DNA from: Gelatoporia subvermispora B
Taxonomy: Eukaryota > Basidiomycota > Agaricomycetes > Polyporales > Gelatoporiaceae
Length of the DNA: 64,000 bases
Direction: 5' to 3'
Assembly: GCA_000320605.2 (NCBI GenBank)
Contig: KB445800.1
Span: 451,157-515,156, forward strand
Both the position numbers and the translations under genes were made by a program. The notes beneath the pieces were generated by a model. It had not been told where the DNA came from. It worked only from the letters and a program-made list of their open reading frames with translations, and did no database searches. Below are positions 1 to 64,000 of this stretch, in pieces (the first letter of the stretch is position 1; each line of letters opens with the position of its first letter).

Positions 1-1957
1 AACGATGCGGTACGCATGTCCTCCCTTGTATTTGATGTCCGCTGACTGCTGATTTATTTTTCAGCTGAGTGGCGAAGTACGTCTCAGAAAACGGTAGGAG
101 GATATGGATGACTTACAAATGCAATAGACATCGGGCACGTTTAAATCAACGTCTAGCATTGATGCCGCGACAGGAAATCGCAGTGATTCAGCAACCGTAT
201 GGAATCTGAGAGTGTCGCTGAATTGATCTACTAATGCAACACACGTATAGTCGTACCTACGCCCAGTCATAGATCGCCCCAATCTGAAGGTCCTGACGGG
301 GGCAACTGCAACAAGGGTACTCCTGTCAAGGTCGGGAGAGAAGGCCACCGCACAAGGTGTGGAGTTCGACCACGGGGGCGTGGCATGTAACGTACACGCC
401 GACAAAGAGGTTATTTTATGCGCTAGGTGTGATATACTGTATGTCTCGTTCTGTTATACCTACTCATGTGCACATCTTCAGCGGAATCAAGTCTCCACAA
501 CTACTCGAACTCAGTGGGATTGGAAATCCAAGCATCTTGCAGCTGCACGGAATCCCAGTCCAGGTGGATCTGCCTAGCGTGGGAGAGAACGTCCAAGACC
601 ACATATGCTTTACTGGCTTGCAATATGGTGCGCTTAGGAGCATTTGACCTGCTATTGTAGCTGATTGATCTCATCAACAGAGTTGCGTGATGATCCGGAT
701 ATCCTCACGGGCGATATGCTCTTGAAGGATCCGGAGCTCCGAGGAAAGTTTCGCGAGATGCAGTAAGAAGGTCTCTTTGTCGATCCTTCTGCATCTGATT
801 GGCGACGTCAGCCCGGGATACGAGGGATTTTTGGCCCTTGCTACTACTGGTCTCTCATTTCTTCCCTCGAATGTATTCTCCGACAGAATGGCGTCTCTTG
901 CCGAGGAACAACAGCGAAAACTCACGAGGGACGCTAGCACGTACCCCCCTGGCCTTAAGGAGCAATACGAGAAGCAAATTCAGCTGCTGAATGATCCTAA
1001 AGTCCCCAACTTAGAGATCCTCGTCTACCCATTCATAGTCCCTGGACATACTATAGGTTGGGATTACGTATATCTACTCACTTGATATCCGATATTAATC
1101 TGAACGCGATTTCAGCCGAAAAACCGCGAGTCTGGATACTGCCCATTCTCTCACATCCCTTCTCTCGCGGGAGTATCGTACGCAGGCATTCACATATTAG
1201 CAGAGATAACCCAATTCACAACCCCTCTAGCACATCGCGTCTCCTGACCCAACACAACAGCCCGCCAGTGACCCGCGTTACTTCGAAGAGGACATTGATT
1301 TCGAGATCTTGTTTGACGGAACGCAATTCGCACGCAAGGTTGCGGAGACGGAACCATTCAAAGGCTTGACGGCCAGAGAGGTACAGCCGGGTCCGGACGT
1401 CACTAACGACGACGAGCTCCGCGGTACGTTCATGGACGCTCGCACTGAGTGTCAAGCGTACTCACCTCCGAAACAGATTATATCAAGAAACACCTCTCAA
1501 CTATCTGGCGTCAGTTTTGTTGTACCGATTTCGTCACAAGTGACTCATTCTATCCACACAGATGCGTGCGGAAGTTGTTCGATGTTGCCGCGAGACAAGG
1601 GTGGCGTGGTCGATACAAGCCTCAAAGTGGGAATTGGAATTATACCTTCTTCAGCTGAGCGCTGTGATAATTACAGTTACACAGGTGTACGGGACGAATA
1701 ACCTACGTGTGGTTGACCTTTCGGTACTACCCCTCATGGTTGCCGTACATACGCAAGGTAGGTCATTCCAGTCAGCATCTTAATCCCACGAAGTCTGACG
1801 ACGTATCACAGTAATTGTATATGGTATCGCGGAGCAAGGTATGCTGGTCTCACAGTGTTATGACTAACTCAGAGCACCTCTGATTCCGCGAACAGCTGCG
1901 GATATCATCAAGACAGAGCACAATATGACATCGGCTCCTGCAAAACCCTTTACATAA
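1..1957 (+). CDS. GMC oxidoreductase (aryl-alcohol/glucose oxidase-like), 3' part
   Basis: C-terminal two thirds or so of an FAD-dependent GMC oxidoreductase; the 5' end lies outside the window. Conceptual splicing gives exons near 157-196, 251-426, 482-627, 681-762, 812-1056, 1116 to about 1177, 1261-1423, 1477-1509, 1562-1626, 1685-1757, 1812-1838 and 1896-1957, with GT-AG introns of about 50-60 nt. Family landmarks seen are the stretch RPNLKVLTGA, the GMC signature SPQLLELSGIGNPSIL, the VGENVQDH motif, the catalytic-His segment TIWHACGSCSM, and the second active-site His in VLPLMVAVHTQ. Both catalytic histidines are present. The only doubtful stretch is 1178-1260: the family segment HISRDNPIHNP can be read there, but it does not join cleanly to the next exon, so this may be an 83-nt intron or a small lesion. 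The family oxidises alcohols or sugars with O2, usually secreted, in lignocellulose decay. The exact substrate cannot be told. Confidence 0.85.
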
Positions 1958-2524
1958 GGCTGTTATCCCATTTTGTACGAATGTAGTAAATTGACTTGAG
2001 AGATGCCTTTGTGTGTGAAGTACGGTACAATGTAAGGTAGCTAGTTGTTCACTCTATATGCCCTTGACCATCGTGGCACTTCCGAATCAATAAGATCGAT
2101 CCCGGAACATCATTTACATCTATCTGAAAGCAGAAAAGACGACGCCCAGTTACTTCCCGTGACTTGGCTTCGATGCTTTCGTCAACCTCCTCATTATCGT
2201 TCAAAGGGCCTAGTATACAGCGTCCGAGTTTGATCTGGGGTCCTGTATCCCTGGGCCAGGCTCACTGAACTCTACTGTTCGATGATTCCGAAATCTTGCG
2301 GATCTTCTACGGCTTTTAAGACTCGAAGTGCATAGCCCGCATATCCATGAGTGGGAAGTGGAGCGATGTAAGAGTGAGTCGGTGTTCCAGACGATCTATC
2401 CGCCAATCGCCTTGACAGCGGTAGACGCACACCATCGAACACGGCGAGAATTAACGCTATGCAATCAAATGTTCCACTAGTCATAATTTACGCGAATCAT
2501 GTCAAATTAAACCGGGTCTACATG
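1958..2524. other. intergenic, nothing recognised
   Basis: Space between the converging GMC oxidoreductase and deaminase-like genes. Only short open frames without family resemblance are present. It must contain both 3' ends and terminators, but no signal stands out. Confidence 0.5.
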
Positions 2525-4077
2525 TCAGAAGCTAAGGACAGAATCGACGTAGCGACCCCAAGCATCTGGCGCATACTGCAGCTCGGGACACTTGTCGAAC
2601 TGGTCATCACTATACTCCCTGACCCGAATGCTATCGACTTCATACAATAGCGGGTCGAGGCGCAATGCGATGCGTTGACCCAACTCGCGTGCAAGGAACT
2701 TTACTGTCCGGTCGCCCGCTTCATTTGGCGGTGGGACCCAGTCGTCCTTGACTTTCCTACTGACTTCCGAAACCTTCCACTTGGTGGTAAACCTGAAATC
2801 CTTCAGCAACGGTCTAGAGCTATTGATGCATTTCTCGCATGCCCAACAGACTGGCTTGCTGACCCCTATGCAGCTACCCAGTACGCTGATACCTTCCTTC
2901 GTGAAGTAGGCGATCAGCTGCATTTCTGGATGTAACTTCGGGACCACGAGATCGCCCGCGTTCCATGCGCCTGTGACACGCACGTTACTCTGAAGAAGGG
3001 CTCTGATGCCAGGACGATATCTATCCCGAAGTGCGCATGACTCGATGAAGGAGTTGAGATGCGTAGCCGGAGTAATCGGAAGGGGGAGGGGCTCGCACGA
3101 CAGAGGGAGGTATGGCGCCGCATCCTTGACCCATGCGACCACGATTCCACCGTCGCCACGAAGAAAGTCGCTGACACCATCTTCGCCGAGCGTTTGGCGA
3201 AACGCTGGCATGCCATCCTTGACGAATTGATAAGCGCCATATGAGTAGGAGTAGAGACTCCATAATTTGAGATACAACGAGTATATGAACAACCATTGCT
3301 CGGGGAAGAGACCCATTGCTATCTTGCCTACGTCGCGGAAGACGTCGGAAGTGAGGATGATGGCCAAGAGTCGCCACACTTTGTTGAGAACAGTGAGCCA
3401 CCGGTCATCGCCTGTCTCAGAGGCCATGAGCTGGGTCACCTCCTGCGTGGTCGCCAGAAGTGAAGAGAAAGCTTTGCTGAGGGCTGCGACTCCATGGTGC
3501 TCATCTCCGTAGAACTCCTGCGAGAGCTCGAGGCACCCCATTGAGTTCTCCCTCCTTCCAAGGGATTCCCACGTCGATAACGCCTGCTCAAATGAATCGT
3601 AGATTCCAAGGTCAGATATAGAGGAAGGCCAGTATGTCGTGATGTCCAGGAATCTCTCCAGTCGTCGGCGAACCCTTGGAGTCGACTTCCGTAAGATCAG
3701 CCGCCGCAGTAGCTGAACCTGAGTGGTGTCGGTGAGCTTCTCTGAGAACAATGTTCGCAACTGGGACAACAATTGTTCTCCAGAGGCGCGATCCTCCGCG
3801 GTTGGAATACCGGTAACGGCAACGTGAAGGGTGATCAATCCTGGTTCGCACTGCACCGAGACACCAGCGGCATCGCCGTGTTGGTTTCGTGCAAAATACA
3901 AGGCAAACCAGTCGACCATCGTAGAGATCTTGTTGAATTTGCGGCGACGCGACAGTTTGTTTGATCCGCCGAGACGCGAGAGAAGGCGCACATTGCCGTA
4001 CACGACGGCCTGTGAATGGATCTGAACACACATCAGTATAAATTAGCGTGACTAAGGGGGTCGATGCTCACATCCAT
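2525..4077 (-). CDS. OTT_1508-type deaminase-like protein, copy 1 (intact)
   Basis: About 500-aa protein: a first exon of only ATG-GAT (4072-4077), an intron at 4022-4071, then one long exon. The C-terminal third holds a cytidine-deaminase-fold signature: HPE (about residues 366-368) in KLHPEMQLIAYF, and IGVSKPVCWACEKC with CxxC at about residues 394-397. This matches the fungal OTT_1508-like deaminase pattern of H-x-E followed by IGxSK-x2-C-x2-C. In the deaminase fold His and the two Cys bind zinc and Glu is the proton shuttle. The N-terminal part (DWFALYFARN, VQCEPGLITLHVAV) is conserved among the copies here and is of unknown function. An in-frame TGA lies just upstream of the ATG, which supports this start. 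Three paralogues lie at 5106, 11028 and 19002. Substrate unknown; a nucleic acid or nucleotide is the usual guess for this fold. Confidence 0.7.
4022..4071 (-). other. conserved first intron of the deaminase family
   Basis: Begins GTGAGC directly after ATGGAT and ends TGTTCAG. The same exon/intron junction (ATGGAT followed by GTGAG) recurs at 12642-12647 (minus) and 19002-19007 (plus), so it is ancestral to three of the four paralogues. Confidence 0.65.
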
Positions 4078-5105
4078 TTGCACTGCTTCTCAAAAAGTCG
4101 CTCTATATGATGCGCACTAAGCAGTGAATGCGGTGGGATACCCGGGTAGACGTATGTCTTTTAGCTATCTGTGATCTCTCTCAGCTGAGCCGTGTAACTG
4201 TGGTTCGGGGGTAACTGACTGATATGCTTGCGTATTTGAAGAACGAGAGCAAGTAGAACTGGAAGTTTTGAGTGCTTGTCCTTGCGGCGCAAGGGCCAAG
4301 GTTGGAGACATCTAAATCTGAACGTTAACCAAAGTGTTGTCAACAATATGTCACCGGATGGGTCAGGAAATCCGGCCCGGTATCACCATAAGTTGCATGT
4401 GACTGATGGGATCGTGGCCGTTCTAAAATTAGCGCGCCACCCACGGCATCATGACAAAAGCAAGTGTGTACTACACCCGAGCACAGCCTGAGCAGTGTTC
4501 GCAAGACTCTTCCCATTCAATCAGCACTTGCTCAGTATCACTTGTCTGGGAACGTTGTGACTCAACCGACGGATTTAGGACCTGTATCCAACAAATAGCA
4601 AGATATTTCGCGCGCGGTTGGGGATTGGACAATGAACAGCTGAGCAGTCCCGACAATCACTGTGCTTTTCTCCAAAATTTCTCCGAAGGCGGGAGACTAT
4701 TCAGTACCAGAGACAATGACGTTGCCCTGGAAACTAGAGTTGTCGAGCGTTCAGACAACGCGCACCATTCTAACACTGGTATCTCGGTCTCCTCACGGTT
4801 ACTCGTAAGCTTGGGGCTCGTCACAAGTAATTGAATCCCATGCGGCGTGCCAGAATAGATTCCGCATGCTGCTTCTGGACCGTGAGATAGTCTAATAAGG
4901 GGATCATTGTCCGAATGCTAACTCCGCAGAGCGCCCTTGCTGCTGCTGAGGCTTCACGTTAAAAAGCCGAACAGCCTCTCAAGGAAGCAGTGCCCCTCCA
5001 CAATCGACCAAGTGCACATCACTTGCAGCTCCACTACAACCATCTCAAAAGCATCAAGAAAACCGTGATGACCCACACTGGTATGTGGCTCTTAACTGAC
5101 ATAAC
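4078..5105. other. divergent intergenic region, nothing recognised
   Basis: About 1 kb between two divergently transcribed deaminase-like genes. It should hold both promoters. No convincing coding frame, repeat or regulatory motif was identified by eye. Confidence 0.4.
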
Positions 5106-6593
5106 ATGATGAAAGTTGCGATGATAGTTGTTGTAGATATGAGTCATACGCAAAAGGAAGTCACTCAGCTCTTAGGGACCTTGTCGGCTCTTCAGGACCG
5201 TACTTGGCGGCGAGAGCAGGACCCTGATCCCACTTGGACGGCGCCCCTTCCCTTCCTGGACTGGTTTGCCACCCTATTCGTGAAGAAAGATAAGGAGGAT
5301 GTCGTCGCTGCTTCCATGAAGCTAAACAAGGACTCTGTGACGTTATATCTCGCCAATAATCAAACTATCGCTCGGATTGGCATAAGAGATGAACTAATAC
5401 GGGTGTTCGAAGCCGCACTCTCCGCCACCGATCATCAGCAGATATTCTCAGCGTTCATCAACTTTATCGTCGATAATTGCATTTCCAGGATCTGTAGGAA
5501 GATCGACAAGGTCCTGGAGCTACGACCGTCGCCGACCGATCCGCAGTTCACTTCTTTCGGCGTGTCTATAACTGTCGCACTAAACACATGGCTCAAAATG
5601 CCTATGGAGGAGGCTTCACGAGATGCAGATTCGCGTTCATATGGGAAACGGAGGCGCGATGAGTCTGCAAATGTGGTCCCGCTAGTACAGCAGCTCATCA
5701 ACTGGCTAGAAACCGAGCGTCCCCCTTTGAAACTTTCGTCAACTTCCAATAAGCGAGTCGCCATGGAACGCTTGTGGGAGATTCTACGAGTTCTTCTGCC
5801 CTCCGAATTCATCAGCGAACAGCGAGGCGAGGGTGACCAATTTGGGAGGTTCATCTCGATGACTGGCCGACGTCTTCGGCAGGTCTATCGATACTACCAT
5901 GGAATCTCCATCTTCATAAAAGTTTGGCTTCCCGAGCTGCGTAAGCTTGCCACCCCTGTTCCAAACATTCTCTGGATCCAGGAGGTTTCGGACCGCGAGA
6001 TGCCAACAGAGTTCCATAACGTGGATTTCAATCAACTTGACGGTGACCCCAGTCCATTCATCGAGTCGCTTGTCCGAGCCAAGTTCGATCACTATGATGA
6101 TGACACGGCGCACGTCCTCATCGAGACTCTCCACCAAACGCGAAAGAAGTTATCTGAACCTTGGCCGAAGGGCGGCAAAATCCGGCTTCGACTGCACTGT
6201 GAGATACAACTGGTCACTTTCCATATCGAACAGGATATCGATATCTACCGAGGAGCCATTGGTGGCAGCAAGCTGTGCTGTCAGGCTTGTGACATATGGC
6301 TACAGGTTCTCAAAGAGTCGCGCCCTGATCTTGGACTGGACTGGACCGGAACGTCTTCTAGGGCTTATGGTGGATGGGCGGTGCCGAACCATAACGCCAC
6401 GACCGTTTTCCTGCAGAGACTCCATGTAGCAATGGACGAAGCACTCGAGCGCATGACTGACCCAGACTACTTGGAGCACAACCTGAGCTTTGGGACTGAT
6501 AGCAGTAACGGCCCTGAGTTGCCGTTGAACAAGGAACGGGAAGAGGAAGTAGAGGAAGATACACACAATATATTGGCTGGTCTCCACAGGTGA
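5106..6593 (+). CDS. OTT_1508-type deaminase-like protein, copy 2 (divergent, intact)
   Basis: Single open frame of 495 aa, distantly related to copies 1, 3 and 4. It keeps the LDWFATLF segment near residue 51 (DWFALYF in copy 1) and the C-terminal deaminase signature: HCE at residues 364-366 (copy 1 has HPE) and IGGSKLCCQACDIW with CxxC at 392-395. The signature follows the usual fungal OTT_1508 form even more closely than the other copies. The acidic tail EREEEVEEDTHN is not shared. The start is uncertain: Met-1 gives a hydrophobic stretch (MMKVAMIVVVDMSHTQ), whereas the paralogues begin Met-Asp-(His/Ile)-Ser. Met-12 (MSHTQ), possibly after a short intron, aligns better with copy 4. No stop codon or frameshift is seen. 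Confidence 0.65.
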   Translation: MMKVAMIVVVDMSHTQKEVTQLLGTLSALQDRTWRREQDPDPTWTAPLPFLDWFATLFVKKDKEDVVAASMKLNKDSVTLYLANNQTIARIGIRDELIRVFEAALSATDHQQIFSAFINFIVDNCISRICRKIDKVLELRPSPTDPQFTSFGVSITVALNTWLKMPMEEASRDADSRSYGKRRRDESANVVPLVQQLINWLETERPPLKLSSTSNKRVAMERLWEILRVLLPSEFISEQRGEGDQFGRFISMTGRRLRQVYRYYHGISIFIKVWLPELRKLATPVPNILWIQEVSDREMPTEFHNVDFNQLDGDPSPFIESLVRAKFDHYDDDTAHVLIETLHQTRKKLSEPWPKGGKIRLRLHCEIQLVTFHIEQDIDIYRGAIGGSKLCCQACDIWLQVLKESRPDLGLDWTGTSSRAYGGWAVPNHNATTVFLQRLHVAMDEALERMTDPDYLEHNLSFGTDSSNGPELPLNKEREEEVEEDTHNILAGLHR

Positions 6594-7294
6594 TGGTAAG
6601 AATTGATGTAGCCCAGAGTATCGAGAGCTGTTTCGGTGAATCTTGATAGTACGACATCGAGTCCCGGCTCTGAGGGTTCCGAGGTCCGCATCGAGAGCCA
6701 CAATCCCTGTATCCTCGATCTGTTCCTGATTCTACTGCGTTGTAACCCTTCGTACTGGCCACTCTGTAGGCGGTCTGATTACGCCATGCAAATATGCAGT
6801 ACCCTTCTCCCTACCGGGCTCATTGCACCCCGTTTACGAGGCAATGAATGTTGTTCGGGGTGTTCTGGTTTAAAGTCGAGAGGGAATGATTAGTCGCACG
6901 AGTACATTGTCTTTCTAAACGACCTAGATGATGCATTCAATCACAATGCGAGTGTCAGATTGTTACCTGCCATCGGCGACTTGGATGCACAGACGGCCTC
7001 CCCATCATCCAATTCTCTTGCGAGCCCTAAATCAAACAAATAAGAACAAAGAAAGGAAGTTGGACTGGTGTCAATTACGTCACGGTAGACGTGGACGTCC
7101 ATATTGTCCTCTCTACGGAGAGGCGGAGATATTCTCGCCCAAGACCGCAGATCTACTATACTATCACACAAGGAGTTATACGCATTGTCTTTGAAGCTTT
7201 GAAGACTAATCATATTATGTGAATAAAGATCATATAAGACTTAGTACAGGGATAATTATTTGGCACAATCCGAGAAAAGAACTACTGCGAAGGT
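6594..7294. other. intergenic, nothing recognised
   Basis: Convergent spacer between deaminase copy 2 and MYND gene 1. The last stretch before 7295 resembles the stretch before 9501 (for example a shared GGCACAATCC/GGCACGATCC and a tract around GAAGCTTT), so the duplicated 3' flank of the MYND pair extends into it. Confidence 0.45.
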
Positions 7295-8298
7295 TCAAGG
7301 CGCGTCTTCAATGTACGCTCGACCACATATCCGTTCCACCTTAGCGATGAGATCTTGCTCCCATGTCTGCCGCCGGGGGCTGCTACTTGTGCTTTCGGTC
7401 GAGGAGGTGGGCACGCCGATAACAGAGTTCATAGGCACCTTTCCTGCGAGCACATCGACCGTTGGGACTGCACAGAGCGGGACTTGTGTGCATTCCAGTA
7501 GCCTTACTGTCTCGTAGACGCCGCGTAGCAGATAGGTGCCTACGAACTTGCCTTCGTCCGGTCGGTTTCTTTGTTCATGGTAGACGAGTGTGGGCCCGAC
7601 CTTGGCGAAGAACTCTTCAATATCGAACTCAGGTCCGAGAAAGGAGGGGATCTCGGCAAGTGTCATACTCCGAACAGACTTGATGCGGAACCGGGTCCAA
7701 GGTCGAGAGGAAAGTGACGGATTGACAACGCGCTCTGCATCGATGCCTAGAATGGTGCACTTCTTGATACGACTCTCCAGGGTCCCCATACCTCGACAAT
7801 ACGCCTCGCAAAAAAGTGGTAGAACTTCTGTGCGAACAGTCCAAACTCTTCGGAGACTTCCGTTGGAAGAGGATACCGAGCTGTGTTGCGACCACGTGCA
7901 AACATCCGTTGGAGTTTCCTCGGCGCCTCCGCCAGCGACTTTGAATCGAGCTCCGTAAGCATCTCATTTGATGTTATGATAGAGTTGCAGAAGAGCTTGT
8001 GAACCGGCCAAGATTCCCTTTGGCACTCACGACTCTGCATCTTCCGCTGAATTTCAAGACTGTAGAGAGAGCTGATGCTGAACTCACACAATAATACTCC
8101 AGTTTGCATCTTGTACAAATTCGGAGCTTGACAGCACTGTTCTCCGCGCTGGGCGTTTGGTGACCTGTCATTCCGGACGACCGAATGAGTAACATTGTCT
8201 GCAGTCCCGTCCATATAGTAGGGAAACTTACAATTTGAGCACTTTCGCCGCAAAGCTAAGCGGTGGCGCTCAGGCGCAGCCGGAGACGTCTCAGTCAT
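7295..8298 (-). pseudogene. MYND zinc-finger protein, copy 1 (probable frameshift)
   Basis: Three N-terminal exons (8232-8298, 8088-8164, then from 8034 down) splice to a full MYND finger: CSNC, CTRCKLEYYC, SREC and HKLFC. Introns 8165-8231 and 8035-8087 have good GT-AG ends. MYND fingers mediate protein-protein contacts; the downstream domain is unrecognised. The C-terminal part (7295-7789; LGIDAER, SRPWTRFRI, YLLRGV, TWEQDLIAKVERICGRAYIE) is closely similar to MYND copy 2 but in another frame. Aligning the copies puts a net loss of 1 nt at the run of six A (T on the coding strand) at 7810-7815, between FYHFF and EAYCR. Either this copy is broken or the homopolymer is miscalled; no intron explains it. 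Fungal-specific, function unknown. Confidence 0.65.
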
Positions 8299-9500
8299 GC
8301 CTAGATACCTTGAAGGTAAGGATGATCTGACCCGCGAATGTTTGCTGAGCGAGATCGCAACCGAGAGAGGTTTCAGACGAGTCCCTGCGGGGACTTCGAT
8401 TGTTTGTTGTGAAGAAGCGTCTTTTTTGTATTACTTAGTCCGTGTAATATATTGACACCATGCAATCCGCCGGAGGGAAGACCCAAGAGGAGGGAATACA
8501 AATTGCACACCAGAGACTCGGCGATGGGACAATACCGACCTCCTTTGTAAGAATAATTACATAAGGATATCCCACGTTTCTTTACCTAAAACGGAAGAGA
8601 TACATGTTGTGCCTGACGATCTTTTGGATTTATCTGGCCTTCTGAGAAACCATGCTGCTGAATAGGTAACCAGTAAATCTCCCATATGCCGCCGAACGCT
8701 CCGCACCTTCAGGGAATCCGTATTTGAACGACCGAGTATACGTACAAGGATTCTACAATATTCCATAAGCTTGCCAGCTTCTGAGTCTGCGCCACTTCTG
8801 CTTCGCTGTACTGCTTGTCTTTGCTTAAGTGGCAATTATCCCACCCGGGTCCATCCTCATGTGCCTGGCGGAGAATACTTGATCACATCCACGGTTGGAG
8901 ATCTTCCTCTACGCCGCATGCTTCACATGAACCATCCATATGTCAGCAGGGACGATATAGGAGAGGTCTTTGTCGTGGAGTTTGTCACGTCATTAACCAT
9001 TCCGAGACGCATGCTCAAGCAATATATTCAGCGCGTCCTCTATGCGAAGATCGAAAAGCTCTTTCGCCCTTGTGACTGGTGAATCTGGTCGGAATCCGAG
9101 GTGAATTTGCGTCCGACATCACGCGTATGCATCCTGGTGGGCGCTTCTCAAGGACAAAATCAATACAAATAAGGGGATTGAACGGCAGCGGGCCCTCGGC
9201 CCTTTGCGCGCAGTCTTGCTCGAGGAACTACTATCACATACAAACACCCTACAAAATGTGCATGTCTGATGCTCTGTGCATTATATTTATGTCCGGTCGC
9301 GCTCGAAGAAGGCATAGAAGACAGGTCAAGACGTGGATGTGCCAGTCGCGGACGCTGACATCGTCCCCTCCATGCAATCACACAGAGGACCATACATATA
9401 GGGCAGTCGCATTCACTTGTAAGCAGGTCATATCATGTATTGAAGCTTTTATAATTACATAAAATACAGGGACATCATTTGGCACGATCCAAGAAGAAAA
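8299..9500. other. intergenic with a possible relic of a deaminase 3' end
   Basis: No intact gene recognised. Around 8999-9030 the sequence closely resembles 11069-11099, the end of deaminase copy 3. Read on the minus strand it gives LLEHASRN against LLEHGSRN in copy 3. This may be the remnant of a fifth copy. The rest, including the open frames at 8557-8835 and 8771-9082, shows no family resemblance. Confidence 0.35.
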
Positions 9501-10531
9501 TTATTGCGAGAGCGTTTCTTCGATATACGCTCGACCACACAGACGTTCCACCTTGGCGATCAGGTCTTGCTCCCATGTCTGTCTCCTGAGGCTTGTACTC
9601 GTGCTTTCGGTCGAGGGATCCGGCGCGCCGATAACGGAGCTCATGGGCACCTTTCCTGCTAGCACATCGGCCGTAGGGACTGAATAGATCGGGAACTGTG
9701 TGCACCCACACACCGGCACAATACCGCTAAGCGTTTTGAAGACGCCGCGCAGCAAATAGATGCCAATGAACTCGTCTTCGTCCGGCCGGTTTTTTTGCTC
9801 GAAGTAGTCAAACGTGGGAGCGATTTTGGCCAAGAGTTCCTGAGCGTTGAAGTCGGGGCCAAGAAACGAGGGGACTTCCGTCGGTGTCATACACCGAGCA
9901 GAGTTGATGCGAAACCGGGTCCAAGGTCGAGAAGAAAGCGACGGACTGGGGATACGTTCCGCATCGATACCCAGAATGAAGCGCCCTTTGCCTCGGCTCT
10001 CCGGAGTCTCGATACTACGACAGTAGGCCTCACGGAATATATTGTAGAACTTCATAGCGAACAGTGCAAACTCTTGGGAGACTTCTTCTGCAAGAGGATA
10101 CCGAGCTGTGTCGCGACCGTGCGCAAGTGCCACCTGAAGTTGCCTCGGGGCCTCCGCCATCGACACTGAGTCAAATTCTCGGAGATTTGCACTTGATGCT
10201 GCGATTTAATTGCACAAGAACTTATGAACCGGCCAACATGCCCTTTGGCACTCACGGCCCTGCGGTCCACTGAGATGAGCAGAATATCGAGGTTGGGCGT
10301 CGAACTCACACAATAATACTCCAGTTTGCATCCTGTACATACGTGGAGTTTAGAAACGCCGTCATCTCCGCCGACAGTTCGGTCACCTATTAATGTGGAC
10401 AATCAAGCAAGCAACATTGCCTTGAGTTTCCTCCGGAGTAACCATACATCAAGTTACTCACAATTCGCGCATTTCCGCTGCGGAAATAAGCGACGGCGTT
10501 CAGATGGGGTCTGGGGCGTCGTCTCAGCCAT
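9501..10531 (-). pseudogene. MYND zinc-finger protein, copy 2 (premature stop)
   Basis: Tandem paralogue of the gene at 7295-8298, same strand. It starts MAETTPQTPSERRR; exon 1 ends at KCAN with the Cys codon split by the intron, exactly as in copy 1. Splicing gives CANC, CTGCKLEYYC, GREC and HKFLC, a complete MYND finger. Directly after that last Cys the frame reads Asn then TAA (10206-10208), where copy 1 has Asn-Ser. The homologous frame then continues to 9501 through SMAEAPRQLQ, the region REAYCRSIETPE that is frameshifted in copy 1, and TWEQDLIAKVERLCGRAYIEE. So each copy is broken at a different place. Unless an unseen intron removes the stop, only a MYND-finger peptide would be made. 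Confidence 0.65.
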
Positions 10532-11027
10532 AGCTAAAGGCCATTAGGAAGCTAATCCGTGACCGTTTGAGCGCTAGGGCTGGGGGTTTGTGGCTGACAG
10601 GGGCTTCAGGCGATGTCTCGGTAGTGGTGACCTCAGGTAAAGGTTCGTTGTAGTAATAAATTCTCCTGTGTCCCGTGCGTATTCTGCAGTCAAGTAACTC
10701 GATGCAAATCTGTGGAAGGAATATGTGAGGGGAAGAAGCGATATGTGCTGCCGAAGACCTGGGATCCAGAAGAGAATCACGAGTATAATACCGGTCTCAC
10801 CTAGCTACCTTTTGGGGTGACTTCCGTGAGGCTCTCCCGCGCGGTCTGAACTGAAATGAAATTGCGGCGAACGCCTTGCATGTGTCCGGTGGTCTCATTT
10901 GTTTGGCTTTTTATGACTATATGTCTGTGAGACCGAGTGGCGGACATATCATATCCTCAGAGACTTTGCATCTGGATGAGGCGGCCGCATAATTAAAGTC
11001 ACGGCAGCGAACCCGCAGTTACATGCA
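10532..11027. other. intergenic, nothing recognised
   Basis: Spacer between the starts of MYND copy 2 and the 3' end of deaminase copy 3. Short open frames only; no motif recognised. Confidence 0.45.
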
Positions 11028-12647
11028 TCAGCAGATACCATAGTGGAGAGCCTCCGCTACAATTTCGCGATTCCGAGACCCATGCTCGAGCAATACACCA
11101 ATCACATCTTCCTTTCTCTGAGGTGGCACCGGATAGAGCCGTGGGCACTCATCGTAATGCTGATCTTGCCAATCATCCACACCAAGGCCGTCCACCTGTC
11201 GCAGCACTGGGTCGAGCTTCCGCGCTACGGCAGCTGCCAGATGACGGGCTATCTCATCCACCGCCTTCTCTCCGGCCGCAGTCGGCGGGGGCGCCCAGTC
11301 GTCCTTGAACTTCCCGCTAAACTCGGACATCTTCCACCCCTGCTTGAGCTTCCATGTCGAATCCAGTGGGAGCGGCTGCAGGGCACACTGGCATGCCCAG
11401 CAGACGGGCTTGCTGATACCGATGCAGTCCCCGAGGACGCTGATAGCTTCCCGCGAGAGGAATGTGACAAGTTGGGCCTCCGGGTGCACCCTCGGGGTAA
11501 TCAGCTCGTCCACACCCCACGCGGCCTTGACGATATCTTCCTCCTGCCACAGGGCTCGGATCCCTGGGCGATATCGTGCGCGCAACGCACACGATTCAAT
11601 AAAGCTGTCGAGGTGGATCGCTGGAGTCGCTGGGAAACGGATGGATCCACCAGAGGTTTGAAGCTCTGGTGGCTGATCGAGAACCCAGGATATGGTGACG
11701 CCGCCGCCGTCTCGTATGAACCGTTCGAGGCCGTCTTTTCCTAGCGTTTGGTTGAACAGAGGAATACCATCGCTGACAAAACGCGTTGCACCGATCGAAT
11801 AGCAGTGGAGGCGCCACATACGCCGGCCGAGGCGAGACATGGTGCCTCAAAATTCCGACATCGAGACGGGACAGCTCTTCTTGAAAGCACAAAAGAGGTC
11901 GGAATCATGGAGAATTCCCAGATTCTGCCAGATCTTCCAGAGTGCTGTGAACCAGGCATTGCCGGAGGAATCAATGTCTGGGATTTGGAGAGCTTGTTGC
12001 GCGCCTGCGACCAGCCGGGCAAAGCTATTCCTCAGCACGGGGATCTGGTCTTCTACGTCTTCATCCTCGCATGCATTCGTCGAGGCCTTCGCCCCCTCTA
12101 GTGATTCCCAGGCCAAAAGCACTTGCTCAAAAGCCCCGCACAGTCCCAGCCCGGAAATCCGTTCATCTCGGTACCCGTCCGTGTCCAGGAACCTCAGTAA
12201 TCGACGCCTGATCCTGATCGCCGCCCTCTGTGAGGCGAGACGCATCAGCGCTTTCCACCGCGCATAGTCAGTTTGACCCTCAGCACAGATGACCCTCAGG
12301 GTCGACAGGAAGTTGTCGCCAGCTAGACGATCGTCGGCCGTCGGCACGCCAGACACGGCGACGTGTATAATGATCTGACCCGGCTCGCATTGCACCGCAG
12401 CAGCGCTCGCTTCGCCTGAGTCATTCCGCGCGAAATATAGGGCCAGCCAGTCGATGATGACCGTAGTTCTGGTGTTTTTACGAGGGCCGATGGTGCCTTT
12501 GACTGGTACCAGGCGCGAGAGAAGGCGCAAATTGCCCGATATGATAGCTTGTGCTGAAGCTTGGGTACTTGTTGCCGACTGCTGCTGCCGGTCACAGCTT
12601 GAGCCACTACTGCCACAGACGAAGGAGACTCTGCCACTCACATCCAT
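11028..12647 (-). pseudogene. OTT_1508-type deaminase-like protein, copy 3 (nonsense codon)
   Basis: Two same-frame halves, 11850-12647 and 11028-11846, are separated by one in-frame TGA at 11847-11849. Aligned with copies 1 and 4 without gaps, this TGA falls exactly on the conserved Trp of PEQW/GDQW, so it looks like a TGG-to-TGA change. The C-terminal half keeps the deaminase signature HPE (VHPEAQLVTF) and IGISKPVCWACQ. The N-terminal half keeps IDWLALYFARN and VQCEPGQIIIHVAVSG. The first exon is placed at ATGGAT (12642-12647) followed by GTGAGT as in copies 1 and 4; the frame is also open upstream to 12800, so a longer N terminus (MDNNRILVPR...) is possible. Without the stop the protein would be about 530 aa. 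Confidence 0.7.
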
Positions 12648-12800
12648 ATCCTCACGTTGATCAGACCGTGGCACAAGGATCCGGTTGTTGTCCATACCAG
12701 ATGTCGTGAGGAAGAACAAGAGCACGGGTGAGGGATACGTCCTCAGACGCAGCGACCACGCAGCGGATGACTGCTGTACATCAAACTCTTCGAAGTCCAA

Positions 12801-13635
12801 GCGCAGAGTTGAGCATACGCCAAATCATCGCAAACATGCGGGAGTACCGGACCGCTGACTCCAAAGCTTCGTATTTCGCCGTCTCGTCACAATCTCATCA
12901 TGTCCAACCTTGAAGAACCCGAGTCCGGAGGCACACGGCCAGAGTCTCGCGGGAACTGAAGATCTAGAATGCGGCAAGGTGGGTACGTTGTGCCGTATCG
13001 CTTAGCATCACAAGGTCAGACTGCCAGCTAGACCTAACGTAGACGCAGGCGTCCTAGAGTTGGAAAACAAAGGTATCGGTCTACCATGGGGAGCGGCGGA
13101 GCGCGGCAGCGGTCGTCACTATGCCAGCGCCAGTCGGACATTGGGCGAACGGGAGGCCGCCAGATTACGAGCCAGACGAGAAGTCCTTGACGAAGCGGCC
13201 TCGCTCTGAGCGTAAGAAGATGGCCTGTATTTCTGTGTTTGCCTGAGGACATGGTCGGAATGTCAGGCCAAGTTCAGCGATAGCTCGGAAGATGGAGGTA
13301 AAAGAACAAGATTTTAGGCGCCAAAGCACATCCCATGCGCACTGCACTGCCTTGTGATGGTGTTTGGAGACAGTTTATTGCTCTCTTAGCGTCTTCGAAG
13401 TCTCCCCGCTCTTAGAACCAACGCCGCAGTCGCATCATGCGCGTAAGACACTATACTTTCCGTACGTCCCGTATCGACATGTCAGAAGCTCGCGTTAGAG
13501 GTTGTTGGGCTCTCAGCGGCTCTAAATCAGACAGTCACTCAATCCGATAGCGATGTCAAATGGAGTGCCAGAGAAAACCGAAATTATAGTATAACAGTAG
13601 TACATAAATAATACAACAGTAGAAGAACACCACGC
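12801..13635. other. intergenic, nothing recognised
   Basis: Boundary between the first lineage-specific island and the histone pair. It should hold the promoter of deaminase copy 3 and the H2A terminator. No coding signal found. Confidence 0.45.
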
Positions 13636-15143
<1,508 letters not shown>

Positions 15144-15979
15144 ACGGTCTCGTTTCGGTTTTCTGCTGTTGTATTCTATCCGTGTATTTTCTATTTATAA
15201 TTTACAGTACTCTATTTCAAGGGCTGAGATGTCTGCTCGAGTGAACGTGTGTTTGATCTTGATCTGAGACTCGATCCCTGTTGCCCTTGGCTACCAGAAA
15301 ATGTCTTCGTAAAGTGTGGTACTTATTTGAATTGGCCACAGGCATTTCATAATTTATGAATTACAGATCTAACGTGTCCAATGTGACTGCAGAGCTATGT
15401 GGAAGTCACTTCGAAGATATTGTCAAAAGACGACTTGCAATAATTGCAATGTATTTGGGCGCTTAAAAGTTCCTCTCTGGCTTCCACGACCGCTGCTGTC
15501 CGACGTGGCTCTCGTTCTTTAATGCAAACGCAAGCTGTCCTCTTGCGCTTAGACTGGGCTAAGTATTGAACGGGAAAAACAACCTTGCAAGGGCAGAAAC
15601 TGGCGATCTCGACAGCTCACGGGCTCGTGAAAGATGCACTGGGACTCGTAACTGAGAATGCATTCGTTATCTCACTCACTCCGAGCCACTCGACGTTCGG
15701 AAACTGCATTACAATGAGACTCTCGCGGTGAACTATGACCCAAAGGAATCATCAACGTCAGTTCCCAGGCCTCCTATATTGACACTCGGCCGGTCCCGAA
15801 GGCTGTGCCGCTTTGGACGATTCAACATCCTTGGGCTTCAGGTGCTGGCGATGCCCAGGTGCCGAAACGCTAGCACTGTATCCGACAACTCCAGAGTAAG
15901 CTACCTCATACATCTCATGGTGCGGCATCTCTAAGCTACAGGCTGCAGCAGGCGTCAGAAGCCTACAGTTTCGCTCGCT
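15144..15979. other. intergenic, nothing recognised
   Basis: Downstream of H2B and upstream of the first F-box gene. No frame with family resemblance. Confidence 0.45.
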
Positions 15980-17305
15980 ATGGATCGTCCAGCTCATCCA
16001 TCCTGGATCTTAGGTCCATCTCCTTCACTTTCAGGCGGTAGTAGTCAGCAATCCAACTCGGAAGTAGCCTCCACGACATTCCGGATTCCGTACGAACTCT
16101 GTGACAGCATCATCGATCTACTGCGCGAAGATCGCCGAGCGTTGTGTGCCTGCAGCCTGGTGCATCGTGCGTGGCTCCCGAAGGCACGATACTGGCTATA
16201 CAAGCACGTTCGTATCAATTCGACGAACAAGGCGAAATTTCAAGTTGTTCTGACAAGCAACGCTGCGCTTGGAGACAACATCGAACGCCTAACTATTTTC
16301 GCTCGCTTTCCACATCATCCGTTCGAATGGGACAAGTTCCTGCAAAGTGTCACCCCGCACATGCCTCGTCTTACGAGACTCGAAATCCATGCAGGATACC
16401 TCAAAGATCCGAAGTCCTTCCAATATCTCACGACAATCCGTACTCTACAGCTCAAGGGCACATGTATCGAATCAGAGGCCACAAGACTCGCGTGGTTGCG
16501 CAGCATTCCCCAGGTCGAAGAGCTCAAATTTTGGAAGATTAGACTGATCGGTTCCTCTCCCATTGCGGCATCCGATTATCCTCTTCTCTTCAACTTGAAG
16601 TCTGTCAAGGTCCACGGGGCTCGTTCTGGCGCGTCCAACTTCCTGAACTACATTTCACCAGATGTGATAAGACGCATTCAGCGTTTTGATTATGGCCACT
16701 TAGCGCGACAGCCCTTTCTCGACTCGTGGTTCCATAATATTGCCGCGACATTGGAACACCTTGCATTCACCAGCACCTGGTATTCTGGCAATCGTACGTC
16801 CTTCATATTGCATTATTTCTGCATGTTTATCTGTAGTAACTCTACGTTAGCTAGCGACCAGGTACTTATCCATTGCACTCGCCTACGCTCTCTGGAATAC
16901 TCTATGGGCTGGAATCCCGACAGCGAGAAGAGTACCGCAGGCATACTCTGGACGCTTCGAACGGTTGCGTCTCCATCACTAACAGTCCTTCGCTTCAATC
17001 TGCTCGTTGACGACCGGCGTGTCTACGATCACAAGCTGAGCATATCGGACCGCCCTGCGTTGTTAGCAATGCTCTTATCGCCCAAATTTGCATCACTGGA
17101 GCGCCTTTCGTTCCACCTCTCTATCATCGACTTCAGGATGGACGGATGCGAACCGCCGCTGTTGGCGGACCTTAGGGCGCTACTCCCGGATCTGAATACG
17201 CGGGGAATCTTAGCATTGTCCAGCGAACCAGCGCCTAAACTGGCCGCGCCCAAGGGACCGACCATGGTGCTTGAAACTGAAGAGAGTTCACCGGGAAAGG
17301 AATGA
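15980..17305 (+). CDS. F-box protein, family copy 1
   Basis: Protein of about 420 aa after splicing. An F-box lies at residues 36-77 (IPYELCDSIIDLLREDRRAL, then CSLVHRAWLPKARYWLYKHV), followed by a leucine-rich C-terminal region of the kind that varies in basidiomycete F-box expansions. The intron at 16794-16850 is placed by comparison with copies 2 and 3. It is 57 nt, a multiple of three, and has no stop, so unspliced RNA would encode a 19-residue insertion. F-box proteins recruit substrates to SCF ubiquitin ligases through Skp1. The target is unknown. Intact, unlike copy 3 (29825) and the fragment at 20605. Confidence 0.8.
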   Translation: MDRPAHPSWILGPSPSLSGGSSQQSNSEVASTTFRIPYELCDSIIDLLREDRRALCACSLVHRAWLPKARYWLYKHVRINSTNKAKFQVVLTSNAALGDNIERLTIFARFPHHPFEWDKFLQSVTPHMPRLTRLEIHAGYLKDPKSFQYLTTIRTLQLKGTCIESEATRLAWLRSIPQVEELKFWKIRLIGSSPIAASDYPLLFNLKSVKVHGARSGASNFLNYISPDVIRRIQRFDYGHLARQPFLDSWFHNIAATLEHLAFTSTWYSGNRTSFILHYFCMFICSNSTLASDQVLIHCTRLRSLEYSMGWNPDSEKSTAGILWTLRTVASPSLTVLRFNLLVDDRRVYDHKLSISDRPALLAMLLSPKFASLERLSFHLSIIDFRMDGCEPPLLADLRALLPDLNTRGILALSSEPAPKLAAPKGPTMVLETEESSPGKE

Positions 17306-17883
17306 GTACAGCGGGACAGGTCTTAAAATCTAGTCAGTGAATTTCTCTCCCTCCAACGGTAGCGCTAGAACCAGACGCTGATGTTGTCTCTACATTCAAG
17401 CTGTAGAACCACAATGACCATCGCTGGTGCTGGACCAGGTCGTCGAAGCGAATCGAATTGTCCCACGGAGCGTAGAGGTACATCGGAAAGCATGGGAGGC
17501 GAACCGGCGGCGGGCTCGTCGGGCACACGCGGCGGCACCCCGGGACCCTTGTATAATTAATTGCAGTAAAATGCGTAAATTTGGCCAGTAGGCCGCGCAG
17601 CGACCGTCCAAGCGGGATCTGGGGCAGCTCTATAGCGAGTGCCGTGTACTTGTCGAGTAGAAGATGAGATAGGAGTGCGCTCTGTCTATCCAGAACGTCT
17701 CCAGGATTGATATTGACCGGTGGTCACTCGTTTTCAGCCGCTGTACAAATGAATACAAACCAGGCAGCGCAACGTGAAATTCGGCTGTCAGGATGGGATA
17801 TATCGCAACATCGATAAGTGCATCGTATAGAGCAGGCATCCAACGCGCTTTAAGAGCCCCTTGGACTGTCTGACCTGCACTAC
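17306..17883. other. intergenic, F-box family 3' flank
   Basis: The first part (about 17320-17400) resembles the sequence after the F-box fragment near 20840-20920, so the duplicated unit reached past the stop codon. Nothing else recognised. Confidence 0.35.
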
Positions 17884-18385
17884 TCATACCTGACGCATGA
17901 CGGGTTGCTGGTCGTCCCCTTCATTCTCCTTGTCCCCTTCATCCTCCTTGTCCTCGCTATACTCGTCCTCGCTGTAGTCCTCGTCCTGCCACGTCCACTC
18001 CATGTCTTCGTTTTCGTCCTCGTCCTCCCTCTTGATACCACGTTCCCGGTCTCTGATGATTGATCTTCTGTGCCGCCCTTGCCTTTCACATGTATTCAGT
18101 GTGGTTGTCGACATCTGCGCTGCAGCCGAAGGGAAAGTCGAGCTCCCTGACTTCGTCGTCGTCGTCTCCACATTTGTACCACCCTATACGTCGCGTATGG
18201 AGCAGTTCCATCAAGCGATGAGCGACCATAATGGGTGGAAGCTGGTGGCGATCGGATATTGCATCCTTCGGACTTGTCGCCCTGTCGACGGAGAGGGCAA
18301 AAACAAGCTGCACTTCACCCGCCTTGTCGTAACAAGTGAGGACGAGACAAGTCATGTCACCCGCAAGCCTTGCAATGTCGAGCAT
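17884..18385 (-). CDS. hypothetical protein with acidic tail
   Basis: Weakly supported. An upstream frame (18086-18385; QLPPIMVAHRLMELLHTRR, then a DDDDEVRELDFPFG segment) can be joined by a short GT-AG gap to a strongly acidic frame (17884 to about 18060; EDEDENEDMEW, EDEYSEDKEDEGDKENEG). Both have protein-like composition, but no domain is recognised and the exon join, the true start and the end are all guesses. It may be a decayed gene or part of a larger one reaching to about 18590. Confidence 0.25.
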
Positions 18386-19001
18386 CGCTTACAGCTTGAC
18401 TTCCATCGGCGGCTCCTCCTCGCGTTTGTAAACTTGCCCAGACCCGGTCTTGATTCCTCTGAGCTCTGCCCATCTGCGCAGATATTTAATATTCACGGGT
18501 ATTCCGAGCACGTATGGCATATTGAGGTGAGAGGTCACAGATCCAGCCGCCCAAGGCGACCCAGAATGGATGGATGATCGGGGTGCTGGTTGCTTTAATT
18601 GTTAGGAGCGTGCGATCAGCCGTCCTCACTGTGTTCAAGGACGGCATTGTCGCCATGTTCAGAGTCCGCGATCGTTGCACGTACAAGGAGGTCGTACTAC
18701 ATACGCACCCGGGACGGTGACGGCCCGATTGACCCGGGATTGTGCCACAGAGCTTGGTGGACATCAATTTGGTCGATGTTGGTCGACGTTCAACTATTCA
18801 ATTGATTTCGACTCTGCGCCCCGACGGGCTCATTGCGGGACCGTCGAAGCTGCTCCATCTCCAGCATCTGTTGCGTTCAGTAGCTTTCACCTGGTGAGAA
18901 CGGAGCGTTCCCGCTAATATCATACTCAAGGTATCCCGACCGTTCTGCAGCCGCTTGTCTGACGGCCCAACCAAAGTCGTAGGGATTCTCAGGACACGCA
19001 T

Positions 19002-20585
19002 ATGGATGTGAGCCAATGTGCATTCACTTCTGCTTTTGCACTGTAATCACCTTTGTTCTCACTTTCAGCATTCGACGCAGAGCATTGTCTCTAAAAACAT
19101 ACGCCTTCTCTCGAGCCTCGATATAGCATGCAGCCTCCCGCATCGCCGAACATACCATAAATTATCCACGATACTCGACTGGCTTGCCCTGTATTTTGCA
19201 CACGATGCAAGTGGTGACGCTGCTGCTGTTGCAATGCAGTGTGAACCAGGGCAGGTCGTTCTCTACGTTGCAGTCAGTGGCACCCCGACGGCAGACGACC
19301 GCGTCTCTGGAGAAGAATTATTGTCAACGCTGCGCACCATCTTTAGCCAGGAGTCGGACTATCACATCCAGTTCCCACTCTTGCGGCATCAAATTACACA
19401 GAAGGCGTCCGCCAGAATCCTCCGTCGACTACAACGACTTCGCATTTGCGCGCGTCCTCGCTTGGATTACGCGATGCGTTCACGCAGGCACTATCGCATT
19501 GGCAGTTGCTCGGGAAAAGCGAGAACTCCACACGATGTCTTGATATCTCCCAGGACCTTTTCCAGGACACCCATCATGGGATAGCGGCCCTCAGTGAGGC
19601 ATTCACTTCGCTTCTAGCGACGACGGAAGAAATAGTCCAGCTCATGACCTCTGACCCGACCGATGAGTCTTGGCTCACTGCTATCGATAAGGTGTGGGAC
19701 GACCTGGACATCATCCTCACTTCGGACGTCTTTCGTGACGTAGGCAAGATGGCAATGTTCAGTTTCGGTGACCAATGGTTCACCATGCATGCGTTATACA
19801 TCCGGCTGTGGAGCCTCTACTCCTACTCATACGGCGCTGATCAAATCATCATGAATGGTATCTCTTTATTTCGACATACACTCGGCGAAGATGGCACCGA
19901 TCGATTCCTGCGTGGGATGGGTGGCGTTATGGTTGCTTGGGTCAGCGACACAGCAACATATCTTCCTCTGTTGCGCTACCCCCTATCTTTCAAGACGGCA
20001 CCCGCTGCTCATCTCGACTCCTTCATTGAATCCTGCGCACTTCGGGATAGATATCGTCCTGGCATCCGGGCTCTCTTACACTGTCATAAAGGCGTTGCGG
20101 GTGCATGGACTCCCGACTATACTGTGGCCCCAAGGCTCCATCCGGAAATGCAGCTGATTACATGTTTCTCTCGAGAAGGCATCGATGTGCTGTCAAAATG
20201 CATCGGAATCAGCAAACCAGTCTGTTGGGCCTGCGAGCAGTGTATCAAGAGCCCGCGCGCATTATTGAGGGGCCGCAAACCTGCCACGACATGGCGGGTA
20301 TCGGAAGTCAGCGGGAAGCTCAAGGACGACTGGATTCCACCACCAATACCTGAAGGCACTCGGACAGTGGAGGCAATTGCGCGTCGGTTGGCGCACAGCA
20401 TTGCATTCAGGCTAGACCCTCTTCTATTCAGGACAGATGGTCTCTGGGTTCCGCGTTATTCCGATGATCAGTATTACAAATGTCCTGAGTTGACGCCCGT
20501 GGCATATGCCTGGCGTCCTAACGCTGCGCTGACCAACAATTCGGACATTACCAGCGTAGGCCGCGTTATGTATAATGTAAAATAG
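19002..20585 (+). pseudogene. OTT_1508-type deaminase-like protein, copy 4 (frameshift)
   Basis: First exon ATG-GAT (19002-19007), intron 19008-19068, then the family frame (LDWLALYFAHD, MQCEPGQVVLYVAVSGTPTA) to about 19440. There the frame moves to one ending at 20585. Copy 1 has 42 nt between its RRLER and SSIS codons; here there are 32, so a net 10 nt are missing and the reading frame is lost. The second frame keeps the deaminase signature HPE (RLHPEMQLITCF) and IGISKPVCWACEQC. No intron explains the shift. The last residues after AWRPN diverge from copy 1. Copy 1 at 2525 is its closest relative in the window. Confidence 0.7.
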
Positions 20586-20604
20586 GGAAGTCGTGCAAGC
20601 CCCG

Positions 20605-20826
20605 TGTGGGAGCATCTTGCGTTCCACCTTTCTATCAATGACGCCAGGATGGACAAATGTAAACCGTCGCTGTTTGCGGACCTTACGGCTCCACTCCCGA
20701 AATAGTTAATGCGCTGGTAAATCTTAGCATTCTCTAGCGAATCAACATATAGACTGGGCAGGTGCGTGAACAAGCCCATAGCAGTGCTTGACATCGAAGA
20801 TGAAAGTCCACCAGTAAAGGAATAAA
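20605..20826 (+). pseudogene. F-box family 3' fragment
   Basis: Starting about 20 bp after deaminase copy 4, the sequence matches the end of F-box copy 1 (from about 17108): CTTTCGTTCCACCT... there, CTTGCGTTCCACCT... here, then ATGGACAAATG, TTTGCGGACCTTA and a closing segment read as VLDIEDESPPVKE against VLETEESSPGKE. It has internal stops and no 5' part. It shows that a segment containing an F-box 3' end was joined to a deaminase copy. Confidence 0.75.
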
Positions 20827-21542
20827 CCCAGCGGAGCAGGTTTCAAAGTCTCAACGGTATATTTTGACTCATTCCGCCAAAAGTAGTGCCAGGAGAAGAC
20901 ACTGATATCGAGCAATCATATAGACATCCTTTCCTCGTCGTCTCCAGTCTGAGAGTCTACTGATATGTCAAATATGAGCTCTGATGGTTGCGTTATTTGT
21001 TCGGGCTCCTGCTGAACGTGAGGCGCGCGCATGACGCGCTTCTCGCGCTGCTTGGTGAGATCCCGGATTCCGCGAATGGTTCTCCAGGAGAAGCTTGAAG
21101 TGTTACACCACTTCCAAGATGCGCAGTGCTCTTGAAGCTGAAGGAACGTAAGATAGTCACCTCACTGACTCGCGAGTTCTGTTCAGCTCGAACACGTTTT
21201 CGCCGGAGAATGCTTTGACAGGTTTGTCCGGCCTGGCCCACCCGGTCTTTCGACTCGATCTGTCTTCTATGTAAGGGTAATATTATCAGCAAAATGTCGC
21301 TGATGAGAGGCCCCAGGCGCTATATGCTAACATGCGGGCCGAAATGACTGATCGCAGCGCCCCGTGACTGGGCGAGTTTCGAAGGCTGTGCTCACGACGA
21401 CTTTGTAACTCAAGACCAACGGCCTTCTAGCTATTGTGCGCCCGGGCAGTGTCAGGAAGCTCCAAGTAAGCTGCCTATTTTCAACTATGTTTCAGAACTT
21501 CGGAACCTTATAAAGTGCAGCCGACAGGAGCCCCGTGCCGCC
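20827..21542. other. intergenic, nothing recognised
   Basis: Spacer before F-box copy 2. The start resembles the 3' flank of F-box copy 1; the rest, including a 99-aa minus-strand open frame at 20993-21292, is unassigned. Confidence 0.4.
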
Positions 21543-23007
21543 ATGACATCCATTCGCTCTCTTGGGGCACAGAATATCCCGCAGCGTAGCCCAGAACCAA
21601 TCTCCACCAATTCCCGGGTCCCACCCGAACTCTGCGACAACATCATCGATCTACTGTGTGAGGATCGTAGATCCCTGTATGCATGTAGTCTGACGTGTCG
21701 TACATGGCTCCCGAGGACGCGGTACTGGTTGTACAAGAATGTCCGTATCAATCCGAAAAACAAGACGAAATTCCAAGATGTGTTGTCCAGCAATACTCAT
21801 CTGGGAGATTTCGTCGAGCACATGTCCATCAGCATCTGGCTGCCACATCATCCCTTTGAATGGGACAAGTTCCTTCAGTCCGTCACTGCTTGTATGCGAC
21901 ATTTGACGACGCTTAGAATCCATTCGGGATACTTCAAGGACCCGAAGTCCTTCCAATATCTGACGGCAATTCGTACTTTGCGCCTCGAGGACACGTATAT
22001 CGACTCGGAGACCACAAGACTGGCGTGGCTGCGGAGCATTCCCCAGATTGAAGAGCTTGCGTTCTCAGGGATTCGAGTGACCGGCCACTTTCCCATTGCA
22101 GCGTCCGACTATCCTCCTCTTCGGAAGTTGAATTCTATCAAGATCGATGGTGCTTTTTCTAGCGCATCGGCCTTCCTGCGTTATGTCTCAGTAAATGTCA
22201 CGGAACACATCAAACATCTGGAACTTGGGGTTGTCTCCCCAAAAGTCGACCTGCCTGGCTGGTTCACAGGTATTGCCCCGGTGCTAGAGCATCTGGCGTT
22301 CACGAGTAGTTCATATTATGATCATCGTATGTCCATCGGATGGCGTGGTTTCTGCATGTATATCTGTACTGACGATTATGTTAGCTAGCGACCTTGTTCT
22401 GAACTGTTGCACCCGTCTCCGCTCCTTGGCATACACTATATATTGTCATGACAACGAGAAGGACACCGCTTGCTTGCTTTGGGCGCTCCAGCAGATCACA
22501 TCGCCTTCAATGACAGTACTTCGCTTCAATCTCTTCGCTGACGACTGGCATGTCTACGACCGGAGATTGAGCATATCAGACTTCCCTGCACTCTCCACAT
22601 TGTTATCATCTCCGAAGTTTGCATCACTCGAACGCCTATCATTTCACCTCTCTATTAATTTTGCCAGACGAAACCGATGTGAACCACCATTGTTTTCGGA
22701 TCTCAGGACTTTGCTCGCAGATTTGAATATGCGGGGCATTTTGGCGCTTTCCACAGAAGTGAGGGATGAGCCGGGGAGGTGCGGAAACAGTCCCGAAAGA
22801 GCGCTCGAAATAGACGAGGAGGTAGAGCCACTGACATCAACGGAAACATGGAGGCTACCCACCCCGCCAAGACTTCCACCTCCCACGAGATCTCGGTCTT
22901 CCCCTCCCACAATAGTACCGGAGCTACCGATAACAGTGATACGGTTACCCAGGTCTCCGAGTTCAAGGAGCTCTCGATCTTCCTCTCCAACAATAGCACT
23001 TGAATAA
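21543..23007 (+). CDS. F-box protein, family copy 2
   Basis: Exons 21543-22326 and 22385-23007 with a 58-nt intron. F-box at residues 26-67 (VPPELCDNIIDLLCEDRRSL, CSLTCRTWLPRTRYWLYKNV), then the leucine-rich region shared with copies 1 and 3. Because the intron is not a multiple of three here, retention would frameshift the protein, unlike copy 1. The C terminus has an extra proline/serine/arginine-rich tail of about 55 residues (TPPRLPPPTRSRSSPPT, SPSSRSSRSSSPT) absent from copy 1. No lesion seen. Likely an SCF substrate receptor; target unknown. Confidence 0.8.
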
Positions 23008-23546
23008 GTCATTTTATTTATTTATGTAGATCAAGTTGTACTTGTTAGTTCTACATCTGAAGCTGATCTCAAGTCAATAGGTGAGTGCACTTGAGATCGT
23101 GTCGGGTGCGCGAGATTCTCATGGGTGAGTCTTCAGCTTTAGTGCTTGTGGTGTACAGTGGAAGTGGCAGTATTTCCCTATAGAAATCTGTTTCGGTGCC
23201 AGTGAAGGGTGTTCAAGACCCAGTGGTCTGGTGCAGGACATTGTGAAGATTGCGGGGGTGGTTTTGGGGTTCATGCAGTGATTCGTCTGTCCGACGAGAC
23301 GGTTTCTTCCTGATAATGCGCCGGTCATTATTTCCACTAGGCAAAAAGTTTCCAGCCGTCTTTCATCTGTCAGTTATATGGTTTTGGCAGTATCCTAGCA
23401 ATCCCGTTCGTTACGCATTTACCCAAGTTCACTGGAAGAGCCTCACGGTACTCTCGGCCAGGCCGCCATGCCGCCAGATTGTACCTAGATACCTGAACTC
23501 CGCCGGACTCCGCCATGGTGACACTCGCCCATTATTATGAGATCGG
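23008..23546. other. intergenic left flank of the transposon
   Basis: No gene recognised. If the element at 23556-29786 is a simple insertion, this stretch was originally the upstream region of F-box copy 3. Confidence 0.4.
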
Positions 23547-23555
23547 CTGTACGAG
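23547..23555. repeat. target-site duplication, left copy
   Basis: CTGTACGAG, identical to 29787-29795 and directly abutting the inverted terminal repeats on both sides. Confidence 0.85.
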
Positions 23556-23713
23556 CAGGCTCCTAAACCAGCCGTCGTTATAGAGTCACCCTCCACATAT
23601 CCCAGGGCGTGGTCACGTGTTGATTATGTGAGCGAGGTTCCAAATATGTAGGACCACATACCTGATTAGGACGAGCAGCAAAAGGAGGACGACTCTATAA
23701 GACGGCTGGCCAA
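23556..23713 (+). repeat. left inverted terminal repeat
   Basis: Matches the reverse complement of 29627-29786. The best-conserved blocks are the outer 50 or so bases (CAGGCTCCTAAACCAGCC, then TATAG and TCACCCTCCACA, CCCAGG) and the inner end (GGAGGACGA, then ACGGCTGGCCAA). Confidence 0.8.
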
Positions 23714-24030
23714 CTACATTCTCTGATTTCTCCCGAGGGCATATCGGAACGCAGTTGGCCACCGGCTATGAACTCTGAAACTTGAAGTCAGGTTTTAATT
23801 CTAGCTATGCCGACCATTATTATTCCGAGCTCTACATGGCACAGAGTCACATCTTCACTACACGTGATAGATATCATTCGAGTGGCTTCTTCGAAGTCTA
23901 ACTTTCAGCTTCCATGCACACATTATTTTAGTAGAATGTCCTGTGACCTCCAATACCATCGATTGCATGCAATATGCACGTGTGAGATAGTCTAGATACC
24001 CGCCTAACTTGCACGCTATCTTATACGACC

Positions 24031-26919
24031 ATGTCTGCTACAAAACCTGTTCAGCACATCCTTGAGATTCTCGATGCTGCAGGGCTCACTATCGGATCAT
24101 TTCTGAATGCACTGTTGATCGATACCACGTACAAGGACCATCCTCTGATTGTCGATCTCCAAGATGATGGTGGTATCTTGATTGAATGGCTGATACAAAG
24201 GGCAAAGACGACGGCAGTAATGAAGTCCTGGGCCCTTCAGATCGTCAAGCAATACTGCATGGAGGAGTTAACAGGACTCTCGGGGAAGAAGATGGGCATG
24301 CACTTTAACGTGAAGAGAGCAAATGAAGAGCAGGTTCAATCATTCGATATTGAAGCACTTGCCGGAACAATGCAGAACCATGCACCTATGGCATGGGAGC
24401 TGATTGGCGGGCTGCTTGAGGCAGATCCAGCGATTGCGAAACGAAGGCGTCAAAAGAGAGGCAAATCAAAGCGACGCCCAATTCGCCAAGTAGATCCGAT
24501 AGCAACGACAGGCGACACGGACGTCGAGGTGCCATTAGTGCTAGAGGAGGATAATAACAATAAGTATTGGAGAGACTTTGACGAGCCTCCTGATACGCAC
24601 AATAATGAAGAATACTTGCTTGATATGGATGTTTTACCAGGAGATGGAGTGCTCGGGCCTGACACGTTGGAAAACATGGAAGAAGGGCCGCCCGATGACG
24701 ATGATGAGCTTGATCATGAGGAAGATGGTAATGAGGAGGACGCAAATGATGTGGAGAGGGACCCGGGTCATCCAGACGATGCACCAGATAATGCGGAGAA
24801 TGCAGAGGATAGTGAAAGCCAACGGCAGGCAGTTCTCGCGCTGGTATGTTGTCTGGTATGCGTCGAAGGATGACCTAATTGCTTGATTAGAAATCAGTCG
24901 TGGCGATAGCATTGATGCTACATAGTACAAACCAGCGGTGCAACACCTTGCAAGCGATGGTCGGCGTTTTCCTACATGCGTGCAATGCGCCAGAGGCCAT
25001 CATTGACTTCCTGTCGCGCATTGGTCTATCAATCTCTCGCTCTGCAATCAATACTGCCGTGACAAGCCTATCAGCAGAAGCAATTCAGGAGATCCGAAAG
25101 CTTGGACGCACCCTTTTATCCCAGTCAGCTTATGATAATTTTGACGTTGAGTTGAGGCGTCTCGTTCCAACTGTCGAAAGGCCGCACGACACACTGCTGC
25201 ACTTGACATCCGGCCTGTTGATCCCGTTAGAACACGGCGTTACCTCCGAGGATTTACGATGCTCAGATGAGCTCTGGGCTACATCACCCTATAATCCATC
25301 GAACTTCCACCTCAACAGTCAGCCGAACTGGGCCCAGGTTGCCTTCCACATTCAGAAGGAGGAAGAGCACCCATCGCAGCTTACCCTGAGTCAACGTTAC
25401 CAGCGGTGGAAATTTATGGCAGATTTAGTAGAGTACGGCCCGGAATACTTTTGGAAGTTCAAGGACGGCCTGGGCGAGCCTGAACCTGTCGAGCAGATTT
25501 CACTGGTGAAGTCGCAGCAGATCCCTGTAAAAGCAATGGATATCAACGAGTCTACAACAGCGGGAAACATAGATGCTCTTACCAATCTCTTTCGGCAGAT
25601 GGGCGTTGGCAGTACAGCCGAAGAATCTTCACCGGGATGTCAAGACATCGGAGACCATGTCACATTGGTTCACGGTGACTTGTCAACAGCGGAACGTGTT
25701 GAGAGTTTGCGGCAGTCCCGAAGCGATGAGACGACATCTTGGCGCCGCTTTCAAAGCGTAGTCTTCGTCATGGGACTATTTCACTTGAAGATGGCCTGTG
25801 CGGACGCTATCTGGAAGCTATATATCCAGCCGAAGGCCGCGCGACTGGACGAGACCTGTATGATGGAGCATGTGGCGGAGATCAGACCAAAAGAAACCAT
25901 AAAAATGGGAAGTAAACCAGGGTTTCGTCGGATGCACGAGGTCATCCAGCACGTGGGCGTTGTCTCTCGCTTGGATTGCTGGCGGTTAGAGGTAGAGCGA
26001 GTGCATAAGTGCTCAAGTCTTGAAGAATGGGCGAAGTTGAGCCCCACCTGGGAAGACGTTCAGCAAATTGCAAAGGCCCTTACTCTCAACTACGTGGCCG
26101 GAAATAATCTGTCAAATATTCGGTCTCAGCCGCAGCAAGAGCGAGATAAGCAAAATGAGAACTCGTTATTACTTCAGCGTGACTGTCTCCTGTACGAGGA
26201 AATCACGCACGCGATGAACGCGGGAGACATCGGGTGGACGGAAAAGTGCTTCATACCGTGGGGCTTAATCTTCAAAGGATGCGGAAAACACAAATATGCG
26301 AAGCATATGCTGCACCTACTGCATAACCTGCATTTTGTGTATCCTCCGCGACTTAGGTGAGTTCTTTCCGAGAGGCCTCACTGCTTGATTCACCTGTTTG
26401 TCTTGCAGCCGAGCCATTCGCATGAACATTCTGTGTAATCCCACCGGCAAGAAGAATGGGTTCCGTGGCATAGATTGGTGGCTGGAACATAATAACTTCT
26501 ATACAAAGGTACAGTAAACAATTACACAGCACGTAATAAAGCGACTCATCGAAATACAGAAGATTTATGCTGGCCAGTTCTCTGTTCGCACAAAGCATAG
26601 GATCATCAAGTACTCGCCACTCATTGGCTCCTTCAAGCGTATCCGGGTAAACTTTGAAAACATGTTTGCTTTACATCAACGCGGCTACAAGCACTCTTCT
26701 GCTAAATTGAAGAAAACATTTAGTCAGCTTGCACGGAAAATGAAGAAGAAGAGGGCTCACGAACACATCAAGGGGCGGGGCACCGCGTATCAGGTTCCAG
26801 ATGCTATGAAGCTCGGCCTGCACAAGTACATCCATTCGGATTCGACGCCCGATGAGGAGAACCCAGAGGAGATAGTTGATGAGAATATCGATGCAGAGGA
26901 CGGAGACTTGGATGTGTAG
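24031..26919 (+). CDS. DUF6589 protein, candidate transposase
   Basis: Four exons: 24031-24843, 24891-26356, 26409-26508 and 26560-26919, giving 912 aa. The N-terminal 270 residues end in a long acidic stretch (EEGPPDDDDELDHEEDGNEE). The central and C-terminal parts match the Agaricomycete DUF6589 family: YDNFDVELRRLVPTVE, LLHLTSGLLIPL, VHGDLSTAERVESLRQSR near residue 533, VFVMGLFHLKMACADAIWK near 565, and GIDWWLEHNNFYTK. The spaced Asp/His landmarks (DNFD, GDL, FH, ACADA) are reminiscent of an RNase H-fold transposase core; that is inference. A basic segment (ARKMKKKRAHEHIKGRG) precedes an acidic C terminus. It lies inside the inverted repeats of the element and converges on the helicase gene. 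No lesion seen. Confidence 0.85.
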
Positions 26920-29463
26920 ACGTACGATTTGAACCCCCTGCAACCAGGGGTGCCATCTGCTGGGGTGTATACGGGCCGCGCCAGACAATTTCTGGAGGAC
27001 GGCGTATTGGCTGTTGAGCTATGTTGAGATCCGCGCCAAGGACCATGTGAACACCTGTTGGCTGCGGGACCTGTACAGTGATGGCGGGGCATCTGCTGAA
27101 GCGACCTGTTATACAGTCAAACTATGTGTACACAGACCAGGGCGATTACTCACTTGTGTATCCCACTTGTCCGCATCTGCCACAGGTTGGTGCCTTCCGT
27201 TTCTTCGCACCTTCCATCCGCTGTGTGCCCATGTCAAGGCCGCGTGGCGCTTGAGCGTTAGGAGTTGCCAATGCTGCAGCGGCCGGTGGAGGCAGAGGTG
27301 GAGGCGGAGGCGGATGCAGGAAGACAGAGTGCACTATTGTAAGTAAAGAGTCACCAAAATCATCCATCCATCTGGTGTTCCAGAAGACCTCTTTCTTCAG
27401 CTGTTCGCGTGTCTCCAGCTTGCCTACCCGAGCACAGCCAATGATGCGCTCAAGGGAGGGCTCTGAAAGAACAAGCTCGCCTCTGTAGTTTGCACTCATT
27501 GACCAACCAAACCTCAGCTTGGCCTGCTCGTCGTGCCAATCCATCAAGAGCTTGTGTAAGTGTGCTTCAGCTTCACCAGCATCGTACGGCCTGATCGGCG
27601 ACTTCTTCGTCATCTTTGTGGGGGGTTCAATGTCGGTATCAGTGAACTGGGCGAGGATCTCAGGGTTGCAAAGGTCACAGCAGATAGAAGACGTCTTGGG
27701 ACCGCAGCGCTGACAACCCTCAGTGCTCGGGTTGCATTGATGATAGTCGAACTCTGGTAAGATTGGCGTGAGAATTTTGATTACATTAGACGTGGTTCTT
27801 AATCACTCACCTCGCTGATCATTGCCGTAGACAAGTGTAATAGGTGTCCGACGGCATTTAAATCCGCGCAGGTCAGCGTTGGCAAAATCTAATATAGCAG
27901 GCTGTATCGTCTTGAGCTCTTTACCAACCGCGCCAAGTCCGCGATTTGATCGCTGAGAGTACAGCGACCACCGCTCCTCGAGATCAATTGTGGCATTTGC
28001 CTCAGGCACAACGACCACAACATCATCTTCGCTGCTAGAGTCATCAGCATTAGCAACCAGCACCGGGGGATCAGGGGCAGGAGCAGTCAATGTCTGGGGA
28101 TCGCCTGTACGCTTCCGCTTTGCCGGTCTGCTATTTGCAGCCGCTGACGTCTTCTTTCGTTTCTTGGTTGCTGCCCGCTGTAGTTTACGAATTTGTCGGC
28201 CCTTCATCTCGTCGTCACAGTAGGTTTTCTCGTAGATGAAAATTGCAAAGCCTTCGACGTCAAAGCCTCTTGCTGTGCGACCAAAGCGCTGCCAAAGGGT
28301 GTTGATATTTTTGGGTAACTTCCACTGAACGACAATCTTGATGTCCGATACGTCGAGTCCCTGTAATTGTTTTGTTACTAGCGTTACACGTCGAGAAATC
28401 GAAACTCACCATTCCGAATGAATCGGTGACGCACATACCAAAAATGTCACCGTTCTTGATTGCCTCGAGCTGGTCGTCTCTGTATTTGTCGGACATGAGC
28501 GAATGAAAATACTTGACTTTGTGCTGAAGATGCTCGGGCAGCCGGCTCCGGAGGTGTCTGGTAGTGGCTTCCGCTTCTTTGATACTGTTGAAAAAGATCA
28601 AGAACTTTGGCGGGGGCAGGTCACCGTCAGTGAAGTTCTTTGGAATGAGAAAGTTCAGGTCTTTGAATGAACTGGCGGAGTAGCGCATCTTTCGAGCGCA
28701 AAGAGCGATATCTGGGCGATTGTTTGACCGGAAGATATGGTCTGTGTGCCGGGGCCGGAGGTGAAGAACTTCAGTGACGTCGTCGAGAATAGGAGTAGGA
28801 AGAGTGGCAGATGCGACGTAGAAGGGAATGACCTCGGGGATCAGAAAGCGAAGGCTCCCGAGATATTTGTATTGTTCTCGAAAGGAGCTCCATTCGCTCA
28901 TGCAATGGCCTTCGTCGAAGACAAAGTAGAGAAGCCTCGAAACAAACGAGGGCTTCTTCCAAAGCTTCTCGCAGTGTCCGCTGTCGGTCATCAAAATTTC
29001 TGGGTTGATAACGACGACCTGGAACATGCCAGCTTCAATGTTCTGTACATTTCAATAAGTAAGTCAAGCTGAAATGTGATGATTTACTGCTACTCACCTT
29101 GAAATTCTCATCTGTCACCGACTTTGCATCAATGGCGATCCCCCGAATTCCGGCAGCATTAAGTAGCTCCACATTTTGCTTTCCGAGGATATTCAGTGGC
29201 GTAACCACGAATATCATCTTGTCTTGATTGTCTTCGAGTGCCATAAGAAGCGGCATCCAGAATGAGAGTGTCTTCCCGGCACCGGTCGCAGCGATGGCAA
29301 CGACATCGTTTCGTTTTTCGTACAGTGACTGGGCGATTTTGATCTGAAAGAGACAGGGATGCTGGCCGAACTTTTGCTGGACAAGACTTCGGATGCGTTG
29401 AATAGACCAAGTGGACGGCGGCATTTCGAGAAGCAAGTATCCCGGGTATAGCGAAGACTTCAA
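26804..29463 (-). CDS. RecQ-like DEAD/DEAH helicase of the transposon
   Basis: Five exons: 29098-29463, 28410-29042, 27811-28360, 27154-27753 and 26804-27105, 816 aa in phase. Motifs in order: a Q-motif-like CLFQIKIAQ, Walker A ATGAGKT (residues 59-65), Walker B FDEGHCMSEW, motif III VASATL, the helicase C domain (FLIFFNSIKEAEATTRHL, MCVTDSFGMGLDVSDI), and motif VI QRFGRTARG. Then come a lysine-rich linker, a Cys cluster (CxxxxxxxCQRCG, CCDLC) like a RecQ zinc domain, a poly-Pro run, and a zinc knuckle CGRCGQVGYTSRFSRC. It should unwind DNA 3'-5'. The last exon as drawn overlaps the end of the DUF6589 gene by 116 bp antisense, so the true 3' end may be shorter. Met-14 is an alternative start. 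Confidence 0.85.
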
Positions 29464-29626
29464 CCACGAAAGGTCGACCTAGTGACAACAGTCACGGCAG
29501 ATGACGCCTGTAACACTAGCATTTGAGGCTCCGACGCGTGAATTCAAGCCCTATTCTAGGGTTTTTGCGCAAAAACGAGGAGGACGATCGCGAGACTCTT
29601 TCGGATCTCTCGGGCGCTTGACATTT

Positions 29627-29786
29627 TTGGCCAGCCGTCCTATAGCCTCGTCCTCCCTTCACACACGCATCTAATTAGGAAGCTCGCATATTTCTAAGAC
29701 TGTCACATGATCTTTGGCTGAGGTCATCAGATCATCCTGGGATTTGTGGAGGGTGAGGCTATAGCGAAGGCTGGTTTAGGAGCCTG
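29627..29786 (-). repeat. right inverted terminal repeat
   Basis: Inverted copy of 23556-23713; ends GGCTGGTTTAGGAGCCTG immediately before the 9-bp duplication. Confidence 0.8.
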
Positions 29787-29795
29787 CTGTACGAG
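29787..29795. repeat. target-site duplication, right copy
   Basis: CTGTACGAG, identical to 23547-23555. It ends 29 bp before the start codon of F-box copy 3. Confidence 0.85.
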
Positions 29796-29824
29796 AGGCA
29801 TCCGACAGCCATCCTGGCCTCGCC

Positions 29825-31164
29825 ATGTATCCAACTAACTCGTTTGGACCACAGGATACCTCGTGTGCTCCACTTCAGAACAGCGATCAGCAGCTTAGCT
29901 CGGGATCAGTCTCCACAGCTTGCCATTTACCACGTGAACTCTGCGACGAAATCATCGATCTACTTCGCGATGACCGCAAAGTCCTCTATGCATGTAGTCT
30001 AGCATGTCGCGCATGGCTTCCGAGGACGCGCCACTGGCTGTATAAGAGCGTTTCTGTTGGCCCAGAGAATAAGACGAAGCTCCAAGATGTTCTCACTAAC
30101 AACCCCGGGCTGGGGCATCTCATCGATCACTTGTCCATCGTTGCCATGTTTCCGCACCATCCCTTAGAGTGGGACAAATTCCTTCAATCTGTTACTGCGC
30201 ACACGCCTCGCCTCACTGAGCTCGACATTCATAAAGGCCACTTCAAAGATCCGACGTCCCTCCAATACCTCGCTACCATTCGCACTTTACGACTCTACAA
30301 TGCATATTTCGATTCGGAATTGACCAGACTAGCGTGGCTGCGGAGCATTCCCCAGGTCGAAAAGCTCGCACTTTATGACGTTCAACTGACCGGAGTACCT
30401 CCATCTACCCTCGAGTGGCCCCAGGATCTCCTCCTACCTGCGCAGTATCGAATTCAATACGTTACATTCGGGTGGATCTAACTTCGTGAATTTCGTGCTT
30501 CCCAAAGGGAGGAAACACATCACACATGTGGATCTCGGCAGGGTTAGTCTCTTGGTCGGTATGGAGGACTGGTTCACGGATATCGCTGCAACGCTGGAAC
30601 ATCTAGCGTTCAGTAGTATGCAGACGTGGTGGATGTCAGGCACCTGTACGTCCGTTGTATTGCGTACTTCCTGTATGTACGTCCGTACTGACTGTCGCGA
30701 TAGTCAGCGATCTTGTGCTTGCCCCTTGCACCAACCTTCGCTCTGTGCAATTTTCCTTGACATATGGGATCAACTGTGACGACACCGGTCGCTTGCACTG
30801 GGTACTCCGGACGATCACCTCGTCGTCTATAGTAACACTTCGTTTCAACCTATTCGCCCTCCTACCAGATGTTTACGACCGCAAATTGACCATATCGGAT
30901 GGCTCTGCTTTCTCAGCGTTGCTCCTATCGCCGAAGTTTGCGTCATTACAGCATCTTTCATTTCACTTATGCGTCATCACCGCACGGGTCGACCTTCCCG
31001 AGCCGCCGCTGTTTGCGGACCTCAAGGCTCTGCTCCCGGATTTATATGCGCAGGGAGTCTTAGAACTCTCCGTGGAATCCAAGAAGCTACCGCGCAGAAG
31101 CTGGGACAGTCCCGAAGTTGTGCTTGAAATACATGACGACCATAGTGTACAGACAGAGGGATAA
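29825..31164 (+). pseudogene. F-box protein, family copy 3 (probable frameshift)
   Basis: F-box at residues 35-76 (LPRELCDEIIDLLRDDRKVL, CSLACRAWLPRTRHWLYKSV). The frame runs to about 30420, then continues in another frame (LRSIEFNTLHSGGSNFVNFV) to the intron at 30646-30703 and on to 31164. Aligned with copy 2, 57 nt are expected between the Gly of VTG/LTG and the SI pair, and 58 are present. The extra base lies in or near a run of four C at 30419-30422. It could be a real lesion or a miscalled homopolymer. The transposon insertion ends only 29 bp upstream of the ATG, so the original promoter is now about 6.2 kb away; the gene may be silent or driven from the element. Confidence 0.7.
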
Positions 31165-31593
31165 ATACAGCGAGGCAGGTCAAGGAGTCCGTGATTCGCG
31201 GGGGGACGATGCAGTTGGTGGAACCTGTGGCCTAGGAGCCATTGATCCGAGCGGGGAAGACCTAGAAGTCAAGCAGAGAATCTCTGTCTTCTCTGCTTGA
31301 AGTGCCAGAGCGAGACTCCAAGCGTTGTCATTGAACCGGTAAACATTCCCTCCTTCTGTATCGTCTCTAGCCATGTGATGTATCTGTATGTCGTGTCGCC
31401 ATCTTGACAAACTCGCAGACCTCGATAGACTACCAAGCAAGCGTCGTTCGCACGTACGTACCTGCCAGCCGATGTAATATACCTGACCTTGCTGAGCGAT
31501 GGATGTGTCTGACTGCTGAGTATTGGGATAAACGAGAGGTAATACAAGTGAGTATACAACATCGACTTTTTCAGGTTCTGTTGATCGTACGTC
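31165..31593. other. intergenic, nothing recognised
   Basis: Convergent spacer between F-box copy 3 and homoserine dehydrogenase. No coding signal beyond short frames. Confidence 0.45.
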
Positions 31594-32868
31594 TCAAACG
31601 AGCTTGAGTAGGTCGCTCATGACCCCCATCGCGGTGACGGCCGCGCCTGCTCCAGCACCTTGCACTACGAGCGGTCTCGCACCGTACCTCTCGGTGTAGA
31701 ACATGATGATGTTGTCTGAACCACCCAGGGCAGTCGCAAACGGATGCGTGACGGAGTATCTGGACACAACACGTTATCGGCGCTCAGCTTCAAATACGAA
31801 CACTGATCGGGGAGCACTGACTTCTCAAGATCCGCCTTGATAACACCCTGCTCGACGTCTACGACGCCCGCAAAGCGGAGCACCTTGCCCTCGCGCGCGG
31901 CCTCTGCGCGCATCTCCTCGAAGCGTGCATCGAACTCGGGTAGGCGTGTGATGAACTCATCCCCACTTGTGACGCCCGCGAGCTCGGGCGGGACGAGCGA
32001 GTGCGTCGAGACGGACTTGTATCCTTCCGGGAGAGCACCGCGCAGAGCCGGGAGGCATCGAGAGAGAATAGTAAGCTTGCGCGCGACATCCGCGCCGTTG
32101 AGATCGTCTGCGGGGTGTGGCTCCTGCACACGGTGTCAGAGTTAGCGAGACAGAGGTGGTGTGGACGCACAGTGTAGCCCTTTTCGCGTGCAGTGGCAAC
32201 AACGGAGGAGAAGCTTGGGCCCTCCGCCTTGCCCGTTGAGTACTCGTTGAAGATGTAGCTCATTGTCCCCGAAAACACGCCCTCGATCTTCCGGACCTGC
32301 GTCCCTCTCTCAGAACCCTCCTTCCGCAGTCGACAAGCCCGCAACGCACCTTATCTCCAGTCGCGACGAGATCTTTGAGTGTCGAGATGACGGGCAGACC
32401 CGCACCGACGGTCGCCTCGTTGAGGAAACGTGCGCCGCTCTCGAGGCTGGCAGCGAGGATCCGCTCGTACAGTCCGAGCTCCACACTGAACGCCTTCTTG
32501 TTCGGCGTTACGACGTGCACGCCTGCGCGGAGGAACAGTGGATAGTGCCTCGCCACTTCCTCGCTCGCTGTGTTGTCCACCAACACAGCGTCCTGTCCAG
32601 GGCGCACGAGCGCCGCCAGCTCGCGCAGGAGGAACGGCAGGTCCGGCTTGAGGCGCACTGGCGAGCCTACGAGCTGTTGCTTGAGGTCTCCATCGGCGAG
32701 TGCGAGGCCATCGGGATTGAAGACAGTTGCGGTCGAAGAAGTCAGAGCGACGAGCCGGAAAGGCGACGGCGAGGGGAAGGCTAACAGCTGCCGAATGAAT
32801 TCGCTCCCAACGAGACCAACGCCGACAACGGCTACACGCAGGACCTTCGGACTAGTCGAGGTCGCCAT
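31594..32868 (-). CDS. homoserine dehydrogenase
   Basis: Four exons: 32350-32868, 32171-32296, 31822-32123 and 31594-31759, giving 370 aa, the normal length for the monofunctional fungal enzyme. It reduces aspartate semialdehyde to homoserine with NAD(P)H, the branch point to threonine, methionine and isoleucine, in the cytosol. Landmarks: the nucleotide-binding loop VVGVGLVGSEF near residue 15, VDNTASE, VVTPNKKAFS with the catalytic lysines, NEATVGAGLPVISTL, the family signature KIEGVFSGTMSYIFNEYS, EPHPADDLNGADVARKL, and the C-terminal nucleotide-binding return GSDNIIMFYTERY. All splice phases agree. No lesion. Confidence 0.96.
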
Positions 32869-33123
32869 AAGTTTGAGACAGGAGTCAGAAAACTGGACGA
32901 GATGGAGTAGAATGAGTCATGTTCGAAAGCGAATCCATCGATGGCACGCAGTGCGTCACTAAAGCTTAACATTTAGATACAAAATATACATGACTATCAT
33001 CTCGAGACAGTCTCGTGCATTACATCCGTCAAATACTACAAATACACCCCTGCAGTGTCAAATGCATTCAAGTCATGTTCCCTGTTCGTGCAAGTCGTTT
33101 CAAAGCTAAAGCCAATGTCCAAA

Positions 33124-36100
33124 TCACGGAGGCGACTCTGAGAATGTCACCGATTTCTCTGTGGCAGCTTTCTGCGACATCGATTGTGAGCGCGATATCG
33201 ATCCGCTGGCCCTCAGCTCTTCCTGTATCGGGCTGGATGCCTGATCTAGCACGTCCCGAGAGCCGAACGCTGACTGCACCGACGGGCTTTCCGTCCTGAC
33301 GCCAATGTCATACGGCGATGGTGAGTTTGTTCTAGGTGTATTCCTGCCGTTGGTTCCTACCCTGCTCGATGAGGTGCTGTCATCTTGTGGATGTAATGGT
33401 ACGTGATCAGCTGGAGGAGTTGTCCAGATCTTGACCGCGCCGTCGTGGCTCCCGGTAGCGAACATGAACGGATCGACGGCGTGATTCCATGCAATGCAGG
33501 TCAGGTCACCACCCAGGGCTTGGGCACGTACGTGATGCAATAAAGCCCCTGATTCCCGGTCCCAAATGTGTATATCTCCAGCTATATGGGTATATGTAAG
33601 TTGAATGCTGTGTACAACACCCATCGACTCACCTTTTCCTGCGCAGAGCACTAGTTGGTCATTCTTGCCTCCGAAGTAACTTGGGCCTGCGAAGTCGACG
33701 GAAAACTTGGGCATGTATGTATGACGTAGCGAAAGACGTGCGGTGTCCTTAACCGTTTCGACTTTCCAAAGTTGTGGAGGGGCCTGGTGGGGAGGTAAGC
33801 AATCGACTTGTACATATGAAAAGCAAAATAACCTTGTTCTCATAGCTGACGAGAGCAACTTGGTCATTCCTGGCGAGGGTGATGTCGCGCACATCATGCA
33901 GAACCGGTACACGACTGAACGAGAGTTAATGTTGATATGAACACCACACAAGCTGTAAGCATCACGCACTTGTCGATTTCTTTTTTGTCCAGGTTGTACG
34001 CTACGTACTTCGATCAGCACTCAACAAGACCATCAGTTTTTCAGGATATACCAATGATCTGTTTCTCGGCGCGGGATTTGCTTGGATGTAAGCCATCAGC
34101 AGATGCCATCAATGCTCCTACACATAGCATGCGTTGACCGTCCTGGGTCACTGCAACATCGTGCAGCGTCATCCGATCGAAGTGGTGCGTATCAAGGACC
34201 TATTGAGCGGGATGTGAGACTATGGTCTGGAGGGCTAGAGCAAGGACATACTTGTCCGCTCAGGTCCTGATAAGTGCATTCACTCAATAACGTGCAGAAT
34301 AGTTCCGAGTGGGGCACCACTTACCAGTTTGACGACATCGCTACCTTCGACAGACAAGAGGCCTGGTCTCCGATTAGGCATGGTCAAACGGACGCGCAGT
34401 GAATCACACCTTCTCCGCCTGGAAGCCATACAATGGACTGCACGCTGCGCCGTCTGTCGATTGTCTTCCGGCATACACCATCCTGTAAGATGATTGCACG
34501 TGAGCAGTCCAACTCAGTTTGCTCGCCACTTCATGGACTAACCTCAGTCCAGACCTTGATACCACGGTTCAACTTGGTCAACAAGAGTGAGCCAGTAGGA
34601 GACCTGCGTTGGACAGTGTAAGACAAGCTAAACAAGCGGTGTTCCAGCGGCTTACCATGCGACTTGGCCGACAAATCCTTGTGGATGTGCTAGTATCCTA
34701 TGGACTGTGAATGGGTCCTGCGAGATGGTGAGAAAAGTTTAGAGTCTTCTTGAGCGTGCTTGGTATTCTGAAGACACCCACGCCTACGCGGAAGATCATG
34801 GACGTTCTATCCCAACTACACCGGACACAAGACTATGATCAGTAACCTATACCACTAAGGCACACCAGAGGCATACCTTGACGTGGCCAATAATTTCCCA
34901 TTTGGCGAGAATTGCAGGTGTCTCACGAGCGCCTGATGTGCAGGCAGATCTTGCGTCGGCTCCAAGCTCTTCAACTTCGGGACCAGCGTCGCCACGCGCG
35001 ACGTGCGCAGCATATTGACTTGCTCGACTAGATCACCCTTGCTCTGACCATCCGACGACGTCGTCCTCTGTCTCCGCGGGGTAAACGGGCCAAGGGGCGT
35101 GGACACCCCGGCCGCAGTGCGCAGCATCATCACCGAGCGCACCGCGCTGGCAAAGCGGCTCTTCGCCGTCGGCGTAGCCGCGCCGTTGATCGAGCTCGTC
35201 TCGCTGTTGATCGTATTCGTACTCAGCGCGTCCGTGGATGTCGCAACCGTCGTCGGGATGCGCCCCTCCGCGATAGGCAGGAGCGGGCTCGCGTCCGAGC
35301 CGCGATGGCGGATGGGCGACACCGGCTCGGACGGGCCCCGCTCGTGCCCAGGAGAGAGCGCGCGGCCATTAAGCGTCTCCGCGGCCTTCTCCTGGTCGGA
35401 CTCCATCGTGCTCTGTCTGCTGAATTTGTCGACAACCACCGAGTTGAGCCGCGAGAGCCGCCGCCCGACGCTATGGAAGTGCCGGCGGACCCAACCAGAG
35501 ACGATCCAGAACCACGCGCGCGGCTCGTAGATGATCCATTTGATGCCGGGCACCATGGCGAGCTCCACCTTGGTCTCCGATATAACGTCGGCAAGCCATT
35601 TTCGGCCTTTATGTCGGGTGAATGCCCAACGCTCTGAAGCGAACCATGCCGACACTGCTGCAAGTCCGAAACAACTCATCGCCGAGAACACTGTCGTGAC
35701 CGTCGCAACTATCCTATGCTGTGGTACTGTCAGTATTGTACTTGATACTGGGAAGTCTTGGCCTTACCTGCCCGGACGAATACGCAAACAGTACGAGACC
35801 GATAGAGAAACATGCGACTGACAAGACCAGAAACACCAGTGGTGACCGCTTGATCCATATGAGGACCCACCATGGTACGCGGTGGCCAGGTGAGCGACTG
35901 AGCATTATGTGCATCAACAGGATATAATTATCTAGATGGGCTGTACGCACTACATCGCTTGCTTCCATGTCAGACCGAGTAAGCTGTTGACTGCTGCTCC
36001 GATACTGAACACAAGTGAGGTAAACCAGAAGCCGTTGACAGCATCAGCGAGTGGATGATGAGTATCAGTGAACGAGAACTGCATCGTCGTCGCAGTGACT

Positions 36101-37480
36101 GCCGAAAAGAAGGTCGCCACTGTGCTGAGATTAAGCAGATTTTGACTGGCATGTTTCTGCGCAAAGCGGATAGTCGGGACGCCTAATAATGGAATAGATG
36201 TTAGCCCATTTGATAGTTCAAAGAAGTTGCAATACAGACCGATCTCAATAAAGATGGATAATGATGAAGTAATGCTGTCTAAATGCTCTCCCATCTCGGC
36301 GGAGAGATCGTGGATATATCTCTGCACCGCAGGGTATCGAAATTGGCCTGTAAAATCACATGAGACACGGCGCTAACTATACATAAAAGAATGCAACCTT
36401 CGTATGCCTTGAGACATGAGGCCCAATACTACGTGCAGAGAAGCCGTGTCAGATCACGCGTAATACTCAGGGAAGGAGAAAAGTGGTTCTACCTTCAGAT
36501 CACCCTCAAGGGACAGAATTGACGAATTAACTGCTTCATCTGTAAACTCCGGGAATTCGTTCAGGCAATCAAGGAACGTCGTCACGTCTTTGGCAAACAT
36601 CTGCAACTGGAAGGGCAAGTCTTCCGGGTCCAAGCTCTCCATAATTGTCGGGTTTGCGACATGAGGCGGAGGTTTGTAGCGTTTACTCTTTCGCCAATGT
36701 TGTAGATTAGGGTCCACCAGAGACTCTCGTGACCGCCGGTTTACTTTGCGAGGAAATAGGTCTGCGGCATTCTCACGGAAAAGAAAGAGGATTTGTGCCA
36801 GACGCTCTCGCAGGTGAAATGACGATGAGAGGATGCCCACGGAACTACCCAATTGGCGTGCAGCGTTAGCGAAGTTTCGTAGCTTCAAATAACGATTAAG
36901 CCTTGATTTGCGACTGTACAGATGAGCCTACCTCTCGATCTAGATTGTGTATTCGCCTGTACTGATATTCAGAGTTGTTGCGGCCATGATACACGCCACA
37001 ACGCACCTCTGGAACTTATTGAAGGCTTCTGCTCCCACTTTCTGCAAGTGTTCGTCGACGGTGGCTGGACAAAGGGCGAGGCCATGTGAGCTCCACAACG
37101 ACTAAGCGAGGAGTCGGGTAACTCACGAACATCCCGATCGTCCTCGAAGCTCGGTTGCTCGTTCACTACGACGTTCACAGTGAGGATACGATCATGCAAT
37201 TATGACCATAGTGCTCACCCACTCCTCCCAGCTCTTCATCTTTGCTCAGCTCGGCAAGCGCGTCGAGCAGAGTCCGTAGCGTTTGCTTCCGTCTCGCGTG
37301 GCCACGGGTGCTTTCCTGCGAGGATACAGTGGGTCCGGCAGGTATTGCAGTTAGGTCATTGGGATGTGCTGTCGTTTCCGCCAAATGCACTACCAGAGTG
37401 AGGTAAGCACAGAGAAGCAACGGTGAGCGCCGGGAGAGACATGCCTCGAGCCATGTTGAGGCGTTGCTAATGGCTATAAA
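33124..37480 (-). CDS. multi-pass membrane protein with C-terminal WD40 repeats
   Basis: Large many-exon gene; only parts are reconstructed. The N-terminal half has several hydrophobic segments (LLLCAYLTLVVHL; FWFTSLVFSIGAAVNSLLGL; IWIKRSPLVFLVLSVACFSIGLVLFAYSS; MSCFGLAAVSAWF). A Ser/Thr-rich linker follows (34855 to about 35400), then WD40 units: ALVRHLQFSPNGKLLATS, AHPQGFVGQVAW, LTKLNRGIKVWTE, GPSYFGGKNDQLVLCAGK, AGDIHIWDRESGALLHH and LTCIAWNHAVDPFMFATGSHDGAVKIW. The WD40 part resembles the WDR26/GID7 arrangement. The C-terminal tail is Ser/Pro-rich. I cannot rule out two adjacent genes, but a membrane part followed by such WD40 repeats is, as I recall, seen in other Agaricomycete proteins. 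Function unknown. The 5' boundary is approximate. Confidence 0.65.
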
Positions 37481-39270
37481 GGGAGACCAAGAGACCGATT
37501 TTGTGTCGTGAAGACGTGAGGACGTATATCTCTGGGAGTCGAGGTCAGAAACTCTGGGATAGGTAAGACGACTTCCAACTCACATTCGTGAAGATTCGTG
37601 GTGAGGTCGTGTGTGAGGGTGAATGTCTTTGCGGGGCATGCTTGAAGATGCGCGCTCGGCGTCTAAGATGGTCGGGTACGATGGGCGCCCGACCGAACGC
37701 GGCATGGTCGAGCCTCATGGTCGCCGGCACGGCAACTTCACATCAGCTTGCAGGCAAAATTAACTGATCTTCGTGTCCTCTATCTGCGCCCGGTGTCAGT
37801 TTGCGATTTTTGAGCAAAGAGACTCAGTAGGACTTCACCGTCGCCAGTAAGCGGCCTTCAAAGGGATTCTAATATTCCGTGACTTCAGCTCCTGCGTCTC
37901 GAACGCCCAAGACTTGGACACCTGGTTGCAGAGGTAATCACGGCGTATTGTGGACGGGGTCTGCATGTTAATGAGATGCTTACGAACTTTCGCGCGAGGC
38001 GTAGCAATAGCAGCTGAGAGGACGTGACACGTCACCAGAGGGTTGCTAGCCAAGGCAGGACGCCCGAGGATCCCAGTCTTCGTCAAACGCCGACTAGAAG
38101 GACGGTCCCGTGGTTTTTCCAACTTCTATCTCAATTGATACATATGCACGCAGCTGTTTGGTTTGCCAAGGAACTACAGGTCAACCCATACTCGCACGGG
38201 ACTACGAAGCAGAGATAGACAGGTCCCCAGCTAAGCCCAAGCAAAATAACCAAGATCAGTGAGAACACCATGCCCATTGCGTACTTATCTGAGTCAGATA
38301 GTAGCCCGTAGGCCTCCCAGAGTGTGGCGGCCGGTGAGCTGTGATCCAGTGTGGCAGTGTCTCAATTGAAAGATCATACTGCACAACAATCACCTGAGTA
38401 TATGTTGCACCTAGTCCCGGACGCGTCTGTCACAGGATCTTGCGAGACAGTCCTGACTCCAAGACTCGTGTTGACACTGATGTTTTGGAGGAGATCAGAA
38501 TGAACAGGCCTCAACATCTAACATTCAACCAATGTTCCATGTGGTTGGAGGAGCACGGGACCGATCTCTATCTGGCGAAGCATTCTCGACTTGACACATG
38601 TCAATCAGTACTTCGTCTCTCCTCAGGCAGCGGTGACAACCAAGGATTCAATATTCTTTCATCAAATGTCGTTCTGATATCTTATATCTATCGCTGTATG
38701 CCTGATGTTCGAAATTCAGGACCGCCGAGTTATAATTCGAGTACTCCAATCGTATTTTCGAAGAATAGGCAGAGATCCTCTTCCAACAAGCGTCCTTCCG
38801 GGTATCATTTTTGTGATCTGCTGGCTAGTCAGACCTTCAGCTTCAGGATCGGCAGGTGTAGAGGAACCTGCATGAGTTGCTGTCAAGGCGTTGTCGACAG
38901 AGTGTCAGTCATTCCAAGTTCTCGAAATCCCGGACAAAAGTTGGGATGCCGACCCGTCTCATTGTTAGCATTCATATCATTACCTCCTCTGCATTAATTC
39001 TTTTACTCCGTGGAACTTTTGACTGACTATTGAGTCCCAGAGCTGGCAGCGGGCCCTGGGCACGTGCGCGAAGAGGCATCTGCGATTCGGAGTAAGTACG
39101 GTGTGATGACGTCACACTAGATGTATATCATTATTCTGTGTCGATTGCTGTGGCTTGGCTCTGAACACGCAACGGCCCAATCCTCTGCGATCTCATTACA
39201 TAACGACTCCAAGATATTTCTTTTCATCTCCCTTTGTGTAACTCTCGCGCTTCTGGCTCATCTGATTGCA
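37481..39270. other. intergenic with one unassigned open frame
   Basis: Contains an open frame of 185 aa at 38440-38997 on the plus strand (MRDSPDSKTRVDTDVLEEIR at its start) with no recognised domain, and a 95-aa frame at 37835-38122 on the minus strand. Neither has a convincing family or splice context. 38440-38997 is the more gene-like of the two because of its length and a stop-free Ser/Cys-rich composition. Confidence 0.3.
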
Positions 39271-40352
39271 ATGGCTTGGAGGTGCAGCGGTGTGACTAAC
39301 GCAGAACTGATCAAGAACATGATGCAGGCTGGACTCATCCATTCGGATCGTGTCCTCGCAGTCAGTCTCCTGCACAAGCAATGTCTTTCCTATACTCGGG
39401 TATGTTTCTGACTTAGGTATTGTGCTAGGCCATGACCAAGGTCGATCGTGCGCACTATGTACGGTCGCAGGCAGAAGCCTACGAGGATTCACCGCAGTAA
39501 GTTCGAAACCCCCTATTGACGCCTGATTAAAATACACGAGAGCCAGATACATTGGACACGGTGCAACCATCTCGGCACCCCACATGGTCAGTACTGACTA
39601 TCTATCAATATCAGAATAGGGTTGATGCTGAGGTTATGATATCATGTGTAGCATGCTCACGCTGCAGAGAATCTACTGCCGTTCCTCCGTCCCGGAGCTC
39701 ACGTCCTTGACGTAGGCTCGGGATCTGGATATCTCTGCGCTGTACTTCATCATCTTGTTTCCGATAATGCGAATGGTAAGGTTGTTGGGATTGAGCACAT
39801 TCCCGAGCTGGCAGAGTGGTCGAAGGAGAATCTCCGCCGCGACGGGCTAGGACCTGCTCTGGACGACGGGCGGATTGAAATTATTGCTGGTGATGGAAGA
39901 AAGGGTGTGTATCTGCTTAGCGCTTTTCTTGCGAATCTTAGTGATTTAGTATCGTTCAGGTTACCCTAGCGGAGGTAAGTGATCTACGCATGTGGAAGAG
40001 CAAGTATCCCAATGGTGTGCGGCTTTTGATAGGTCCATACCATGCCATCCACGTTGGCGCCGCAGCGCCTACTCTCCCTATCCCTCTGATAGAGCAGCTC
40101 ACGCAGCCTGGTCGCATGTTCATTCCTGTCGGCACGTCATCTCAAGAGATCTTGCAGGTGCGTGGTAGTAGAACATGATACAATAGTACCACAAGCTGAT
40201 GATCGTCATCAGGTCGACAAAGACTCCACGGGCAATGTCAAACAGGAAGCATTGATGGATGTGATGGTGAGGCAGCTCCCAAGTTCTCTGGTACGGAAGC
40301 TGAGGGGGAAATTTAGTACGTCCCTTTGACAGACAGGAATCAGCAATCTTGA
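39271..40352 (+). CDS. protein-L-isoaspartate O-methyltransferase
   Basis: Spliced gene starting MAWRCSGVTNAELIKNMMQA. The enzyme uses SAM to methylate L-isoaspartyl residues in damaged proteins, starting their repair. Landmarks: MTKVDRAHYVRS, RYIGHGATISAPHM followed by HAHAAENLLPFL, the SAM motif I VLDVGSGSGYLCAVL, GIEHIPELAEWSKENL, IEIIAGDGRKG, the AIHVGAAAPTLP segment, and LTQPGRMFIPVG. The final exon (from 40317) gives YVPLTDRNQQS, matching the usual VPLT ending of the family. Most introns are 50-70 nt with clean GT-AG ends. No targeting peptide. Complete, no lesion. Confidence 0.92.
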
Positions 40353-40792
40353 AGCAGTACGTGGAGGATGCGTAGACACGAATGTAAGATGCGAACGTTG
40401 ATGGTCGTAATTCACGACGTGTACGGGCCATCGCAAATGACATCGTCGCTATTCTGATTCCGCAGACCCAATCATGAGAGGCCCGCCCTTCGCAGACCAT
40501 CAGTATGTTTCAAAGGTCTCCGACGCAGATCGCAGCTTGCGTGTGTTCCAAACTGTCTTCGCCACATTGAGCGGGGAGCATAAGGCGCCTAACGTGAGAG
40601 TATTTGACGAACTTCGAGAACGAGTCGGTCACGACACCGAAAACCTCGTACGTAAACTTGTCGTCCACACGCGAACATATACTGCCTCCCCCGCAATTAA
40701 ACCTCTCACATTCTTCTTGTATAAACTCCTTGGTCTGGATAGCAAGTCCAACGCAAAAGCGGGCAGCTATCTCTTCTCAGTGCAGAAGCATC
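40353..40792. other. intergenic, nothing recognised
   Basis: A 112-aa open frame at 40474-40812 covers much of it but shows no family resemblance and overlaps the next gene's start. Left unassigned. Confidence 0.35.
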
Positions 40793-42552
40793 ATGGCCAC
40801 AGATACACTTAATTCTCCAGTCGTCGAGCGATGGCGAGAACCTTTGAGGGCTCTGGAGACTTCATGTGCATCCTTGAGGTATACGGCATTATACGCACAT
40901 TCCTGCCGACGCAAGAGCATCCAGCTGACTCGAGATTCCTAGTGTGACAGAAGTAAGCGAAAGAAAGCTTGTTACTCCAACATGGCCTAAGTATCTCATG
41001 ATCCTTTCAGATAGACGAGCTCCATTCTGCTGCTGTGGATTGCCTAGTTCGTATTCGTCGCAATCGCAATGCCATGCTTCCCGTGAATCGCATACCTCCC
41101 GAGATATTGCTCTGCGTATTCTACCTCCTGCCTCGGGCGTCAGTCGATGGCGATCGCGTGGTTTGGAATTTCTCCATCTTCTCTCTAGAGGATGTGGTCT
41201 GGTTATCGGCGGTCTGTACGCATTGGCGGGACATTGCGCTTAGCTCAGCTGTTTTATGGCGCTGCATGAATTTTGATATAACACAGACATTCCTCCAGCG
41301 CACGCGACACGCACCACTGGCATGTCAACTTGGACCTTCAATAAATTATACACATGACAGGAAAATAGCGTTGTTCCTGGAAGTACACGGAGCGCGGATT
41401 CAAGAACTCCACCTTGCACAGCCGGACCCAGGATCGCCGATCGAATATTGCAGTGGGCTGGATGGGATCGAAGTTCTGTCCGCTCGCAACATGTCCTTTC
41501 TACCGGCGTTCCTATGCCAGTCAACCTCCCGACTACGTAGCATTGCGATGAGCTATTGCACAAAGGCTCCAACATGCATGTTGCCATGTCTCACCCAACT
41601 CTCACTTGTATCCATCGACAAAAGGCTCCCAGTTCACGAGATGCGGGACCTCCTGTCTCGCTGCCCAACTCTGCAAGACTTACACTTAACCAACTGCCTC
41701 GCGTTCACTACCGACATTCAAGCCGACACCCGTGCCGTTATTCGCATGAAGCAACTCCGAAGAATTCGAATTGCCGACCATGCCCAATGCACCAGTGCCC
41801 TGTTGTCCGGCTTATCTCTTGAGCGTGGTATGACGATAAGGACCAATGCCTACCGCATCTCCGACACCACTGCATCCGACATCTTTCAGGTATATAATAG
41901 CGAGCCATTCTTGAAGCTTGCTATAATCATGTATTATTTTGATCTCACCATCATTGCAACTGGTGAATCCTCGGGTGTATCTCACGAGTGGAGGGAATAT
42001 TTCATTGGAAGGAGGACGTGGCCTCTGCAACTGCTTACTGATCTCGTTTCACGCCATCAACCTCGGGACCTCTGGTTGATCGGGGATACAAACTTGGAAC
42101 AACAGAGTCTCATATACACCCTGCCGGAATCACTGGAGACGCTTTGGGTGTCGCTCGGTTCCCTTGAGGGGCTCTTGGTTCCACTCGATGCCCTCTCCTG
42201 CAGCTCTCTCATTCCTTGCCCCCACCTTAGAACCTTGCACATTGTAGCCGCCCCGGATACTACATATACGGAAAAAAAGTGGTCTGACGCGCTGTCACTG
42301 CTAATCGCACTGATCGCTCGGAGGAAGGAGGCTGGTAACCCGATTAGCGAGGTGATTTTGCATGGCAATCACTACAATTGGGCTTCACACCTCGGTCATG
42401 ACAAAGTCAAGTCCCTCAAGAAGGTGGTTCACTCTGTCGAGATCGCGACTAATGCCGACTGTAGGATGAAGATGCCCGCTATCTGCACTTCGAAGGACGG
42501 TTCATGGTGGTCGTCATGGAACTATTTATTTCACATGATACACAGTGATTAG
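40793..42552 (+). CDS. F-box-like protein
   Basis: Three exons: 40793-40878, a 10-nt micro-exon 40943-40952, and 41011-42552; about 545 aa. Residues near 50-110 form the basidiomycete F-box pattern seen in large expansions: RRNRNAMLPVNRIPPEILLC, VFYLLPRA, then VCTHWRDIALSSAVLW. The rest is a leucine-rich-like region (LSLVSIDKRLPVHEMRDLLS, CPTLQDLHLTNC). A coiled stretch of charged residues (VERWREPLRALETSCASLR, ELHSAAVDCLVRIRRNRN) precedes the F-box, typical of this subfamily. It is not closely related to the three F-box copies at 16-31 kb. Probable SCF substrate receptor. Splice phases agree across the micro-exon. Confidence 0.75.
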
Positions 42553-42949
42553 ATGCAGCATGTATTCAGATATATGCAGCCCGCAGAATTGCCCTTGACT
42601 ATCGACAACGAGAGTCTTGTATGATGTGCCGTCACTTTGGCCGCGTCTCTGAGGGTACTAGCAGCTCGCGAATCCATACCTTAGAGCAAATTCGTCCGAA
42701 GGGCAGCAATATCATTTGCTCATAACTCAATGATTGTTCAATAGATCAAGTAGAAAAATCTCAAAGTGGACGAGCGTAGACTTGTGGGAGTCCCGGACTG
42801 CTGACACCTAGTGAGCACTTCGAGGCGCGACCACGTGGTCAATGTTCGTCTGGCGCGGTTCGCAGACTCGACTCCTTGTCCTCAACTCCCTCCACCGGGT
42901 CTCTTCAGCCTTATTTCTGTATTCTTATACTCATTTTTAAACTCCCGCT

Positions 42950-43941
42950 ATGCGGTTTTTGTACTATTTATCTTTCGCTCTGACGGTGCCGGCCACCGTT
43001 TTCGCATGCGAAGGCGAATGCATCGTCAGCATCACGAATGCGTTCCTAGGGAACTACACAAAACCGCTCGGCGCGGTTCTAGAGAGCGCGGTGCGTCCCC
43101 CTCCTCACAAATTCTATTCAGCTTGAGCTCGCATTCACCCCCTTCCCAGGCGACCCAGATCTCGGGCATCATGCCCAACAACCCCGGCGCCAGCGCCGTC
43201 CTGCACTACATGCAGCCCTTCATCGCCGCATACAAGAACACGTCCTACGCCGGGATGGAGACCGCGATCTTCCCGAACTACTTCCACGGCAAGTGTCTCG
43301 ACGAGAACGGCAACGAGCCCGCGGGGTGCCCGGACCCGGACTGCCCCATCGTGTGCGGCACGCCCGGCTCGCTCGTGCACTTCTACGCCAAGCTGCGCCT
43401 CATCGCGTACAACCAGACGCGCTACTCCCTCAAGGCCCTCGTCGCGCCCAGCTCAAAAGTCTATCAGCAAGTCGAGCAGAACATCCTGAACGCCGCCGGC
43501 TCCGAGTCCCATGTGCGCCGCGCCGGCCGCTTGCACCCGCGTCAGCTCCTGCCCGGCCTCGGATCCGCCTCACCCGCATCGCATGCAAGCCCCCTGAGCG
43601 TGCTCACCGCACCCGCATCCATGCCCAATCCGCTCTCTGGCTCTAGCAACCCTCTGGCCCTGGCGTCCGCTCTCTCGCCCTCGCCCCCGACTTTGTCTTC
43701 AGACGCGACCAACAGCACCGCAGGCTCCGACTCCAAGATGGTCGTCCCGCTCTTCATGAAACGCACTAACAACAACAGCAGCAGCGACGACATGAAGACC
43801 CAGCTCCGAACGATTATGCAGGACATGCCGGACATGCTTCGGCGCGCGTGCGGCGACGACTCCGCCGACGGCACAACGAACGGCCTGCCCAATTGCAGCT
43901 GGGAGCCCGAGATGAAGGAGTATATCCTGTCGTTCCCCTGA
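42950..43941 (+). CDS. secreted protein of unknown function
   Basis: Two exons, 42950-43090 and 43150-43941, 310 aa. The start at 42950 was chosen because it gives a clear signal peptide (MRFLYYLSFALTVPATVFA) with cleavage before CEGEC, whereas the longer open frame from 42811 does not. A Cys-containing domain follows (ATQISGIMPNNPGASAVLHY, FPNYFHGKCLDENGNEPAGC, PDPDCPIVCGTPGSLVHFYA, NQTRYSLKALVAPSSKVY), then a Ser/Pro/Ala-rich low-complexity linker and a short tail with further Cys (RRACGDD, LPNCSW). Several Asn-X-Thr/Ser sites suggest glycosylation. Fungal-type extracellular protein; family not recognised. Confidence 0.75.
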
Positions 43942-46040
43942 TACCTGTATAACATCATGTCATAGTCCTATCATGTATTCAGCCTATACTTGCGAGCTGT
44001 CGCTCGCTAACAATTGTAGCCCTACCACGCACACGTTACCTAGAAAGTTCCAAATGACGCGACATTCAAAGCTTGAAACACGTCTGATACCTGTCGTCAT
44101 AGCTCCTACCACTTTCGTTTGACTAGAACTGTTAATCGAGCCATCGGACTTATTGATCACACGGAGGTACTCAATCATACGCATAGACAAAACTATATTC
44201 ATCCTAAACTCATACACAGCGCATACGCATACATACTTGACAAGCAGAATCCAACAACCCACTTCAACGCCGGGCCATGCTCCCGCCCTCGCCCGCAGCT
44301 CGCATATGCCATACAAGAAAAATCCACGAACCACCCACTCCGCCCACCACCGGTGCAGCACGCGCACGTGTATAGTTGCGAATAGAGTACGAGGCGCCGG
44401 GACGGCGGCATGAGATCAATGCGATCGGTGCGAGGCGACAACAGGGCGGAGAGCGCGACGAGTGCTGATGTACAGTTGATGCGAGTGCGGAATGCGAGCA
44501 GCGATGCAGTGCGAGAGCCGGAGAGCAGAGCCGAGACGTCTATGGTGCAAAATGTATATCGACTAGAAAGACATTGTTAACGAGCGTCGGCAAGGAATGC
44601 GGGTGTTTGATAGAGTCAACGGGAAAGTCGGGTTTGTGTCCAATCACAAGCCTAGCGGTGCGGCCAGCCTGAGATGCTGACCGGCGCAAGGCTGGAGTGA
44701 CGGGGGAGGTTTGGGGTATAGGGATGGGCCTGGGGTATGTTTGTACGTCGTGTCATATCAACAGCGGAACTGCGGACTGACGTCAGCACCAATCCGCCAA
44801 AGCGGGGCTAGGATGCCACTTACAACACAAGCAACACCATACACCAGCCCAGACGGGGAAAGACAGCGACGGATAGCGGAGAACGGGGAAGATGGAAAAA
44901 TAGGGGGAGCAGATAATAGTGTATGGCCCAGCCGTGCGGCAAAGGCGGCCGTCAAGGAAGCAGATACTACTGCACAACGAAGCGGAGGGGAGGATCGAGT
45001 CGACGATATATTGATACACTGTGAGGCCTCTGCAAGCCGCAAATGAAAATATAAACCGGACAAGGGTAGAAGGAATAAAAGGAATAGACACCCCGCCGCA
45101 GGGAACGACAAAAGGCGGCGAAGCACGGTACAATATAGTGTGGGGAAGGGGAAAGACAATGGTAGGCAATAACAGAGTCCCAGGAATCCAAGAACACACT
45201 GTGACCCGATGCCAGCCAAGTGAGGAGACAAATACTACCCCTCGCGAAAGGGAGGATATATAAATATCGGGCGGCGTCAAGGTGGCGCCGTCGAATCTTG
45301 CGGTTTTCGTTGTTGCCGTCTATATATTCGTTTCGTTCTCCTTGTATTACAACGCCGCGTGGGGCATGCTGCACCACGCGACGTGGGCCGGATGCAATGC
45401 GAAATGCGGATGCGAAAGCATGCACGTGTGAGCTGGGTTGGTAGTGGCACAGATGAGACTAGAGTCGAGAGTCGAGGCAGGAAGGGAAAAGAGATGCGAG
45501 ATAGTGGAGGAATAGAACACATTGTGCTGGGCGACGGCCAGCCAGAGCCGTCCGCCACCAAACACGTGCCATCAGCGACAGGGGTATGAATGCCAGCGCC
45601 GACGGCGACCCAGCTAGGTGGGGTATCTATCAAGAGAGCGACGTTGTCCTGAGCGAGTAGACCGTAGACCGTTTGACCGTAGATAGGAAGTCGATGCAAG
45701 TGTAGAGCTGAGCCGAGCCCCCGAGCGGGAGGTTGAGAAACACCGAGGCGCTGAACGTCGAGGGGATAATGAATCTAGAGGGAACAGTTGTACAATCCGA
45801 AGGCCTATGGCGTTCGGAGAATGGCGGAGATTTTGAGGGAGGGGGCGTGCGGGAAGATGGCATTAACGGTCGACGGGAGCCTCGGTGGTATGGTTGTATA
45901 ACAAGATGTAAATAATAGCATCTAGGGCCCGAAGTCGGGCTTAGATGGGATTAAATAAACAAAGCGTCCCATAGGCGCGTTGCGGAGCGGCGATAACTCA
46001 CCTCTACACTTGACGAACTCAAATAGCAATAATGATACAC
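43942..46040. other. gene-poor stretch of 2.1 kb
   Basis: Open frames of 70-165 aa occur on both strands (for example 44758-45231 and 44783-45280 minus, overlapping in two frames), which argues for compositional openness rather than genes. Purine-rich on the plus strand around 44830-45250. No domain, repeat or RNA gene recognised. It may include a long 3' untranslated region of the gene at 46041. Confidence 0.4.
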
Positions 46041-47472
46041 TCACGCCCGGAATGTGGGCGGAGGGAGGTCATCGGGGCTCGGCGAATTTTGGAACATCGA
46101 GCCTGCGTAGTAGCCTGCAGCGGGAGCGGATGACGAAGTGCCGATGGTCTCGGCTGCCTGAGCGCGGGCGAGACGGGGGGACTCGAAGGCATCGCGACGC
46201 TTAGGGAACGCGAGCGGCAGGCGCTGGAAGGGCTCAAGCGCCTCCTCGGAGGAAGAGTCGTCCGTCGACATGTTGAACACGCCCTCGCTCGGGACACGCT
46301 GGTGCTTGCGGCGACGCTGACCAGGCGTGGGCGTCGGGCTGGGCGTCGACGGGCGGAAGGGATACGCAAACGCCGACGACAGCGGCGCAGTGCGCGGGCC
46401 GTCGTCGAGCGTACCCTGCGACTGCCACTGGCCGCCCTGACCTGCCATCTTCGGCGGGACGCTCGCGGACTCGCGAATGGGCGTCGTGGGTGGCGTGTCG
46501 TCGCTCTCGTCACCGAAGTCTGCGGAATCATCGCAGATCGGGAACGAGTCCCATGCGGCAACGGGAAGGCCCGTGGTAGCACGGCGCTGGCTGGGGCGCC
46601 GGGCCATGGCGGACGAGGCAAGGAACAGCTCCGAGTTCGTAATATGCTTAGCGGCCTGCTTGGGCTCCTTGGGCGCGCGAGGCTGTCTCTGGCTCCGTCG
46701 GGGAGCCGCAGTAGCCTTGGCAGGCGTAGGGGAGGGCGGTACCTGCGCACTCTGCTGCCGGCGGTGAGCCAGCTTGCCCGATGGGCGTTGAGCGAGTTGA
46801 GGCGGGGGACGGAAGACCGGTACCTTGCCCTTCGCAGGGGAGGACTCGGGAGACGAGGCTTCGATGTTGGGGGTGGGGAGGACCAGGAATGGGTCGGAGG
46901 GGTCTACAGCGGCATCGCGACGGTTAGGTCGTTGGGAACGAGAATCAACATGAACGTCAGAGGGGGCCTCTGCCTGCGAGGGTATCCTGGTCTGGGGAGA
47001 TGGTGAAGGCTGGTGGGCGGGTCGCCGCCCGGGACGTGCGCTAGAAAGGGATGCACTCCTGCGGTTGTCGATAGCGTATGAGGGTCGCTGTCGTAGGAAA
47101 TGCGTGGGAAAATACCGACCTTACGCCAACCTTGTCTTTGGGCTGTCTCTGCTGCCGGCCCCGAGGCTTGTCGGATGCGGGGGTCTTCGTTACGGCCTTA
47201 GCGTCGGCGCTGGGCTTCTCTGGGGTAGTCACCTCATCGCGGGGCTGCGCTTGAGCCGAGGCAGGCTTTGGGGACTTGTGTGCCTTTGACCTCGGGGATG
47301 AACGCTGCGATGGCTGCTGTTGCTGGGGGTTCTTCGGTGACTTGGAAAGGGAGAAAATGCCTGGCGTTGGCGTTGGCCGGACGACGACCGGCGCAGAGGG
47401 GGCTCGGCTATGACTCGGGCGAGACAACATTGATGGCGGTAGTGCTGAAGTTGGACGTTGAACGGCTAGCAT
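46041..47472 (-). CDS. proline/serine-rich protein with C-terminal PNRC/EDC1-type motif
   Basis: Two exons, 47120-47472 and 46041-47058, 456 aa in phase. Almost entirely low complexity: Pro/Ser/Gln-rich N terminus (SKSPKNPQQQQPSQRSSPRS), an Arg/Lys/Pro-rich middle, and scattered acidic patches. Near the end lies YYAGSMFQNSPSPDDLPPPT, which fits the short linear motif of PNRC/EDC1-type proteins (an YAGxxFxxSPxPxxLPxPxF pattern). In yeast Edc1 and human PNRC2 that motif binds the Dcp1 EVH1 domain and stimulates mRNA decapping. The assignment rests on this motif alone plus the disordered composition, which suits that family. Segments such as ITNSELFLASSAMARRPSQR may be further binding sites. Confidence 0.55.
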
Positions 47473-48639
47473 AGCGTAGCTATGGGGAGAGAGGGGGTGT
47501 CGGAGACGACGAGTGCGATGAGCACGATGTTGAGGACGGCGGCGGCGGCGACGAAGAGAGGGGTTCAGAAATGGGGGCTGCGTTGATCAGCTCGGTCGCT
47601 TTTCACAAACCGTCCGAGCCATTTTTCAAGCTCCGCCCGAATGTCTCCACCGGATAGCGTGTCGGATGCTGCCGGAGATCCACATCCAGATCCGCCTCCG
47701 TCAGCCACCCGTTAGCCTTAATTAGGCAATTCTGGCACGACTTTCAGCCACCCCCTCTTTCGGACGGCTCCGTGTTTGCGCTCGTTTGGCGAGCTGTGGC
47801 TGGCACTTGCAACGCCTGGCAGCCAACACGTTGCCCGACCCTTCCAAGTCCACTCTTGTGCGTGCGTCCTCCACTAATCGCAGCCTCTGGCATCTCTTTT
47901 CGAATTCAATTTGCTAAGTTCTGGAACTGCGTTTGGCTAGACTGCGGGGCATGGCTACAGAGTACGAGCGACTCCAATCGAACCCGAGAGCTTGACCATG
48001 TCTTGCCATGGAGGCCTTCACCTGGACGAGCGCTACGATGAGTGCTTCCCTGTCAAGCCATTTTGGGCGTGCCTGTTCCCCAGCGTGACAATTGTCCATT
48101 CAGCCACACCCACTGGCGCCAGGCAGCCACAGACTCCGCTCTCGTTCTCATCTATCAAACGTCGTATCGCAGAAGCCCCATTGCCAAAGAATAGGCATTG
48201 CCTCCGTCCAGCCTCTTCTATCTCCTCGCCGCACAGCCCATTATTATTCTCGACATTGTCTTTCTCGACATTGTTTTCGATGCTGCTCGTCGTCCGTCTC
48301 GACGTGCCGTTCACATATCGACACCGGAAGGCGCGTTTGCAGCATTTTCATTGTGATTTTCATTGTGATGAACGTGAGGAGCGTGTGTGGTCGGCTATCG
48401 CAGCTGGTGGCAACGGACGGGCAGATGATCGTGTACTGACGCTCAGCTCGAGAGCGCAGCCGCGGCCCTGCGAGGCTCCTGCCGTGCCCACCCTCTGCTG
48501 CACAAGGGCTGCACGCGACCTGAGCAAGCCCGAGTCGTAGCCACTAGGGCGCGAGGGAGTGGTGGGAAGGGAGGACAGCTAGGGATAGCCTCCCAGAGCC
48601 TCGTGTTCGCGAGGACATCGCCGACTGCGGGCCCTGGAC
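47473..48639. other. promoter side of the PNRC-like gene; unassigned frame
   Basis: Contains the promoter of the minus-strand gene ending at 47472. A 182-aa open frame (47992-48540, plus) has no recognised domain. Two small internal repeats were noticed: CTCGACATTGT twice near 48250-48275 and TTTCATTGTGAT twice near 48345-48370. Confidence 0.35.
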
Positions 48640-49831
48640 CCCAGTCAAAAGCCGCAAGTTTTAAATCGAGCTAGATATAGGTAGATCTAGTTATTTGACA
48701 TAATAGAATTAAATCGCACCCCCCGGTTCTATACTCGAATTTCCTAGATAGAAACCTAGTCAAATCCAGTCCTTTCGAGCACAATATGATGAATCGAGTT
48801 CTGTCTAATTCCGGTCGAGTGAATGCTAATTGTCCGATGCCCTGCTCACGGCACTCGTGTCATGCTCGCTGTACTCGATTTGACTCGATTTGACTAGAGT
48901 TAAATCGATTTTATTCGTTCTAATCCGGTACTACACGTGATTATCCTGCCCACGGAGCCCACCTACGTAGTGCCCCCCGCGCGAGCCCGCCTGCCGCCCG
49001 TCCTCCGTCGCGAGCCCGCCCACCGCTCGTCCGTCCTAGGCTCCCATCCGCCGTCCTTGTGTTCCCCTCTACTACGCTCTATTAGCTTTCGAGCACTTGC
49101 CCCCCTAGTATGTCATTGCTCAGTTAATAGCCTGTAACAGGGTGTGTATGTGCGTACCTGGCGTCTGTAGCACTTGAACACGAGCTCTAGTTACGGCGGG
49201 AGCATTCGCGTATGCTGCGTAAGGTCTGGTACTCTCGCGTCAGAAAAGCAAGCAAAGGTCGTGAGGACACTCACGGTCTACTGTATACAGAGGAGCATCC
49301 GGAGACTGGCCAGAATGAAGAGGCACCAGTGCTGTTGTGAATCAGATGAGTAGGTGAAGGCAAGAGGGAAAGAATGGTCGAGTCGACGACGAGACAGACC
49401 CTGCTTTTAAGTGACGACCAGGACAGGGAGGGAATTGGACATATGAGGTCATCGCCAGAACGAGACGAAGAGCAGCGCTTACATAATCCCTCGCGACCTG
49501 CAGGTGTGCACATAGCGCAGCGCGCATGTGCAAAGTGCGCACAGTACTGCAAACTCTGCGCTGCGCAAAGTGTGCACATTGCAGTGCACAAAGTGCGCAG
49601 AGCGTGCAATTTGCACAGTGCACAAAGTGCGCACTTTGCGCGTCATGCTCGATTAAACGCCCGATGACGCGCATCATCTGGTCATGCCGTGGGAGCTTCT
49701 GACAGCTCTATTCTATTTGACTCTTGGCTTACTCGATATAGCTCGATAGGTCGGACGTGACTAGATTTGACTATCACTATCTAGGATTACCTGCAGATAA
49801 CTAGATTTAAAACTTGCGGCTTTTGACTGGG
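48640..49831. mobile_element. 1.2-kb non-autonomous inverted-repeat element
   Basis: 1192 bp bounded by inverted repeats of about 30 bp: CCCAGTCAAAAGCCGCAAGT plus TTTAAATC at the left end and its reverse complement at the right end. A 7-bp direct duplication CCTGGAC flanks it (48633-48639 and 49832-49838). The interior has AT-rich, self-similar blocks near both ends (TAGATCTAGTTATTTGAC, ACTCGATTTGACTCGATTTG, TTGACTATCACTATCTAGG) and no transposase frame, so it is a MITE-like passenger mobilised by another element. Its ends do not resemble the 6.2-kb transposon. Confidence 0.75.
49495..49660. repeat. GTGCACAAAGTGCGCA-type interspersed microrepeats
   Basis: Inside the MITE-like element. Units such as AAAGTGCGCA, AAAGTGTGCA, CAGTGCACAAAGTGCGCA and GCGCAAAGTG recur about ten times in imperfect tandem, in part palindromic (TGCGCA, GTGCAC). 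Non-coding in appearance. Confidence 0.65.
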
Positions 49832-49838
49832 CCTGGAC

Positions 49839-52682
49839 GGCCGAAGGCGGGTGCGCCTTCCCTGCGTGCGCTCGCGGGCGCATCCGCGCGACACGGGAGA
49901 CAAAATGACGTGCGCAGCCTCCGTTCGGGAGAAGCTATTGAGTTTGCTTCCCGACTACGCAAGTTCTCTGGCAGCCGGTCTAGCCAAGACGACTGCTTCG
50001 AAGAAGATCAGACTGCCCTCTGCACAGCCGGACAGGGAGAGGGACCCCTGATAGTTCTTACCCGTTCATGATCGATCTTCTGCCCGAAATTACAGACAAA
50101 AGGGTCGAAGTCAGACCGTAGCGCCCAAGCCAATACAGCCTGCGAGAAACTGCCATCAGGTGACAGTACAGTCATGGTTCTTCCGTCTTTTTGTGCAAGC
50201 TGCAACCTTTAATTAATAATTGCCCAGAAAATCAGATTGTTTGAGCCTGAACATATGGCGGCTTTTCCAAGTGGTAGGATCGAGGGGGAGTGTTCGCATC
50301 TTGAAACTCGTCTTCCAAATGTCTGTGGCTCACAGACCATCTCGGATTCGAAGTTTCTTCAGAGATGGAGATCGCATTATAAGAACTCGGGTTTACGAAG
50401 AAATACAGAAGAGATGTTGGGGCGATTGCGGTACACTTGATTTGATGTTTCCGTCTTCATTTTGAGGCGCTCTCAATAATCGATGTTGCAAGAACCTCGT
50501 ATGATCTGTGTCGGGACCATAGAGGTGCTACTAGTCAATGGGTACAAGTAGGTGAAGTAGATGAGATTTACTGATATATGGAATTGGCTGACAATAATCT
50601 GGAAATATCGTACGGGGGGTCGTAGTGCCTGACTTTTGAAGTTGTGTAAGAAAGGCCCATCCCACAAAGACAACTCTTCTCGCTCACAGTAACTTGCTCA
50701 CGCCCCCAGTAACATACGAGTAGAACTCACGATATGTATCGGATAGTCGTGAGCAATTTACGGAGAGATCCATTGAACGCAATGCCAATTCCGGGGCCAT
50801 CGTCCGCAATGTTGGGTTGGCCGTCATCGAACTGATGTCACTATCAGCCACTAAAATCTTATGCAACATGAGTGGTATCAGTATCCTTGCGATCACAGTG
50901 CGAGCAGTATTCACGCGGCTTGTTCGCCGAACCGAATTTCTCATCTGCTTACCCTCGCAGGAGGGATCTAGAAATGTAGGCCGGCTGGGCGACTTGGTCT
51001 TGCAAGCCTTCCACCCCTGAACCCGTTTCACCGTGAAGTCAGACAGTCGGGAGGGGCATTTTGGTCAGTTTTCTGGCCAAGTACGGGGACAAACCGGTTG
51101 AGATTAGACCACAAAGTCAATCGACCATCCGGCCCAAAATTCCTTCTTGATCTTCCTACGACGTCGGGAAAGTGATGCGGCAGGCCACTGGATTGCGCAT
51201 TTCGTATCCCTGGTACATTGCGTCCATATCTTCATTCTGGGGCTATCTATGAGGGACTTCGGGATGTACGTTTGTTATTCTGTAAATTCAAATGAGCGGT
51301 CTCATCCATTCGGCGCTGATCAGTGGCATCCTCGCTTTGTGAGGTTGCACTGAGGTGAAGTGGAAACGAAACAACTAAATCGCGCATGGAAGGCCAGCCA
51401 CACAATTGTAAAAAGGTCGAACGATCATTGACGAAAGGATCATTCCGTCATCGGAATATCCCTCATCGTGCCCCCCGAAATAAGCGGTACACACATGCGA
51501 AAGCAGTGCACGCACCAGCAGGATTATTGACTCAAGACGGAGAAGCTCTCGACTAGCTGAGATTATACCAACTTCAGCACTCGTGTCTGCCGTCCAGGAT
51601 CGCAGAGCCTACGAATATTCGAAGGTTTGCCACGGAATGTTTCACATAACCTCTGTGGACGCATCAGGCATCGCGAACATTCGAGCAAGTCAAGGTATAT
51701 GAATCGATCTTGGGTAGCTACCAGGCACCGTGGAAATTGAAATTCGGACTACTCTACTGAGCGGCCCAACATGAGGCTGGCTGGAACCGCAGACGGCAGA
51801 TCACGAGCTGCACAGAATCCTGCCCGGACAAGCACATAGCTTAAACGCGCTCCGGTCAGCTGGTCATGAGAAGACTCCCCAGGGTCCCGCACGGAGGCTA
51901 TCTCGTCTCCGTCGCCAATTGCCGTCTCGGGATGGGCAGATCGCTTCCTAGGGGAATCTGTGAGGATAGACTTGCCGTCACCTCCCCTTCTTTCAGATCA
52001 CCTGCAGGCCGGAGGCTCTCAAGCGCATCTTCCGAGACTGCGCCCGTGACGACCCCTTGCGTCAGTGTCCCTCGTGACCAAGAGAGAGGCGCAGTAGGAT
52101 TCTCAGCACTGGCCTTTCGAAAGCTAGTGTCATTTGACTCTCTGTTTCAGTCCGATTTATGATCGGGCTGCGGGGATGGAGTGGCGCATGAAGAAGATGC
52201 TTTACAGCACACTGCAACGCCGTCGAATCTCGAATCTATTGCCATGTCAGACAACACACCTTCGATTCAAAATGCGACCAACTCGTGAACGACGCATCTC
52301 GCACCTTGAGCCGGACACAGGGTGTATAGACGTCAGCAATAGTCCTAGCTGTGTTCTGCTCCGCGATCGAAGCTAGCGGATTACAAGCTACAGCACACAA
52401 CAGGCGTTTTGCTGTGGCTGATCACTCAAGAGAGGTGGATGACCTCGATTCGGATCTCACTCCCTCTGACCCGTGATCACCTTCATGCGGCTATCGTAGC
52501 TTCGGACAATGGTATAGCACAGACGCTTGTTACATCTCGTACATACGACATGGGAGATTTGTTGATTAGGATAGGTAGGTTCCGGGCGCAGCAGCCAACG
52601 CTCAGGGTCATCGGTTGTATCGTAAAGTCTCTTGCGAGCCCGCGTGCAGCAGCCCACCAATGACGGTGTTCGCTGAGCACAC
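49839..52682. other. gene-poor stretch of 2.8 kb
   Basis: No intact gene recognised. A short protein-like frame at 49905-50049 (MTCAASVREKLLSLLPDYAS) could be an exon of an unknown gene. The frames at 50817-51020 and 51866-52376 are unassigned. No transposon or RNA gene seen. Confidence 0.35.
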
Positions 52683-55130
52683 TTACGCAAGCAGCATCTT
52701 CCTCGGGTCCTCGAGATAGTCCCGCACCTTCACTGCATACCCAGCACCCCAGCGCAGCCATGCACAGGCAGAGGGAGGGGGAGAGGGAATAGGAAAACGC
52801 AGCAGGCACGACGTCACCCAGCATCCGCAGCACAAACACGATCGCAAAACAGATCCTATCAGCATCCGGCGGCACCGAGCTGGCTGAACGACACGCACCG
52901 AGGAATGTCACAGCCTCCCGTCCGTCGAGGAGTCGGTGATCGTAGGTCAGGGCGACGACCATGATAGGGCGGATAACGACCTGGCCGTTGACCACGACAG
53001 GGCGCTCCTTGATCGCGTGCATGCCTAGAACATCAATCGCGTAAGCATCTGCTGCACTAAGCCTGCGGAGCCGCCTCGATCATAGTATGCCGCTGCCGGG
53101 GGATCCACAAGTGGGCATCATCCGGGGAGTCGGAAGCGCCAGATAGGGGCGGCACTAGCGGGTCGGACACATGCGGAGCGGATACTCACCAAGGACAGCT
53201 GCCTGCGGCAGGTTGATGATGGGCGTGCCATAGAGCGAGCCGAAGACGCCGCCGTTTGAGCTGGAGAGAAGGGCATGGTCAGCGGCAGCTCGCGTATTGC
53301 GATTGGGCGTTGTTCTCCTTACATGGTGAAGCTTCCACCGGCCATGTCCTCGAGCGTGAGCTTGCCGTCCCTGGCCTAAAGGCACACATTGCGAACACAC
53401 TCAGCCCGCGCGGATCAATCGAGGAGTGCTGATGCGACTGCCTACCTTCACACCGAGCGCAGCGATCCCCTTCTCGATTTCGACAAAGTTCATGCCCTCC
53501 GCGTTGCGCAGGACTGGGGTGACGAGACCCTTGGGGGTCGCAACGGCGACGCTGAGGTCGACGTAGTCGCGGTAGACAATCTCGTCGCCCTCGATCGACG
53601 CGTTTGCGGCGGGGATGTCCTTGAGCGCGAGGCAGCACGCGCGGGCGAACGCGCTCATGAAGCCGAGCTTGACGCCGTGCGTCTTGAGGATCTCCTCCTT
53701 GTACTTGGCGCGCATCTCCATCACGCTCGACATGTCGATCTCGTTGAACGTCGTCAGCGACGCAGCCGCGTTCTGCGACTCCTTCAGCCGCTCCGCGATG
53801 CGCAGGCGCATCCGGCTCATCTTCACCCGCGTCTCCGTGCGCGCGCCAGCGACCCGCGGCGCGGCCTCCTCTTTCGCCGGCGCCTTCTCCTTCTTCTCAG
53901 CCTTGGGCTGTTCCTTCACCTCCTTCTTACTTGTTCCCTCCTGCGGGCCGGTGGGGTCCTTTGCGCGCGCGTCCTCGGGTGAGGGCTTGGGTGGTGGCGG
54001 AGTGGCCTTCTCCGCCTCCTTGTCCTGAGGCTCCTCCGGTTCCCGTGTCTTCTTCGCAGCGCCACCAGCACCCTCGTCATGCGAAGGCGCGGCGCCCTCA
54101 GTGTCGCCCGGCTCGAACTTGAACAGGTCCTGGCCGACGGTGACGGTGTCCTCCTCGTTCGCAAGCAGCTCCACGATCTTGCCAGCTTGTGGGACGTTCA
54201 CGGACACGTCGATCTAGATGGTAGAGAACGTGTTCAGTACGCGAGCACAACCTCATCAAACACACGTTCCCAGCAGGCAGCACAGAGGGACGGGAGTGCC
54301 AAAGCATGCTATATCGACATGCAAGCCCACTTGCCAACTTGCCCGCCACACAAGCTAAGATGGCCGTGGGAGCAAAGTTTGAGCAAGCAAGCCGATACTG
54401 CGAGCTTACAGCAGATCACAAAACCGTTAACATCTCACGCGCAGTAACAGGTGGGGCGCGCAGGGCCGGCATGCACGACGGGTCTACTCAGCCACCATAG
54501 ACCGCACATCTCATGCATACGGCTCCTAATATAGTTGCCCTGCAATCTTGAGCCACGAGCGCACCCAGTGCAGGAGTCGATCTCGCCCTGATGAAGACAA
54601 TACTCCGTGTTATCATCGTGCCGGCCCTGCCCGCTCCACCTGTGATTGTGCGTAGGGAGTCCACGGCTTTTGCAATCTGCTGCGGCTTGCAGCAACACTA
54701 AGCTTGCCGGAATCTGCTCTGCTCTGCCATGCCTTTCAAAGGCGTCCAAATCATGCTCAGCACCCGAACAGGCAGGCAAGACACTGCGACATTTCCCTGA
54801 TGTTGCACGGGTACGCAGCAGCGTGCCACGACGACAGCCAGAAAACACACCTTATCGGTCTCGATCGTTGCAATCTCCTCGTCCGCCTGCACGACGTCTC
54901 CGGGCTTCTTGAGCCATGTTTTTAGGGTGCCCTCAGAGATCGATTCAGCCATCTGCGGGACCTTTACGGTCTCGGCTACGCGCCCACGCGAAACGAACGT
55001 CAGATAGTGCCACGACGACAGCGTTTGGGCACGCACCTTGCAGGAGGTTGGACGAGTGGAACCGGGCACGTCTAGTGCGCGAGCCTGCGACCTTCCTAAG
55101 TGCATACGTGAGCCTGCTACCTCGCTGCAT
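52683..55130 (-). CDS. dihydrolipoyllysine succinyltransferase, E2 of 2-oxoglutarate dehydrogenase
   Basis: Seven exons: 55037-55130, 54851-54975, 53446-54213, 53323-53375, 53190-53260, 52899-53024 and 52683-52732, giving 428 aa in phase. It transfers the succinyl group from lipoamide to CoA in the TCA cycle, in the mitochondrial matrix. The start at 55130 gives an arginine-rich mitochondrial presequence ([20 protein letters not shown]). The lipoyl domain follows ([20 protein letters not shown], lipoyl Lys in ETDK), then a long Pro/Lys/Glu-rich linker without a clear E1/E3-binding domain, as usual for this E2, and the catalytic domain ([52 protein letters not shown], active site [14 protein letters not shown]). 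It ends [14 protein letters not shown]. Intron 2 is 637 nt, about ten times the local norm. Confidence 0.95.
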
Positions 55131-55589
55131 CCTGTGGAAACTACGCGACGCACCATCCAGCGGAAAGCGCGGCCGCGTCCGCGCGCGAGAGTGCTCCCCC
55201 GCGAGCGACGGAAACAAAGCGTCTAGTGAGCATCTCTGGTGTTGAACAGATGTGCCTGCGAGGCAGAGGGAATGCAGGAGATTGCAAGGACGGTGGAGAG
55301 AGGGTGTAACTGACGCAGCTGGATTGGCAGCGCGCACCGATGATGTATTTGTGTGGGAACCGATTTCCCTTTCAGGATCCACCGAACAACTCCGAAGCGT
55401 CAGACCTCGTCGTCCGCGACGGCGAGCAGCGGTCAGCCCGAGAGCATTCGCTCGGAGCGCACCCATCTCGGACTCGCTATTACTCTCTGTTCTCGTTCTT
55501 GAGAAACGTGTCAATGTCTTTTGCTTGTGAAATCTTACGGCGACTTGGCCCGATGTTCCTCTAGGTCGACCGGATCACATCAGACTGCG
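55131..55589. other. divergent promoter region
   Basis: Between the E2 gene and the small protein at 55590, transcribed in opposite directions. No motif singled out. Confidence 0.4.
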
Positions 55590-56018
55590 ATGGGCAAGTC
55601 CAGAGGCCTGCGCGACTTGTCTTGGAGGTTCTTCGCAGTCGTCGCAGCTAGTATAGTTCCCTTAGCCATTCAAGTAGAAGCGTTATCAGTCTCGGCGATG
55701 ACCGTCGTCTTGCCATCTGTCTTACCTCACGATTCCGGTGCCGTATCCTCAACAACGGTGACATGCCATGTCCTTGCGCGATGCGCGATACCATCGCACT
55801 ACCCCAGTCAGATTCTGGAGTTCTCTACCGGCATGGATCTTGTCTCTGGGATTGCGAAGGTTCCTCCGAGACGTCACTTCTACCTCTCGACCGGATATGA
55901 CAGCCATGTGCTGTACTTCGAACTTCCTGCTGGGGAAAGCATGTTTCTCAATCGAATCCATCTTTTGAAGCGTTGCGTTTCATACTCCTCTGCGGTGTTC
56001 TCATTCGCTCTATCGTAG
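55590..56018 (+). CDS. small secreted or membrane-anchored protein, unknown
   Basis: 142-aa open frame. The start at 55590 (MGKSRGLRDLSWRFFAVVAA) gives a basic N terminus followed by a hydrophobic segment (FFAVVAASIVPLAIQVEALS) that could be a signal peptide or anchor. The remainder (CHVLARCAIPSHYPSQILEF, VPPRRHFYLSTGYDSHVLYF) has no recognised domain. No introns are needed, but splicing cannot be excluded, and the 3' end may continue. Moderate support only. Confidence 0.4.
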   Translation: MGKSRGLRDLSWRFFAVVAASIVPLAIQVEALSVSAMTVVLPSVLPHDSGAVSSTTVTCHVLARCAIPSHYPSQILEFSTGMDLVSGIAKVPPRRHFYLSTGYDSHVLYFELPAGESMFLNRIHLLKRCVSYSSAVFSFALS

Positions 56019-56336
56019 ATCATTACTGATCGGGAATGCGGTCACCGCAAATGTCGTGCCCATGATGATTGCAACTTGCATCCGTCACTCTTTCACCTCA
56101 TAATCAGCGTTCGACAGTCTGAGTCTATATCAGACCCCTTTGTTGCCATGGAGCAAATCAACTATCTTCCTTTCCAGGCTACTGCGAGGTATACATTTCA
56201 CCCGGATTCTCCATGCGAATAGACCACACCTCCCCGCCAGTCCCTGTGACAACCAACTACATAGATACATGTAGAACCTGATTTCCGATCAAAACACGTG
56301 TACACATTAGTCTGTGGCTTAGCATCGCTGGTTACA

Positions 56337-59300
56337 TCAATCAACGTAGGTCGGGGGAGGCTCCTCGATCACCCTCTGTATTCTCTGCACCACCCTACGC
56401 AGGTTCTCCATCTCTGTGCGTAACACCTGCGTTTCCTGAGAGGTCTCTCCTGCCGGGTGTCCACTTGGCAAGATGATGCTGGTGTTACCCACAGACGCAG
56501 ACGCTCCCGGATTCAACGGAGGCGGCAGTGAGATTTGTCCGATGTCTGGCTCTTCCATGACCCTAGCTTGGCCGGTTACGGGCGAGTTTTGACTTGTATC
56601 GTCATGAGACGATGGGAAAACGGAGATGTGCTGTTCCCGCAATCGTCTCTCGGCTCGTTTGCGGAATCTGCGCACCAGCAGGATCACTGTGGCCACAAGG
56701 AGTCCTCCGCCGCAAAGCCCGCCGACAAGACCAGCGACGAGACTAGTATTGACACTTTTTGGTCGCCACGATCCCATCCCGACCGGGCTCCAATCGTTGG
56801 GGGGCGCAATGATGTCTGTGACTGGGACACTGAAGAGGTGTGTACAGGTCACTTGATGTAGGATCCATGATGCCACCAAAGGGACACCGTACCTTAGAGC
56901 TAATAATGCAAACATTGCGCCCTGACCCGGGCTAATGGCCGCTGCTAAGTATCCCACCACTGCGCTCGAAACTTCGAGCATCGCTTACCTCGCATCCCCC
57001 CCAAGCACCGCGCCCTGTGAGGTGTTATATATCGTTGGGAAAATGCCGGATGTCCCGTTGAATGACGCCCTGCTCCGGACCATTGAGATCAACTTGTCTC
57101 TCACAGTGGTATTTGTGGCGGTTGCGGCAGCGAATATGGTCCACGCTGGAAGCGCCAAAATCAGAATACCTGAACTCAGATGGAGGTCATCGTGGCCGTA
57201 CCTGAATTACCTACAGTGGGATGATCACTGTCAATCCCTAATCCAAACGTTGAAGCTAAATCGACAAGGATAGGTTACTATTCAACGGACTACTGAGAAT
57301 CTGAAAGCTGTCCGTGCTCACGGGTCAAAGTATCGTAGATTGAGGTTTGCTTGTCATAAATCTATCGTAGTTTTTTTATAGGCCAGAGCCAGTGCAGTTC
57401 AAGAAAGAAATGCGTACCGAAGAATTGACAAGGTTGAACCCGAGCAGCTTGTCAGCGTACAGGTTGTACAGGAGAGTCCAGGAGCTTTCTTCGCCATACT
57501 TCGCGACAACGTGCTGCTGATCGAAGGAAAGTGCCAAACGGGTCCATTCTCCAATTAGTGTAGTAGCTTCTTGCTAATAACGCGTTGAGTCACATAGATT
57601 ATTTTAGGCTAAGATACATACATTGAAGAGTTCAGCATCGCTCTGCGGTCCAACAGCCGCGCTCATCTCGGCCATTGCTCGAACCCCGATAATACCTTTC
57701 AGCGCCAGATTCGTGTTGTCCTCCGCGCCCTCGAAGTCGGCTGAATCTCTAGTGAGTCACGGTGTGACTGCGTTCATTTTAGCAAGACAAGCAGACAGTG
57801 CGTGACCCACTGATCTGGACCGGGGTGCAGGGTGTTTTCGACGAGATAAGACGCCCACTGTCTGAGCAGGCTATACTATTTGGATCTTTAACAACGGTGC
57901 ATATGCAATAATTGAACCAGACGTGCATATTGAGATACGAGGCTCCCATCGCCACTAGCTCTGGCAGAAGCGAGAGTCATTATCAACATGTTTCCTGTCT
58001 CTGCCAATCCCTCATTAGCCAGCGATCTGGAATGCACGTGGGTACTACCTTCTATGCTAAACCCGGTTTGCAAGGTATTATCCTGCGATGTCATAGGGTA
58101 TTGATTTCCTACATGATTACATTGGTCATCAGGCCGGACGGTATAAGAGATCGGAATACCAAGGTCAGAGGCAGCAGCGTCCAACGTCGTCGAGAACTCT
58201 TGAGTCGCCAGCAGCGGGGAGAGCAAGGTGTTCCCAAATGACGCATTCAGATACAGAAACATGGGGAGTGCTTGATACATGATCTCGACTGGATTGACCC
58301 GCCTGATAGACTTTGGGCCTCAGTATATAGTGACTTACATCACCTTGAATCCACTGACCGAGAGTTTCCTATATCCTTCATGAACATATAGATCTCCGGA
58401 GAGCCAAACTCGTTGACCGAACTTGTTCCTGCTAGTGTAGTAGTCAATTCTACGCCAGCCATGACCTGTCGGGCAGCCAGAGAGACAAGATCGGCATAGT
58501 CGTTCGAAATGTTTGATGCATCATGAATGATTTTCTGATCTAACGCTGGCGCTCTTTGGGCAGCAGCAGGATAGTCCGATATAAACGCCGGTATCTGAAT
58601 ACTGCATTAGCTGAGAAGCTTCGCCACGACCAGTGAGCAAACATACGTAATCATCAGGATCGGGAGAGTCTGTCATGAAGAGTAAGCTACAGTTTTGAGC
58701 CTGTGTTCCGGGTGTCGCAAATTGGATGGCGGGGTCTCGGGTATATCCTATATTCCAAACGATCGATGAAGGCGTTGACGAGATCAACCCAAGATCAATG
58801 GCAAAGGCGAACGTTGGTGTCCTATGGATCGTGTATGAGAGTTGCGAACATGACTTGCTGATACAAGTAACTTACTCAGAAAGGATGGCTCGAAAAGTGG
58901 AGTTAGTGGAGTTATCCAGCCCCCCGGTATGCGTGAATAAGCCTCGTGAGGTGACATCTCTATTTCCCGATTGCCAGGTTATTGAAGAGGCACCTGTACC
59001 TGTGGTCGACATTGCAAGCCATACTGAACCGTAGTCAATCAGGTTGTCATCACTCTCTTCCTGGAATACCACTGGAGAAGCCAGTTGAACCTGTTCGATA
59101 TCAACATCCACAACATGTTGAGTGCTCCAGGTGATTATATTGCTACCATCCCCAGAAAGCCACTCTGTCGAGCGTTAAACCATTACAAATTTGTTAGCAT
59201 GAAGGACATCGAAGGAAACATACCTCCATCAATGTCAAAGTATACCTGAACATCGTGCTTGTTTCCGTCGATCGAGTTAGCTTCTAGCGCGACGTATGAG

Positions 59301-59825
59301 AAAGGCATCGACTGTTTGACCCAGTCAGAAGGCTGCCATCAAGTTCGTCAAATGTTACTAGTATGAGGATATGTGTGATAACCTTCACCTCAATTGGGCT
59401 TAAATACGTGATAGTTAGGTTCATCGGCCCCGCCAGGACCGAGGTTATTGTCCGAGTCGGTGTGAGTTGGATGCTTGTCAATTTGACTGCGCTCCCGGGT
59501 GGGTTAGTCGAATTACCCAACCACTCGTATGTAATGTTGTCTATCCTCGCGAGACCAACGGGCCTAATAGTAGATCCCTGTATCGACGTGAGCACATTCA
59601 GTTTAGTGATTGAGTGGTGCAAAAGCCTACATTCCAAAATTGGGTAGACTCTCTGAGTGGTGTGTCTCCCACTGTTGTCGGGAGCCACAAACTGAAGTAC
59701 GGAGAGCGCACAGCAAGAGGAATGGCTGCAGGCCAGAATGCTTGTCCTGTGAGAGTGCTGACTTTTTGTGAATGGACGAGCGAGGCTGCGACCAGGCTCA
59801 ACGTAGCGAGCAGCCGTTTCGACAT
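56337..59825 (-). CDS. GtaA-type glutaminase-like protein (DUF5127/DUF4965) with membrane anchor
   Basis: Many-exon gene. Signal peptide MSKRLLATLSLVAASLVHSQ, then AAIPLAVRSPYFSLWLPT, the family start of fungal GtaA-like proteins, then TQFWN|GSTIRPVGLARIDNI across a GT-AG intron. Further on come QLTPTRTITSVLAGPMNLTI, TYLSPIEV, a segment with EIMYQALPMFLYLNASFG, ETGNMLIMTLASARASGDGS (GNMLIM is diagnostic), and the closing FALLALRYGVPLVAS with VTDIIAPPNDWSP. After the enzyme part lie one transmembrane helix (LVAGLVGGLCGGGLLVATVI, LLVRR) and a cytosolic tail of about 120 residues ending in a coiled coil (TEMENLRRVVQRIQRVIEE) and PPPTYVD. Known members hydrolyse glutamine extracellularly. The tethered, tail-bearing form is the unusual point. 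Exon borders were only partly reconstructed. Confidence 0.8.
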
Positions 59826-60992
59826 TCACGAAACGGCACTATTGCGATGGTTATGTGGGTTGTAAAGAGCACAGATCTCGTGCATTGGAGTTCCTGCGCT
59901 CTTTCAACACGAAAAGAAAGGATTCGACGTGATGATCAGCTCAGTATCCAACCATCCGCTCATGTCAGATCGGAGAATGACACCCGTCTGATCGTGAAAG
60001 ATATCTCACGAGGCAGAGAAGTAACTAAGATATGTGCACAGCGATGTACTTGACGGACCAAGTGTATTCTTTCATGTCCATATGCACAGGTCACACGATG
60101 ATGTCTGGTCTTCAGCCTCTTCATGGTAAGTTTGACTGCCAGCCAGGTAGTGCAAAGCCCAGTCCGTAACGGAGCAAGGTCCAGATCGGTAATAGGGCTG
60201 TTTCGAGAAGTTTGGGCACGATTTGATCACATCCACTAAGCTATGATATGATCAATCAGGGTCCATAGCCCGCGTAAGCCCAAAGTCAAATCCGTTGTAC
60301 CAATGCGTTTCGAAACAGGTCTAGTACCTTTATAAGAGATCTCAGCGCCTCATGCGCTTTGCTTGAACAATCCGCACTAGAACGACGGCTCATGCGCAGA
60401 CGACAATTCAAGCAGAGTCGGTGCTGGGCGTCGAGGACGTGCTGATAGTCGAGCAGCACTACGCCACCAATGCAGCTCTGAACCGTTATAAGGACTTGCC
60501 TGGGCGAGGCCGAGATTTCTCAGTCTAGCGCCTTGTCCAGTGGTCGCCGCAAGGGCCTGGGGAGCCGCGCGGCGCTCGACAAGCTTTGGAGATGCACCGT
60601 GCTCGGGCAAGCCGCACAGCATCCCGCAGGGCTGCCACGATACGGCTGCGCCATTCAGAGAGAAGATGTGTGGGTGGCACAACGTGACTTGCGCAGATAT
60701 GGACATCGACGGAGACCGCGCTTTCAGCTACAGTCGCGTATTAGCCGCGCTGATCGTGGCCACACTTCCAAAGCTCAAAAGCCCCCGAGAATGCTTTGCC
60801 TTCCGTCGTTCCCTCTCCACTGCTTTGCCACGAGCCTGAAAACGTGCTGTGAGTGGTTCTCCGATGAGGCAATCTCCTGTGGTACGTGCCTCACATAACT
60901 CCCACAGTGCCCCGGAGCGCCCAGCCACAATCGGGTTCCGCCACTCCTGCACCACCTCGGCCCTACTTGCTGTGGGCAGACGAAGTGCTAAA
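59826..60992. other. intergenic, nothing recognised
   Basis: Divergent spacer. Overlapping open frames on both strands at 60377-60900 look like shadows of a GC-rich segment rather than a gene. Possibly an unrecognised 5' exon of the next gene. Confidence 0.35.
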
Positions 60993-62264
60993 ATGTCTCT
61001 AGACGAGTATCATAACGTGAAGAATGGTGCGGAAGAGGTACGTCGCCATTTCAGCTCTGTCTACCGTATGTAAGTAATCACAGGCACCATGATAGGATGT
61101 GGCGTTCTTCAAGCGGGCGCTTACGATCGTCTGCATTCGACCGGACAGCGATTTGCTCTTCCTCGACAGAATGTATCAACCTGACACCCTTCTGCCATAC
61201 GTCAGAGAGGTCAGAATATACACACCACCAGACGGGAGCCACCTCCACACTGCAAAACCAGGCCAACCATATATTCGAGGGAAAGGAAATGATATCCTCC
61301 GCCACGCGTGGTTGGACCGTCTGCCAGACTTTCTGCAAAGATTCGAAAATGTCGAAGCGCTACATCTGGTCGGGTTCGAGTGGCGCCTCATATATGCTGA
61401 AACTAAGCTACGACTGACCGCACGTTTCGCATCGGTCACACACCTGGTGTTCAGCCGTATTCGATTCTGGAGCTCAAACGACCTGGTAAAAGCCCTGGAC
61501 GCATTCCATCTCTTGCGGGTTCTGGAACTGGACAAACTGGAGCTGGACCTGTGTGCAGACTACCATTGGCCGAGTCAAGTGAGCGAGAACCCGCTCGTGC
61601 TTGACCGCCTATGCCTCGGAGCAAACAGCGACTGCGTAAACAAGGTGCTCGTTTGGTGGCTATGCGGCAAGCGGGAAAAGATGTCGGTGGGGACCGCGAG
61701 CATTGCCTGGGCCGAGTCCGAGATGGCAAGCCTGGTTTTCACGCTGCGCAGAATGGGGCCTTCTCTCCAGAAGCTGCAATTTGAGCGCGTCATACGAGGT
61801 TAGTACCTGTTCCGCTCCACACGGGTAAACAACACTCACTTCAGTCTGATTCAGCTCCGTCAGGAAACTGCAACGCCTGGTCAGATCAACGCGTCAACAT
61901 GCCATGGCCTCCGCTCATGTTGGATCAGCCGATCATCATCCAAGACATATGGGTGCAGGACCTGAAGGTGATCATCGAGTGGGACGAGCAAGCAACATTA
62001 CTGGTGAAGATTCTCCGCCAGTTAGTTGACCACCGCTACTCGAAGTTCAGGCTGGACTTGAGGTTCCGCTCCATGGATACCGTGCGCTCGGCGGACTGGG
62101 CAACACTTGACGACATTCTCAGTTGGATGCCGACCTCCAAGCACCCTTTCTACCTGGGGCTGACATTGCCGTCGAGGAAAGGGAGGGAGTACGTTCTTCG
62201 GGGATTGGCGAAACTGTTGACCCAAAGAGCAATTGTAACCATTGAATATGACAATGAGGAGTAG
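60993..62264 (+). CDS. F-box/LRR-like protein without a visible F-box
   Basis: Three exons: 60993-61037, 61096 to about 61800, and about 61858-62264. Phase-consistent joins give NGAEE|DVAFFKRALTIV and FERVIRG/A|PSGNCNAW. The body resembles the leucine-rich C-terminal part of basidiomycete F-box proteins (VREVRIYTPPDGSHL, DFLQRFENVEALHLVGFEW, FHLLRVLELDKLELDL, RMGPSLQKLQFERV). The second exon reads SDLLFLDRMYQPDTLLPYVR, a family-like start. No F-box is seen in the reconstructed protein, so either the gene has lost it or an upstream exon lies before 60993. Function unknown. Confidence 0.55.
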
Positions 62265-62365
62265 CAAATTGTGAGCGACACTAAAGGAAAGAAGTGGATG
62301 ATAGATGGAGTGGGGCATGCCGGTGACTGAACAACGGCGAGGATGTGTTGGCCTTGCTTCGACAG

Positions 62366-63457
62366 TTATGTTACCTCGCCCCTCAGCGTATTGCACACTC
62401 TGATCAGAATGAAACGAGCCTCCGCGTCCGGGCGGCCGGCAATATGATGGTATGTTAGGATACTTTTGTACAAATGTGCGGTCATCGTGGTCATCTGCCT
62501 ACGCGCCTCTTCAGTCATAGTCATACCCTGGAATGTGGACACGTTAAGCAATTGTAACACATCAAAAGTCGAGTATGACATACCACCGCCACCTTCATCA
62601 CCTCCACCGCCGCCACCGAGGTCATCATTGTCATCTCCTTCACCATTGTCGAAGTAGTTCTCCGCATAGTCGTTGTCGTACTCTTCATCGACGTCGTAGT
62701 CTTCCTCTGCCGCTTGTGAACCGACTTCTGACCGCTCTTCATCGGTCTTCTCCTGGGAATAGGTCAAGTATGAGTGTCCTATTATTGACGCCGCAGCGGA
62801 AATTGTACCTGTTCTTCGGCGCCATCGTCCACCATATCATCCAAGTTGATCCGCTTCTTGGGACCCTTCTTGTCCGCTGGTGCAATAGTACTGACGTCAG
62901 GAGATTACATTGATTCAGCAGAAACGTGTAACGTACTGGTCTTCCTCTTCTTTGGATTGAAGAAGCCTTCGAAGATCTCCTGGGGGAAGAACGGCTGGTG
63001 CAAGTCTTTCCGCTTAAGCGTAGGCTGCGAAGCCGGTGATGGTCGATACTTGTCCGAATACCGCGCCAACTCTGTACTTCTCCCTCGTGAACAGGCATCA
63101 GCCATATGGTGAGACGTCCACTCACCATTCGACCTGGTCTGCTCAACAATGTAGTACGCGGACTTGCGGAGGCGGGTCTCGAACCCTAGTTGCAGCTCAG
63201 CTATCCGCTTCTCCTCAGGAGTGTACTCTGTGAGCACAGGTAAAAGTTCTAGTGGCTATGTTATGCATCATGAATATATTTTGCGACGAACACACAGCAA
63301 AACATACGGGGTAGAGGGCAGACTCTTCCCGAGACATGGACTGGATGTCCGCGAACGTGAGGCCCATGGGTGGTGCATTGCCCGCACCGAAACCGCCTCT
63401 TCCGCCAAAGCCGCCGCGCCCACCACCGCGCCCTCCTCCACGGCCTCCTCTGGACAT
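62366..63457 (-). CDS. DNA-directed RNA polymerase III subunit Rpc31 (RPC7-like)
   Basis: Multi-exon gene. The N terminus is Gly/Arg-rich (MSRGGRGGGRGGGRGGFGGR), then GNAPPMGLTFADIQSMSRE followed by SALYP. Later exons give LTEYTPEEKRIAELQLGFET, RLRKSAYYIVE, RYSDKY, PTLKRKDLHQPFFPQEIFEG, FFNPKKRK and KKGPKKRINLDDMVDD. The C-terminal tail is highly acidic (EEDYDVDEEYDNDYAENYFD), then Gly-rich. This order of Gly-rich start, short conserved core and acidic tail is that of Rpc31/POLR3G, part of the Pol III-specific Rpc82/34/31 initiation subcomplex. The C-terminal limit is uncertain: the frame runs on past GGGGGGDEGGGG to 62366, whereas the family usually stops about there, so a terminal intron or a short extension is possible. 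It starts head-to-head with the next gene. Confidence 0.8.
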
Positions 63458-63721
63458 GTTCTGGACGATATCAGAAGGGTGATGGGGGCTGAGAACGCGA
63501 TGGGCAATGGGGAACGGAGGCGATGCTGAGGCCAAAGATGCTCGTGCTTTCGAACTCCGCTGCGTGGCAAATTTCCGAGTCGCGGTCGCCTTGTTCGCTC
63601 TTGCCACCCACCACCACATCCCCCCTGATTGCGTGGTCCCCCTTCATCGTCGTCCACCGCGTCCACCGACCTCTCCTCGTCGTCCTACACGTCCTACACT
63701 CACATCTTTCACAGCTTCGCA
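63458..63721. promoter_or_regulatory. divergent promoter Rpc31 / ALY
   Basis: 264 bp between two housekeeping start codons. On the plus strand it is strongly pyrimidine-rich just before the ALY start (about 63640-63720, CTCGTCGTCC and CCACCGCG runs), as is common before fungal transcription starts. No TATA box seen. Confidence 0.5.
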
Positions 63722-64000
63722 ATGGATAAGACTTTGGACGAGGTCTGTGCCGACTTTACGCGAAACGACGCGCCACGCGTTCTCAACCAAACCCCAGATC
63801 ATCTCCACCCGCCCTAAGGGTGTTCGTCGTGGTGCCCCCCGCCGCGCTGGCGCGAAGGCAGCGGTCCTCGGGAGCCCGACGGCTGCCCCCGCGACGCGTG
63901 CCCGCGCTGTTGCCACCGTCGCTGGTGGCAAGGCCGCCCCCGTCACTGCTGCGCAGCAGCAACCCGCGGACAAGATCATCGTCTCCAACCTGCCCCTTGA
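63722..64000 (+). CDS. ALY/REF/Yra1-type mRNA export adaptor, 5' part
   Basis: Exon 1 (63722-63742) encodes MDKTLDE; intron 63743-63797; exon 2 runs off the window. The spliced start MDKTLDE|IISTRPKGVRRGA is the conserved UAP56-binding motif of ALY/Yra1. An Arg/Ala-rich linker follows (APRRAGAKAAVLGSPTAAPA), and then ADKIIVSNLPLD, the first strand (RNP2) of the RRM. The family loads mRNA with the TREX complex and hands it to the export receptor in the nucleus. Only the first 70 or so residues are present. The open frame that ignores the intron ends after PPDHLHPP-like sequence and is an artefact. Confidence 0.88.

Follow-up and report, generated by a model that had tools for sequence, protein, structure and literature searches.

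What the interval 23556-29786 (6,231 bp) is, and what the DUF6589 protein encoded in it does, were the questions raised by a 64,000-nucleotide stretch (hereafter the window) of contig KB445800.1 of Gelatoporia subvermispora B. DUF6589 is present in many Agaricomycete genomes, where it carries no label other than that of an unknown-function domain. The Pfam description of the family (PF20231) gives it no function, DUF6589 is mentioned in none of the open-licence papers searched, and PF20231 matches only a physics paper among them. If DUF6589 is a DDD transposase accompanied by a helicase, such predicted fungal 'genes' would have to be reclassified as mobile elements.

Borders and gene content of the element

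The interval begins with CAGGCTCCTAAACCAGCC at position 23556 and is closed at position 29786 by the reverse complement of CAGGCTCCTAAACCAGCC. As stated in the original prediction, a perfect 9-bp duplication, CTGTACGAG, abuts both ends (9/9 identical). The same prediction described inverted ends of about 160 bp. Inverted ends do exist, but there is no uniform 160-bp repeat: only an outer arm of 53 nt (91%, two flanking bases included) and an inner arm of 33 nt (88%) match between the two ends, and the sequence between these arms has diverged. The element contains two convergent genes, DUF6589 on the plus strand and the RecQ-like helicase on the minus strand. The features are as follows.

23547..23555, no strand: target-site duplication, left copy CTGTACGAG, identical in sequence to the right copy
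23556..23715, plus strand: left end of the element, outer inverted repeat and inner inverted copy (same build in other copies)
24031..24843, plus strand: DUF6589 gene, exon 1 (spliced frame)
24891..26356, plus strand: DUF6589 gene, exon 2, with the proposed triad D353, D534 and D717 (spliced frame, Pfam, aligned residues, predicted fold)
26409..26508, plus strand: DUF6589 gene, exon 3 (spliced frame)
26560..26919, plus strand: DUF6589 gene, exon 4 including the stop (spliced frame)
27146..27753, minus strand: helicase, last exon to the first in-frame stop (further intron and exon possible)
27811..28360, minus strand: helicase, exon 3 (spliced frame)
28410..29042, minus strand: helicase, exon 2 (spliced frame)
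29098..29424, minus strand: RecQ-like helicase, exon 1 (Pfam DEAD and Helicase_C; PDB matches WRN, RecQ and BLM)
29627..29786, minus strand: right end of the element (comparison of the ends, other copies)
29787..29795, no strand: target-site duplication, right copy CTGTACGAG, identical to the left copy

The predicted 912-aa DUF6589 frame was recovered, with four exons and no internal stop. The predicted 816-aa helicase was not reproduced: its frame runs for 705 aa up to the first in-frame stop and for at most 803 aa when the last intron is placed differently, which leaves the C-terminus uncertain. The helicase matched the Pfam families DEAD (PF00270, E 1.6e-23) and Helicase_C (PF00271, E 2.4e-17), and its best solved relative in PDB was WRN, followed by RecQ and BLM.

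Copies of the element in the host genome

When the 37.7-Mb genome (52 contigs, the window element being located on C10) was scanned with a 22-base end pattern allowing up to 3 mismatches, 42 matches were obtained, compared to a single match for the reversed control pattern. Thirty of the 42 formed 15 inward-facing pairs and 12 were unpaired. Both ends were present in ten short elements of 305-564 bp and in six full-length elements of 6.2-6.4 kb:

C10, the window element
C23:548690-554994
C25:347803-354203
C13:228152-234521
C6:593738-600133
C1:3569876-3576241

The 15 pairs leave out the full-length C1 element, the ends of which were picked via its duplication. Perfect 9-bp duplications flanked 12 of the 15 pairs, one pair (C23) had an 8-bp duplication and two (C12 and C15) had none; the duplicated 9-bp sequences varied from site to site. 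In addition, the outer 18 bases of the window left end were identical in the C23 element and in short elements on C17 and C28. The duplication of the divergent C1 copy is not independent evidence, since this copy was located by requiring one, and 72 pairs of mismatched stretches yielded 5 hits. On visual inspection, its left terminus is similar to the family motif and the right one less so. Copies with both genes, common termini and their own, different 9-bp duplications occur in the host genome, which together with the 42 end matches against one bears out the original reading of a mobile element. The window interval is a real, complete transposon.

The short elements C12:265796-266100 and C15:226323-226868, which have matching ends without a duplication, are possibly rearranged or recombinant.

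DUF6589 as a candidate transposase

Pfam DUF6589 (PF20231) matched residues 428-838 of the window protein with an E value of 4.9e-111, placing the gene in this family. At E ≤ 1 the Pfam scan reported nothing but DUF6589 and a single viral family below threshold, with no MULE, hAT or Kolobok domain, and a search of the PDB sequences with the DUF6589 alignment gave chance-level matches only (best GabR, E 0.76). For the predicted DUF6589 fold the top-ranked solved structure was the hAT transposase Hermes. The model contains a Hermes-like RNase H core with a helical insertion; sharing this fold does not show hAT membership. DUF6589 had originally been proposed as a candidate transposase, to be tested for an RNase H fold with aligned acidic residues, and both were found at the level of a predicted fold and conserved acidic residues. 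The candidacy is supported by the element, its copies, the predicted fold and these residues. We consider the DUF6589 protein most likely to be a DDD transposase with D353 (codon at 25134-25136), D534 (25677-25679) and D717 (26226-26228), all encoded in exon 2 on the plus strand, as the putative catalytic residues. This reading points to three residues for mutation and, as assay substrates, to short elements whose ends are known.

Residues E722, D356 and D488 of the window protein (E451, D85 and D217 of protein P0002) were rejected as catalytic because they change in divergent relatives. A motif expression with fixed spacing, which matched 87/120 window-type versus 2/120 C7-type proteins, was set aside because the aligned columns show the triad in the C7-type proteins too. 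One relative, the Ganoderma boninense DUF6589 protein P0356, bears the apparently mistaken name 'Transcriptional regulator containing an aminotransferase domain'; the GabR match of the family is at chance level.

Association of DUF6589 with the helicase and selection on both genes

The 22 DUF6589 exon hits in the genome correspond to 13 loci. A helicase hit lies within 2.5 kb of ten of them (eight convergent, two divergent) and at 6.9 kb and 10.2 kb from two further ones, and the search of this genome found none near the locus at C1:1.02M. The best helicase stretches at the more distant copies were only 26-34% identical to the window helicase. In other species, 29 of the DUF6589 proteins among the 120 listed lie on a contig of the same length as that of one of the 120 listed helicase relatives, with 28 contigs involved among the matches listed and the species agreeing each time. 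A shared contig does not equal adjacency, but consecutive gene numbers do; among the matches listed, four pairs were consecutive and three more were two numbers apart. Both the pairing at 10 of 13 loci and the four consecutive foreign pairs agree with the earlier suggestion that the helicase travels along with DUF6589.

In another DUF6589 group (C11:739635-743834, C6:632870-637560 and C1:2896467-2905879), the helicase and DUF6589 are arranged divergently. The stretches examined around the C6 member contained no ends.

The dN/dS ratios show that DUF6589 is under purifying selection. Between the C13 and C25 copies they were 0.093 for DUF6589 (763 codons) and 0.103 for the helicase (203 codons), and between C6 and C13 they were 0.101 and 0.138, respectively. 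Constraint was weaker in the recent pair C6 and C25 (0.214 for DUF6589 and 0.310 for the helicase). Ratios against the window copy were unusable because synonymous changes were saturated (0.77-0.83 per site), and the window element therefore comes from an old, separate line.

Putative hairpins at the ends

Each end of the main family has CCAGCCGTC(G)YTATAGAG... as its outer arm; an inverted copy of it, the inner arm, lies about 110 bp further inward, and the outer arm is usually one base longer. The arms in the window element are as follows.

23568..23594, plus strand: left-end hairpin, outer arm (DNA fold z -3.4, covariation)
23684..23709, plus strand: left-end hairpin, inner arm (DNA fold, covariation)
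29631..29656, minus strand: right-end hairpin, inner arm (DNA fold, covariation)
29748..29774, minus strand: right-end hairpin, outer arm (DNA fold, covariation)

Folded as single-stranded DNA, the left end of the window element gave z -3.4 (0/200 shuffles as good) and the right end z -2.0 (4/200). In the five full-length elements with arms, the outer arm was closer to its own inner arm than to that of the opposite end at 10/10 ends. The same was true of 12/18 ends in nine short elements, the other six being 3 ties and 3 losses. Covariation was assessed in 29 of 32 ends (21 distinct), both ends of the full-length C1 element and one C12 end being left out. Among the 21 distinct ends, 88.8% of the cells pair as against 83.4 in shuffled sets, the inner arm having been positioned by its best match to the outer arm, which biases this figure towards pairing. 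Moreover, two-sided changes occurred at 11/26 pairs (6.2 shuffled) and 35 cells were compensatory (10.3 shuffled, 3-11 in slid versions), values tempered by the relatedness of the copies and by possible conversion between arms. Further pair types at these ends were not in excess (24 vs 23.4 shuffled, 244 of 500 shuffles), and no hairpin arms were seen at the ends of the divergent C1 copy. The pairing might instead stem from conversion that homogenised the arms.

A tentative proposal is that end recognition works through DNA hairpins: each end would fold back on itself into a 26-pair stem, maintained by compensatory changes on the left and the right separately, and the RecQ-like helicase would expose or resolve these hairpins. 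The element could then be a DDE-class transposon in which structure-guided end recognition needs its own helicase, and DUF6589 could be the founding transposase family. We think this doubtful. The covarying hairpin ends supply a testable reason for a helicase in a helicase-carrying DNA transposon.

Relationship to known DNA transposons

The AcademH lineage of the Academ superfamily reportedly goes back to Kojima 2020, Mobile DNA 11:15. In the available excerpts, AcademH is a helicase-encoding Academ lineage of animals and fungi (PMC10045372, PMC10799480). Its duplications are 9 or 10 bp and those of AcademX 3 or 4 bp, a difference tied there to their helicase and nuclease (PMC10045372); AcademH is low-copy in Basidiomycota, Ascomycota and Mucoromycota, and PF00270/PF00271 domains are given for AcademH, KolobokH or Helitron helicases (PMC10799480). 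Academ is counted among the DDD/E superfamilies (PMC9587614). Compared by these descriptions, the window element is similar to AcademH in its helicase (PF00270, PF00271), in its 9-bp duplications and, judging from the predicted fold and the conserved acidic triad, in its DDD/E-type transposase. A DUF6589 transposase and covarying hairpin ends are absent from the excerpts describing AcademH.

We therefore regard the window element as quite probably an autonomous AcademH-type DNA transposon of a wood-decaying polypore, with DUF6589 as the transposase, the helicase as an accessory protein and the short copies moved in trans. The DUF6589 transposase (DDE-class, here DDD) would bind the hairpin-shaped ends, cut them by its presumed cleavage chemistry and link them to host DNA at positions staggered by 9 bp, which repair would convert into the 9-bp duplication. 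The co-travelling RecQ-like helicase probably opens or resolves the DNA of the ends while the element is excised or repair takes place, and the short copies, which have the same ends and lack room for genes, are presumably mobilised in trans. The distinct superfamily originally put forward gives way here to putative AcademH membership, as the element fits that description in the excerpts (helicase, 9- or 10-bp duplications). An AcademH-type element is itself known but little-studied; the novelty lies in the proposed function of DUF6589 and in the covarying hairpin ends.

It is unlikely, in our opinion, that the same mobile element represents a new superfamily, with a DUF6589 lineage separate from Academ and a RecQ-like helicase gained independently as in KolobokH. 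The protein clearly matches no Pfam family but DUF6589, which is missing from the open-licence papers searched, and the named relatives among the best 120 listed per search are from genera that we take to be all Agaricomycetes, whereas AcademH is known from animals as well as fungi. However, animals are missing only among the named entries of these best 120 hits, which makes the argument weak. Moreover, a 9-bp duplication with a helicase is the combination stated for AcademH (excerpt of PMC10045372), and AcademH is reported from Basidiomycota (excerpt of PMC10799480).

An element of MULE, hAT or Kolobok type whose transposase has diverged was already disfavoured and appears very improbable. 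Duplications are usually 9 bp in MULEs, 8 bp in hAT elements and TTAA in Kolobok; those of the window family are 9 bp of varied sequence in 12/15 end pairs and 8 bp in one copy, which would suit a MULE but neither of the others, and no MULE transposase domain was recognisable in the Pfam scan (E ≤ 1). Helitrons lack inverted ends and a target duplication, and the window element has both. Although Hermes is the best structural match to the predicted DUF6589 fold, the Pfam scan and PDB search detected no sequence similarity to it, and DUF6589 has its own conserved motifs. According to an excerpt of PMC9587614, KolobokH transposons of fungi encode a RecQ helicase located downstream of the transposase domain, and one rhodophyte Kolobok has the helicase on the complementary strand. 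The window element shares the RecQ-type helicase with KolobokH, but as a separate opposite-strand gene. The available parts of PMC12730594, PMC8290104, PMC12210899, PMC9970103 and PMC9783078 contained nothing decisive on the element.

That DUF6589 is a passenger in a unit moved by another enzyme, the recombinase being either the helicase or a protein from outside the element, is hardly credible: DUF6589 is the only other gene seen within the element, combines a predicted transposase fold with a conserved acidic triad, is under purifying selection and keeps its helicase partner in this genome and across species.

Surroundings of the insertion

Flank searches for an empty site in the same genome returned only partial repeats, which stopped short of the junction or lay within related genes. 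When the joined flanks were compared with the region upstream of the neighbouring related gene, clear similarity began only about 100 bp inside the right flank, in the coding part. The element is flanked by related genes at 21543-23007 and 29825-31164, which are 69% identical in DNA over about 500 bp and look F-box-like by eye. The insertion ends 38 bp ahead of the start of the right-hand reading frame and may therefore affect the expression of that gene. On the other side, a dispersed repeat (23463-23517) ends 38 bp left of the element. Partial copies of this repeat are present on C3, C8, C9, C12 and C15, and some 570 bp separate the one on C8 from a short derivative of the window transposon.
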